Source: Cystobasidium ongulense
Taxonomy: Eukaryota; Basidiomycota; Cystobasidiomycetes; Cystobasidiales; Cystobasidiaceae
Assembly: GCA_022835595.1 (NCBI GenBank)
Contig: BQUP01000001.1
Span: 1,178,001 to 1,242,000 of the forward strand
DNA length: 64,000 nt
Direction of reading: 5' to 3'
Notes under the pieces: model-generated
What the model was told of the DNA's origin: nothing
Seen by the model: the letters and a program-made list of their open reading frames with translations, nothing else
The model's database searches: none
Position numbers and translations under genes: made by a program
Part shown: positions 1 to 64,000 of the stretch, in pieces
How positions within the stretch are numbered: position 1 is the first letter of the stretch
How the letters are laid out: each line of letters begins with the position of its first letter

Positions 1-901
1 TTGGACGCTCGAGAAGTTCAGTAATCTCCGGCTCTTCTTCGTCATGATCGCTAATGGACACGCTGCGGACGAGCTCTGCACTTATACTTCGAAGCTTGAG
101 GCCCTTCTCCTCTACTAGAGACGCATCGGGTGGCGGCACTCGAACGCGCAGCTCAATCGCTTCGGACCGACGGAGGTTGGTTGTTCCATGAGGGAAGAAA
201 CTTGAAATCTCGGTAGGATGCTGGGAGGTGTATATCTCAGGTTGAGGAGGTGATAAAGATGAGGAATGAGACGGCGATGACGCTCGAGTAAGGTGTATGA
301 GCGTCTTGACAGAAATGTCTGGCCCGGAGGAGGCGTGCAGGGTGGCTTTAAGCGTGTATTCAATGGCTCCGCTACCGATGTGGCAGCAGTGTGGTAGGTC
401 TTCGGTCAGCTGGAAGGTAAAGTCGAGATTGCTTGGAGGTCCCATCGTGGATCCGCTTGCCTCGGTGGCAATGCTACTGCTTCCAAAGCCAGCTCGGGTA
501 GCAGTCTTCCTGTCCCATAGAGTCTTGCACTCCCGAATGAGGTCGAGAGGCTGTCTGAAGTCGTGCTGTTGCTTCTTGCCTCGATGGCCTCTTCGCTGGT
601 GTCGTGCAGGCGTGTCGTCGCCGTCGTCGTCGTCATCCGCATTGCCTCTGATGCTCTCGACGCCTGCAAACTCGAGTGTGACCTTCTCGACAAGCGAGCG
701 GTAGGCAGCTGGATCCGATGCAGTGAACTTGATCTGCAAGCTTCCTTGCACAGTGGAAGCCGCATAGCCTAGATAGCCTCGTTGAAAGCTGACCTCGCCT
801 GGATCTGGCACCAAGTTCAGCAGCGCCTGGGGTGGAGCAGGGCCATCCGAGCCCAGCAGCAGGGTACTCTCGGACGAGTTCTCGTAGGTCGGAGGATCCA
901 T
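1..901 (-). CDS. Arrestin-like domain protein, 3' end outside window
   Basis: A single uninterrupted frame runs leftward from an ATG at 901 (MDPPTYENSS...) to the window edge, giving about 300 residues with no stop. The order of beta-strand-like segments is that of an arrestin N-terminal domain: a conserved stretch GEVSFQRGYLGYAAS, then a strand LQIKFTAS, VEKVTLEFAGVES, a short LWDR element, LDFTFQLTEDLPHC, and IEYTLKATL; ELRVRVPPPDASLVEEKGLK looks like the start of the C-terminal arrestin domain. An acidic insert (Asp-rich, about residues 90-100) and a basic low-complexity loop follow the third strand. Fungal alpha-arrestins act as adaptors linking membrane cargo to ubiquitin ligases; no PPxY motif is seen in the visible part, but the C-terminal tail where it would lie is missing. 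The family call rests on pattern recognition and is fairly firm; the subfamily is not known. Confidence 0.72.
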   Translation of the reverse strand, partial: MDPPTYENSSESTLLLGSDGPAPPQALLNLVPDPGEVSFQRGYLGYAASTVQGSLQIKFTASDPAAYRSLVEKVTLEFAGVESIRGNADDDDDGDDTPARHQRRGHRGKKQQHDFRQPLDLIRECKTLWDRKTATRAGFGSSSIATEASGSTMGPPSNLDFTFQLTEDLPHCCHIGSGAIEYTLKATLHASSGPDISVKTLIHLTRASSPSHSSSLSPPQPEIYTSQHPTEISSFFPHGTTNLRRSEAIELRVRVPPPDASLVEEKGLKLRSISAELVRSVSISDHDEEEPEITELLERP

Positions 902-1411
902 CTTGGCTGGCCTTCACCTCATTGCTGGTCTTGGACAGAGGAAGAGAGCGTCGTCGTCGTTGATCCACCGGCCAGCACTTGTAGAGAAACGTGACTTTGA
1001 CGGTCGCAGACGCAAACGCAGTCGAGGAAGCCTCTGTCCCTGTGATGATTACAAAGTACCTCGGATGTCGCTTCATGCCCTCGCTGCTGTCCTGCGAGCC
1101 ATGCTTGACTCTCTGTCCTGCTTGTTGGACGTGATCGAGAAATATTACACCCGAAGAGATACATGCTCTTCAGTCTTTTATCTCTCACCATTGCATACTT
1201 GCGGCATATCCATGGCATGGACAGAATCTCCTCCTCCTCAAGAGACTGCATTCTCAATTGGAAACCCTGATGTACGCGGTCTCCACGAGTAACTAGGTCA
1301 AAGTGATCGTTACACAGGTGGTATGCAGTTTTGCAAGATCTCTACGGGCCAATACTTCTCAAGGTGGAGCACTGAGGCTCATCAAGCATCAGAACCGCCT
1401 GTATATCCGCC
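902..1411. other. Divergent intergenic region, arrestin-like / helicase
   Basis: About 510 bp between the two divergent start codons. No clear TATA box or repeat is visible; short open frames here have no recognisable domains and look like chance. It presumably holds both promoters. Confidence 0.4.
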
Positions 1412-4400
1412 ATGCGTGAACCAGACTCGAAACTCGAGGCCTTGCCTACCTTACCTCTGCCATACTACGATCAGAAGGTTGTCATACAGTTCTACAAGGC
1501 CGCGGCTCTCAAGTGTCGGACTCAGCATAAAGACTGGATACTGCAACCGAAGGTACACATACATTGCTGCAACTGCGCTTTTCATTCCAGCTGATTTAAC
1601 GTTATTCTCCACATGCAGGAAACTGTCGCCAAATATGTGAAAGCACTTGGGTCAGAGGTATGTCTCTGCCAGGTTAACATTCGTCTACATCTCTTAACTG
1701 ATGGTTCTGATTCCATTCGCTCCTGGAACGGTTAGCAACCCGATTGGTGTATAATGCGATACTCCCACGAAACAGAGGGCGAGCTGTACGAAATCTTTCG
1801 GTGAGTCTGAGCCTCTGATCTACGGCTACAAATGTTCGACACTAATGGCGAGTTTAACAATCTTCTTCCGATACTGACTCCCACTCTGAGAAGATGCCGC
1901 ATCATGCTCCCCCTTCAACCTCCTGTCACATTACACGGAGATGCACTACTTGCAAAGCGAGCCGACATGACAGCGGCCTTGCATGCACTGCTATACCTTC
2001 TCTCAAACGACCTCATCACGCAAGACGGCCTCCCAAAGCTTCCACCGTCTCATCCTCGGTCGAGTAGTCCTTCCAAATCCAGATCGTCGGATGCGTCGAG
2101 TTCATCTGGGAGCAGTGTGGCCTCGGCTAGGGACAGGCCCTTCTCCCCGACACCAATTGGGATGACTTCCAGTACATCTGTGTTTGTGAACACCCCTACC
2201 AGCTCGTCAAAAGACAAGAGCTCTACAGCCAGGTCAGCTTCCAAGTTGTCCGATACTGAAGATCAGGTACATCCACCTACAACTTTCAGAGGTCCAGCCA
2301 GGACCACTATAACCAGTCAATCAGGCAGCTCGGTGCCCAACAAACCTTTGAAAGTGGAAGAATCGAAAGAGATCTCGACAGAAAGCTCTGGAAGAGGGTC
2401 TCCAAGTAGCGTCACCAGGCAGGATATTGCCAACCACGTAAATACAAATACAGGCTGGAGCCAAGAGCCTTCGGCAATCGCAGGGCCGTCGGCGATGGCG
2501 TCGGCTGACGCTTCTCCCAAGATTGTTCATCTCTCATCAGCGCCCACAAGTTTTGCAATTCCTGCAGCACAACCCGAACCCTCCGGTGGTGCACCCCAAA
2601 GACACCAGATCAGTCTGGAGCTAGCTCGAGGATTCATCGATTTCTACTGCAGCAAATACAACTTTCCCCGCGCAGACATAGTTTACAACAGTAAATCCAA
2701 AGTCACCACAGTCATAGAAGCAATTATGTTTATCGATGGAAATCGTGTAGGTGCGGCGACCGGCAGTAACATGAAGGAAGCCAGCTCGCTGTGCTACATC
2801 GATGCATGCATGTGGATGTCGTCGTGCGATGACACTCTTTGGTATCAATATCTTACGCTTAACGCAGCTCACAAGACCAAAGAAACTCGGGCGACTCAAC
2901 TCAAGAATCAACAAAAGACAGACTATGTTCCTTCAATTGAGCTTGAATTCTCGGATAAACTAGATGCACAGCTTCGCAATATTATCTGGAAAGCGCGTAA
3001 CAGCGAATTGCATCGTCAAGCATTGAAATCTAGAGCTAGAGCGGAGGCAGAAGTGCAGCGTTTCAAGAAGGAAAGAGACAAAGCAGCCGCTGCTCTGGCT
3101 TCGAAGGGGGCTGTGAAACAAAATAATGCCTCTAACAACGGATATACCGATTCGTATTCTTACGTGGACCCTATGAAAGGCGATGCGCTAGCCAGTAAGT
3201 CCCGCGAGCTTCAAGATAGACAAGATAGATACCAGTCCGATCCACGACAAGCCAAGATGAGAGAAACTCGGGCAGCCCTTCCCATTTCCAATTATGCAAG
3301 CGACTTGATGAAGGCAATCGAGGAGAATCCGGTGGTTGTCGTTATGGCACAGACAGGCTCTGGCAAAACGACACAACTCCCGCAAATCATATTGGACCAT
3401 CACATCGCGAACGGAACAGGTGCAAGTTGCAATGTTATTTGTACACAGCCTCGTCGCTTGGCCGCTATCAGTGTTGCACAACGTGTGGCTACTGAGCGCG
3501 GCGAACCCGTCGGCAGGTCCGTCGGCTATCACGTCCGATTCGAGAACAGCTTCCCTGAACGTGACGGATCTATAATGTTTATGACGAGCGGTATTTTCTT
3601 GAAACGCATGCAAGTTGGCTTAGAGGATTTGTCTAGCGGAAAAAGTAGCTTTCTGGACGAGGTTTCACATATTATCGTTGATGAAGTACATGAGAGAGAT
3701 ATCGACGTAGACCTCCTGCTGTTCACCTTACGACGCCAGTTAATAGAGAGAAGGAAGGCTGGAAACCCTGAGTTCAAAGTTGTCTTGATGTGAGTGCTAC
3801 ACTGAGCTCGTCACCTCGGGGCCTAGTGCCCCTGAATCTAGCCTAACATTCTCGTCGCACAGGTCTGCTACAATTGATCCAACCCTATTCCGGAACTATT
3901 TCCCAGATCCCAAAACAAACAAGCCTGCGCCTTACCTTGAAATTCCCGGCAGGACATACCCTGTCAAGAAGTACTATCTGAATGAAATCTACAATAGTCT
4001 GCACGGACACCGCCTATACCAACAATTCCGTGGTATTCTTGAAGAAAAGGAAGTCAAGCCTTACCTCCTTCGGGAACTGCAAAGCCCGCTCGAGCCAAGC
4101 GCTGCCAACCGGACAGATGACGATCTGAAGTTTCCTGCCCAGCTGGTAGCCTTGGTTGTCGCGTTCGTGGCACAACGAACTGCAAGCACGCGGGACGGTC
4201 ACATACTTGGTGAGATATGCACACCCAGAGCTCATATAGAATACAAAGAAACCTGACACTGCTTATCGTGGATCCTGTCAGTCTTCTTGCCAGGTCTCGA
4301 GGAAATAAGGGCGGTGCAGAAAACGCTTCTAGATGCGAATCGGCCTCTCCTTAACATCAACTTCGACCAATACGAAATCCACATCCTTCATTCGGAGGTT

Positions 4401-7400
4401 CCCATTGCGGAGCAGCAGCTTGTTTTTGCACCTGCCCCGCGCGGTCTACAGCGCATTATTCTTGCGACCAATATTGCCGAAACCTCTGTGACCATTCCCG
4501 ATGTCGTTTACGTGGTCGATGCCGGCAAATGCAAAGAAAAGCGGTTCGATCCAGAGAGGCATCTGTCTTCACTGGTCCAAGCATTTACGGGCATAGGTAA
4601 CATGGGCCAGCGTGCTGGACGTGCTGGACGCCACCGTCCTGGAGAATATTTTTCGCTTGTATCAGAGTCGCGTCTAGCTTGCTTGCCGCAAAATCAAACT
4701 GTGGAAATGAAGCGTTTGGATTTGAGTAATGTGTGAGTGGTGTTTTTCTCCTAGTATCAAACAGTGTTGGCAGTATTGGTACCAATGACAGCCGTCATCA
4801 CAGAGTCATGCATGTAAAAGGTCTCAATCTTCCTATGGAAGTAGAAGATGTTCTAGACGAATGCATTGAACCTCCCGGCCGACAACGAGTAGTGGCAGCT
4901 ATCAACACACTTCAAAGGGTTGGTGCACTTGATCCCAACAAGAACCTTACTTCCCTTGGAAAAGTCCTTCTTCACCTTCCTGTGGAAGCCGCTATCGGGA
5001 AGCTATGTCTACTGGGCTGCTTCTTCCGCTGCTTAGGTACGTCTGATAGTCAAAAAACTCTGAAGTGAGCTGACAAAACACTTCCACCTCAGATCAAGTT
5101 CTGGCAATTGCAGCTCTCTTGACCAACAGAGATCCATTTGTCGCTCCAATTGACAAAAGAGTGAGTCTGAAAGGCATTCTCGACTCGTGAGCGCGATTGA
5201 CGAATGCCATCATGCAGTTTGAAGCGAACTTGGCCAAGAAGCGATTCTGTCCTCCTGGCTTTACTTCAGATACCCTCACATCGCTCAAAGCTTACAACGA
5301 GTGGGCGAGTATACCGAATTTCTATGACCAACGAGCGTTCTGCGACGAAAACTTCCTATCGCATGGAGGTCTGCGGACTATCGAGAAGCTGCGTACATCC
5401 CTGGTACAAAGTCTGGATCGGGCTGGGGTTCTGTCACTAGCTGCTGGCGGTGGTCGACTCGAATTGCAGAAAAATCGTGATGGACTTCCCGTACTGCCGC
5501 ACTTCCTCAACAGCAATGGCGAAAACTTACCACTCTTGGCCGCACTCATTAGCTGCGCAGTGGCGCCTGGCTTTGCTGTTCGCAAAGGGCCCTCTCTCTT
5601 GCGTACTCCGCAAGACACTGTATGTGCTGGTGCTGCCCGAGCCGGCCCTATTGCTGATTTGCCCTATGTATCTCTACAGTCGGCAATGCTACACGCATCA
5701 TCGATAGCGACTATAATCAAGAGGAAGCTGCCTAGTACCAGTGGATATGCAAAGGAGGTATGAATCGAGTCGTAAAAAATGCCTACACATGTTATCTGAC
5801 ACTATCTTCACAGATCTTCGCCTACACCGAAGCCGTAAAGAACGTATCGAAAGGAGGGGCTGGACAGACTACTGGTCTCAAGATGAATTCACAACTTCGC
5901 GGCGTTACGCTACTAGATCCGCTGGGTTTGCTGCTGTTTGGCGTCCACGAGCTGGCTATAGCACGCGATGGGTGAGTACTTCTGTCTTCGACATATTCAC
6001 CATACCTAAATGAATTCCACCCTTTAGCTTCCTGTGCGATGGATGGCTCCCGATGGCAGGCAAAGTCGATTTACTGGACGATCTACAACGTTTCAAAGAT
6101 GTGTTGCACGCATCTTTGCTTCGAGCCTTTGAAGGACTGGGAGCCGCCATGCTCGCTCGATCGAAATCGTCTTATTCGCGAGGCAAGACCAACGAATACA
6201 CAGCTACAGATGAGTATGAGTGAGTGTGCGTTCCTATTATGAAAGAGTACATCTTCTGATGTTTTCGCACAGGGATGATCCTGAAGACAGCGGCGCAATA
6301 TCCCCGCTGTCAGAGCAAGAGCTGGATGATCTAGATCAGTTGGCTAAGAACGTCGTTGAAACACTGCAACAGCACGCTGTTGACAATGGTTTACCGCCTA
6401 CTTATGACCTTGCGCGAATCTATTCAACCGAGGATGACTACATCGCTCGACAATACCCAGTCCGAAAGTCGTTCGAAAGCGATAAAGCGAAAGTCGCAAA
6501 GAAGGAAGCCCCTAGTTACGGTGAATGGGATTCATGGGGAAGTCTGGTTCCTACCCAAGTCTCGAATGGCGTCTCAGAACAGAAGATAGAGCAGAAGACG
6601 GCTACCGCTTGGCCTGCTCCGCCTGCCGGCGCTGTCGTTCCCAATGTTACCGAGCGAGATACTGCCCAGGTTGAGGATACACGTTCTGCGGAAGACGAAT
6701 GGGGTAAGTATCAACCAAGCACAGAACAGAACGATGCGTATGATCGCCGAGCTTCGATGCGCCGTACTTCGTCCACTACTTCAAGTACATTCACTGTGCC
6801 AAGACCTAAAAGTCCTGCAGCACCAAAAGCCAACAGGCAGGAAGCCCCTTACTCCTCTTCAGGCGCCAGTCTCAATCACCTGTCACCTCCACCTAAAGTC
6901 AATGGATGGATTGGCAGCCAGAACCTTGATGCCTTGCGGTCATCTCAACAAGATGGCTGGAGAGATTATCAAGACAAGGGACCTACCGTAGTTGTTTCGA
7001 AAACAGTCGACGACATCGATAGGCTTCAGCCGATCACCCCGCAACGAAAGCCGGCTACCTTTGTCGATGTACCGACGAGTAGCAGCCTTCCCGAACATGC
7101 AGCCGGAGACAACTCCGCGCATACGACTGGCTGGGGCCCCTTCGATAAGTATAATCCTCGAACAAGATCCAGTGAAAAGCGCAACGGCACAGCGCTTGTC
7201 CCTAACGCAGGCTTTTCGCTATCATGTACGAAAAGCAGAACTAGCATCGATCAAGAGAATGGCTTTCCTACTCTGTCCGGCAGTGCAGCACATGTACCTT
7301 TCCAGCGGAACGAGATACCTAGATCTTCATCGAATGCCACGAGTTGGGATGACTGGAAGCCTTCCCGACACGATGATGGAGAAGATGCATTCAGAGGCCG

Positions 7401-8571
7401 GATGACTGGCCAACCGTATACACCGCCAGTGAGATCTACTACACAAGTACCACTCGGACAGCAGGATCTTCCTCCTCCTGGAAGGACCGTGCCACAGCAG
7501 CCCGATTCTCCCGTGCAGCCACTGCGACACTATGAGTCTGTAGAACCTGAACAGTACTCGCTTAGAGCAAATGAATCCAGTACATATGCGCCACAGCAGA
7601 CATCAGACAACTCTCCATTAGTACAGAATACAAATGCATCTGATGATCCCTGGGCCGGATGGAAGGAAAAAGTTGCGGCAGAGACGCAAGGCTTGCAAAG
7701 CTATCAGCGAAGGGTTGCTATGACTCGTGGAGAGCGATTACCGGAAGCTCAAGTCACAGCCCCACCTGTAGTAACTCAGGCTCACGGGCTCGTATCAACA
7801 GAGATTCGGAATCTCTCAAATCCGGGATTAGCAGAGCCGCAGCTTGCAAGTACCGCTCAAGATGATGACGGCTGGGGCTCTTACAAGCCCGCGGTGTCTG
7901 CTGAGGAGCAAGGCAACTCAGCTTACGAGCGACGTAAGGCAATGCAATCCAACACTACTTTGGGCGACAACAGGCCCAGAAATGGATCGATCAGTAATTC
8001 TTTCTCAAGTACTTCGTCGACTAGAACTCCTTTCAGAGGTTCTCCCGCTAATTCGAACGCCGAAAAGACCATAAGTATTGCTGGTAGAGCAAGACGAGAG
8101 AAGCAGGCTCGAGAAGCCAAAGAGGTAAAACTGGCATCTTATAAGGAGTTCTCGGATGGGTCATCTACTCTATCAAAGAACTTTAATGCTCTCAAGATAG
8201 CTGGATCTGCCGCAAAGCTTGCCGCGAGTGGGTCTGTACAGCCAAGCGCACAGAAAGCCGCCAAGGCGAGCCCCTCGATGTTCAAATCCCAGCATGCACC
8301 TTCCTCGCAGAACGTCATGGGCAATCTGCACTCAACATCTATGCGACAACCTCGCGGGCCAGGTGGCGACCTTGAACAGCCTTCAAGAGGCTTCGATAAT
8401 ATGAGAAGTAGAATCCTGCCTCATCAATTGACCACCTCAGACCCGGCATCGTCAGATTCCGGTACCTATATTAGTGACCGTCCCATCAATGGGATATCCA
8501 GTCACCAGACCAACGGACACATGAGCGATCATCGTCCACCAATACCCGCTGGTGGTATAGGTTGGAATTAG
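1412..8571 (+). CDS. Large DEVH-box RNA helicase (DHX36/DHX57/DHX29-like) with repetitive C-terminal tail
   Basis: Twelve exons can be joined in frame from ATG 1412 to TAG 8571, giving about 2,140 residues; exons 1-4 are 1412-1552, 1619-1657, 1736-1800 and 1891-3789. Domains in order: a dsRNA-binding-like segment ending in a helical stretch (ALHALLYLL, near 1990); a Ser-rich linker; a second alpha-beta module (RGFIDFYCSKYNFPRAD..., 2620-2860); then the DExH core with Walker A AQTGSGKT (about 3346), motif Ia TQPRRLAA, motif II DEVH (about 3690), motif III SAT (after the intron at 3790), motif V TNIAETSVTIPD and motif VI QRAGRAGR (about 4607). The HA2 region and OB fold follow to about 6200. 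This arrangement is that of DEAH/RHA 3'-5' helicases acting on structured RNA. The last about 760 residues are low complexity and carry three copies of a W-x(2,3)-[WY]...Y-x-R-R-x-[AS]-M motif (see findings). Helicase identity is certain; orthology is not. Confidence 0.9.
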
Positions 8572-9028
8572 CCTTGTTTCACACCGCTGTAAACTGCAGC
8601 AAGGAACATTTTTCCTAGGAGAATACTAACAGCAGACTGTTGAACGCTCTCTTCGTTCTCCTCTTTACTCTCTTCTTGTAATATGCACTCGTTTCAAGGC
8701 AATGTCTCCAGCGAGATAGAGAGCTATGTAGCAAAGTCATCCTTTTTCGTTTGGAAGTAGGCAATTTAGAGATAGCAAATGGAGTGTAATATTAAAGTTC
8801 TACTAGCAGAGTGATCAGTGCTAGAAATTAAGTGGTAATGGTAATAATTGATTGAGAGCAAACTAGACAGATTTTACGTGTTGACTTGGCTTTCTGACTT
8901 ATATGATCCAGCACAAGGTATAGACTCTCCTTGGCGTTATGAAACTGAATGACGAGACGATTTTGAAGATCGTCTTATATGCTTGAGGGTTTATTATTGT
9001 ATATGTAATGAGATTGTATGCCCGATCC
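8572..9028. other. Convergent intergenic region (helicase / PNS1)
   Basis: AT-rich 3' flanks of two convergent genes, with possible poly(A) contexts such as AATATTAAAG near 8785. No coding potential or repeat seen. Confidence 0.4.
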
Positions 9029-11728
9029 TTAAACAGGTTGCATGACTTTGGGATAATTCGCTGCAATATGAGCGAATAAAGCGGGATCTTTGTCCGCTAA
9101 AGCTTGAGGCGCTTCACCAAGTCTAGAATCGCATAATGAGCAATCAGCATCAGGCCCCAAGAGTTCTCATCGTAGACTACTACGGTCAGTACTCACGCCA
9201 CGAAAATGGTAGATACACCGGATGATAGAGCGACGTAGCCAAGTGAGTGAGTGATCTGGAAGCCGACTATGAAAGCTACGAGGATGAAAGCAGACAGAGA
9301 CATGTCAGCCCTATTTCAGCTTAGCTGTTTGAAGTAAAAAACGTACCATAGAAGATGATGACAGCGGTATAGTTGCTATTACCCTGAATGTACGAAGGCT
9401 GTTCCAGGTGAACGTATAAGTATCTGTGATTTTCAGAATCGAATCAGACATATTCGGGAAAAGAAAGTATTAGCTAATAGACCTCATTTTCCCCTTTATG
9501 TGCGCCAGTGAGATATGACAGAGGAAAGACTTACGCGAAAAGAGCGCATAGAGCACCACAAGCGTAACTTCCAAATAGCCAAATATTATTGACGAGTGAA
9601 TCGTTAACTAGAGCATCAATACCCCTATCTTTGAGCAAATGCCATGCATCCTTTGCAGCTTGAATGTATGGTTTCCCGAACATTGCAATTTCAATATATG
9701 CGTATCGATCTGCAATGAGAATGATGATATTGATTAGCGATTGCGAAATTGTGTATCGAAGGAGACGGAGGAAGGGGGTAAGAAAAGGGAGGAAACCTAC
9801 TGAAATAATCTACCAACCAACGAATACATCCAACGCAGCATTGAGCTACACAAGCGATAGCAGCACCGACCATATCACCAGAGGCGCGTTCTTGTTGTTG
9901 TAATAAAGATAAAGCAGCACGTAATAGATCTAACAATGCTACTATTAATGAACCTTCTGCAATTGAACCAAATGAATAAGTCATTGCTCTTCTAAAAGAA
10001 GATCTTGCTGCATGACGTGTTTTATTTCCTGTCATTTCAAAATAATATGATCCAAAAACACCAGCTATTGTTGTTAAGGAAACATTTTGCATTACTTGTG
10101 TTGTCCAGCTGTGTCGAAATAAACCATTGCGTTAGCTAAATCGTGAACAAAAAAGGAAAGAAGAGAAATGTTTTGAATGGAAAAAGGAAACTCACTAGAA
10201 TGAGAAGACGCTGAAAATGACAGCGCATATCACCGAACCATTGCCACATTCTCCACCACCTGAAGAGCAGGCATTATCTGCTGAAGGGTTGTATTTCTGA
10301 TAGATGGCAATGGTCTGTAAAGATGAATGAATGAATTAGGATGAATTAGGATATCATGAGAAGGTCAGCGTGAGATCACAAACAGTAGAGGATGGTTTGT
10401 ATGAATTCCATCGACTTACTGTGAATGACCACCAAATAGAGTACGCTGCCTGTAGTACAGTCGTCAACAGCGCGATACCATAGACTGATTTATGTTGATC
10501 TGCGCGAGGAAATGAAGCAAGTGGAACGGGAAAGGAAGAGAAAGGGAGAGAAAGAGAGAGAAAGAGAGAGGAGGGAAAGAACCGAAAATCTACAATTAGC
10601 TATTTTTTCATCCAGATAGAAAATATTCGCCTAACATCGATGCGGAATTAAACTCACTTGCAATCTTGAATACAAACTGCAATAACAATTTCGATAAAGG
10701 GATTCTCCTTCTCATAGGGAAATAACAAATAATTGCTATAACGGCGAATATGGTGAAAATGATAGCACCAGACCAATATCTTTGTGTCCACATATAAACT
10801 GCTAAAGCGACTGAGAAAGCGACTGATAGGAAGAGACATATTTCGAGGATCTAGTGTTTGAATGTCATTTATAGAGATGTGGTAGGAAGAGGCAGGAGGA
10901 AGAGGAGGGAAGGAGACATCAGTCACTTGAAATGGTAGGACTCTCTCCAACACGATTTCAGCTTACAATTTTTGTAAAAGTCTTTGCAATCCAAAGCAGG
11001 AGGATAGAGAGCAGCAATCCAGCAGCAGCGATGAGAGCAAGTAAATATGCAGTATTTAGATTGAGCTATGTATTGCGGAACGTTTTCATATGTGAATCGA
11101 TGGTCAATTTAGCGGAGAGTAGATAGTGTGTTTGTGGGATTTTCCCAGAAATAGGGGATTGTTGGGAAATTGGGAGTTTTGGGAGCAGGCGAGAGAAGCA
11201 TGAGCTGAAGAGCAAGGAAGGAATGGATGACAAGTACTGACCGTCAAACCACCATTGGCGTCACCTCCAATGGAGCCACCTGATTTCGCGACTTGTCGGA
11301 GGCAAATGACAGAGAGAGCGATGAAAGCTAGGAAATGTGCCCAGAAGAGAGCAAAGAAGACGATCTGCGGGTGACTCGACTCTCAGCTTGAAGCAAGCGC
11401 GTACAACATGCAGTATGGAACGACGCACATCATTCCACTTTGGCTTTGAGGGCGTGAACATTTCACCTTGATTGTGGCTGACGAGGATCGGCAATGAGCT
11501 GTGGTAAAGAAAAAACACATGGAAAGACGAGGGGACTCACTACTCTGGCTTGCCAGATGGAGCGACAGGAGGCTGCTGCTGATACTGTCCTTGAGGCTGT
11601 GGGTATGGCTGCTGTCCTTGCATCTGAGGCGGGCCATTGTAGACTTGCTGCTGCTCTGGATAGTATGCCTGCTGGGGATAGTAGGGCTCAGGCTGCCCAT
11701 TCTGGCCAGAGTAGCCCTGCTGGTTCAT
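9029..11728 (-). CDS. PNS1: PNS1/CTL-family multi-pass membrane protein (choline-transporter-like)
   Basis: A multi-exon gene read leftward from ATG 11728 to TAA at 9029-9031. The N-terminus is Gln/Tyr/Pro-rich (MNQQGYSGQNG, then repeated YYPQQ-like units), as is usual for fungal Pns1. After it comes FTPSKPKWNDV and a series of about ten hydrophobic helices, such as IVFFALFWAHFLAFIALSVI, LNLNTAYLLALIAAAGLLL and YWSGAIIFTIFAVIAIICYF. The diagnostic C-terminal block is clear: VMQNVSLTTIAGVFGSYYF, YSFGSIAEGSLIVALLDLL, CIRWLVDYF, and a final stretch with ITHSLGYVALSSGVSTIFVAL ending in NYPKVMQPV. At least eight introns are present; one is only 44 nt and another holds a GA-rich tract near 10528-10580. 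An in-frame ATG also exists upstream at 11797. Family members were named for choline transport, but substrate and role in fungi are not settled. Confidence 0.88.
10528..10580. repeat. GA-rich simple-sequence tract in a PNS1 intron
   Basis: Imperfect (GAAA/GAGA)n run of about 50 bp lying inside an intron of the PNS1 gene; on the coding strand it is a long polypyrimidine stretch, which may strengthen the acceptor. Confidence 0.7.
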
Positions 11729-12440
11729 GATAGGCTCTAGTCGACCCTCTTCAGCTCCAGTATGTGTATATCCTGCTTGTAGATGGAATAGCAGCAAAGT
11801 CGTGTTGTGTATTTCTCAGTAAAGAAGCCCGCTCTGATCGAGAAGGCCAGCCAGCCGAGGATGAGAGAAAGCGAGCGCCTTTCCCTTTGCATTGTAACTT
11901 GTACCGTGCAAGATACTTGCATACTGGCAGAGGAGCACAGAGGACATCCTCGTGTTGAACAATGCATAACGAAGATGATATGCATAAAGAAGGTGATATG
12001 ACTGACTGACTGCCTGAAGCTTGGAGGGATGCACATGGGAGAAGAGCGAGATCAGAAGAAAGAAAGACCCAGCATGTGGACAATATCACCGATAGTCTAC
12101 TCTACTCTTGCACAGTTCAACCACAAGATGGCAAACACATTTCTTTCCTTCTTTCCCTGGAAAAGAGGAACACGACCCGACCGAACCGATCTCTTCATCC
12201 ATCAAGCTGAGCATCCACACATCAAGCTGATTTGATATCGAGCAGTGTTGATTGATGTTGACGACTCGTCGCACACACTAAGCATACCTAATGCCATCTT
12301 GCCTAGCCTACTCCTCTACTCCTTCCCTCGACATGCTCCCTGTCCAGGCGGCGCTTGGATGTTTTCGATATACCTTGCAGCGAGCAGGGAAGCGCGAGTG
12401 AGGTGGATGGCGTCTCATGGGGTGGTCAGGATGCAGTGAG

Positions 12441-12464
12441 GATGGATGGATGGATGGATGGATG
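12441..12464. repeat. (GATG)6 microsatellite
   Basis: Six perfect copies of GATG, followed by a broken copy, about 220 bp upstream of the start codon of the small intron-rich gene. Confidence 0.9.
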
Positions 12465-12574
12465 TGGATGGTGAGATACAGCAGTGGAGTGGCAGCATCC
12501 TTCTCCTCCTCGTGTCTGCCGTCCTCCCTCTTCCTCTGTTCTCGCTTCCTGCCTGTGGCGCATCGAGGACCGCA

Positions 12575-12582
12575 TATAAAAG
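12575..12582 (+). promoter_or_regulatory. TATA box with CT-rich leader
   Basis: TATAAAAG lies about 100 bp upstream of ATG 12682 and is followed by a long CT/CA-rich leader (12596-12680), an arrangement typical of strongly expressed fungal genes. Confidence 0.6.
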
Positions 12583-12681
12583 TAAACATCGACCTGCTTC
12601 TCTCTCTTTCCTTCGCTCCAACCACTCTTCATCTCTCATCTCATCACACCACCCTCATCCACACCACACAGCACACTCACA

Positions 12682-14080
12682 ATGGCATTCGAAGTGCGCC
12701 CTCTTCCCTCGTTCCCGTCCCACTGCCTTGTTGTTGATGACCACCTCGCTGACCTCTATCCCATCGTATGCGCAGGTCGATGACCATGTATCCGTCAATT
12801 CTCCCATCCTTGTAGCACATGGCTGTCCATACTGACTGCGCGCTCCTCTTATTCTCATTCTCATCCTCATCCTCGACTCTCCCTCTGACTCCCTGCTTCA
12901 CCACGACAACCTCTGCCCTCCCACTGCTCGCGCCCTTCCTCCCATCGGTCTGCCGCTCTAGGTCGTCTATGTCCACAAAGGCTACAAGCAGCTAGAAACA
13001 ATAGGCAATGAAAAGATCAACGAGGCTGATTATCAGTAAGTTTCGATTTATCCTTGTTCTAGCCCCGTCATTCTTTTCCCGTCCCCACCCTCTTCGACTT
13101 GCATTCTGGCATTTATTCGTTCTGTCCTTTCCATTCTCGTCCTTCCTTCGCGCTCCTCATCTCCTCTATCAGCTTCTTTCACCTCTCTCCCTCGTGTCTC
13201 GGAGCAAAGAACTGACACCTGTTTACCCTCCTTTCAGCACCTCGAGAGCCAGAATTCAAGCAGTAAGTGCATGTTTGTAACTATACACTCTGAACACTTT
13301 CCGGCTGACAACCTTTATTCGTTCATCTCCCCATCGTCCAAATTCGCATTTCTGCCTCCTCTTCTCCGCCCATCCGCCCCTCGACCCAACGAACATGCGC
13401 TCACAACATCTATCCTCTTGATTCTTCAACCTCTTACAGATCTATGACGCTCCGGTTGCCTCTGGCCACCTGAAAAAAAAGACTTCTGTGAGTAAAGCGA
13501 CATTTTCTTTTTCAATTCCAGATATTCTATAGCTACTGAAACCAACATCCGTCTCCCGTTGTTTCTGCCATTCTAATTCCATGTACTGCTACCTCGCCGA
13601 ACCATTGCGGGACACGCTCGTTCGCATTTCCTCAATCAGAAAGCCACCAAGAAAGTCCCTCTTGTCCAAGTTATGAACATCAATTCTGGCAACAAGTCGA
13701 TAGGTACGTTCCTCCACTCGTCTGTTTTTGGGAAGTGAAGCTTTCTTTTTGATTCACTTCTGATATGACCTTTTCTTCCTTCTTTGAAATTGTCTCTACC
13801 TGTTCTCGTTCCTCTACCTTCTTCTGTCTTTTCCTCTTTATCTTCGCTCTTCCCTGGTTGAACTCGACTTTCCTACAATCCGCATCGCATCCTTTCCTCC
13901 TGTTCCACACCTTCAACAGTTCCCAAGTATGCCATACTGCGACTCATGAACGACAAAGAAGTCGACGAGTACGAAGACCTCTCCTCTTCAACTTCCAGCA
14001 AATCAAGCAAGAAACGCAGTTCTGATGATTCCGATTCAGATCAAGCTCCTCCTACCAAGAAGAAGACTTCCTCCAAGTAA
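12682..14080 (+). CDS. Small, very intron-rich protein of unknown function with charged tail
   Basis: I do not recognise this gene. Seven exons join in frame: 12682-12693 (12 nt, MAFE), 12776-12811, 12962-13035, 13238-13262 (25 nt), 13440-13487, 13640-13703 and 13920-14080, for a 139-residue product; about 70 percent of the transcribed span is intron. The body is a compact mixed sequence (VVYVHKGYKQLETIGNEK, HTSRARIQAIYD, VPLVQVMNINSGNKSIVPKY, ILRLMNDKEVDEYEDL) and the last 27 residues are Ser/Lys/Asp-rich with a KKRSSDDSDSD acidic patch and a PPTKKK nuclear-localisation-like end. An intron straight after the fourth codon, a TATA box and a CT-rich leader resemble the build of highly expressed genes such as those for ribosomal or chromatin proteins. 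Exon joins are consistent in phase throughout, so the gene is likely real; its function is open. Confidence 0.6.
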
Positions 14081-14620
14081 ACAAACTTTCAGTTTCGTTC
14101 TCTTCCTTTGTCTACTTGCTGGACTGTATAACGCTTCCCGCTTGTCGACCTTGGAAATCCTGCAGAGGTAGCACAAGTGAAATCTAGAAACCTGTTCGAC
14201 ATGCAAGACCGACACCATACCATGCCCCAAAATGCCACAATCATCGCAACACACCATCAGTTGAATGTATAAATTACCGATACGACCGTTTCTAAAGCAG
14301 TGGAATCCCTTTTTTTCTGTATCATACAATCATTTCGCCGTCTTCCTTCGTAGCAGTGGTCCAGGTTTTACCGGTAGATGATCTGTTACTGTCCGCTGTA
14401 GCACCGGCATGACATGCAATGGAGGATAGTGTGCTGTGCTAGAAGACAGTTGAGAAGTAGTAGCCATTGCCTGCCTGCCTGCATGAGTGCGAGGAAGAGT
14501 CGAGAGGTTGTCGTCGTCGTCGGTCGTCGGTGGCGGCGATGGATTGCGACTGACTGTGCGACACGGAGCCATTGCAGCTGCTCTTGCTCCCTCACCCATC
14601 ACACTCGAGCAGCAGCAAGG
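14081..14620. other. Intergenic region upstream of ferrochelatase
   Basis: About 540 bp between two genes on the same strand. It contains a GTC/GTCG-rich stretch around 14508-14540; no domain is recognisable in the short open frames. Confidence 0.4.
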
Positions 14621-16323
<1,703 letters not shown>

Positions 16324-16602
16324 GGATTTCCCCATAAGCCTTATCAAAAAAGTCGTAGTCTAGGTGCTTGTCTCTATCGTCCCTAAATCATAGCATCTAT
16401 CGTCGTTGCAAATTCCTATGTATACAGATACCTCTCATTAAGGACTCGTCCACTTGTACAGAAATACATTACACCACCCCCAATCCTACAATCAATACTG
16501 CATAAAATCGTCTATCAGAACCTGCTGTCCTCTGGTATTTCAGGATGACCGACCGTGATGTGGATGTTTATTTACTTTGCTTATACTGCCCACGCCTTCG
16601 TG

Positions 16603-18265
16603 CTACCGTACTTTTTCGGCACTCATCAAGCGCATACTAGTCTCCCAGACGAAAAGTGCACCCCCATTCTGCACATGATGAAAAATAAGGTTGTTAGTCT
16701 CCCTTGTTCTCCTGCGCGTTCTCTCTAACGCTAAGCCAAAGGTTAACTTACCGTCGGGAAGGCGCGTAATATACAAGGTACGAAGCCTCTATATAAAGCT
16801 TTCGTACCTCCTTCTCTCCATATTGAACGTGCCGCCGATGCCCATGTTGGATATTTAGGTGATGATATCGAATCTGACATCATGCGGCTGTTTGATAACA
16901 AATTTTAGCAGAAGCGCATAGGCGGTTAGTATTCAGATAAGAAATATTGCCAGAGTAAAAAAACCTACTTTTTCACGTTGTCGAAAGGATAAGCGAAGAT
17001 CCAGAATAGATCTGAAAGGAACAATGCCGTATACGAGTGAGTGCTGTTCAAGATGATTAAAGCATGAAACGCCGACTTACTGCTTCCAAGCCCCCCTGCT
17101 ACAAAATTCGCGGTTCCTTCTGCTAGTCTAGGCTTTTTACTTCCATCCTTGTGCGTAACTATTTGACGAAACCAGCGCATTTGTACATCGTACGCTCCGA
17201 ACCTGCCAAGCAGAAAAATAACCCGAATACTCGTCAGCATAGCTGCCGTTGATAGCATATTTCCAAAAGTAGAGAAGGAAAGAAGAGAGTGGAGAAGCAG
17301 CTCACATTACACCAAACCACATACGTTGAAGCATAGTCCCAGGTAAAGCATGCCAAAAACCAGTAATACCATTATGTGTGTAAATTTGTTTAGCAAAACC
17401 AAAAGGTGATACATAATTTGGTATTTGCTTCGAAGTTGATGAGAAAAGTGTTGATGATGAAGTATTGTGAAATTGCATTTGTAATTGTACTTTTACTAGT
17501 TCTACTGGTGTTGCTGCTATTGCTACTGTGAAACCTGCGAACATTCCTGCGAGCTGTAAAATGATGATGTGTGAGTCCTCTTAATGGATTGTGACGATGA
17601 TTTGGTCGTCATGTGGGTAAAGAGTACAACTCACCGCATGCCCTGGTACAGACAGCTTCGCACTTGTTCCCGGTGGATCACTAGCGTCGAGTGGCCGAAC
17701 AAGCGGCGTATGCTTTGCCAACAGCAAGCGATAATTATGCTTTTGATGAGGAGGCGAGAATCAGCTTTGTTTGAAATATCGAGGAAGTTTTGGCTGACCC
17801 ACCAGTGATCCCAGTAAAATAGCATCTGTGACTGCCCATCCTATAGCAGGCGGACTTGCACCTTTATATAAAGCTCGTAGACCTTCTTTCCGTACTATAT
17901 TCGTCACACATTCTAGAGGACCTGAATATGTCCCTATTGGCATGCATTGCATGCGCGTCTTTACACTTTGTATATGCAAAGTATCAAGTTATAGTAGTTA
18001 GCTTCTTCTACTGTTTTAAAGATTCGCAACAGATTGTGTAGATGCAGTCATTGCTTACGTATCGAATCTAGTCAGGAGAGACAACAAAAGTCAGCATCGG
18101 GAATATCGAAATTCGTCAAGAATGGGTTAGCTTCTTACGGATGTCCAACTACCAATTTAGTCAGCCCAGAAGCAGTACCGGCAGCGAAACCTTTTGCGCG
18201 TTCAGTCGAAGTAGTTCTTTCTTTCTTCGGTAATGTAATAGGAATAGCAGAAGTCGAAGCTTCCG
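16603..18265 (-). CDS. Mitochondrial carrier (SLC25) family protein; 5' end unresolved
   Basis: Three carrier repeats can be read leftward, with stop TAG at 16603-16605. Repeat 1 has KGFAAGTASGLTKLVVGHP joined to FDT and VKTRMQC, giving the Px[DE]xx[KR] signature; repeat 2 has AGFTVAIAATPVELVKVQLQ; repeat 3 has FAYPFDNVKKRMMSD and ends with WREGGTKALYRGFVPCILRAFPT and ALFVWETSMRLM. Each contains the expected paired helices. These carriers exchange metabolites across the inner mitochondrial membrane; the substrate cannot be told here (the build recalls carnitine/ornithine-type members). A 9-nt exon at 18059-18067 supplies the PFD part of the first signature. The 5' end is odd: the nearest in-frame ATG (18290) is followed by an in-frame TGA at 18273-18275, so either a further upstream exon joins at 18265 or the sequence has an error. 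Confidence 0.85.
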
Positions 18266-18290
18266 CTGTGTTTCAGTTTTGTGATGCCAT

Positions 18291-19120
18291 CGGCCCCCTC
18301 CTCTTTCGCGATCGTGCTTGAAAATGTTCAAAGCACTGTCTTTCTTTTGATGTATCAAAGTCTGTGGGCCTAGCTATGATGGAGCACGCGAAGCTGTAAC
18401 AGGCACAGATTATCTGGAGAGTTAGTAAAGAAATTAAGCAAGCTGGTGCAGATGCAAGCCATGACAGTCGTCGGTGAAGAGCTTGCGATTCAACTCTTTC
18501 GGCCGATCGGCTCGGTCGTATACTCGAAGCTTTTGGTCTATTCTTCCATTATTTTTGGTGAAGCAGGCGCCGAGTTACACTCTGTTGAGTGACCTGCAGG
18601 CCAGAAGGCCACCGTCCCGTCGGCGGGACCAGGCTAGCGAACAGAAGGCTCCGGAAAAATAAGGCTAAGAGCGCCGAAATGAGCACGTGCCAGATGAAAG
18701 CATAGAGTATGATAGACTTCGCAACAGGTAGAAGAACAGTACATAAGGAACAGCGCTCCAGGTGCTGTTGCTAATTTGTACCCATTCGTCGCCTATCAGT
18801 CAGATGAGACAACTGCAGTCTCTGTAAAGCGTAAAGCAGACTTCACGTAGTTCCCACTGTGACTTCAAATACAATATAAAACCATGGCTACCTGTTTACA
18901 AACTGTGAAAATAATACAGACACATTCCGAAGCTTGCATTAAAGATAGTGGTTGTTGCGGAATCTTTGACCATTAATACCTGGTTGAGTTAATTGTTCTA
19001 GATGAGAAACGATACCAGAGCGACGTTTCATGCGGACATTGAGACCATCTGCTAAACATGAATTTGCGCTGTGCAGACAGACAGACAGTATAATCCCAAT
19101 AAGAATCCTTCTCATTTTTA
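18291..19120. other. Intergenic region between carrier and CK2 genes
   Basis: About 830 bp holding the promoter of the carrier gene and the 3' flank of CK2. There is a small perfect hairpin (GTCCCG-tcgg-CGGGAC, about 18613-18628) and a short (CAGA)n run near 19074-19088. I see no supported gene, though an uncharted first exon of the carrier may lie here. Confidence 0.4.
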
Positions 19121-20669
19121 CTATGTGTCCTGACCAGTCTCGATGCTTTGCGTTGAAGTAGATGCAGAGCTAGGCGATACCGAATTAGTGGCAGCCGCAC
19201 CTTCTTGGCGTTTGACTGGATCTGTCAGGTCACAAAGGGTATGATGATCAGCGGAGTCCGTCAACTTCTTCAGTGAGGCACCTGATTTACCGAAATAAGG
19301 ATGCGCCATCGCTTCTTGAGCTGTCAATCGCTCTTGGTGATCGTAACGGAGCAACTTGTCGAGGAAGTCAATAGCCTCGTTGGAGATGAATCGTTGGTTT
19401 TCTGAACAGCGCGAAATATTCATGTCAGTCTACGGATGTGGGAAAATCGAGTGATTGCGGCTTACCACTTGTGATGAAGCGACTCCATGGCTTGCGCTGG
19501 TATCGTCCAAGAATGTCATCGTATTGAGCATCGAGGTCGATGTCGTACTTTTCCAGATAGGCATACAACTCGTCTGTGCCTAGAACTTTGGTAATCTTGA
19601 CTAGCTGATCGTAGTTGTCGTGTCCATGGAAGAAAGGCTCTTTGCGGAAGATCTGAAGGGAAAGCGCCAGACAAGGAGTCACTCAGCTATAGTCCGCAAC
19701 GGGGGAGATGTGTGGCAATCTCACCATGCTTGCAAACATGCATCCCAAACTCCACATGTCGAGCGAGTAATCATACTCTTGGAAGTCGACGAGCAATTCT
19801 GGGCCTTTGAAATACCGCGACGCTACACGGACGTTGTATTCCGTGTTGGGATGGTAGAACTCGGCGAGACCCCAGTCGATGAGGCGGAGCTATAGTAGAT
19901 ATGATTAGCAAGTGTCGCAAGTGTGCGAAAGCGTACAATAGTAAGCCCACCTTTCTCTGCTCGTGGTCGATCATGACATTGTGCGGCTTCACATCTCGGT
20001 GCATGATACCCTTGGAATGGCAGTAGTCGAGTGCTTTGAGGAGCTCAAACATGTAGTACCTCACGTCGTAATCGGAGAACTTGGGATAGAGGACTTTAAA
20101 GTCTGTATTGTTGACAAACTCGAATACGATGGATGGTGTCTTTGATTGCGGGTCTCGGACGACGTCGAGGAGAGCGATAATGTTGGGACCACCTGCCAAG
20201 TTCTGTAATATCTTGATCTCACGCTTGATCTTCTTCTTCTTGACGGGCTTCAAGACCTTGATGATGCATTTCTCGTCGGTGAGGACGTTGATGCCTTCAA
20301 AGACCTCCGAGTACTTGCCCCGGCCGACTTTGCGGAGGATCTCGTAGTTGTCCTGGAGGCTGGAGGCAAGCAGACACGAGGGATGTACTTAGATAATGAT
20401 CTGTGGTTGTTACTCTGACCAGCCTGTGTCCTGTGTCCGACACGCCTGCTGAAAAGCAATGCTGGCTCTCCTGGCGCGCAGACAGGCTGACAAGCAGCGA
20501 ACTCACCCCCAGGACACCATGAGGTTGTCTAGAAGGAAGGAGACAGCACGTCAGCACACCCTATACACGCTCGACAGACAGACTCGTGCTCGCCATAATC
20601 CCAGAAGAAGCGGCCGCTCTTGTCGTTGACGTTGGCGTACACTCTTGCCTGGGAGCGGCCTGCAGGCAT
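19121..20669 (-). CDS. CKA1: Casein kinase II catalytic (alpha) subunit
   Basis: Constitutive Ser/Thr kinase with acidic-site preference, acting in nucleus and cytoplasm. Read leftward from ATG 20669 (ACCATGCC) to TAG at 19121. In order: [38 protein letters not shown] (glycine loop, GRGKYSEV), the CK2-specific basic cluster [13 protein letters not shown] with the catalytic Lys just before it, HRDVKPHN catalytic loop, the [13 protein letters not shown] activation/P+1 segment, [13 protein letters not shown], and [19 protein letters not shown]. These are invariant CK2-alpha blocks. The C-terminus extends about 55 residues past the kinase core with Ser/Thr-rich sequence ([18 protein letters not shown]). 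Several short introns; the WGL-QDNY junction near 20360 fits the frame only with the acceptor placed before CCTCCAGG. Shares a 270-bp divergent promoter with the Nup170 gene. Confidence 0.94.
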
Positions 20670-20900
20670 GGTGGACGGAGTCGCGGGGAGAGAGCTGGAC
20701 AGGTAGACGGGTAGACGACGCTGATGTGCTCCTGCTGCACGTGTAGATGCCCGCCTGCAGCTTCCTCGTCGATACGGTGCAGAGGCAAGAAGAAGGCTGC
20801 TCAAGCTGGAAGCGACGCCGCCTTGAAGAAGAGAAGAGCTTCTTGCTTCTTGACATCTGGCCCACTCACAGCAGCAACGACAACGACAACAGCCATCACT

Positions 20901-20920
20901 GCATAGCATAGCATAGCATT
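20901..20920. repeat. Short GCATA tandem repeat in the CK2/NUP170 divergent promoter
   Basis: GCATA occurs three times in tandem, followed by GCATT, just upstream of the Nup170 start codon (20940). Confidence 0.8.
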
Positions 20921-20939
20921 GCACAGTGCTGCAGTGCAG

Positions 20940-23900
20940 ATGGCCAGCCAGCAGCAAGGACAGCTGCAGCAACAGAACGGCCAGCAGGCATCGTCCAGCA
21001 GCAATAGCAACAATGCTCGCGACAACGACAGCCAGGACCCGCAGTTCCAGAAGCTGCAGAAGGCTGCACAGCTGCTGAGTAGCAGAGCGAATGCAGATGC
21101 ACGCGTAGAGCAGGCCTCGGAGCTGAGCGAAGTCCTCAATTGTCAGTCTACAGTCTGAGGCTGTCATGGCTAGCACATCTACAACTTGGCAAGCAATGGC
21201 ATGGCAGAATAGAGACTGACACTTGTGTACAACAGCATCCGCTTCTGGAGACTATGTTCTGCCTCACAACTCGGCATGGCAGCCATACACAAAGACAAGA
21301 ACCGTCAATCTACCAGACGCTCTTTTCGAAGAATACGACTGTGAGCATTCATCATAAACTTTTGCTCTGAGGCACATGGCTGATACAACCCTATCACTGA
21401 AACGACACAAACACAGTACTCCAATGCAGATGCTACATGGGACTCTTCCCTGAGATTGAACGCGCTTGGATCACAGTTGATCATCGCTTGTTCCTCTGGG
21501 ACTATGAAGACGGGTAAGGGAGACACTTTTGATGCTAGTATTAGCTTTAATTTCTGATCCACTTGTCCTACAGATCAAGCTTCACTTCCTTCGAGGAGCT
21601 GCAGGAGATCATCGTCGCTGTAGCTTTGGTGCGGCCGAAGCCTGGTCAGTGGAAAGCTCATAATCTGAGAAATAGCCCTCGCTGATCTCTAACGTGGGTA
21701 TTGCAATACTGCAGGCATATTCATCGAGACCATCACACATCTTCTCATTCTCTCCACCCCTCTAGCAGTACACATAATCGGCTTGTCATATATCCCCGCG
21801 TCATCTAGCAAAACGGGCAAGGCTTCTTTCCAGCTATACATGCTCGACCTCACGATACCCACAGGAGAAGGACGATCCCTCGTCAGTATAGTCGGCACTA
21901 ATAACGGTCGCATATTCGGCTGCTCTACGGCTGCTTCGAGTAATGGTTCTGGTGCCGGCGCAGGCGATCTGTACGAGATCATGTACAACGCAAAAGAAGG
22001 ACTCTTCAGCAAGAAATGCTATCTTCAGAATATATCGAGCGGTGGAAGTGGGGTAGATTGGGTCTTACCTTCCTTTTTGAGATCTGGCTCGTCGGCTGCG
22101 GATTCGCATGTCGTTCAAGTCGTCGTCGACAAAGAGCGTGAATTACTCTACGCTCGACTACGGAATAATTCGATAGAGCTATGGAATATTCAGCGTGGCC
22201 GAGCGGCGGAAAAGGTAGCTACTGTAAAGGATGTGAGACGTCTGGCTGGCATGCTATGTCCAGGTACACCCCTCATCAATTCTACCAATACGCCCTTCGA
22301 TATTGTGGGAATGGAAACTATACCATCCAAAGAAGGCAAGGGTATTGGATTGGTTTGTGTCACCAATACTGGCGTGAGACTCTACTTCACTCATCAAAGA
22401 GGTGGCCTGAGGGGATATGGACCATCACAATCGAATCCTTCGAATCCACCACAACTGCTAGAGCTAGTCCATGTTCGCTTACCACCCAAGAGCACCCCCG
22501 CCAACCCAGGCGCGTACAGTCAGAATACAACCACCAATATCTCAATAGCATCAGTGCCATCGAACGGAGGAGGATTCTTCCTCTCAGCAAATACAGTATC
22601 AGACGATTCTGATGTTTTACAACTGTACGCAAACGATATTGGACGACTAGCAAACAGTGTCGTCTCTGGAAGTCAAATATCGTTGTTCGAAGTTGCTGGA
22701 TCTATACCGATTGAAGGAAGAACATGGGCAATAGCTGAAAGTTCAAGATCAAACTCCCTCTACCCATGCAATGAACTCAAGTATGAAATGCAAAGTACTA
22801 GTTTACAAGGTGGAAAGAGGGATTTCCTATTCTTGACAAATATGGGAATGCATGTTGTTGCGAGACAAAGACCGGTGGATTGCTTGATGGTGTTGCTAGA
22901 TACAGCACCGGGTGCGGGTCGAGATGCTGAGTTGTCACTTTTTGCGGATGCGTAAGCCTAACCATTCCTCAGAATACCTTCCCTTCCTGCTTATTCAAGG
23001 CTAATATCCCCTGCTTGTAGATATGGACGAGATCAAACGTGTGCCATGCTACTGGCTTTCCTTTCTGGTTCAAGCGCGGTCCTCGGTGGAAATCCAGCTG
23101 GAACAAGCGCGCTCAGTACAGAAGCAATTAACACAGCCAGACGGGCGCTTACCGAGCTTGGAGGACGGCCCGTCGTCATTCAAAGAGGAGTTCAAGGTAA
23201 GCATCGCAAGCAGGGCGGGCATAGAAAGTAGCTCATCTGTCATTTCAGTTCCACCTGGAGCGCCGACTGCACAAGATGGCAAAGTCTTTCTATCTGGACG
23301 ACACGAGGCTTTCTCAATATATCTGGCTAGAATTGTCGCTCCGCTTTTGGGCAGCAAGATTGTCGTTCCTGCGTGAGTTTTCCCACCTACTTTTGAATAT
23401 GGCAGGATTGGGCCTGACTTCAAAAATGTGTCAGACCTAGTGCGCAAGCGCCATCGCGCGTCGATAGTGCTGTTCCGGACTCTACACTCATGAAAATACA
23501 GCGAGACCTTAATGGATTGCGAACTTTCCTCGACGCCGACTTCAGCCACCTGTACGGAATGCTGGCGGATCAATGGAGTGGAAGAAGCGATGTCGATGCA
23601 TATCAAGTGAGTAACAGCCACACATTCTGCCTTCTTGCACTCGTGAACTGATGCTGTATTTTTCAGGCCGAGATGGACTCCGTCGATGCTATGCGTCTTC
23701 TGTTAATACAAGGAATCGAAGCCATATCCTTCATCCTACTTCTGATCGACTATAGACTGCCGGACGTAGTAGCCTCGTGAGTTTTCTGCAATGGTGATAT
23801 CGTAGCTGCGGAACTGGGCTGATTCAACTTAACACCCTGTGACAGATGTCAGCCCGATACTGCCCGTTCACTAGCCGAGATGAGCTATGCCGACCTTCTC

Positions 23901-25903
23901 ACAACAAGTAAAGGTCGAGACGTGGCTAGAAGCCTGGTTTCTACCATCATTAACATGCAGATTGGGCAGAATCTGAGTGTTGATGCTATCAGTGACGTGC
24001 TTCAGCAACGTTGCGGTAGCTTTTGCTCGGCAGACGATGTGCTCCTGTACAAGGTGAGCTACATTGATTTACACAGTTCCTTAAGTCATGAGCTGACGCT
24101 GGTTCAATCAGGCCATCGAAAACATTCGGAAAGCCAAATCTGGACCTCCTCAAGAAAGGCTTGCAAGTCTACGAGAGTCTCTCCGCCTCTTCCAGAAGGC
24201 GGCTCTGCACTTGTCTGGTTCCCGATTGGGAGAAGTCGTTTCAGAGTTCAATGGCCTACAATATCAAATTGGCTCCGTGGAACTTGCTATCACATGTGCA
24301 AATGCTTGGGATCCGGAAGAACGAGGCTTGTCGTGGTGGAGAGATGGGCAGCCGCGCAATGATTCTCGAGCGCCGAGCTGGGAGCCTCGCAATTTCTGCT
24401 ACGAGCGGATACTGGAGAGTCTCCAAAGCGTTGATGAGCTACTCAGTCATGCCGTCGAGCGAGGAAATAAAAGCAGCACATCGTCTGAAGAAGCAGATAG
24501 CCTACGCCGAAACACGTATGCCAGAGCTTTAGCTTTACCCGATGAAGCTCTACAGTACAAGCTGTACGACTGGCTCATTGAGCGAGGAATGACGGATCAG
24601 CTCCTGGAAGTTCGCAATGACTTCATCGAGCCTTACCTTCTCCAGGAACCCGCGACGCTCGAGCGATACGACCTGTTATGGCAGTACTATGCAAGACACT
24701 ATCAAAATGCCAATGCTGCTCGAGTCCTTTCTACTTTGGCGGATTCGACAGAATTTGGTCTATCACTCAATAAGCGCCTTGAATACCTCTCACTCGCATC
24801 TAGTAATGCCAAATCGCAATTCCCGAATCCAAGCATGAGACAGGATATCATCAGCTTCTTGACTGAGATTGATGAGAAACTCGAAGTTGGCTCGGTACAA
24901 GTCGAGATTTACCAGCAAATAGAAGAATTGGCAGATCTTGAAGATCAACAGCGGACTACACTGCTGAAGCAGCTCGACGAGCGCTTGTACAGCATAACAG
25001 AGGTCAGTCTTCTCTACTTTGTTCGCTTTACATTCTTATACTCACGCTTCTGATTCTGCATGTAGCTGTATGCCGAATTCGCGCAACCCCTCAACCTGCT
25101 CGACATTATATTGGTCATCTTCCACGTATCCGATCATCGCGACGAGGAAGAAGTAGCGACTACATGGTCGCAGCTGATCACCCGAGGTCAGTCGCTGCAA
25201 TATCTGCATCACGATGCATGAAAGTGATTTTGGCTAAACGCATTTCTTTCGTGTAGTGCAAAATGAAGCAGCTACGCCCGCCGAGACAGTCGATGCTCTT
25301 TCCAATAAGCTCACTTCCCTTACGCGGCGATTTTACCCTTCGGAAGTTGCACTTCCCCTTCGTAAGCTTTTTCTCGTTTTACACTCGAGACTTTCGGTTG
25401 TACTGACGCTTCGGAAATTCCAGCTATCGTTATCAGTCAACTCGAGGAGTTCTCTCTGGTAGACCTCGAGCCTGATGCGCAGTCATCGACGCTGGATGAC
25501 GACAAGATGTGGATTGTAAACTCGCTACATGAGGGAGGCGTGCCATGGCAAGTGATATACGACCACTATGATATGCTTTTCAAGGGACGGGTAGGTTCAA
25601 TAGTCCTTGTCTCCTTTCCCATGCTATTGAGCTAACTCTGCATGCCGCCGACAGATCACGCCCTTCGATAGTCCAGCAAGCCTTGCGCATTTGCTTCCCA
25701 GCATCGTTTGTATACTCAACAGCTGGCTCCGAGAAGTGGTGAACAAGGGGTACAGCAATACCTACGGTGCCTTCCCAGCCAACCAAGTGGAAGAAGCCAT
25801 TGGGGGATATCTTGGAGATGCAAGCTTGGATGTCAATGATCAAAGCCGAGCTTGCCGCGAGAAGCTGCACGAGATCCTGAGAGAGGTGCGCAGAAGGTTC
25901 TAG
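20940..25903 (+). CDS. NUP170: Nucleoporin Nup155/Nup170/Nup157 family, inner ring scaffold
   Basis: Scaffold protein of the inner ring of the nuclear pore. Read from ATG 20940 (MASQQQGQLQQQNG, Gln/Asn-rich leader) to TAG at 25901-25903 across about a dozen introns. The family signature is unmistakable: LLQCRCYMGLFPEIERAW, ITVDHRLFLWDYEDG, then the beta-propeller with VAVALVRPKPGIFIE, LILSTPLAVHIIGLSY, GRIFGCSTA, LYEIMYNAKEGLFSKKC, RGRAAEKVATVKDVRRLAG and FLTNMGMHVVARQRPVD. The C-terminal half is alpha-helical: FSGRHEAF-like segment at 23270-23340, PDEALQYKLYDWLIERGMTD, YDLLWQYYARHYQNANAARVL and LAHLLPSIVCILNSWLREVV. Total length is about 1,300 residues, as usual for the family. The first coding exon is divergent in sequence. 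The three yeast-like names cannot be told apart here. Confidence 0.92.
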
Positions 25904-26161
25904 GCGGGATGGGAAGTATGCTATGCAGAGTAGACGGAGAGTGACGAACAGCCTTATAGCTTGTAAACGTTGTTGTAACCTTAGCACGTGTCTAGAGTAG
26001 CACGATGCCATGATCCCAGACAAGAAATCTAAACCAGATCAGAAGCACTTTACTGGCATTACGCTACGATCTTCTATATACACGTTTGCATTCACCTTGC
26101 AACTTGCTATTTCTCTCAGAGTTTGGCAACAACGCATGACTCTGCTCTGGACAACCTCTGC

Positions 26162-27636
26162 ATGCAGCCCACTTACGCGACCAGCCCTGGCCGACGGCAC
26201 CAGCAGGCATCTGCATCTACGCCTGGAGACAGCGGCCATGCTGCATCGTCGTCTGCTGAGCTCTACCGCTCCCTCGTCTTCGGTGGCAGCGTGCCTCTGT
26301 GCATTTGTCTGCTGCCGGAAGAGCTGCCAGCTGGCTCAGACAGGAGCATAGACAGTGTGTATGTGGGTGGATGGGTATTATCACACGTTCCATGCACGTT
26401 CCATTGGCTGACTGTTCTCTTTACAATGCTGGTTACCAACCTCGAATGACGCGCCTCGAACCGCCACTCGAATACTGCAATGATTCCGCGACAACTGTAA
26501 ACAGCTACAAGTCCCAAGAATAAGCTATCTACCCCTTCTGATTCCAGAAATCCGGAAGAACTTGCTTGATCTCGTGTTGGATGAGAATACCTGTGCGCTG
26601 CTCAAGGAAAGCAATCTATGGCTAGACTGTGAAGGAGAACCGCTGAAGTGGTGAGGTTATTGCATAATCCACCTTATACTGCAACTTTACAACTAACCAG
26701 ATGATTCGCATATCGTTCTCCCTTCCTTCGGGCGCATGCAGGCACTGGCCAGTTGGACTTATACACGATTTCCTGCGAGCAAACAAAGTACAAACTCGAA
26801 ATCCCGAACAGACATCCCTCTCACCCTCTCACTCTTATTTTACCTCTTCAAAATCTTCCACTTCGCATACTTCACACGAGTCTCTTTCGCCGCTCAAGCT
26901 CAATTTACATCTGTCGAATCCGCCACTGGACAAGTTGTTCATGGCACCGAGCTTAGAATCATGTAAAGCCAACTTCATGAGCCAGATCAAAGAAGCGGAC
27001 TTCGTGCGGTGGGGAAGCGTAAGGCGCATAACGAGTCTGCGTAAGATGGATCAAGACGCTCTTTGGGAAGGAGTGATAAGCAGTAAGCATCCATTGGCGC
27101 ACGTTATGCAAAATGCAAAAGTGCCTTCAATAGCACGTATGTATGCTGACTGCGCCCGCTATACCTGTTTATCAGACGACTTCAACAAGTTTTGGACCGT
27201 CGCTGCGAAGCTAGTACCATCTCCGTCGATAGCAAAACCAAGAGTATCTACCGACCGTCCATCACCAGTCCTATCAACCACAAGTACATTTGATGCGAGT
27301 CGCGTGCCAGAAGCAAATACCATGCGTTCGATACCAATGCGCGTATACCTGCCACATGGCGCTCCGATACTACAAGACGTCGTGCCTGCCATCAATCCTG
27401 CTACCGGTCGGCCGGCCACGCTTCAATCGGCTTTGAACAGACTCGTGCCATCGTTAGTGAGGACCGGTCTGTCCGGAGTCACAGATATGTCCGCGTCATT
27501 TATTGCTCAGCAGAAACCGATAGATATACGGGTGATAGTGCAAGGTATCGAATTGCCGTTAGAAACCGAATTAGGATGGTGCTCAGCTTGCCTGAGCTAT
27601 CCTGACGGGTGGTTGGGCGTTGTCATTGGGTTATAG
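26162..27636 (+). CDS. ATG5: Autophagy protein Atg5
   Basis: Atg5 is covalently modified by Atg12 and, with Atg16, promotes lipidation of Atg8 on the growing autophagosome. Three exons join in frame: 26162-26362, 26505-26650 and 26742-27636, about 413 residues. Visible blocks: YRSLVFGGSVPLCICL (first ubiquitin-like fold), SVYLQVPRISYLPLLIPEI across intron 1, [31 protein letters not shown] across intron 2, a Ser-rich linker, the helical part LESCKANFMSQIKEADFVRWGS, then the second ubiquitin-like fold IPMRVYLPHGAPILQDVVP and the end ACLSYPDGWLGVVIGL. The acceptor Lys for Atg12 in other species lies in the helical LKEAD-like region; here the local sequence is MSQIKEADF, with a Lys in place. An N-terminal Gln/Ser-rich leader of about 35 residues precedes the fold. 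Atg16, its partner, lies 22 kb away. Confidence 0.92.
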
Positions 27637-27793
27637 AATTGCTAGGCATTTCTCTAGTATGGCAGTCTTAGTTCTGCCAAGACGTATTAATCAATGTTGT
27701 TGTATCATTTTAAGGAGAGATGCGCTGTTCTGTGCACAATTCGAGGTATTAACCAGCTTTCTTTTTTAAGTAATGCAAGCAACAACAGTAATT

Positions 27794-28988
27794 TTATTCG
27801 TCTAGGAGGATCTTCTTTGCTTTCGCTAAGATCTTGTCTACTTCATCGGTCCTCTTCTTGGTTGCATCCTGTAACTGCAGGCACACAATCCGATATGAGT
27901 CAACATTGATAATATTACGTCAGATGCAGGCTTACCTTCTGACCATCCTTTCTCGCATCTGCACTACCTATCACTTTATTATCTTGATCCGTCTTCAGAT
28001 CCTTCTGACCCTGATGTCTCATTGCTCGGATTGCCACTCGAGCAGATTCAGCTAGGTCGGAAGCTTTCTTTGCAAGAGCTGAGCGCGTAGCTAGATCAGG
28101 ACTGTTGGTTTGGAGAAGACTTCATGAGTCAGAGAGGACTCGTGGAGAATCAAGAGTGAGAAATGCGTACCGAGGCACTGGTATCCGGAGAGTGGTATCA
28201 TCGGTCTTTTGAGGGTTAAAATTGAGATCTGTCTTGTCTCTGATAGCCTTCTCGACAGGTTTTGCGAACTGATAGATGGAACAGGATTCATTTTAGTTAT
28301 ATATGTGAGGATGCATGGATATAAGCTTGTCAACTTACAGCTGGGTCGAATAGATTCACAATCAAAGCTTCTGCACCTGACACTTGCACTGTCGCGTAAT
28401 TCGACAGAGGGAAACGCTGGCCGTGTTCGAATACTCTGACAGAGTCAAGGAGAGCTGTGTCATCGAAGCAATGACGCAGAATTGCATTGGTATGGGTAGC
28501 GTTTATTCAGTTATTGGACTGGATTGCGCATAGGAGTATGAGCATTGAGACTCGCCTGGAGACAGGCGTTCGACACGCCCAATAACTGCTCTGCTATCAA
28601 TCTGGAAACGCTCCACTGCATCATCCATTGTCTTTTCAAGTCTATCGAGATTGAAGGCTTCAATATCGTCTTCAAGTGTTATTTGAGCGGCTCTAGCTTT
28701 TTTGCCTTTGGCGACAACAGGAACAGGGTGGTCTTCTACTTCTATCTCGTCATCGTCTTCCTTGACTGACTTCTTGCCCTTGCTGTGCTTCTTCTTGCTT
28801 GCGAAACGCAGCTGTTGATGCTGCCATGACGGTGTCGAATTGACTGAAGTCACGAGTTGCGTAGTGGATGGAGAACAGCACACTGGACAGGGAGCATACA
28901 CAGACAGAAGTCGTGCAGTGATGCGCTGAGAAGTACCAGCAGTTGAAAATTGTGCCAGCTGACGTGCGAGTCTTGAACTTTGCCGCAT
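27794..28988 (-). CDS. RRF1: Mitochondrial ribosome recycling factor
   Basis: Splits the post-termination mitochondrial ribosome together with EF-G2. Read leftward from ATG 28988 (MRQSSRLARQLAQFSTAG, an Arg/Ser-rich mitochondrial presequence) to TAA at 27794-27796, with about four introns. A Lys-rich, then Asp/Glu-rich linker (SKKKHSKGKKSVKEDDDE) precedes the RRF domain. The core blocks are KTMDDAVERFQIDSRAVIGR, LDSVRVFEHGQRFPLSNYAT-like strand segment, EALIVNLFDPA, the helical KPVEKAIRDKTDLNFNP, then LRIPVP, and the C-terminal helix ALAKKASDLAESARVAIRAM ending in DVDKILAKAKKILLDE. This matches bacterial Frr in order and length. Convergent with ATG5, whose stop lies 157 bp away. Confidence 0.9.
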
Positions 28989-29682
28989 ATTTGCAGGTTG
29001 AAAAGGGAAGAGCAACTGCAAGTTGGATGCAACATGACTTCGCACCACCCGAAAGCGAAAGGAAGGGCAGAGATCAAAAGCACGATAAACTCAGCAATGC
29101 ACGACAGTTCTTCCTGCGCCGGCTCTGACATGCAAATTATACACCACCTCACACTCCGACTCCTTTATCCCAAGTCCGACTGTATGCAGACGTGAAGCCC
29201 GGCATCATCAAACAATGCGGCACTTGGGACTCGAAATCTATGAGAGATGCACGAAGTCTGCATAGTGCCAGATCTGGAAGTATATCTTGGGCATCGGCCA
29301 CAGCTATACATGCATGGCTGTCCTACATCTGCAAGTGGAAAACACGCCAACATAGATAGCATTTCACCACCGAGACGGTGTGCTTTCTGATAGGTTGTGA
29401 CACGGCTGGACAGATAAACTCAGTCTCTCACTCTTGTTTGCAAGCAACGACAAGCGAAAACATGTGTAGTAATAAAAGACAGGATGATTGCAAAACATGA
29501 CGGAAAAAAAAAAAGCTAATGGCAAACTGCAGACTGCAAACTTATCGGTAAAATCAATGGGGAAAGTAGGTGTGAAGCCAGCATATCACAAGACATAAAG
29601 GATCTTTCTGTTGTCTACTGCAGGTACATCCTCGGCCTGTCTCGCTAACCCTAGCAGCGGACCCCATCACCTAACGAGCCCT
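28989..29682. other. Intergenic region upstream of RRF1
   Basis: About 690 bp without a supported gene. It holds an A-run at 29502-29512 and the presumed RRF1 promoter. Short open frames on both strands show no domain. Confidence 0.4.
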
Positions 29683-29852
29683 TCAACGGCTTCGTGAACG
29701 AGATTCCTGTCTGCCTCGCTCGACTTGGTCTTTGCGTGCCTGCCGTTTATGAGGATTACTCCTATCAGCTTCACTGCCTGGTATAGTGTTGGTGCCGCGA
29801 GCTGAAGATCTGCCATCATCGGTGGTCTTTGGAGACAACTTCCTCTTAGTCC

Positions 29853-30338
29853 TTAGACCATGTCCAGGGGGGGGGGGGGGCGGGTCTGCTGTTCGTCGTC
29901 TGATGAGAGAATAATGACTACAGCCTTCTGCTCGGACATTTTGGCAAGTGCATTTTCCCGTCTGCGTTGCCTTGTTTGGAATCGGATTCGGATTTGACTG
30001 TCGCGATATGACTCAATGCGAGGAAGAGGACTAGGACTCTGCAGTGGGCGTCGGGTCAACAGGCGGGGCACCTCTTCACCGTCGGAAAGGTTGGGCTTTC
30101 TTCCAGACCCGCCACGTAAAGCGCCTTCCGGTGGCGGCGGTGGAGTCCTGTGAGGAATACGAGGCAGAGGATCTAGCCCGGATGTAGGTATCCAGTAATC
30201 TGGTTTGTCACCAACAGAAAGCGCTCTCAATGGACGTGAGAGTGCTTCACCAGGTCGCGGTGTAGGTGATCGTGATGTTGAGGCGGAACTACCAGTACTG
30301 CTTACAACCGTGGAATGACCAGTCCCAAAAGCACTCAT
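29853..30338 (-). CDS. Small Ser/Pro/Arg-rich protein with SUMO-interaction-like motif; frame depends on a C14 run
   Basis: I do not recognise this protein. From ATG 30338 the frame reads 161 residues: a Ser/Thr/Pro-rich start, a DKPDYWIPTSGLDPLPRIPH segment, a Pro run, then a basic stretch (RIRFQTRQRRRENALAKM) and EQKAVVIILSSDDEQQTRP. VVIILSSDDE has the hydrophobic core plus acidic/Ser flank of a SUMO-interacting motif. Straight after it lies a run of 14 C (G on the plus strand, 29867-29880) and the frame stops eight codons later. One neighbouring frame stays open for another 60 residues past the run to 29683 (LRTKRKLSPKTTDDGRSS..., ending in RSRSR) and is basic and coding-like, so the true product may be longer (see findings). 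Confidence 0.5.
   Translation of the reverse strand: MSAFGTGHSTVVSSTGSSASTSRSPTPRPGEALSRPLRALSVGDKPDYWIPTSGLDPLPRIPHRTPPPPPEGALRGGSGRKPNLSDGEEVPRLLTRRPLQSPSPLPRIESYRDSQIRIRFQTRQRRRENALAKMSEQKAVVIILSSDDEQQTRPPPPLDMV
29867..29880. repeat. 14-base G homopolymer inside a coding region
   Basis: Fourteen consecutive G on the plus strand (C on the coding strand), immediately downstream of the SUMO-interaction-like motif of the gene at 29853-30338. Confidence 0.95.
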
Positions 30339-31174
30339 GTCGGCTCGCCAGAAGTTTGAAGAAGTGAAAAAAGGTTAACAGGAAGTAGTGGTGAAAGCGA
30401 AATGAGTGGAGTAGAGAGGTGAAGGACACAATAGGTCTGCAAAGTCGGCCATGAACAGGAGAGTATATTTTCGGAAGCCGTAAAGCGACACCGCTCGTAC
30501 AGCAACACCGCTCGTACGGCAGCACTGCTTCTGCATCGACGAGGAGGGTTTTTTCCTCGATGCTCGCACCGCGGCACTGCTCGAACGACGACACAGCTCG
30601 TACGGCAGCATCGCTTGTTGCATCGACGAGGAGGGTTTTTCCTCGATGCCTGCACTGCAGCACTGCACCTACAGAGACACTGCTCGTACAGCAGCTCAGC
30701 TCACATGGCAGTACTGCATGTGGAGGGCACACTGCTCGTAGAGGGTATTGCAAAGCTTGCGATACCGTACGAAGACATGGAGCGTGATTGTGCTGGACTG
30801 TAAGACGAGCGTACATTGACTGCGCATAGAGTGCCTGCATCTTGCAAGCTGAGCGCGTTGTACAAGGTGACAATGCGTTATGCTGAATTGACCATTCGCC
30901 CATTTCGAGCAGCGTTGTTTGCCTGCACAGGTGTGGCAGTGTAGGTCGTGAATATTCAAGAAATGCGCCTTGGCTCTGCATTGACTATGAAGTGCAACAT
31001 ATCGTACCCATTTGCAGTGTTGCGTGAGTCTTCTGCGAGGGGCAGAGTTCAGAGTAGTTGGAACGCAGTCAACAAGGCAGCCGTGACATCGAGGCGGCCT
31101 TCTCTTTGCCTCGTCATACTCACTGCATACTGAAGCATAATCGGAACTCAGCTCAACCGCTGCACATCACAGCC
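30339..31174. other. Divergent intergenic region with degenerate tandem repeats
   Basis: About 835 bp between the divergent starts of the small Ser/Pro/Arg-rich gene and the Nudix gene. The left part (30483-30735) is filled by imperfect repeats; the right part shows nothing recognisable. Confidence 0.5.
30483..30735. repeat. About 86-bp tandem repeat with internal hairpins
   Basis: The block beginning CTCGTACGGCAGCA recurs at 30511, 30597 and, degenerately, 30683 (period about 86 bp), with shorter CTCGTAC-AGCA units before and after. The first two units each carry GCATCGACGAGGAGGG, a T5-6 run and CCTCGATGC, an interrupted inverted repeat that can fold as a hairpin around the T run. Confidence 0.75.
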
Positions 31175-32856
31175 ATGGCAAGCCACACGCTGCCCGAGCG
31201 GCTCCATCTGGCCCTTGCTGCCATACACTCGTCGCCGGCTCGCCTGATAGCGACGCCGCCAAAAGTAGCGGCAGCACCTGGAAGACAGGCAAGAGGGAAG
31301 CGAGCAAGTGTCGCTATCAGTGGGTCACCCAGTATCGAAGGAGTAGAGAGTGCTCTCTGACTGACGAGCTCTTCCAGTCCTGCGCATCCGCCCATCTTCC
31401 TCCTCACCCGGTCCATTAACAACAAGCTCGCATACACCAGAGGGTTCACCACACCATCAACAATATCTACAACGTCCTCATTTCTCTACCTCGCGAGCTA
31501 CTTCAACAGCCAATATACACACAGAGCACGGCACACCGCTCACCCCGACTCTCGCGCGCCTCCAGGACTTTTTCGCTTTACCTTGGGTACAATCCGGGAC
31601 CCCGGAAATACTATACATCAAACGAGCGACCAGGACAACGGACCGATGGTCTGCTCAAGTCGCTTTTCCAGGTGGAAGACAGGAGCCGGATGATGAGAAC
31701 TCGCTCTTCACTGCGTATAGGGAGACGTGGGAAGAGGTTGGAATCGACCTTGCCGAGAAAGACTTTCTGGAGATTGGGCAGTTGGACGATAGAGAGATCA
31801 CCACTAGCCTAGGGAAGCGCCTGCTCATGGTTCTCAGTCCCTTTGGTAGGCTCCGCACACTTGACCCTGCTCTGTCGTTCACTAAAAGCCATGCCAAATG
31901 CAGTATTCCTACACACTTCGCCGGATATGCCAGTACCGGACATACAAGCTAGCGAAGTCGCATCTGCTCACTGGGTGCCGCTGACCTGCCGTGAGTCAGA
32001 TTTATATGTACCTTGCATTCTAAATACGTCCGTCTGACACTTTACAGTCCTCGCTCCTCACGTGCGCTGGGGCGATGTTTGCATCGACATTACTTCGCGC
32101 ATATCCCCCAGGAGCAAGGTCATACGGAAGATTTTATCACTGTTGACTGGAAACATGCACTTCAAGTAGGTAAAGCCGTAGACGGTCTCGCGAATGCAGC
32201 TGACATTCTAGTACTTTAGATGTATATTGCTGCCAAACGAACCCGTCGGAACGCAGGAGACCAACTCTGAACATCAACTCGATCCTGTGTCCCTTGCATC
32301 GGAGCGGCCTCCGCTCTCACTTTGGGGGCTAACCCTTGGCATGTCGCTCGACCTCCTCTCGCACATGTCACTACCACAAACGACCGACATAAAAAGGATA
32401 GTCTCGTCCGACACACCATATGGCAGCGCTAGCCAATTATACGATTTCTCAATGCCACCCACGCCTCACGCTCTCTATCCTATGCTCTTTGCACCAAGCA
32501 TGACTTCAATATTCCCGACTTTCTCGTATCCAGACATCAATTTCTTCATCTGGATATTCGGATCTCGATATCGTCATCTGGTGAAAAGGTGGAATGATCG
32601 TATATCGTATAACAACAAAAGAGGAACACCCATGACGCCCATCTCTGAGAATGCCCCTAGACTTTCGAACGGACAGAATGGTGGAGGAGTCAACTTTAGC
32701 GCTATGGCTTTAAATCAGTTTTACGCTGCTGTTAGAAAAGCACTTATAGTTGCTATTATCACGCGCGCTATACTTGCGTTTGGAAGTTTATCAGCGGCTA
32801 CTTGGTACCTTGTGAGATACATTAAAGCTCGCAGGCGTAGATTGGCGCCAATGTAG
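31175..32856 (+). CDS. Nudix hydrolase with C-terminal membrane anchor
   Basis: Exons read in frame from ATG 31175 to TAG 32856, with introns near 31351-31378, 31845-31910, 31990-32047 and 32167-32219. A Ser/Pro-rich N-terminus is followed by LARLQDFFALPWVQSGTPE, ILYIKRATR and the Nudix box: AFPGGRQEPDDE, then seven residues, then RETWEEVGIDL, supplying the metal-binding Glu residues; the spacing between the Gly pair and the first Glu is one residue longer than the textbook GX5E. Next come QLDDREITTSLGKRLLM, FLHTSPDMPVPDIQASEVA and HWVPL, a block shared by a fungal subgroup that I take to be related to coenzyme-A/NADH pyrophosphatases. The last 60 residues include IVAIITRAILAFGSLSAATWYLV, a transmembrane helix, followed by RYIKARRRRLAPM, so the protein is probably tail-anchored. 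Substrate unknown. Confidence 0.83.
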
Positions 32857-33355
32857 AACTTCGCAATATGATAGGAGGGAGACCGCATTAATATTGTTAA
32901 CTGGGTCCGCTATAGTGCACTGTTGTCAGCCTATAATAGCGTTATCATGCTACTAATGAAGCACATCTATCTTCGCAGTTGAAAATTTGGGCATTTAGAC
33001 AGTTCTTTGCGCCTCTAACAAGAATTTCGGGGCACAGGGGTCCAGCTCAGACTATAACTTATACGGCTTATGACCTGACAGTACTTAGCTAGCACTTATC
33101 AGCGGCTTTACAACAGTCCATTCCGCCAGACCGTACAACGCCACACATTATTCTTCTGAAGATGCCGCGTGGTATGCCGAGGTTGCCGACATGCATCTAA
33201 TAAAAACGGCCAACAACTGTCCCGGATGAAAGTTGCTTACAGAGCTGGCTTTTCGCTTTGTGCCTTATGCAGGATTCTAATATACACTTCATGATGCGCT
33301 ATTGACTTGGCTTCTCTCGACATTGAGATCTCCTGCACCAAGCAGGCAACTTTCA
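32857..33355. other. Intergenic region between Nudix and first MFS gene
   Basis: About 500 bp, AT-leaning, with no repeat or coding signal that I can support; presumed promoter of the first MFS transporter. Confidence 0.4.
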
Positions 33356-35411
33356 ATGGCGCCTCTAGCGCAGCCGGCCACCGCTGCACCTGGCTACAAA
33401 GAAAATCCCACTTCGAGCAATAGCATTGGTAGCAGTACTGCTGCAGTCGTGAACCCTGAAGACACTACACCTTCGAACATTAGTGTTATCAGTGCAAATA
33501 AAGAAGAAGGTCTAGAAACGGGCCCTGTAGCGGATGGGGTGCAGGAATACGATTATCCTGATGGCGGATTGAGAGGTGAGTTGCAAGAGGCGCCATCGGC
33601 CAATTCTGTGCCGATAGGCAATCGCGAATAATGTGACAGTTGCTGATTATTACGTCTTTGTTAACGCATCTGCAGCATGGCTCGTGGTATTCGGTGGATT
33701 TCTGGGATCCATCGTTACTTTCGGGTAGGTTTAACCCGGAAGAGACCATCTTCGATCTCGACAGTTTGTACTGACTTCATCTTTGCATGCAGGTACATTA
33801 CATCTTTTGGTGTCTTTCAAGCATACTATTCGACGCATCAGCTGTCCGATCAGAGCGTAAGTCAATCTTGCTATTGAATTTGGTTGTTCAGTCTAATATC
33901 TTTCACTACAGTCCTCTAGCATTGCTTGGATCGGTTCACTGCAGCTTTTCTTCATTCTCATGGGATCCCTCTTTGCTGGGTATTTATTCGATGCTGGCTA
34001 TCATTACCAAATCGTAGCCGCTGGATCTGTCCTGCAGATAGTAGGGTGAGCACCAGGTTTTAGATCGCCCCATTTGCACCTATTCCATCTGACTTCTTCT
34101 CCTCACCTGCCCAGCATCTTCGCGACAGCCGAATGTACGCAGCTATGGCAATTTGTGCTCGCTCAGGGATTTTGCGGTGGAATTGGTGCAGGTTTCATAT
34201 ACCTACCTTGCGCTGGAACCCTCTCACATTGGTTTAAGAAGAAGCGCACGTTGTGCTTCGGATGCATTGCAGCTGGAAGTTCTATAGGAGGTGTTATTTT
34301 CCGTAAGCATATTCCACTGTTTATGACAAGCTCGAGGAGCCATCTGATCAGACTCATTCATACTCCAGCTATCTTACTTAACCGGATGTTCGCTCAGCAT
34401 GGCTTCAAGTGGGGTGTCCGAACAGCTGGTTTCCTCTGTCTGGCATTAGTCATAGCCGTCAACTTGCTATTGAAGCCGCGCTTACCGCCAAGGAAAATGG
34501 GGCATTTAGTCGAACCACGGCACCTTCGAGATCCTGTCTTTTCACTCTTCGTATGCGCCGCTTTCTTCATAAACATGGGTATGTGGGACGCTACAGACTG
34601 GCCGTAGCTCTTATACCAAACTAACCAATTTCATAGGCCTATACGTACCCACTTTCCAAATCGCAGTATATGCTGTCCAACAAGGAATGGACCCAGATAT
34701 CGCATTCTATACGTATGTAGACACAATCAGATGCGAGCGTTACGATAGACTGACTTGTTGTTGATACGTCAGGGTGTCGGTACTGAATGCGGCATCGACT
34801 TTTGGTCGTTTAGTGCCAAATTTCTTTGGGAACAAGCTTGGTGAGTATGCTTTGGGCAGTGCGATCCATACACCTACCTGATGCTCGAATGTATGATTAT
34901 CAGGAGCTCTCAATATCATGTTCGCGGCGTCAGGTCTGGCTGGACTTCTAGCATTCGTCTGGATTTCTGTCCATTCCAATGCTGCGATTTTCGTCTTCGC
35001 CGCGTTCTACGGCATAGCTTCGGGCAGCTATGTCGCAATCATGTGAGTGCAGCCTGTTGTGGCTTTATTCAACAAGCAAGGGAGGCTGACTCCCGCAACC
35101 AGGCCTGCATGCGTTGCAGTGATGACCGTACGCATGAATGAGATTGGAGCAAGAACATCACTCGCCTTCGGTATCTGCTCTTTCGCTTCTTTGTCAGGTC
35201 CACCCATCGCGGGTGCATTGCTCAAATACGGTTCCTTTACGCCAGTTGCGTGTTTTTCGGGTGGTAAGTATCAAACCTGATGGATATTGTTTGGCCCCAA
35301 CGGCTTACATCAGCATTCGCCCTGTTCTTAGCTACGCTCTTCCTGGGAGTTGCAATTGGTCAACTAGCACGTAGGAGGCTTGCAGTTCGTATCGGGACAT
35401 GGAAGACATAG
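33356..35411 (+). CDS. MFS transporter, monocarboxylate-porter-like (MCH type), copy 1
   Basis: Read from ATG 33356 to TAG at 35409-35411 over about ten small introns, giving roughly 470 residues. After a polar N-terminus of about 70 residues (NPEDTTPSNISVISANKEEG), the monocarboxylate-porter start motif appears as YPDGGLR joined across an intron to AWLVVFGGFLGSIVTFG. Then come about twelve hydrophobic helices: ITSFGVFQAYY, SIAWIGSLQLFFILMGSLFA, LWQFVLAQGFCGGIGAGFIY, TLCFGCIAAGSSIGGVIFPI, GVRTAGFLCLALVIAVNLLL, a central loop PRLPPRKMGHLVEPRHLRDP, and SVLNAASTFGRLVPNFFGNK, MNEIGARTSLAFGICSF, SGPPIAGALL. Fungal members move monocarboxylates, riboflavin or unknown solutes at the plasma membrane; the substrate cannot be inferred. 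Its neighbour at 36003 is a tandem paralogue with matching intron positions. Confidence 0.88.
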
Positions 35412-36002
35412 AGAAAGTGAAGCAGAAAGGAAATGCACTCCAACAAGCCGCATGTTAACAGTGTGGAAGGACGCTTTGCGGACTACGCTTCCTCGGCACG
35501 AGGAGGGCCCATAACGGAGCTGCCGAATGCTCTCGCGTGCTATGCCCGGGCGCCTTGTTATGAGGTAGACTCGTATACATAGGGCCCTTCAGATTCGGCA
35601 AAGGTGAAGCCACAACAGAGCACTTATCGATGATTTGACGTGACACGGCCCTCAGGGCCGTGTTACCACCGGCAGATGGTATGGCAGGAAGTTGCGACAG
35701 CTCCGCCATTCTGTTGCCGAACATGACAATAGCAAATGTACTCGTAGTAGATTCATGCACCATTCGCAGCAATATACGGCTTACTTCCCGCAAAGATCGC
35801 GGAAGCACGTCCCGCGTGCCGAAATAAATCGAGCCGGCAATTGATGATCGCCGCCGATAATAACGTCCACCTGGACGATTCAAAAGGAACATGTTGTGCC
35901 CTCTTCTGTGTGGTGTTCAGCAGTGCTTTGCTGTATGCATCCTTAGGATCTATTTGGCTTTCACTTGGTCCATCGTTGCTGAACCTCATCCCGGAAGGTG
36001 GC
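35412..36002. other. Intergenic region between tandem MFS genes
   Basis: About 590 bp; contains a perfect 21-bp inverted repeat at 35643-35663. No supported gene. Confidence 0.45.
35643..35663. repeat. Perfect inverted repeat, 10-bp arms, 1-nt centre
   Basis: ACACGGCCCT, a single C, then its exact reverse complement AGGGCCGTGT, between the two MFS genes. Could be a transcription terminator hairpin-like element, a dimeric protein-binding site or chance. Confidence 0.7.
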
Positions 36003-38016
36003 ATGAATGGCTCCACAAGAGCGGCTCCAGACGACCGGCAATTAGCAGAAGGCCAACGCGTTATGCAAGATAGCAGTCAGATCATAGAGGCAGACACAGC
36101 GGACTACTCAAATATCTCAGAAGTACCTGGGGAGAAGGTGGTCAAGAACGAAGATGTCCTTGCCCTGGAAAGCGCGTCTGTGCCAGACTTTCCTAATGGT
36201 GGTCTACGGGGTAAGTTATTAGCCACCTCAATGCGATCATTGTAAGAGAAGCTGATTCGGTACTGTTATGCAGCATGGCTGACAGTGCTTGGTGGATGGC
36301 TAGTAACTTTTGTGTCGTGGGGGTGAGTGCCCTTTCACTACGATGCGAACAAAAGCCTGCCGGTGGTGAATAGCTGGCGGAGCTAAAGTGTTTACTTCCT
36401 TCAACACAGGTACATATCGTCGTTTGGCGTCTTCCAGTCGTATTATGAGCTCAATCAATTGTCCAATCAGACGGTAAGTATATAATCTGCAGTTATGTCG
36501 ACATCAGCTGACAGTTCTTTCGTAGCCATCCAATATTGCGTGGATAGGATCGCTTCAACTCTTCTTCATTTTCTTCAGTGGCATATTCGTCGGATACGCT
36601 TTCGATGCAGGCTTTCACACTCACATAGTCTTGACAGGATCTACATTATTGGTCCTCGGGTAAGTAATGAGTGTAGATGAGGTATTGGCGTGCGCTTACG
36701 TCGAAGAATTCGGCACAGAACATTCGTGACAGCGGAATGCACGACGATATGGCAATTCGTTCTAGCTCAAGGCGTTTGCGGAGGCATAGGCTGTGGCTTC
36801 ATTTTCTTGCCTGCGACCAGCGTGGCTGCACATTGGTGGACGACCAAGCGGTCCTTGGTTTACGGTATTATCGCAACAGGTAGCTCGGTCGGAGGTGTAC
36901 TCTTCCGTGAGTTGGGCAGCGATTTACTTGCTGTCTCAGATGTCAAAAACTTACACCGTAACATATCACAGCTATCATGTTGAGTCGTCTCTTCCGGACC
37001 GTGGGGTTCAAATGGGCTGTCAGGACGGCTGGGTTCGTAATGTTAGCTTGTCTGATAGCGATCAACATCGTCATGCGACCACGACTAGCACCAAGAAGGC
37101 GTGGCTCGATGCTGGAACCTCGTCATTTCAAAGATCCTGTATTCACCCTGTTCGTGATCGCCATGTCGCTTGTTATGATGGGTACGACTACCTACTCTGC
37201 GCATGTTTTTGCCATTGCAATGACTGACTTCTCGTCGTCGCAGGCCTTTACACGCCGGTCTTCTATATCAGCAGTTATGCTATCGCGAAAGGTGTTGATC
37301 CAGCGCTGGCCTTCTATACGTGAGAATGCAGTATTGCAGGTGTCAGGATTCTGGAAGTGTTCGCTGACACCCTCAAATAGCCTGTCACTCCTGAACGCCA
37401 CTTCAGTCATAGGCAGAATCGTTCCCAACCTCTTCGCCAACAAAATAGGTATGTCCGAGTCATGCAGTATGATGCAATAGAGATAGGCTAAGCTGATTCG
37501 ATGATCTAGGGCCCATGAACATTCTCTACACCGCGTCTATTCTATCTGGTATACTTAGTTTCGTGTGGCTTTCTACTTCATCAGCCGGCGGTATCATTGC
37601 ATTCGGGTGCTTCTACGGTATCACCTCGGGTAGCTTTGTTGCAACAGTGTGAGCTTCTTCAAGACTTTCAGCAAACTTGAGAGAGTATGCCCAACTAATT
37701 TGACCCCTGCCAGACCTGCATGTCTTGCCAATATGACGGCCAATATGAATGAGATCGGTTCGAGAACATCGCTATGCTTTGGTGTGGTGTCATTCTTTGC
37801 GCTATGCGGTACGCCTGTTACAGGCGCTTTACTCAGAGGCACAGACTTTACGCGCTCAGCGTGCTTTTCGGGAGGTGAGCTTGCGGCCCATTCGATACAT
37901 TCCATGTATGAATCTGACTATTCACGTCTGACGCAGCGGTCGTATTGACTGGTTGCGCTTTCGGACTCGTTGCACGGTACTTTCTTGTCAAGAAGTCAGG
38001 GACGTGGAAGGTGTAG
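36003..38016 (+). CDS. MFS transporter, monocarboxylate-porter-like (MCH type), copy 2
   Basis: Tandem paralogue of the gene at 33356, read from ATG 36003 to TAG at 38014-38016 through about ten introns. The acidic N-terminus (EADTADYSNISEVPGEK) differs from copy 1 but the start motif is kept: FPNGGLR, intron in the same codon phase, AWLTVLGGWLVTFVSWG. Further matching blocks are ISSFGVFQSYYELNQ, SNIAWIGSLQLFFIFFSGIF, WQFVLAQGVCGGIGCGFIF, RSLVYGIIATGSSVGGVLFP, the loop RLAPRRRGSMLEPRHFKDP, YTPVFYISSYAIAKGVDP, SLLNATSVIGRIVPNLFANK and MNEIGSRTSLCFGVVSFFAL. Helices and loops align along the whole length, so this is a full copy, not a fragment. The pair has diverged enough that the duplication looks old and the substrates may differ. 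Confidence 0.88.
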
Positions 38017-38214
38017 TCTTGATACCTGTGTATATTAGATTTGGAGCTGGTTAGAAGTATAGATAAAGAGTCAACCATTTGTGAAGAATTGCACGTGACT
38101 GGCAGAAGCCTTGCCGCCTTCTCATCCTGAAGCATCTTCTCAGCTTGAGACAGCCCCAACTGAAGCAAGAGCATTACCACGCCATCTACACAAGCTAAGC
38201 CCGCTAGAAAGTAC

Positions 38215-39231
38215 ATGCTGCTGCCTCAAGACACGCTCGATGCTGGACAAGGCGCAGTCCATGTCGAGCGGGCCTACGCTGGTCGATCAAGCTTCAAGCA
38301 GCTTGCATTCTGCTATCCTCTCAAATTGATGCCCCCTAGGATCTCGGCGAGCGATGCTAAGCTCGGTACTTCAGTGTTGTGCCTTTACATGCTGACTTAT
38401 GGTGAGGAACCGGGAGCAACGCTCGTGTGGTAGAGACAGGAATACTGACGGATTGTTATCATAAAAGGTGGCGGACTAGTTGCGGGAGATACTGTTGACC
38501 TTCAGGTAAAGGTGGACGCAGAATGCCATCTAGTGCTTCTGACTCAAGGCAACACCAAAGTCTTCAAAGATCGCCCGGGTGGCTCGTACCGTGGGCCACA
38601 AGTGCCTGCTAGTCTATCGGGTCTTCAATCCTTATCGAACGGGAACTCGAAGAGCTCTATTTCAACCCGACAGCGAATGAGGGTCAATATACAATCCAAG
38701 GCTTCTTTGTTTCTACTCCCTGCTCCCGTTGCGTGCTTCAAAGACGCTTCCTACTCTCAACATCAAACTTTCAATCTCGAAGATCCCTCTACTTCCTCCC
38801 TCTTACTCTTAGACTGGTTCACTTCGGGAAGACAATCAAGAGGCGAAAATTGGCACTTTGAACGATATAGAAGCCGGAACGAAGTGTTCGTTGGAGGTAA
38901 AACAATCGTAAACGACGTTCTCTTGCTCGAGGGATCAGATTACGGAAAACGGATGGCTCACTTTACGTGCTATTGTAACTTGTTCATATGCGGAGAGCCA
39001 CTCAGATCAGTATCAGAACATTTCAGACATCTGTCACAAGACGAAACCCAATATCAGCAATCGGCCTCCAACAGTCTTATATGGTCATACAGTGAACTCG
39101 AAAAGGGTCAGGCTGCGGTGGTCCGATGCGCTGGAGTTGAGACGGAAATAATAAAGGACTGGCTCGCTGAGCAGCTCAAGTCTCTTGAAGTGCTAGTCGG
39201 AAGAGACATATATAAAGCTGCATTCGTATGA
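38215..39231 (+). CDS. ureD: Urease accessory protein UreD
   Basis: UreD scaffolds apo-urease during nickel insertion together with UreF and UreG in the cytosol. Two exons: 38215-38401 and 38468-39231, about 317 residues, normal for fungal UreD. Seen in order: KQLAFCYPLKLMPPRI, GGGLVAGDTVDLQVKVD across the intron (the conserved GG-x-x-x-GD motif), CHLVLLTQGNTKVFKDRPG, ASLFLLPAPVACFKDASYSQ, LLLLDWFTSGRQSRGENWHF (the conserved W-x-SGR) and NEVFVGGKTIVNDVLLL. The C-terminal region is more variable (VVRCAGVETEIIKDWLAEQL). The start codon was chosen because it directly precedes the first strand and lies in frame; a short alternative frame upstream is not needed. No other urease gene is in the window. 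Convergent with RPB8, 160 bp apart. Confidence 0.92.
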
Positions 39232-39391
39232 GCACGCAAGCTACGGCAAGCCAGGTCATTGGCGAACGAAACACCGCCGTATCGCGAACGATCACGTCGC
39301 ACAGAAAGGCTAGGCGAAGACAACTCGTTACTTGTAATACAACAACTGCTTATGACAACCATGCCAAATGCTCATATCTATGGTGGTATCA

Positions 39392-40154
39392 TTACTTCCG
39401 CGCGAGGAGATAGATATTGTCGCCGACTGTGACATTGGAGACATGTCGATATGCGCCGGTCAAAGCCATCAAGAGTCCTCCGAAGCTCGCATAAGCAGTT
39501 CTGTAGCGTATCAGAGTCAGTGAAACTCCAACGTTGAGAGGATAGTAAGACATGGGGGAGACCTACACTCTTTCTGCTGCCGCTCCATCGAACTTGTAGA
39601 CTTTTCCATACATGACATACTCGTATTCATCTGCCAGGCCCATGCTTTTCCCTGTATCCAGACGCCAGCTTGGTGCAGCAGTTTCTCCATCTCCTTCGTT
39701 AACACCGTTGATTCCATCTGCGGTTGAGTCTGATGTCGTTAAGGAATTGGCAAGGACGAAGGAGAAGGTATCGTTGGGTGCTAAAGGCCACAAGTCCGTG
39801 TTGATCTGGAATATAAATCAGTATGATGAGCTTATTGGCAATTCTTCGCTGATTTAGACATCTCTGCATACATCCAAGGTCAAGTCCATTTCGTGATTTT
39901 CTGATTTGGCATTTATCCGTGAGACTGGCGGAGAACAGTGTCAGCATTCATCGATTCTCACTGCTCGAGAGGTGCATAGTCGCTACCTCTGTCGAATTTC
40001 TTGCCATCACGGTCTACGGCAGACACCTTGAACAGGTCGTCGAAAAGAATGTTCCTATGGAAACGATGAGGACGTTCAGCATCAAGGCTCCAATCTCTTC
40101 AGGGTGTCAGGTCCACCCACGATGATGAGGAAGCCACTGAGTAGAGAGAGACAT
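39392..40154 (-). CDS. RPB8: RNA polymerases I/II/III shared subunit RPB8 (RPABC3)
   Basis: Shared small subunit of all three nuclear RNA polymerases. Read leftward to TAA at 39392-39394. Blocks: NILFDDLFKVSAVDRDGKKF, DRVSRINAKSENHEMDLTLD (across an intron), a short join to INTDLWPLAPNDTFSFVLA, then SWRLDTGKSMGLADEYEYV, MYGKVYKFDG and ASFGGLLMALTGAYRH-SNVTVGDNIYLL. This is the full OB-like fold of RPB8 with the usual family ending. Four introns are seen. The first exon is uncertain: the core exon begins at 40054, and an ATG at 40154 (MSLSTQWLP...) can be joined to it in frame using a GTGG donor near 40116, but this leader does not look like other RPB8 starts. Confidence 0.87.
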
Positions 40155-40467
40155 TGCATAGTCCAGAATTGTTGATTGTAACAGGGTGTCGTGAAGTAGA
40201 GGATGTGGTATCGATAGAGCGAGACAAGTAGAGGCGGCACAGCGATGGAGAAAGACGGCACGCTGAGTAATTCGCATACGACGAGTCTGCTGGAAGACCA
40301 CTCACTGCTGCTACTGCTGTATGTGAGCTGGAAACACAATAGTCAATGTCGAGAAGATTGAGCAGAGGCAGAAAGGCAATCGAAGGAAGAGACCGTGGCA
40401 AAGTTGTGCAACAAGTCGTCGAGCTTCTGTTTCTTCTGGCAACTACAATCACTGCATCTTTCCCAAC

Positions 40468-41068
40468 ATGAGCGCATCACCTTCAATCAACGAGGCACCA
40501 GCTGTAGCCGAAGAAAGGCCAAAGACACTGTCCGCCGAAACTGGAACGAACAAGATCCGACCATGGAAAAATGCAAGAACTGCAAGCACTGCCAATGTTC
40601 AGAAGGCTAAAACCAAAGGACCCAGCAGTGGATGGGCAGCGAGACAGAGCGAGAGACAAAAGGAACAGTCCATCAAGGCGCTCGAGAGGTTGGTTGCATC
40701 CAGGCAGTCGCAACCATATCCAGTCGAAAGTGGCAGCTGATCAGTATACATCTACTATTCTAGGGAAATGAAAGATGAGAAGCAGGCTGCAATTGACCAG
40801 TCAGTTTATACTACCACCTCTGATTGGCGTACCATATAATGTATTCTGACATCCCTCCACAGACGCAAAGCGACCACCAAAGAGCGAAGAGCACGTCTTG
40901 AGGAGAAGCAGCGTCTCGAAGAGGCCGCCAAGCGGGTGCGTTTATAGAGTTGAGCGATGTAGATTTGTAACAATGGCTGATATCCTTACGTGCATGCTCT
41001 AGATGTCCGCAAAGAAGCTACAACGCATGAAGAAGCGTCTTGGACGAAGCAAAAAGGTGGCGCAGTAG
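40468..41068 (+). CDS. CGR1: rRNA-processing protein Cgr1
   Basis: Small basic coiled-coil protein needed for processing of 60S pre-rRNA in the nucleolus. Four exons from ATG 40468 to TAG at 41066-41068; exon 1 is 40468-40688 and the last begins with MSAKKLQRMKKRLGRSKK. Visible parts are a variable N-terminus, the GWAARQSERQKEQSIKALER segment, EMKDEKQAAIDQRKATTKER, RARLEEKQRLEEAAKR and the Lys/Arg-rich end. The run of charged helix with R-x-x-R-K-x-x-x-K-E-R-R pattern and the terminal AKK-L-R-KKR are diagnostic for Cgr1. Length about 125 residues, as in yeasts. Its position a few hundred bases from SDO1 and between two polymerase subunits is probably coincidence. Confidence 0.9.
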
Positions 41069-41246
41069 AAGTAGTTGATGCAAGTAGTTCTGGATTTGAG
41101 AGATTGGAGTATTCTGATAATCTGCAGTTGTTAGGATGGTGTTGTTATATTATCTTTACATTGTTGTGCCACGATAATGGTATTTCAGCCAGCTTTCAGT
41201 TCATCTTCCCTCTTGCCATCCCTCCAACACGTCTGCATCCCCAGCA

Positions 41247-41864
41247 ATGGGCGACTATGACTTCAAGCCCGGCGGAGGCTTGAAGTTCAAAGGTGGTGGT
41301 GGAGACAAGAAGAAGTGGGTGTGGTTGACCATTGCTCGATGATGTACTAGCTGACTGCTATGACCGGTGTTACAGAAAAAAGAAGTCATCGACGAGCGAA
41401 AGCGTGCGCGCACTGGAGAGGACCGGTACAAGTGCTTCTACAGCAGTCAGACACGGCAGTGAAGAGGCTTCAGCAGCTCGAGCAGACAGCGCCGAGCGCG
41501 AAGGGTCAGCTGGAGGTGAAGGAAGCTCAAGCAGGGCTGTAGAGCGGTACGACTCGCCATCAGCCGGCGCAGCAGGCAGCAGCAGCAGCACGAGCAAGAC
41601 ACAGTCTACATCAGCGTATGCCAAGCACATGACCGAGTCAGAGAAGCGGTACGAAGAGGTGCGCAAGAAGAGACTCGCGGAGAAGGTGCGCAAGGAAGCA
41701 AAGAAGAGCCACAAGGACCGGGTGCAGGAGTTTAACACGTACCTGGAGAGGCTATCAGAGCATCACGACTTGCCGAGGGTGAGTGGATGCAGTTGTGGTG
41801 GTGTGCTTGCTGTCCTGTACATCCTTGCTGACGTTCACTACTTGCATAGATTGGACCTGGATAG
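41247..41864 (+). CDS. FAM32A homologue
   Basis: Three exons: 41247-41314, 41376-41778 and 41850-41864, about 161 residues. The N-terminus MGDYDFKPGGGLKFKGGG followed by a Lys cluster, and the C-terminus with TESEKRYEEVRKKRL, KSHKDRVQEFNTYLERLSEH and the final HDLPRIGPG, are the two conserved blocks of FAM32A. Between them lies a Ser/Ala/Glu-rich insert of about 70 residues that is longer than in the animal protein. FAM32A is known in human cells as a component that stabilises the 3' splice site in the catalytic spliceosome; the conserved C-terminal tail enters the active site. A role here is inferred from homology. The last exon encodes only RIGPG-end residues (15 nt with the stop). Confidence 0.88.
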
Positions 41865-42471
41865 CAGTCTTGTGGAATACACCGGTCAAGCCATGGCACA
41901 AGCACCAAGGGAGGGTCAACATCAGATACACATACAGACTGCAATCCATGTACTATATACTCGTTGTTCGTGCTGTCTCAGCGTGTGAATTGTGCTTTTC
42001 ATTCTGCAAACCAAATCGACTTTTCACATCCATTTATTCTACAAACTACAACCCAGCTGCATTGCATGTACGCCCCGCAGTCCATTCAAGCCTGGTGTAG
42101 AAAACAACACACACTTGCCAGTCGCGATGGAGCTGGTCTGGACCACAAGGCGCTGGATTGCTCCATCGCTCTTGGTTCGCCTGCATCTTGAAAGTGCAGA
42201 CTACAAATCCTCTGGTCCTCTAGCGCCCGTACTGCCATGGCAATTGGCAGCAAGTAATTGAATTACTACTGCCAGGCTAGACGAGCGACTCGGAGGACTC
42301 CGTGTAAAGAGGCTGTTTTGACATGGAAAAGAAAGAAGAAAAGAGAGAGGTCTGGAAATCGTCCAGCTTTTTGTAGACTTTTGGAAAAGGCAATCGAGAA
42401 AGTGAAGCTCTTCTTCGTTGTGTAATTACACGATAGTCTGCAGTACATATGATTCAAGACTGACACTCGCG
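41865..42471. other. Intergenic region between FAM32A homologue and ALG1
   Basis: About 600 bp between two genes on the same strand. Short open frames on both strands, including one of 44 codons starting near 42127, show no domain. I see no RNA gene or repeat. Confidence 0.4.
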
Positions 42472-44270
42472 ATGAAGACCATGCCGTTCCTGCTCGCCGG
42501 CCTCGGCTATGCGCTGGGCGCGCTGATTCCACCCCTGCTGCTCGTCCGTAGCTACTGCAGCACCCGGGCTGCGAAGAAACCCAGCAAGAGCATAGCAGTC
42601 ATCGTCCTAGGAGACATTGGAAGAAGCCCTCGCATGATGTACCATGCTCAAAGTCTTGCTCAGTCCGGGTACAAGGTCCTGCTCGTTGGATTTGCTGGTC
42701 AGATATAGTCGACTTGCATGTATATATACCCCCAGCTGACGTAAACACGCAACAGGCACCACAGTGCTGCCTAGTCTCCAGCAGTCGAGCAACGTCCAAG
42801 TCATCCATATTTCCCAACCGCCAGCCTGGATAAGCAAACTTCCTCGAGTTTTGTTCCTCCTTGTCGCCCCGTTCAAGCTTGTCTTTGGTGCGCTCAGTCT
42901 GTTATATACCTTGATATTTCGACTACCCTTCTTCCCAAGGGCTGTCCTGGTACAGGTGTGTCCTCGAACTACAGATCTTAGTATTTGCGGACTAATTTCC
43001 TTTATCCTCGTTGGAAATGTGTCATAGACGCCACCTGCTCTTCCCACTCTGCCAGTAGTGCAACTAGCATGCAAGCTGCAGCAAAGCGACCTCATCATAG
43101 ATTGGCACAATACTGCCTACTCGATATTGGGTATGCGTCTTGGGCAGACTAGCAGGCCTACAATAATTGCAAAGAGGTGCGAAGCCTCCACTCGCAGGAT
43201 GGAGCAATCACAGAGTTGAACGCTTCTGCTTGTGTAAACCAGGCTTGAGGGGTTCTTCGGTCGCCATGCACACGCTCACTTGTTCGTGACCGAGAAGATG
43301 CAAGAAACCCTGAGCAACATGTGGAATTTAGCGTGAGGAACATTCCTTATCTATTATCGACCTGCCTTGAATACTATCTAGCTTACACCGGATCTGGCAT
43401 TCCTTAGAGGAATCAAGCGGACATTCGCAGATCACCCTCAAGAGCTGAACAATCCTCTCAACGCCAGTCAGATACATTCCCTCTTCTCTCGACTACCAAT
43501 TGGAAAGAACCCAACTTTGCGAGGTTTTGCAGAGATTTACGAAATGACCTCTACTCTCTTTACGCATCGTGAGAAGAATGGTGTCCCTGATTATAACGGT
43601 ACAGAGATCATCTTAACTCCGAATAGACCTGCCTTGGTAGTCAGTAGTACCTCTTGGACAGCAGACGAAGATTTCAGCATTTTATTACAAGCCTTGGACG
43701 CCTACGATAATGCAGCTGATAAAGTCACGAGTAATCTATCGAAGATCATTGTGTTAATAACGGGCAAGGGACCCCTTAAGCAATCGTTCGAAGAAGAAGT
43801 CGCAAAGAGGGAAAGACAGTGGAAATATGTCAGATGTAAAACTGCTTGGTTGGAAAGTGAAGATTATCCAAGACTTTTACGAGCTGCGGATTTGGGAGTT
43901 AGTCTTCATTCGAGCTCGTCTGGCTTGGATTTCCCGATGAAGATTGTAGATATGCTCGGTGCAGGACTGCGTGTCCTCGCTTTAGACTTTGCTTGGTAAG
44001 GACTCCTTTGCCGGCTACATATACTGCCTGCTAACGCAATGTGCTGTCAGTGTACATGAAGGTCTACAAGAAGGTGTCGATGGTCGAGTCTTCCGAAGTG
44101 CCGACGAGTTGACGAATCAGCTCATAGAGGAACTCCAAGGCTTTTCAGGATCCCCTGCGAGGATCAGTGATGGATCATCGAGAAACAATTCTCGACGAAT
44201 ATGGCAGGAAGCATGGGCGGAGACTGTTCTGCCCATTGTGGAAAAGTGCTGCGCGGATCGTACATCATAG
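42472..44270 (+). CDS. ALG1: ALG1, chitobiosyldiphosphodolichol beta-mannosyltransferase
   Basis: Adds the first mannose to the lipid-linked N-glycan precursor on the cytosolic face of the ER (GT33). Read from ATG 42472 to stop 44268-44270 with about five introns. Visible: an N-terminal membrane anchor ([20 protein letters not shown]), [20 protein letters not shown] and [11 protein letters not shown], a second hydrophobic part ([20 protein letters not shown]), [14 protein letters not shown] (conserved WHN), the [18 protein letters not shown] block, a segment with [39 protein letters not shown], and the C-terminal donor-binding region [20 protein letters not shown]. These are the signature blocks of ALG1. 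Downstream, SDO1 is convergent with only about 60 bp between the stops. Confidence 0.94.
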
Positions 44271-44331
44271 CTACATTACTGTAATATTGGTATTTAAATC
44301 AAGAGACATGCTGAAAGATAGGAGGGAACAA

Positions 44332-45342
44332 CTACTCTATCCGCTCATCACCTTCCACCGCTGCGAAACTGAGGGTTTCTACACGCGCGCGATCTTTGCC
44401 TTTAACTTCTTTCTGTAGTAATTCGTTGATGATTCTGAATGAGCCAGGGTCAATAAGAGCGACCTGTAGCAGAGCCATTAGAATCAGTGTATGTTGGTAC
44501 ATCAATCTGTTAAAGGTACACACCAATTCCCACTCTTCACTCCATTCATCCTCTTCGACCTTTTCGACATTCTTCAGAATCTCTTCCTTTAGCCTCTTTC
44601 CATCTTTCGAGGGCATTGTCAAGCGTATACGCATTCTCGCTCTTTGTATAGGTATCGTCTTTGCCTCTTGCAGTAGTTTGATAGCCTCTAGGATCTGATG
44701 ATAGAGAATCGACAAACGGTCAGTAGATATCCTCGACCACAAGCAGGTCACAAATATCTCACCTGACTCTTGACTGCTTTTGTCGGCTGAACATTGAAGT
44801 GGATCTCATTCAAAGCCTTCTCAATCATTGACACTGTATGTGGTCGTTGCGTAGTAGGATCAACGCATCTTTCCGCCACACCTGTCGATATCTCTTTGCG
44901 CAAACTATCGAGTTCAGCTTCTCGTTCTTTCCCTCCTACTTGTAGCTCTCCCTTGTCTAGGATTATCTTTGCTATTTCCGCTACGTCTGTTGTGCCAAAG
45001 GCCTTTTGTAAGTCATCATGCTTTGCTAGTTGACCTTTGCTTGTATTGATCTGTTCAGGCAGGTCAGTAAACGGTCATGCGACCAGTCAAGCTGGCAAGC
45101 GGACGCACAAAGATGCTCTCAATCTGAAGAACTTCGCTGATGTCCTTTTCTACACCAGCTCTCCAGCTCTTGACTGTGTTGGGATACGCTGCAATCTGGT
45201 AGTCTTTGCAAATCAGCATCAACGTGATCGATGGCTCAATGAAGACCTGCTCGCTCACCTCGAAGCGCTTGCCTCCCTTCTTCAGGCGCACTATCGACAC
45301 GTTGGTCAGCTTGATCTGATTCGAAGGCTGGTTGATGGGCAT
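44332..45342 (-). CDS. SDO1: Ribosome maturation protein SDO1 (SBDS)
   Basis: Works with the GTPase Efl1 to release Tif6/eIF6 from the late 60S subunit. Read leftward from ATG 45342 ([20 protein letters not shown]) to TAG at 44332. The three domains are seen: the N-terminal FYSH domain ([49 protein letters not shown]), a helical centre ([60 protein letters not shown]) and the C-terminal ferredoxin-like domain ([37 protein letters not shown]). In most SBDS proteins the start reads ARIFTPTNQIRLTNVAVVRM; here it is shorter at the front but the rest aligns residue by residue. Three to four introns. Confidence 0.94.
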
Positions 45343-45607
45343 CTTGAAGACTGAAAGGCCGTTGCTGGCTGGTCAGAGGCAAAGCTGTCACTTCATCGAA
45401 AGCCTTGCTGAAAAGCAAGTCACCACGTCCAGTTTAAAAGCAAGTCCACCAGGGAGCAGGGCCCATATGATTGTAGAGTGGGGAAACGATTAATTGCAGA
45501 CGAACCAATTACAACGACTAGGGCTGGCTACATTGTGTTATATTTGATGGGGATTGCAAAAAGCCATATATACGAAACGACCGGCAAGCTGTGGAATATG
45601 GCGCAAT

Positions 45608-48436
45608 TTAACGAGTAAAGGTAGCTCCTGCACTGATTACATCATCATCATCTTCGTCATCCTCGATAATCTCAGCTTCTTTCGCCGTCTCAGCCGGGTG
45701 CTGATTGACGAGTTCGATGCCAGTTTCCGTACGGACGAATACTGCATCATCGCCAGGTCGGATGGTCCCTCGGAGTAAAGCAGCAGAAATAGGACTTCGT
45801 ACTGCCTTTGTCACTAGTCGATTCAGTGAACGTGCACCATATACTGGACTATAACCTTCTTGTGCCAACCAATCCCTGGCCTCTTGTTCCAATATGAGAG
45901 TAATGCGTTTATCGTCCAGAACGCGTTGCAGTTCGCCAATGCGAATGTCGACGATTTGGTTGAACGAATTGGGTCCAAGTCCTGTAAAGGTGTATAGTGT
46001 CAACAGAGACTAGTGCTGTGAGGCGATTCAAAATCATGAGCTTACGGTTGAATACTATTTGTTCATCGAGCCGGTTGATCAACTCGGGTGGATACTGTGA
46101 CTGTACGAGATCCAAGACCGCCTGTTTCGCTTCGGGTGTGATTACTCCTGTTGTCGGATCACTAGCTCCTTCCTGCATGAGAAGCGTACTGCCCAGATTA
46201 CTTGTGAGAATGATAACTGGGCAAAGAAAGTGAGTCAGCACAGACCATTTACACAAAATAAGAGCTAAACTCACTTGTGTTGCGGAAGTCAATCTTGCGA
46301 CCTTGAGAATCAGTGATCATGCCTTCGTCCAGAATTTGCAGCAAGATATTCGATACATCCTAGACGCAGCCGTCAAAAGAGCATGTGAGCATCGAACAAC
46401 TAATTGTGAGAAGTAAGGAAGCTTACCTTATGGGCTTTTTCAAACTCGTCCAGTAGTAACACACAGAATGGCTTCCTACGGACTTGCTCAAGCTGACCAC
46501 TGTCTTCGTAGCCAATATACCCAGCCGGAGCACCGATAAGGCGCGCTACGGTGTGTCTTTCCGCATATTCAGACATGTTAATTGTGATAAGTGCCCTTTC
46601 CGAATCGAATAAGAACTTTGCCAACTGCTTAGCCATCAGCGTTTTACCTATAGAAAAATGATAATTAGAAGTCGAATGCGAAATTACGGATGTAATAGAA
46701 AATGTGCTTACCAACACCCGTCGGCCCTAACATCAAGAAACTAGCTGTTGGTCGATTTAAAGGAGCTAAGCCTGCCCTGGACAAACGAACAGCTTCCGCA
46801 ATTGAATGTACAGCAGCATCCTGTCCAACAATGCTCCTTGACAATTCTTCTTCCAGACGGAGTAATCGCTCCCTCTCTCCAAGCAAGAGAGATTTGAGAG
46901 GTACGCCAGTCATTTTCGATACGACTCGAGCGACATCTTCACTTGACACTCGGTCGTGTAGGAATACTTGACCATGAGCTTGACCAGTCGTAGGGTCTAT
47001 ATCTGTATCTTTAGGTATCTTCTCTTCTAACCCCGGTATGACGGCATATTCGAGTTCAGCGGCCTCTGACCACCTTCCTGCAAGTTTTGCATCGATATAA
47101 CGCTGTTTCGCTTGCTCAAGTTGAATACGAGTATCCTTGATCTCCTGCATCTTAGCTCTTTCATCTCTCCAAATTTGTTCCATTTCCTTAGCTTGATCTT
47201 GAGTAGCTTCAATTTGTTGGTCAATAGTAGCTTTACGTTCTTTTGCGATTGAGTCGTTGTCGTTTCGTAGACTCTCTAGCTCAATCTGTAGAGTTATAAG
47301 TCGTCTTTCGAGAGCTTCCAACTCGTCCGGCTTGCTTTCTAGTGATAGTCGAAGACTACTAGCCGCTTCGTCGATAAGATCAATGGCTTTGTCAGGCAGG
47401 TATCGGTCGGAGATATATCGGTCTGAATAGCGAGCTGCGGACACAAGCGCCGAGTCTGCTATCTCGACACCGTGATGTGAGGAGTATTTCGCTTTGAGGC
47501 CGCGTAGAATAGTGACTGGCAGGCACCGCCTATTTAGCTACTTGAATGCATAATTTGGGTAAGCGGTCTAAACTCACTTGTTTGCTCGACAGTCGGTTCT
47601 TGCACAATGATAGGCTGGAACCTTCTGGCAAGGGCTGCGTCCTTTTCTATCGTCTTTCGGTACTCGTCTAATGTTGATGCACCAGCAAGTTGCAACCCTC
47701 GAGCCAGTGCTGGCTTTATGATCTCACTTCCGGTGACTGAGCCCTCGGCTTTGCCCAGATTCATAAGATTGTGAAGTTCGTCGACGAATATGATGCAGTT
47801 GCCTGCAGCAGCATCAATGTCACTTAGAAGAGACTTGAATTTCTCTTCAAAGGACCCTCTGAAAGCTGATCCAGCTACTAGGCCAGCTAAATCGACGCTA
47901 ATGACTCTTTTGCCATGAAGTGATTCAGGAACTTCTTTCCTATGGATTCTTTGAGCTAATCCTTCGACAATGGCAGTTTTACCAACTCCAGCTGGTGCGA
48001 TTAATACAGGATTGCTTTTTGTTCTTCTTGAAAGTATTTGAATCATTCGTTTGATTTCTGCATCTCTTCCGATGACAGGGTCGAGCTTGCCCTCTGCTGC
48101 GAGTTGTGTAAGGTCTATTCCCACTTCAGCTAGAGTTTCGCCTGGCTTCTTCTGGTTTCCGAAAATGTTGCCTATGGGCTGTCCTCCCCCGCCGCCACCA
48201 CCTCTCGGCGGGGGCATCCCACCTTGCTTTGATGGAACAGACTCATGGAAGCTTCTGCGGTGTGATGGAGTGGAGGATCTAGTCTTGGAGTGGATGGAAG
48301 TAGGTGCAGAAGCAGGCTTCACCAAGAGGGTCAGGCTACGCGTGCATGGCGGGGTGGCGACTGAGCTTGCTCCCAGAGCGACCCGCTGCAGGCGTGCAGG
48401 ATTCGTGAGTCGTTGAGCGTGCAGTCTGAGCGACAT
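45608..48436 (-). CDS. HSP78: HSP78, mitochondrial Hsp100/ClpB disaggregase
   Basis: Matrix AAA+ disaggregase that works with mitochondrial Hsp70. Read leftward from ATG 48436 to stop at 45608, about six introns. A presequence rich in Arg/Ser ([20 protein letters not shown]) leads to a Gly run and [20 protein letters not shown]. As in yeast Hsp78, the ClpB N-terminal substrate domain is absent. NBD1: Walker A APAGVGKT, Walker [11 protein letters not shown], sensor [13 protein letters not shown] with the RRF arginine-finger context. A middle coiled coil follows ([20 protein letters not shown] to [20 protein letters not shown]). NBD2: [36 protein letters not shown] with pore loop [27 protein letters not shown], and [13 protein letters not shown]. 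The first Gly of the NBD1 P-loop is replaced by Ala. The C-terminus ends in an acidic EDDEDDDD tail. Confidence 0.95.
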
Positions 48437-48566
48437 GGGATAGCAGTGCGGTGTGGATATGGTCAGTCAAACGAAGAATAAGAAGGAAAGAGCTGGAAGT
48501 ATGTCGATTGACTCGTCAAATGCGACGGCTGACCAGGACCATGCCGTTCAGCTCTCGCCATGGAGC

Positions 48567-48586
48567 ATTCCAGAATGCACGAGAAG
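48567..48586. promoter_or_regulatory. Candidate heat shock element in the HSP78/ATG16 divergent promoter
   Basis: TTCcaGAA forms a perfect inverted pair of nGAAn units, with a third in-phase GAA ten bases later (gapped HSE). It lies about 130 bp upstream of both the HSP78 start (48436, minus) and the ATG16 start (48703, plus). Confidence 0.5.
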
Positions 48587-48702
48587 GGCTGTCCATGAGG
48601 CACACTGCCACGCTCATCCCAGCTGCATAGTCGTGTAGTGCAGTGCTGGACAGTAGATACTGCAACCGTCCTCTGTGTTCCGTCGCAGCAATCCATGCCG
48701 GA

Positions 48703-49494
48703 ATGGCCACCGTCTGGCAGCAGGAGATCCTGACCCGCCTGCAGGCGAGAGATGTGCACGACAAGGCGTATGCAGAGATTGTAGAGAACTGTGAGAGTTG
48801 ATTGTCGATGCATGTGGTATAGCCAGCTGGCTCACGTCGGTTGCATGTATCCCAGGCAAGCGTCTGGCCGCGCAGACGGTAGTGCTCAAAGAACGCAACC
48901 GCTCATTGCTCAACGCTGCCTCGTCGAGCAGGCAGAACGGCGCTGGCAATGCTTCGGGGTCAGTCAGGGCCAGAATACGTTGCGTGCTGGATGCAGGCTG
49001 ATACCTTGTCGAGCAGCAACGATAACCCGGTCCAGCAGGCATACGTAGCCACCTTGGAGGCCCAAGTCGGCTCTTTACGCGAAGAGCTGTCATCATTGTA
49101 CAAGACACAAGCTCAGAACGCACAGCGGCTAGTCCACCTCACAGAACAGCTGCATGCATCTGCGGAAAAGCACGCCCAGGAACACTCTGAAGTGATACAG
49201 CTGCGTGCCGAACGCGCCACACGCGAGCGAGAGCGCGAAGAGGCAGCTCAATTACGCAGAGAGAAGGACAAGAACATCGAGACCCTACAAGACGAGCTCC
49301 ACATGCTTACACTCGAGTTTGAGCAATTGGAAAGCCGCAACGAGGCTCTTAAAGAGGACAACTCGAGCTTGTTACGCCGCTGGTTGGAAAAGAAAGCTCA
49401 AGAAGCTGCAGAGATGGACAGAATGGTCGCAGAGTCCGAAAGAGCAGCAAAGAATGGAACCAAGACTGAAGGGGCAGCGGAGAAAGCTGCTTAG
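48703..49494 (+). CDS. ATG16: Autophagy protein Atg16 (N-terminal Atg5-binding and coiled-coil form)
   Basis: Atg16 dimerises by its coiled coil and tethers Atg12-Atg5 to the isolation membrane. Exons: 48703-48790, 48856-48962 and 48997-49494, about 230 residues with no WD40 repeats, as in other fungi. The N-terminus MATVWQQEILTRLQARDVHD is the Atg5-binding helix, with the usual W-x-x-x-I-x-x-R-L-x-x-R pattern. After a linker (QTVVLKERNRSLLNAASS) comes a long coiled coil: ATLEAQVGSLREELSSLYKT, LVHLTEQLHASAEKHAQEHS, REREEAAQLRREKDKNIETL and DELHMLTLEFEQLESRNEAL, then NSSLLRRWLEKKAQEAAEMD. The second intron as read is only 34 nt; its acceptor is clear (TGGATGCAG) and the frame needs the donor at 48963. 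Shares a 266-bp divergent promoter with HSP78. Confidence 0.88.
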
Positions 49495-49616
49495 GTGACG
49501 CCCTAGATCTACTTATCTTTTGGAGTTGTAATTGTGGCAATATGTTCGCATTGTTGTTGTGTAAATACATACTGCTCCTGTTGGACACCCCACCCTGCTG
49601 GGCATTACAATAACCT

Positions 49617-52600
49617 TTAATAATAACCAAGCTTCCTGGCCATATGAGCCAAGTAATCTAGCGAGTGAAGCGGTTTCTTCCGCGCTCCATCCTTGATCTC
49701 AAGAGGCGGAGCAGGGAACCACAGCATCTCATGCGTCTTGGGATCTGTTCTGAAGTGTGACTCTGAATACCCAGCGCAGGATGTTAGCATGTGCTCAGGT
49801 TCTCGTGAGCTGATATGGTGACCTACTAATAGATTCTGGGAGGGGATCAAAGCGCTCTAGTAGTGCAGCGCGCTCAATATCGGTAGTAGGGGCGAAAGTC
49901 TCCTTGGTAGGAGCGGCATCTCCAGAAATCTCGACAATAGCCGGCGATTCTGTCCTCGCCTGCTTGCCCCTCTTCTGTACAGGCAGACTATCTTGTTCAC
50001 GCGTATCCGCATGCTGACTAGGCACAATGGGGTCTGCTAGACGCTTTGTGAGCATCTTCTTCGCATAGCCAGTTAAGCCACCTGTCCCTTCAGGCCAATT
50101 CTTGAGCGGCGTATAGTATGCAAGCTGTTCGTCTGCTTCATAGACTAATGAATCTCCAGGTCGACCAGGTTCAGTAATACCCGAATCGCGGAAAAAGGGA
50201 GATTTAATCCGGTTCGGTGGTGGTGCATTGTCGAGGAAAGGTCTAAAGGAAAGTGGATCAGGTGCACTATCTTCAGGAATGCAAAGTGACCAATTCTTTA
50301 TCTTTGAGAAGCTATTCGTTTCTATATTCCATCTATGTTCAACTACGTATAATGGCATATCTTCATCCCAATAATCAAAACGTCCTTTTGTATAATCGCT
50401 TATGTGCATCACACTTATGCGCTCGAGAAGGTCTTCAAGTTTATGATCGATGAAGAGGGACGACTTGAAGACTTCTTGTTCGTAGAACGTCCTGTCTTCC
50501 GGGTGGGAAGTCTGGCTTGGTCTATAATACCAATTCACAGTAAGGTAGCGGTCACCAGTTCTAGCAAGTAGCAAGGGAGGGACACAAGTTTTCAGCGTGT
50601 AGATTGAATCACCGATGAAAAGGAGGCTCACTCGTTCTTGCGATAGCATTTGAACACCTGCGCGATGATAGGCAATTTGGGATTGCTTGGGTTGAAGAGA
50701 TGGATGAAGTCACCTGTTGACGAGAGGAGAAAGTTAGTCTAGCCCCGTTGCCCTATAGATCAATCTGACAAACCTGGCGCATAATCTTCGCCTTTATAAT
50801 GTATGCTCTCCAAGAAGGTCTTCTGTGAAGTTGGTATTCGGTTGGTTGACATTGTCAGTTTGAGTCTCGTCTGCCCTTCGGCGATCTCCTCCACTTCTAG
50901 CGGTATCGAACCAGGACCATAGGGCACGGAAGCCAAGCTTGCGATCTGTATTTCAGCTCCAGGCACGCTTCCTTTACCCTTTGTCATTTCTTGGTAGAGT
51001 CTTTGTAAAGCTAAAGTGTCGCCATAGAATGGAGGTAGAGCTTCACCATCTGAACTATTCATGCCAGCGGCTGGCCACACGCGTCCATTTGCAAAGACCG
51101 TGCATAGCTCCGCATCAAAGTCTGTTGAATCGGGAACGAGATTCGTCCGGATGTGCTTCTCTACGGAGCTCAAGGTTGGGGGGTGAGGGTCTTTGATCTG
51201 GTAAGAAAGAAAGATCAGTCTACGCACGAGAATCACATTGTAGCTGAGCAGACTCGACTGACATATTGGTAGAATTGCGGAAATTTCTCATGTGAAGGGA
51301 GATTGCTGATTGGCGCAGACAATGATCTGCCCGATTCAGGTTCCTTTTCCGCCTTCAGACGGCCTATGACCTCCAAATAAAATTTCTTTTGCGCTGATCC
51401 TGTTTCGCGTGGTTCGAGCCAGCCACTCGATTCATCAGATACCTCATCGATATCCCTATTCCGTTTCTTTCCCTTGTACAATTTTGCCCTAGCAGCGAAG
51501 ATTGTGTCCTGTTCTTCTTGTAGCCTCTTCTTTGCTTCGTTCGATATCACAGATGGCGGCAGTTGTACGGGGATCTCCACACCTTGCTCTCCTGATGGAA
51601 CGGGATAGAAGATGGACAATGGATTCGCATAATGCATCTGTTGCATGTATTGCGCATGTACAAACTGCGATTGCTGAGGTGCTGTCCGCTGAAGTTGATG
51701 ATGTGCCTGGGCACTTTGGACTAATGGACCGGGTGATGCCGTACCTGTAGGCTGTTGCAATACTGAAGGTGACTGTGCGTACAACGGTGCGAGCGCAGGA
51801 GACTGAGCGGGAGATGGCACGTTGAACTGTTGAGCTGAAGTAAAGCTGAAAGATTGTGCGGCACGATGCATAGGCATGTTAGGAATTGCCTGCGCGATTA
51901 CCGAAGGCGCTGGACTCATGCTTCCATGCAAGCGATCCGTCGAGAGTTGAGGAGCAGGCGAAGGGTGCGCAGATGTGTCTGCACTCATGGATTCGTCTCC
52001 CATCGCATCTAGTGACATGGCTCTTGGAGCAGGACGAACGGCTGGGTCCAGGCTGCTGAGGGGAGGGAGTGTTTTATTCTTTGTCCAGAGTTCGTCGAGC
52101 ATGGTCTGAGGAAAAGCAAATCAGCAGGGCGGGCCCAAAGCAGCCACCAATCATGTGCATACCTCCATCTTGCGGGCATCTCTATACGTCACGCTGCTCT
52201 TGCCAGCGACTTCGGCCACACCATGGAAGCTCCAGTAGAGGTCGCTGTAAACCTGCGACGGATCCGTGTATCGTCGGGATTGAAGACTGGCGACATGACT
52301 ATCAGCCACTTGCCTGTAGTGCGGTATTCTGCTGCTGCTTACGCTTCTGTTACCATGTCGAGGCATCTTCTGTGTCCATCGTCTTTGTGATAGTACTCTG
52401 GCACCTTTTCCGGGGCTGCAAAGCGACAAGCAGGAGAGATAGCCAGTAGCAGTGGTCAGCTGCTGATGCTATGTGAAGGCTGACGAAACCCTTCATAAAG
52501 CTGTCCTGCTCGGCGTCCTGCTTCTCTGGCTCTTGACAATCGACACAACTTCGCGACTTACCAGGAAACTGCCTGAACTGCTCGCCGATATTGCGGCTGT

Positions 52601-52703
52601 TCCTGTTGCGATACTGCGACAACTGTCGAATCAACAGCAAGAACCCATCTGTCTGCTGGCTGGGCAGCGTCGACCCGCTCGCCAGCTGCTGCTGCTCTTG
52701 CAT
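49617..52703 (-). CDS. RSC1/RSC2-like chromatin remodelling subunit: two bromodomains and a BAH domain
   Basis: Read leftward from ATG 52703 (MQEQQQLASGSTLPSQQ) to TAA at 49617-49619. The first bromodomain is split over three exons: LLLIRQLSQYRNRNSRNIGE, QFRQFPAPEKVPEYYH, HRRCLDMVTEALQSRRYTDP and YSDLYWSFHGVAEVAGKS. A Pro/Gln/Ser-rich linker (52000-51600) follows. The second bromodomain has KKFYLEVIGRLKAEKE, FPQFYQ joined to IKDPHPPTLSSVEKHIR and DFDAELCTVFANGRVWPAAG. The BAH domain runs from IHYKGEDYAPGDFIHLFNP through PKLPIIAQVFKCYR, LTVNWYYRPSQTSHPEDRTF and EQEVFKSSLFIDHKLEDLLE to YVVEHRWNIETNSFSKIKNW. The order matches yeast Rsc1/Rsc2. Neither bromodomain shows the acetyl-lysine-binding Asn at the expected place. 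Upstream in-frame starts for shorter forms exist but would remove bromodomain 1. Confidence 0.85.
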
Positions 52704-53166
52704 GTTGATGCTGGCTCAGAGTTGTCCGCTGCTCAAGCTGCTGCAAACCACGTGAGACGCGAAGACGAGCAGGACCGGTCTAGCATGAAGCAAATGTTCT
52801 CACTACATTAGCTCGTATGCTCTACTGGACTGGGATCCAGCTACAAGCTGCCAGGACTTTGGACCCTGCGAAGTGCGGAGCCGGCTCTGTCAAGCTCGAG
52901 GCAGTCGAAAACCAAAAAGTCAGGTTGAAGCGATCCCTACGCCTGGCATAAGCTATCCAGCAGGAGATACACTTGACAATGCAATGCCTGAACTCTATTA
53001 CCAATTTCCTGATGGCTCATTCACGTTGTTATTGGGATCACTTCCATATCTCAATCGCCAAAGCAACCGCCTTTACAAGGGGAAAGCTCGCAACAGGTTA
53101 TTGAGGGCTCACCATATTATCCTGACATGCTGTCTCCCTTCTGACACATATCATGGGCTGCGTGTC
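52704..53166. other. Divergent intergenic region, RSC1/2-like / GT4-like
   Basis: About 460 bp. The frame of the GT4-like gene is open upstream of its chosen ATG back to an ATG at 52873, so part of this stretch may be coding. Nothing else is recognisable. Confidence 0.4.
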
Positions 53167-55000
53167 ATGTTCATCTCCAAGCTCAGCTGGCATCTCAGAT
53201 CGCATGTCCTCTTTCCCGTAGTAGACAGCTTGACACGGAGACTGCGGAAGGCAGCCACAGTCAAACAGGTCATCGCTGCCTTCATCGTAACGTCAACTCT
53301 GATTTGGTACGCTTGGAAGCAGCCTCAAATCTCTGTGCAGTCGGGGACTCGTCGTCATCTTCGGATAGCCATATTGGACAACCGCCACGGTCACGATGGC
53401 AAGTATTTGAAAGGCTCGCCAAGCCGAAATTTGCTAATAAATTACTCCTATATCTACATCCTCTCAATCAGAGGTCATTCTTCCGACTTTATGGCATCTG
53501 CAACGTCTGCCGAATGTCAAATTAGATCTTTTCCGCGACCACTTTCGGCCAGGTGCTCGCCAAGCGCTGGAGGAATGGTTCATGGGTTCCTACCATACAT
53601 ACGATTCATTCTTTGAAGAGGATCTATCTGATTATGATACCATTTTCTTGACAACTGGAGACAGAGAGACCGCCCCCCTCTTCGACAGCAGTATAATTCA
53701 TCTATATCCACATCTCAGAGTAGTTGCTATTGCACATGGAGTGCATCGGTACGTAGCCGCAGAAATGCCTTTATCGACAGATAAGCGTACCACAGCAGCA
53801 CCGTTAGCAACACCGGATCTTACAAAGATCAAGGTCATGATGCGTGAAGATCGCTGGTCCTTCCTCTGTCTTTCTCCCCATGTTTCGAAAACCCTTTCGA
53901 GCGTTCTCTCAGTCAATGGGATTAGGGACAGGAACAATTCACTTGCTTCATCCATCGAAACTTTCGTTCCCGTAAGCCAATCCTTCCAAGTCTAGTACAG
54001 CGGAAGACCGCTAACATTCAAAGGCCTGAAATCGCTATGGACAGGTCATGCCGGTAAAGAGGGCAGCTAGAGACTACACCGATCTTGCGAAACCGTTTAT
54101 AGCCTGTATAGTTGGGAGAACTTCAATCTCTCGAGATTATGGTCGGATACTCTTGTTATTGAAGAGAGCTCATTTTCGTGGGTTACATCTTCACTCTACG
54201 ATTGTTTTATGGTTGCTTATCGCAAATGGACTGCTCCCATGGTGTACAGGCAAGCCACGATTATGGACTGGCATCCGTGACGACAAAATTAATTCTCCCA
54301 ACAAGGTCCATTCCCCCAAATCTCGATTCGAGCTCTTAATACTGGGCGAGAACGCGGCCCGAGGTAGGCTACATATACCGGTCCAGCTTGACGGCATCGT
54401 GAAGAAAAGTGGACAGACTACACAAGCAGAAGTAAGTATCAACGTGTCACCTTCACCCTACTACCGTCTCACATATTGCTTCTCCATGCAGTTTTTCCAA
54501 TATCTAAGCTCGGCAGTATGTATAGGATATTCCACCCTGTTTTTGACAAGTAAGAGCTGACAACACATTAGGATGTGGTCATTCCTGCGTTCAGGGATCA
54601 GGTCCGCTACACTGCTACTTCTGCTAGTGGTTCTATACCAGCGGCCGTAATGGCTAGAGTACCAGTCCTAGTCGATAGACAAGAGCTAGCTGCCTATTCA
54701 TACCTCAAACCTCCGGCGTACATACTTCGAGAGCAAAACGAAGATGAAATTGCAGCTGTCGAAAGAGTTCGACAAGATCTCGCACTGAATCCTTTGTCTG
54801 TGGAGACCGACTTGGCGGGTTGGCAGACTTACGAGAAGCACCTTTACGATAGCAATCTCAAGGCTCTAGCGCAAGTTCTCAGGATCAGCCTAGAGGAGCC
54901 GAGCAGCGAGCAACAGTCGCTTGAGGCGAATATCCGGCAGGCGAGCTGGTGGCAGGGCTCTGGCAAATGTCTTCCGCCAGCAACAAGCATAGTACTGTAG
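53167..55000 (+). CDS. Putative membrane-anchored glycosyltransferase, GT4-like
   Basis: Exons: 53167-53398, 53472-53971, 54045-54431, 54492-54515 (24 nt) and 54572-55000, about 520 residues. A short N-terminus leads to one hydrophobic segment (VKQVIAAFIVTSTLIWYAW), as in type II Golgi/ER enzymes. The body has RIAILDNRHGHDEVILPTLW, LDLFRDHFRPGARQALEEWF, SDYDTIFLTTGDRETAPLF, HLRVVAIAHGVHRY and ACIVGRTSISRDYGRIL; the C-terminus has SSADVVIPAFRDQVRYTATS, GSIPAAVMARVPVLVDRQEL and AYSYL, the nucleotide-sugar-facing layout of GT-B enzymes (family GT4 or close). The donor of intron 1 is GC, not GT (see findings). An in-frame ATG at 52873 would add 98 residues of doubtful quality. Activity is inferred from fold-level pattern only. 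Convergent with the GT43-like gene, stops 218 bp apart. Confidence 0.68.
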
Positions 55001-55218
55001 CATTTCTCACACCTAGACTATGCAATCCCAGACATGCGCATGTCTAAAATACAGTAAATAAGAAGTCCGAAACGTCGGTATCGGAGACGTCTGGCCGAAC
55101 AGCTAGCCAGCAGTCTATGTACGTCTTGTGCACTGCAATCTCTATTTCAACAAACCATCGGCCTCGGTTCAGGAACAGATTGTCCCGCCTAACAGCTCTC
55201 ACAGGGCCTTTGAGCCTT

Positions 55219-57126
55219 TCAAGCCTCTGCAGGACGATCCTTCCAGCCCTTCTTCAACCAAGAATTATGCCATGTCTGCCGCGTGTGACAGTTTCAGTTA
55301 AGTTCAAAGGTATCGAATATGACTTCTCAAACTTACATAATAGCACTTTTCTGCCTTTGTGTCCTCACACAGTGGTTCAACGTCTTCTCGTTTTTGATAG
55401 ACTTTCTCGAGGAACTCCGTTTCTCCAGCTGATCGATCAAACGGTATATATTGAGCTGTTGAGTAGAGACAAGATATTCCATCAATGACCTGTTGCGTGA
55501 AAGCAAGCTGTATCACAACTCACGCGGTGCTATTGGCCTACCCACTCCAATCTGCGAGGAGTTGACGGCGAAACCATTCAAGTCTATTGGGAAGACTCGA
55601 TTCGGTAGCCAAGCATGCTGCCAGACTTTAAGCTTTCCTTTCTCGTATACTGGTCCTTCCCCTGTTCATACGTGAATAGGTTAGTCAATAATGAACATTT
55701 GAGAGCAAGTTATCTGCACTTACACCACGAGTTCCAATCTCGGGCTGGATAGTTACCAACTTGCCATACTATAGCTTTCTTGACCTGCAACATGCCAATA
55801 TCATATCAGCCTCAGGGACAGGTTTCACACCACATGAACAAGCAAGGTCGTCTCACCTTCCACATTTTGCGGAGAATCTCGGGCAGTATACGGCAATCAT
55901 CATCGACGTTAAGAACCGGTCCATCGCTGGCAACGTTAAAGTCAAATCAGTACAAGTGACCTGTCCTACCTGTGGCCGGATCGACATACCCGAAGAAAGA
56001 GTCTCGAAGGACAGCTATTGCGTGCAAGACGACTGCGAGAAAGTATAGATGGATTTAGTTTGCTGTGTCATATAACAACCAAATCTAAAGTAGCTTACCG
56101 TTCCACTGCGCTTTACCATAGTGCCGCGTGGGGCCATGCGCCATGTACAGATAGGCTACGAAAGTCGCATCAGCGGAGTATTTCAGAGCGCTTGCAGCGG
56201 TGGGTGGGAGACCTACGAATCCCACTAGCTCTGAGCAGCTCCTCCATTCCAGGTTCCATCTGCGATTCATCTTCGATAACTAGCCACAGGAGCTGTCTAT
56301 CCGCATCTTTCGCACCATCAAGGAAGCCTTCTTCCTTGACCAAATCTTGATAATCATGTATGACTCCAACGTGTCTCTCCATGTACATAGCTCTATCTGT
56401 CCATTTGGACAATTTGCCACCAGGTCCAGTTCTGGTGTAGATGTAGCTTGTTGGTCTGTCCATGTGAAGTCCGGTAAAGTTGTACGATATGAGCATGTCT
56501 GGACAGGTGAATTGATTTGTGAGAAGCCAAGCTACTGCTTCGTCCGTGAGGAATAGACCTTCAAGGACTGAGTGTAATTGGATTTTGTGCAAGAGATATC
56601 TTAGCATTCCGGGGCTATTCCAATTTGTGCCTTCTTTCTTGCTAATCTGACTTCGAAGTGTGTCTAATGTCGGTACAGGGACGTAGAAGGCAGGAGAGTT
56701 GGCATATGCTCCGGGCGTTGTGCAGTCGCAGTCCGGACATAATCGAACAGGGCCGTCGATATCAGTTGAGCCGTAGAATTCGATAGGGTCAATACCGCTG
56801 GTCTTCTCTTTGATGGGTGCCCAGTCCTTGCCTTCGTTGCTCATTTCATTGTTATATTTCTTGACAGGCAGTCTCCTCCCGTCATAATTGCCTTCTTGCA
56901 GTAAAGAGCGACCCCCCGATGCTTTATTCATCACGAGCTGTTCAGCCAGCAGACGCGCTTTCCCGCCCAAGTACTCGTTGTATGAGGCATTCGTGCTGTA
57001 CCCATTCACTCCCGCTGCTTCGTACTCTTGCGGAGGCGTGCTGAAGGCATATCTGAAGAACAGGACGGTTCCTGCAACCGATAGCAGGGCGACGAGGGGA
57101 GTTCGCGACCCTCGCCGCGAGACCAT
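55219..57126 (-). CDS. Putative GT43-like glycosyltransferase, type II membrane protein
   Basis: Read leftward from ATG 57126 to TGA at 55219-55221 with about six introns. The N-terminus MVSRRGSRTPLVALLSVAGT contains a signal anchor (PLVALLSVAGTVLFFRYAF), followed by a stem. The catalytic part has RHVGVIHDYQDLVKEEG, LLWLVIEDESQMEPGMEELL, ASGIPYLYMAHGPTRHYGKA, VVLHAIAVLRDSFFG, then the metal-binding motif GPVLNVDDDCRILPEIL (about 55890-55910), KKAIVWQVGNY, VYEKGKLKVWQHAW, IDLNGFAVNSSQIG and the end FLEKVYQKREDVEPL with a final TWHNSW. Order and spacing recall GT43: VIEDE near the start, the DDD motif, and E-[ST]-x-F-[IL]-E-x-x...L...WH at the C-terminus. GT43 enzymes in animals and plants transfer glucuronic acid or xylose; donor and acceptor here are unknown. 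Family assignment is by eye and needs a profile search. Confidence 0.65.
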
Positions 57127-57506
57127 GCTGTGTGAAGCGGACGTTGTGAGCGCGTGTGGAGTGCGAGTCCTGCTTGAAGATGGACGTATCACGAGTATGC
57201 CGCTGTGTTAGGCGTGGAAGATCCAGATGCAAGCAATCATGATGGCTTTGATCTGTCAGATTATCTGGATCCCACTGTACAGGCAGAATTCCGATCAACC
57301 TCGTCCACAAGCATCAAGGTTTGTTAGATGCATTCAACCAAGGAATGAGCCCAGTGACGCGTTCAGTGAGTGCTGGTGAGGAACTGGGGAGTCTCTCGAA
57401 AGAAAGCGGGTGGTTGTTGTTCATCATGCTACATTGGTATACAGACACTTGGACGCGTTTATATGCTACAGATACTTCTATTTCCATTGACTGACTGTCA
57501 GATTAC
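57127..57506. other. Intergenic region between EMI1-like and GT43-like genes
   Basis: About 380 bp between two genes on the minus strand. The GT43-like frame stays open upstream of its ATG to about 57192. Otherwise nothing recognisable. Confidence 0.4.
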
Positions 57507-57953
57507 TCAATCCAACTTCTTCGCTTCCCAAATATCCTCACTCGAAGGACCGACCCTCCTCTCAGCCCAGTGCTCAGCTCTCCTCTTGACCCACTCTTCC
57601 TCCTTTCTCTCTTCAGGTAGAGTTCTGTTCGCTAAGCAGAATTTGAAGTCCTCCCACTTGGGTGCGCATTCTCTCGCTGTTCCGTATCTATACAGCGAAG
57701 TGAACTGATTGCGGACACCTGTAGGAAACGGTAGTAAGAAGTGAGCAGAAAGTCAGATTGGCGCTTTCACTTTTGTCAGAGAGCACTTGGAAGGAAACGC
57801 ACTGAAACACAACAAGAAGTTGTCAAGCAAGGTAACACAGCTCGGTAGGCCTCCATTGACAGGTAGATTCGTCGCTTGGATGGTTATCTCTTCCTTTACT
57901 ACTTCTGCAAATTTGCCAGATTGGCTGGAAGCACCTTCTTGCGATTCTGCCAT
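57507..57953 (-). CDS. EMI1/DUF3128-family small protein
   Basis: Two main exons read leftward from ATG 57953 (MAESQEGASSQSGKFAEVVK) to TGA at 57507-57509; the intron donor is GTGCGT at about 57803. After an acidic N-terminus come LPSCVTLLDNFLLCF, SVRNQFTSLYRYGTARECAP, KWEDFKFCLANRTLPEERKE and WVKRRAELWAERRVGPSSED, then IWEAKKLD. The C-x(n)-L-x-C-F and C-x-x-x-W-x-x-F-x-x-C spacing gives the four Cys pattern of the Emi1 family. In yeast Emi1 is needed for early meiotic induction and a link to mitochondria has been suggested; the molecular function is not known. Lies between the GT43-like and RPA12 genes and shares a divergent promoter with the latter. Confidence 0.85.
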
Positions 57954-58528
57954 GATTAGAAGACTGTTTGTTGGGAATGTGTCAGCGCATGGTTTTCGTA
58001 GGACGAGGGTGAAAGGGAGGATGTATGCGTGGATGTCAGGGTTATTAATTAAATGGATAGGTTCATCCGCATTTGCTGTCTATGCAGCTCTAGGATAAAC
58101 GAGATTCTATGGTGATCATCATACGTGGAGAGTGTGGGAGGCTAGCAGGAGCAGGCGCAGCAGTGACTGGTAGCGCCTGGCAGCTGGTGAAGGTGGAGAG
58201 AGGCGAACGGTGGTGATGATTGGAACCTACCTTTATACAGATACTGTCCAGCTACCCTTTTGCGCTTCGAGACCCAAGTTCAGGACTGGATGCCTGCGCG
58301 TCGCTATAACAGCATGCTCTAATTGACCACGATGGGGAGTTACACCGCTATTCCCAAACGGTGATTGGTGATTGCTTGTATCTTGGATAGAACGAAAGAA
58401 GAGTGCCTCGAAAATTGCACAAAGTCCAGCTGCATGATCGAGAAAATCAAAAGCCACGGCAGGACTGTACAACTTGGAAACGTTACAATTGCAGCGTTTA
58501 GTCGTCACAATCCGGATTCACTGGAAAC
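57954..58528. other. Divergent intergenic region, EMI1-like / RPA12
   Basis: About 575 bp with no repeat or domain. Presumed shared promoter region. Confidence 0.4.
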
Positions 58529-59243
58529 ATGCCTACTGATACAGGCTCTCGGATAGCCGCAACGCAAGGCTTTGGCGTCCCGAACAGGATAGGCTCGCTC
58601 AACTTTTGCCCAACATGCGGCAACCTGCTGGATGTGCCCAAGGACGACGATGTGATTACGTGTGCTCAATGCGGGCATACAGAAGATGCAGTTCGTAAGT
58701 AGTGGATTGCTTTCACCTCTGTCAGAGTAGCTGACGGATGCCTCTGTATCTGGACAAACGATCACTATATGTTGTTTTCGAAACACCTTGACTACCATAC
58801 CATTCTCCATCAATGCAGAATACGAGAACATCTCAATAACGACAAAATCTCATCCGGATGCTTTCCCTTCGGTCTTGAAAGACAGAAGGAGCGTAGTCAA
58901 GAGTTTGGCCGATAACAAGGACCTGCAAGGGGAGATGGACAAGAAGCAGGAGATTGAGGAGAGGTGTCCGGATTGCGGGAAGTGAGTAGCGCATGGACGA
59001 TTGACTCGTTCTGAAGGACTGTACAAGGCTTGAAAGAATTGACGCGTTGCTGTGACTGTCCCTCGTACACTTCTAGCCCGACTATGACATTCCACACTCT
59101 GCAACTGAGATCCGCAGACGAAGGCTCGACCGTTTTCTACGAGGTGCGTTAGACTCTCTGTTGACAGTTATACTGGAATGCCAGCTAATACACCCACTCT
59201 GCAGTGCCCCAACTGTGGACACAAGCATTCTACGAATAATTAG
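58529..59243 (+). CDS. RPA12: RNA polymerase I subunit RPA12 (A12.2)
   Basis: Pol I subunit combining an Rpb9-like N-terminal zinc ribbon and a TFIIS-like C-terminal ribbon that supports RNA cleavage in the nucleolus. Exons join from ATG 58529 (exon 1 58529-58694) to TAG at 59241-59243, about 140 residues. N-ribbon: SLNFCPTCGNLLDVPKDDD then ITCAQCGHTED. Linker: YENISITTKSHPDAFPSVLK and LADNKDLQGEMDKKQEIEER. C-ribbon: RCPDCGKPTMTFHTLQLRSA, DEGSTVFYECPNCGHKHSTN. The RSADEGSTVFY stretch holds the acidic hairpin needed for cleavage. Three to four introns, one of them interrupting each zinc ribbon. The call is certain. Confidence 0.94.
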
Positions 59244-59671
59244 ACTCTTTGCCACCTGCTTTTTGCAATTCAGATCTGTTCCTGTCGTTGTATCTATAGC
59301 GAACTAGTTGTACTTGGTAGAAGCAGTAATTGGAGGTTCACTACTACCTTGCATTTCTAACGGCTGTTCAGCATCACGGCAGTCTATTATTTGCTGTCTG
59401 TCGTTGCCACTCTGCTAGCGTCTATTGCGCGTGTCTTTCAGGACGGAGAGTCGTGTCACCAAACTCAATCCCACAATTGTGCATCCATCCCATACATTGA
59501 ATCTCTTCTTACTCCAGCACCATCGACCAGCAGTACCGTCACACCAAGTGTCGCTGCTGTCCTTGTTTGGTCGCCGGCTCAGTCGCGGTGCCTCTATAAT
59601 TGAATCTTCCGACACCTTCGCGTCCATCATCAAACAGGAAAGAAAGAAAGATTGACAGATTTCAACCGCAA
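59244..59671. other. Intergenic region between RPA12 and exostosin-like gene
   Basis: About 430 bp. No repeat or domain; the exostosin-like frame is open upstream of its ATG to about 59600 but without an ATG. Confidence 0.4.
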
Positions 59672-61880
59672 ATGATGGGCGCATCACCACGCAGACCAGG
59701 AAGCAGTGGAGGAGCAGGCGGAGGGGAGAGAAGCGGTGGAGCTACAATATCTATACGCGCACCCAGACCAGGGTCCTTCAGTCCTTCGCGCAGGCCGGTC
59801 CTGCTCAGGCTTTCACCTCGACTCGCCGTCTTTGCGCTCATAGCGACGATATGCGGACTGTGGACATTACTGTCTCCTCAAACTTCATTCTTCTCCTCTT
59901 CCATACACGCAATTCCATCACACTTGCCCCCGACAATCCCTGAAAATGCATCACCTCAACGATCACTGCCTGAAATGGTACTGCATGATACACCACCTTC
60001 AGGACAGCGTCCTGAAAGAGATCAGAAGAAACCACTCCCGAATATCAAAGGGCAGCATATCGCTCCATTAGCTCATGTAGGCCCTGCAGCTGCAGCCCCG
60101 GAAGCATCAAGACCAATAAATACGAAAAAGCCAAATCCATTTGAAACGTATTTGTGCGCTGGCGACGAATGGCAAGTGGACGAAGATAATGTATACACCA
60201 AGCCTTTTAGATTTCACGTATACCAGAACATGCCGGATCATCTCTTGAAAGATGTGGTAGAACGCGCTGCACATTGGTGGCAGCCCGATAATGCGTAAGT
60301 ATAGTCGCAGATGCACGTGCTCGAAGGACGCTTTACCACATACTGAATATTCGTCAACTGCCGTCATACAGCGCGAATCAGTTCATCACGGAAGCGCAGA
60401 TATACAAATATCTCGCATTGCATCCATGCCATACGGAGAATCCACTCGAAGCGGACGTGTTCATTGTCCCAGCTCAAACTGTATCTGGTATATGGTTAAG
60501 TAGAGAGAAAGGGCCAAACGGAGAACCACCTATCAAGGATGAAGGTGCATCCTACATGAAAGAAGGTAAGTCAGCGTACCTGCCCAACCGTGCACGCCTC
60601 TGACTCGTCTGCTTTACAATAGTCATGAACTGGATCAAAACGCAGAGAACAGGCAAACGTTTCGATGGACGTGACCATTATGTCGTTTCCGTTCCATGGT
60701 GGTTAGGCGGCCGACCTTACGGAGGGCACGTAAATCTCATCGGGGTAGAGGTGCCTATCTCGTTTGGAACACATGAAAAATTCAGTGATACCCTCTATCT
60801 ACGCGCATCAAACGACATCATCATTCCTTACCCTGATCCGGATTCTTACGAGTTTTATACGGATGAAATGCTCGATAATGTTGAGAAGGATCTTCATATG
60901 GTTTTTGTTGGACAGAACCGAGTCGTCGCGCCGTGAGTAGCGTCCTTTCTCCCACTATCGTGTCTCGAACACCATAGCTAAACGGTCCTGCTCTCGATTA
61001 GCGTGCGACAAAAAGTGTGGGATCAGCTGAAGGCCTACAATGAGCGCCGAGGTGACCGACCAAAGGCTCTTTGGCACCATCTCAAGGTACGTCAGCACTT
61101 TGAATGATAGTAGCTCGGTCATCCAACGCTTTGTTCACCTCCAGAATCGCGATGCTATCGGTGACGTGAAGAAGAAGACTGCTCGAGCCATCTTTGGTGA
61201 GTTTGCAAGGATGCTATGATTGTTGGAGTTGCACCTAACTACGCCTATGCATTCGTTCTCACAGGTCCCGTCATGAAAGGCGACAGTTATTCCAGTCGGC
61301 GTTTATTCTCCCTACTTTTCGCAGGGACTATTCCAGTGATTATATGCGATTATTGCATGCTTCCATACCAGGACATGCTAGACTATAGCAAATTCGCGAT
61401 ATTCCTGCCCGAAAGTGAAGTATTAGACAATCCCGAGTATGACATTTTCGATGTTTTGGATGCGATACCTCAGATAGAACTCGATAGGCTCCGTAAGAAT
61501 GGAAGAATAGTCAAGAAACACTTCGTTTTCCATGAAGGAAAACCGCAACCTGGCGACGCGTTTGATATGCTGGTGAGCTCTTGAGCCTGGATTCAAGCAG
61601 CCATTCCGTGCTGACCAGAAACCTTGAATAGGTTCGGGAACTATCATTGACACACCTCCGGAACCGAGGCCTCAAGGCTATGATGTTGCGAGGATATGGC
61701 GAAGATGACGAGCAGAACTACCCCCTGCATGAGTCGATACCTGTGCCAGGTCAAGAGCTCGTCTTTGCTGGGCCTGGTGTGCCGGAAGCGGCCTTGAAGT
61801 TGAAGGAAGAAAGAGAAGTTGCCGATGCGCTCATGCAGAAGGCACTGCCCAAGGACCAAGCGCCGCTCGACGAAACCTAG
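59672..61880 (+). CDS. Exostosin-family (GT47-like) glycosyltransferase, type II membrane protein
   Basis: Read from ATG 59672 (MMGASPRRPGSSGGAGGG, Gly/Arg-rich) to TAG 61880 with about six introns. A signal anchor LAVFALIATICGLWTLL is followed by a Pro/Ser stem and then the exostosin domain: PFRFHVYQNMPDHLLKDVVE, ITEAQIYKYLALHPCHTENP, LEADVFIVPAQTVSG (the conserved P-x-x-A-D-x-F-[FIV]-[VI]-P motif), RDHYVVSVPWWLGGRPYGGH, NDIIIPYPDPDSYEFYT, LHMVFVGQNRVVAP, GPVMKGDSYSSRRLFSLLFA and GTIPVIICDYCMLPYQDMLD, ending with YSKFAIFLPES. These are the regular blocks of the family, including the C-terminal G-x-I-P-V-x-x-x-D motif for the nucleotide sugar. Animal members polymerise heparan sulphate and plant members make xylan, xyloglucan or pectin side chains; the fungal product is unknown. 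About 620 residues. Confidence 0.85.
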
Positions 61881-62228
61881 TACCTGTAATTGTTCGACGT
61901 TCAGTGTTCCAATACCATAGCAGTTTAGACAATGTCTGGATTCAGTACAGGCTTGTAATCGTAGACCCCGGCTGTTTGTAGATAGATGGGGAAGTCCGGT
62001 ATTCGCTTTTCTCGCGCGCGGTCAGCTTGCTTAGCATTTAGTTAAGGTAGTCACAGGCTTGACAGGAATACATAGATCTAGTGTGCGTTCTTCCAGTGTC
62101 ATGCGTGGTATACCTTATCTTTTCCATCTTTGTGCCTTCTCATGACCGGACTCGCCTGAAAGATAGAGCAGGCACCTTGTCCAGCTATCAATACCGACGC
62201 GCAGGATAAGGCGTCGCGGACGTCGTCG
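61881..62228. other. Intergenic region before the SWI1-like gene
   Basis: About 350 bp. No supported feature. Confidence 0.35.
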
Positions 62229-64000
62229 ATGAACAGTGCTGGCGAGAGCTTCGGCACTCTGACCGCCGCGAATGGCGTGCAGGAGAGCCAGCACGAGCAG
62301 CGGCATCCTCAGCAGCCGCAACAGCATCAACAGCATGGAGGTGCAATGCAAGGTGGACCATCGGGGAATGGCAGTTCAACAGCAATGCCCAACGGAAGAG
62401 CAGGACCTCACGAGCAGCAACACAATCCTCCGCAGCACGACCACAACGCTGTGCAGCGACAACCGACGGCCTCAACGTCGGCAAGCCCGACCAAGCCACC
62501 ATCCAACAAGATCCGGAAACGGCAAAAAGTGGAATACGACCCGGTCAAGCGGTTCTATAGCGACCATGCTGGCACCTGGGATGCGGTACAAGTCGAAGAA
62601 GTCGTTTCGCACGCTCTTTCCAAGCGCCAGAAGCGAACAGCCCGCGACCTCGGTAGGCAATCATCATGGCATTCCAAGGAGCGGCTCTAAGCTGACTGCT
62701 GTTCATACGTGCTACCCTTCAAACAGGCTTTTGCGATATACACACAGTAAAAATGAGTCTGCGCTCCAGGCTCGGTCCAGAGGTCGCATACGCTCTCAAC
62801 ACGCTAGGCTTGCTGTCCGCGACGACTGATCAACAGCCGAACTTGGCGATAGGAAGGCATCCAGAACTGCTCGAAGAAGTACTTGACCTCTTCGAAGAGG
62901 CAGTAGATGGAGATGAGGGCGATGATGCTATTCACGCCGAGCCTGAAGCGAGTTCCTCGCGGCACGTGGCACCTGGCCCGCACATTTCACCAGCTAAAGC
63001 CGGTCCTTCGAAAGCTGGAGCTACACGAAGGCAGGAACATCACGATGCATATTCCGACATGCTACAAGCTGCATACAATGACGAATTCAAGCTCAGACCG
63101 GCCCCGGGCTCGTCAACAGCGGAAAAGTTCGCAGGTCTCGATAGAGCTCAGGTGGTTCTCGCATGTCTAGCTCTCTTCCGAAATCTGTCATTGTCGGAAC
63201 ACTCCTCAAAACCATCACTTACCGATCCAAGACTCGTTAGCATATTGCTCCTTACTACCAAGACACCCAAACAAGCGAAAGATCTCCCTGAGCCTCCAAC
63301 GAGACCGCTCAAACTGTCGGAAGCCCAGCTGCTTCAGGCAAGAAAAGACGTATTGCAAATAATGGGAAATCTCGGTCACCATATACACCTAGAACAACAT
63401 CCTGCGTGGGTGGGGCATGCTATCATTGGTTCGATAGACTACTTTCTCGATCTTGGCGAATCAAGTTTTATACCTGGACCAGCGGGCATGGGCCTGATGA
63501 ACGCGTTCTCGCCCAGCATAGACGCCGCTCTGTACGCATTGGCGAGAATCATGCTTTCCGATGCGAATAGGGATGCATTCTCAAAATTACCGCAATCGAA
63601 TACCACACTCCGCCCATTCATACTCTCAAAGTTCCCCGTACTCCTGCAGCTACTGCCTCTCACCGACCTCGACTTCTCTATGATCAACTCGGAACCCGCT
63701 CTGGTACGTATAGAAATGGTCGCCATGTGCCTCTTCAATCTGGTGTATGTTGCATCGCCAGACGTGCGTAAAAGGCTACGCGAATCACCAGGGACAGTAA
63801 AACTGCTCGTGCGAGTGGTGAAAACGCTGTACGGCATACACCTTGCAACAGCCTCTCAAGATCAACAAGCACCAAATAGCTTGTACCTTGTACTGTGTCA
63901 GCGGTGCATAGAGGTCCTGCGGATACTGAGCGAGGACGAAGCTGCTGGTGCCGGACAGCACACAACGGGAAGTCAAGAAGGCATTGCGTGGTTTGGAAGT
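62229..64000 (+). CDS. SWI1/BAF250-like chromatin remodelling subunit, 3' end outside window
   Basis: Exon 1 runs from ATG 62229 to about 62653 and joins exon 2 (from 62728) in frame (DLG-FCDIHTVKM); exon 2 is open to the window edge, giving about 560 residues so far. The N-terminus is Gln/His-rich (QQPQQHQQHGG) followed by a Lys/Arg cluster (NKIRKRQKVEYDPVKRFYSD). The start of the conserved region, TVKMSLRSRLGPEVAYALNT, LGLLSATTD and HPELLEEVLDLFEEAVD, resembles the C-terminal armadillo-like (BAF250_C) region of SWI1/ARID1, where a MALKSGL-x-E-x-x-WALN element opens the domain; LFRNLSLSEHSSKPSL and MVAMCLFNLVYVASPDVRKR fit helical repeats. No ARID domain is visible upstream, so it could also be Rsc9 or a shortened Swi1. 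Family moderately sure, orthology not. Confidence 0.62.

Follow-up and report, generated by a model that had tools for sequence, protein, structure and literature searches.

Neighbouring GT43 and GT47 genes of Cystobasidium ongulense as members of dispersed families and candidate enzymes for acidic fungal glycans

The synthesis of xylan in plants and of heparan sulphate in animals is the best-known setting of the glycosyltransferase families GT43 and GT47. In the 64,000-nucleotide stretch of Cystobasidium ongulense DNA analysed here (the window), a putative member of each was described within 9 kb, together with a third candidate glycosyltransferase. This locus raises the question of whether the genes form a cluster for one polysaccharide or are neighbours by chance, and of what their products would make. 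Our preferred reading, to which we give somewhat better than even confidence, is that the two proteins are Golgi-type GT43 and GT47 enzymes for acidic fungal glycans containing glucuronic acid (GlcA) and xylose (Xyl), that their families are dispersed, and that their neighbourhood in the window is accidental.

The gene at 57126-55219 on the minus strand (gene B) encodes a protein of 484 aa in eight exons (57126-56217, 56155-56099, 56032-55990, 55926-55857, 55784-55724, 55661-55524, 55455-55337 and 55275-55219), and all seven introns of the model are GT-AG. The spliced protein matched the Pfam profile PF03360 over residues 278-469 with 85.5 bits (cut-off 27, E 5.8e-24). This places it inside GT43, so that the profile check proposed in the preliminary description did not refute the GT43-like label. 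The protein has the Glu and the WH motif expected of the family as well as the acidic triad, in agreement with the pattern of that description. A hydrophobic window near the N-terminus (best 19-residue mean 1.74 at residue 11) fits the type II topology claimed for it. Animal GlcAT-S, GlcAT-I and GlcAT-P were the nearest solved relatives in the PDB search; the similarity is low, with a best E of 3e-10 when gene B alone was the query. By the gene model and the alignment, the acidic triad DDD (residues 345-347) is encoded by the exon at 55857-55926 (minus strand). D345-D347 and E438 aligned to GlcAT-S, and E438 is the counterpart of GlcAT-I Glu281 in the numbering of PMC4449007. The stretch that spans WLVIED and AQWN, residues 281-322, is encoded at 56100-56286 (minus strand) across one intron, and Trp321 of AQWN occupies the place of the Arg in the GlcAT-I QRN, according to the alignment and the motif positions given in PMC4449007. 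Among the eight strict motifs of that paper, two (motifs 2 and 5) are in place in gene B and motif 7 has a stray match in its first half, which leaves the protein below the filter of at least three motifs, a filter that the paper itself calls 'very conservative' and that is not the definition of the GT43 family.

The gene at 59672-61880 on the plus strand (gene C) encodes 606 aa in seven exons (59672-60294, 60372-60565, 60623-60932, 61002-61086, 61145-61196, 61265-61572 and 61632-61880). Residues 177-477 matched PF03016 with 109.2 bits (cut-off 33.4), which bears out its description as an exostosin/GT47-like protein, and EXT2 and EXTL3 were its nearest solved relatives in the PDB search. The best hydrophobic window (19-residue mean 1.99) is at residue 51, consistent with the proposed type II enzyme, and another lies inside the domain at residue 435. 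No GT64 match was obtained with Pfam in gene C or in its paralogue on contig C1.

The third candidate (gene A, 53167-55000, plus strand) had been called a glycosyltransferase by eye only. It is an open model of five exons (53167-53398, 53472-53971, 54045-54431, 54492-54515 and 54572-55000) for a predicted protein of 523 aa, with a GC-AG first intron. Its sole Pfam match at E<=1 covers 17 residues of an unrelated family and is below the cut-off of that family, and NCBIfam and the PDB gave none at E<=10, so that the 'GT4-like' label finds no GT4/GT-B profile or solved sequence in these searches. No second copy was found in the genome. The coding signal of gene A exceeds that of its own other two frames and amounts to 0.008 log-odds per codon, compared with 0.057 for the GT43 gene and 0.075 for the GT47 gene, a comparison tilted toward the GT43 gene because the training set of ORFs of at least 250 aa took in its first exon and left gene A wholly out. 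Structure models of the two largest later exons, each as a single exon, had mean pLDDT values of 43.1 and 42.6. The claim of three glycosyltransferases in 9 kb is confirmed by Pfam for the GT43 and GT47 proteins, and is not confirmed for gene A.

The search of the 19.77-Mb genome yielded three further GT43 genes, all on contig C4 and two of them in tandem (802.3-804.0, 800.0-801.8 and 1783.6-1785.2 kb), with PF03360 scores of 82.2, 74.6 and 71.1 bits (cut-off 27), and two further GT47 genes (C1, 2361.5-2363.4 kb; C9, 121.4 kb), one of which passed the PF03016 cut-off with 118.4 bits. The genome therefore has at least four GT43 genes, with GT47 at three places and GT64 at four, and the GT43 and GT47 genes of the window are members of small dispersed gene families. 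When aligned, all four GT43 proteins keep the DDD triad, the W-x-x-x-E-D motif, Asp and Gly-Phe at their places in '[ILVM]D..GF', a Glu at the position of GlcAT-I Glu281 and the terminal Trp. The His after this Trp is kept in three of the four, and a conserved region N-terminal to the GT43 domain is common to all. The Arg of the GlcAT-I QRN is Trp in all four, and the counterpart of the TPTY stretch, aligned by eye, is TRTG in three and TRTS in one. The scan for the strict motifs of PMC4449007 covered gene B and the paralogues B2 and B3; B2 has at least three, and B3 has motif 2 and matches of motif 7 off the aligned Glu. Elsewhere in the genome, a 371-aa IMPDH piece had its best PDB match in 4af0 (551 bits), a chain of Cryptococcus neoformans, with an Ashbya chain next at 513 bits, and a 172-aa phenylalanine ammonia-lyase piece matched best 1t6j, of Rhodosporidium toruloides. 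Neither match places the genome, whose CAP59-family genes, size and richness in introns fit a basidiomycete.

From their families and predicted topology, B and C would be Golgi-type type II membrane glycosyltransferases that help to decorate or build acidic GlcA/Xyl glycans of the wall or of a capsule layer. For gene B, the most likely reaction is an inverting transfer that forms a beta linkage, with the DDD triad holding the metal and the nucleotide sugar and Glu438 acting as the base; the Glu at this position of GlcAT-I (Glu281) is presumably the catalytic base there. UDP-GlcA would be the likeliest donor and UDP-Xyl the second, and a GT47-type addition of a sugar, with some UDP-sugar as the donor, is most likely for the C protein. 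The four GT43 proteins together are most likely Golgi enzymes and are candidate beta-glucuronosyl- or xylosyltransferases for a glycan that is acidic and belongs to the wall or resembles a capsule. One UDP-glucose/GDP-mannose dehydrogenase-family gene (PF00984) was found in the genome, and production of both UDP-GlcA and UDP-Xyl is predicted for the majority of Basidiomycota (PMC8092308). The genome also carries CAP59-family genes at three places as well as GT90-family genes; both families have been linked to the making of the Cryptococcus capsule (PMC8355462, PMC12493134). Against this reading stand the position of gene B below the strict motif filter and the rarity, given below, of so close a GT43-GT47 pair. 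So do the exchanged Arg and the TRTG/TRTS stretch: the substrate site is altered in this way, and UDP-GlcA is not assured as the donor.

The same substitutions, found in all four proteins, are the argument for an alternative that we hold to be unlikely, namely that the GT43 proteins use another UDP- or GDP-sugar, neither UDP-GlcA nor UDP-Xyl. Opposed to it are the retained Glu and DDD triad and the His of the WH motif, kept in three of the four, which we take to be a residue of GlcA specificity and donor choice (GlcAT-I His308).

An equally doubtful alternative is that GT43, GT47 and GT64 enzymes make a linker-borne chain of GlcA and GlcNAc comparable to the heparan sulphate of animals. The co-occurrence of the three families, with the copy numbers given above, favours it, but the genome gave no hit to the heparan C5-epimerase family, in a search that was positive in two of 14 control genomes, and the GT47 proteins of gene C and the C1 paralogue show no GT64 match, whereas exostosins generally bear both (PMC9178029). 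The genome had no Sulfotransfer_2 match either, which says little because the controls all gave none. In a bolder form, which we rate just as low, the GT43 set, with its Trp-for-Arg site and its extra conserved region, and the stand-alone GT47 and GT64 proteins would be a fungal branch of the glycosaminoglycan type making an undescribed GlcA polymer, and gene B would found the missing fungal beta-glucuronosyltransferases.

It is quite improbable, in our judgement, that B and C form a plant-like complex that builds a beta-1,4-xylan-like backbone from UDP-Xyl; IRX10 of plants is a GT47 protein. The plant GT43 proteins IRX9 and IRX14 are believed to work with IRX10 in a single complex, and a part in making the xylan backbone has been ascribed to GT47 proteins (PMC4449007). 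However, gene B retains both DDD and WH, the published fungal GT43 proteins were assigned to clade D, that of animals (PMC4449007), and the PDB matches of B are glucuronosyltransferases of animals, an argument that weighs little because the PDB matches include no plant GT43 chain.

The arrangement of the locus bears on the remaining alternative. Between B and C lie the two unrelated genes already described there, an EMI1-like gene (57953-57507, minus strand as gene B, two exons; PF11326, 92.7 bits) and an RPA12-like RNA polymerase I subunit gene (58529-59243, plus strand, four exons; PF01096, 61.7 bits). Genes A and B are convergent and B and C divergent, and no promoter region is common to the three, since strands and inserted genes separate them. 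Among the paralogues found, no GT43 and GT47 genes adjoin elsewhere in the genome, and ten ORFs scanned in the surroundings of the GT43 tandem and of the GT47 paralogue on C1 gave no match to a glycosyltransferase family; a GT90-family gene lies about 14 kb from the tandem, beyond the stretch scanned. Neither a run of pathway genes free of unrelated ones nor linkage repeated at the paralogues, by which we would recognize a biosynthetic cluster, was found. The window also contains no tRNA and no Rfam match at gathering scores. With 40 to 100 glycosyltransferase genes (a number assumed, not counted), 32% to 92% of draws had some pair no more than 5 kb apart and 0.6% to 8% had three inside 9 kb, so that some close pair among such genes is expected by chance; a GT43-GT47 pair named in advance would lie within 5 kb with a chance of 0.3%, computed with two GT43 and three GT47 loci before the fourth GT43 gene was found. 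A three-gene cluster, in which GT4-like, GT43 and GT47 enzymes sequentially make one unusual secreted or wall polysaccharide, would gain from three putative glycosyltransferases in 9 kb, the rarity of a pair named in advance and the GT90-family gene near the tandem, but it is very improbable because the EMI1-like and RPA12 genes lie inside, the orientations give no common promoter, the ORFs scanned around the paralogues matched no glycosyltransferase family and gene A has no family match. The closeness of the GT43 and GT47 genes is probably accidental, and we infer that B and C have no functional link as a pathway cluster; of the two readings first offered, chance co-location looks the better.

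The enzymes named in the legend to a 2025 figure of capsule synthesis in Cryptococcus include none that adds GlcA to the capsule (PMC12493134), and our literature search showed no such enzyme by title. For steps of this kind, the GT43 proteins of fungi suggest themselves as candidates, and a direct test is possible because one genome has four of them. They also bear on the patchy fungal spread of a family that is essential to proteoglycans in animals and to xylan in plants.

Compared with the animal beta-1,3-glucuronosyltransferases GlcAT-I, -P and -S, the present GT43 proteins share the Pfam family, the DDD triad, the aligned Glu, the Asp/Gly-Phe and the terminal WH. They differ in QWN for QRN, in TRTG/TRTS for the TPTY-like stretch and in the conserved region ahead of the domain; from the TPTY-like stretch to W-x-x-x-E-D, gene B has 50 residues and GlcAT-I 27, about 23 fewer, by the motif positions in our alignment and in PMC4449007. 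Gene C shares PF03016 with EXT2 and EXTL3, and part of its C-terminal half aligns; by sequence, the alignment with EXT2 is limited to about 90 residues, and the GT64 match is lacking. Fungal GT47 proteins are described from Cryptococcus and Mucoromycotina, and GT47/GT64 from Tremella and Cyphobasidium; two of these genomes combine GT47 with GT64, as here (PMC8355462, PMC5872309). The text of these two papers has no occurrence of GT43, and a literature search on exostosin and Cryptococcus gave no paper whose title points to an exostosin of fungi. The view of the GT43 family as rare or poorly described in fungi is fair, but fungal members have been in print since 2013-2015 (PMC3652786, PMC4449007). 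PMC3652786 counts three Basidiomycota with GT43, a number that may differ in its correction, from which nine unpublished genomes were removed (PMC3893384). The GT43 proteins of Rhodosporidium/Rhodotorula, Puccinia and Melampsora are, like the present ones, fungal members of the family, and those in the PMC4449007 tree group with animal proteins in clade D; at least four copies are found here. Less ordinary than a fungal GT43 gene as such is the combination, in one genome, of at least four GT43 genes, three GT47 genes and GT64 at four places.

Models of the three putative glycosyltransferase genes, described in a preliminary reading as GT4-like (A), GT43-like (B) and GT47-like (C), were reconstructed manually based on splice sites, in a fungal, probably basidiomycete, genome of 19.77 Mb in 19 contigs. 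Gene A (window 53167-55000, plus strand) consists of five exons encoding 523 aa, gene B (57126-55219, minus strand) of eight exons encoding 484 aa, and gene C (59672-61880, plus strand) of seven exons encoding 606 aa. All three spliced reading frames were open through to the stop, and 16 of the 17 introns were GT-AG; the exception was the first intron of A (53399-53471), which is GC-AG with the donor GCAAGT. The interval from B to C holds two further genes, one EMI1-like (57953-57507, minus strand) and one RPA12-like (58529-59243, plus strand), and the earlier naming of these unrelated genes was upheld by Pfam for both. Elsewhere in the window, a nucleoporin gene (21693-25050) matched PF08801 (Nup133 N-terminal-like) and PF03177 (nucleoporin C-terminal), an 86-base unit is tandemly repeated at 30505-30695 (2.2 copies, 84% matches), and the GC skew goes from +0.19 to -0.29, the window extremes, across adjacent 2-kb blocks at 10001-14000.

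The profile search proposed as a check on B was run, and B passed PF03360 (GT43) with 85.5 bits against a cut-off of 27, leaving its GT43 assignment unrefuted. At E<=1, the PDB search with B listed 10 sequences: four were GT43 glucuronosyltransferases (E 3e-10 to 6.3e-6), and the other six were unrelated and weak (0.16 to 0.69). A three-protein GT43 profile from this genome matched the identical four glucuronosyltransferases (5.6e-13 to 7.2e-11), and nothing beyond them at E<=0.01. C passed PF03016 (GT47/exostosin) with 109.2 bits (cut-off 33.4), and its five PDB matches were EXT2 and EXTL3 only. Judged from their sequences, the GT43 and GT47 genes are real and were rightly recognised. The GT4-like label of A did not hold up, as no glycosyltransferase family was matched in Pfam, NCBIfam and PDB searches. 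A genome search using A found no second copy, all four matches being A's own place. Its third exon (54045-54431) contains a stretch of about 45 residues that would be unusual in a GT-B protein, and the model may be wrong there. From these family and PDB tests, two of the three enzymes, B and C, are therefore firm, and A as a glycosyltransferase is a guess.

A protein search with B located GT43 genes at four places, B included. The others are on contig C4: a same-strand tandem pair at about 800.0-804.0 kb, one member being B3, and a further gene at 1783.8-1785.2 kb. The gene models of all three paralogues passed PF03360, and their identity to B is 41-44%. Just two of the four places had come up in the Pfam exon search, so such exon-search counts are lower bounds. 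A GT47 paralogue 42% identical to C lies at C1:2361.5-2363.4 kb (one very short exon in its model is doubtful), and the genome search gave a third, distant GT47 gene on C9. A scan of 10 ORFs in the surroundings of the C4 tandem and the C1 gene turned up no glycosyltransferase: five exceeded the Pfam cut-off (SF3b1, Nup93/Nic96, and DOCK in three), one was below it (PPR families) and four had no match. The three ORFs near the other C4 gene also gave no match. A GT90-family gene at C4:818303-818977, about 14 kb from the tandem, may be there by chance.

The suggestion that A, B and C form a small cluster was not supported. A and B are convergent, and B and C are divergent with two other genes intervening, so that no promoter is shared. 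Under random placement, the chance that a GT43 and a GT47 locus (2 and 3 loci) lie no more than 5 kb apart is 0.3% when that pair is specified in advance; this estimate predates the fourth GT43 gene, and adding a third GT43 locus makes it slightly higher. The pair was chosen post hoc, after being seen. When 60 glycosyltransferases, an assumed number, were placed randomly, 58% of draws contained some pair equally close, and 2% contained three within 9 kb. The closeness of the GT43 and GT47 genes is thus likelier due to chance than to linkage, and a cluster of A, B and C is unlikely.

In the genome, GT64 matches were found at four places (C1:2893.9, C1:3016.4, C2:1278.2 and C2:1280.1 kb), GT90-family matches at five, CAP59-family genes at three, and the UDP-glucose/GDP-mannose dehydrogenase family as one gene. 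The two neighbouring GT64 matches at C2:1278201-1280514 are probably a tandem pair. The C5-epimerase family had no match in the genome; Sulfotransfer_2 had none either here or in the control genomes, so its absence carries little weight. This complement of GT64, GT90, CAP59 and dehydrogenase genes fits a fungus making acidic, GlcA/Xyl-decorated glycans. A lichen study reports both GT47 and GT64 from the genomes of Tremella and Cyphobasidium, suggesting an acidic polysaccharide; the term 'GT43' is absent from its text (PMC8355462).

Fungal GT43 is already in print. A survey of 103 fungi counted it in three Basidiomycota, before a correction removing nine genomes (PMC3652786), and in 2015 it was reported from Rhodosporidium, Rhodotorula, Puccinia and Melampsora, the proteins included in the tree being placed in the animal clade, with no additional GT43 in about 400 fungal genomes (PMC4449007). 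The present finding is therefore not of a new kind; it adds one more genome, with an expanded and somewhat deviant GT43 set. No assayed fungal GT43 was apparent by title in a literature search. We only infer the function of B and C, and the finding serves best as a list of candidate glucuronosyl- or xylosyltransferases in fungi.

The four GT43 proteins, B and the paralogues on C4, were aligned and compared with motif positions of GlcAT-I, an animal GT43 glucuronosyltransferase. No variation was seen among them at the DDD triad, at W-x-x-x-E-D, at the Glu aligning with GlcAT-I Glu281, or at the Asp and Gly-Phe of '[ILVM]D..GF'. Three retain the His of the closing WH motif, and B3 reads WW. The region of about 100 residues that precedes the TPTY-like stretch (B 128-225), outside the Pfam match, likewise has residues shared by all four (CPxC, R-L-H, PD-L). 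Under the strict PMC4449007 filter, which asks for three or more of eight motifs, B with its two in place would be left out, despite its profile score far over the cut-off. Compared with GlcAT-I, the QRN Arg is replaced by Trp in all four proteins, and the counterpart of TPTY, as aligned by eye, is TRTG in three proteins and TRTS in the fourth.
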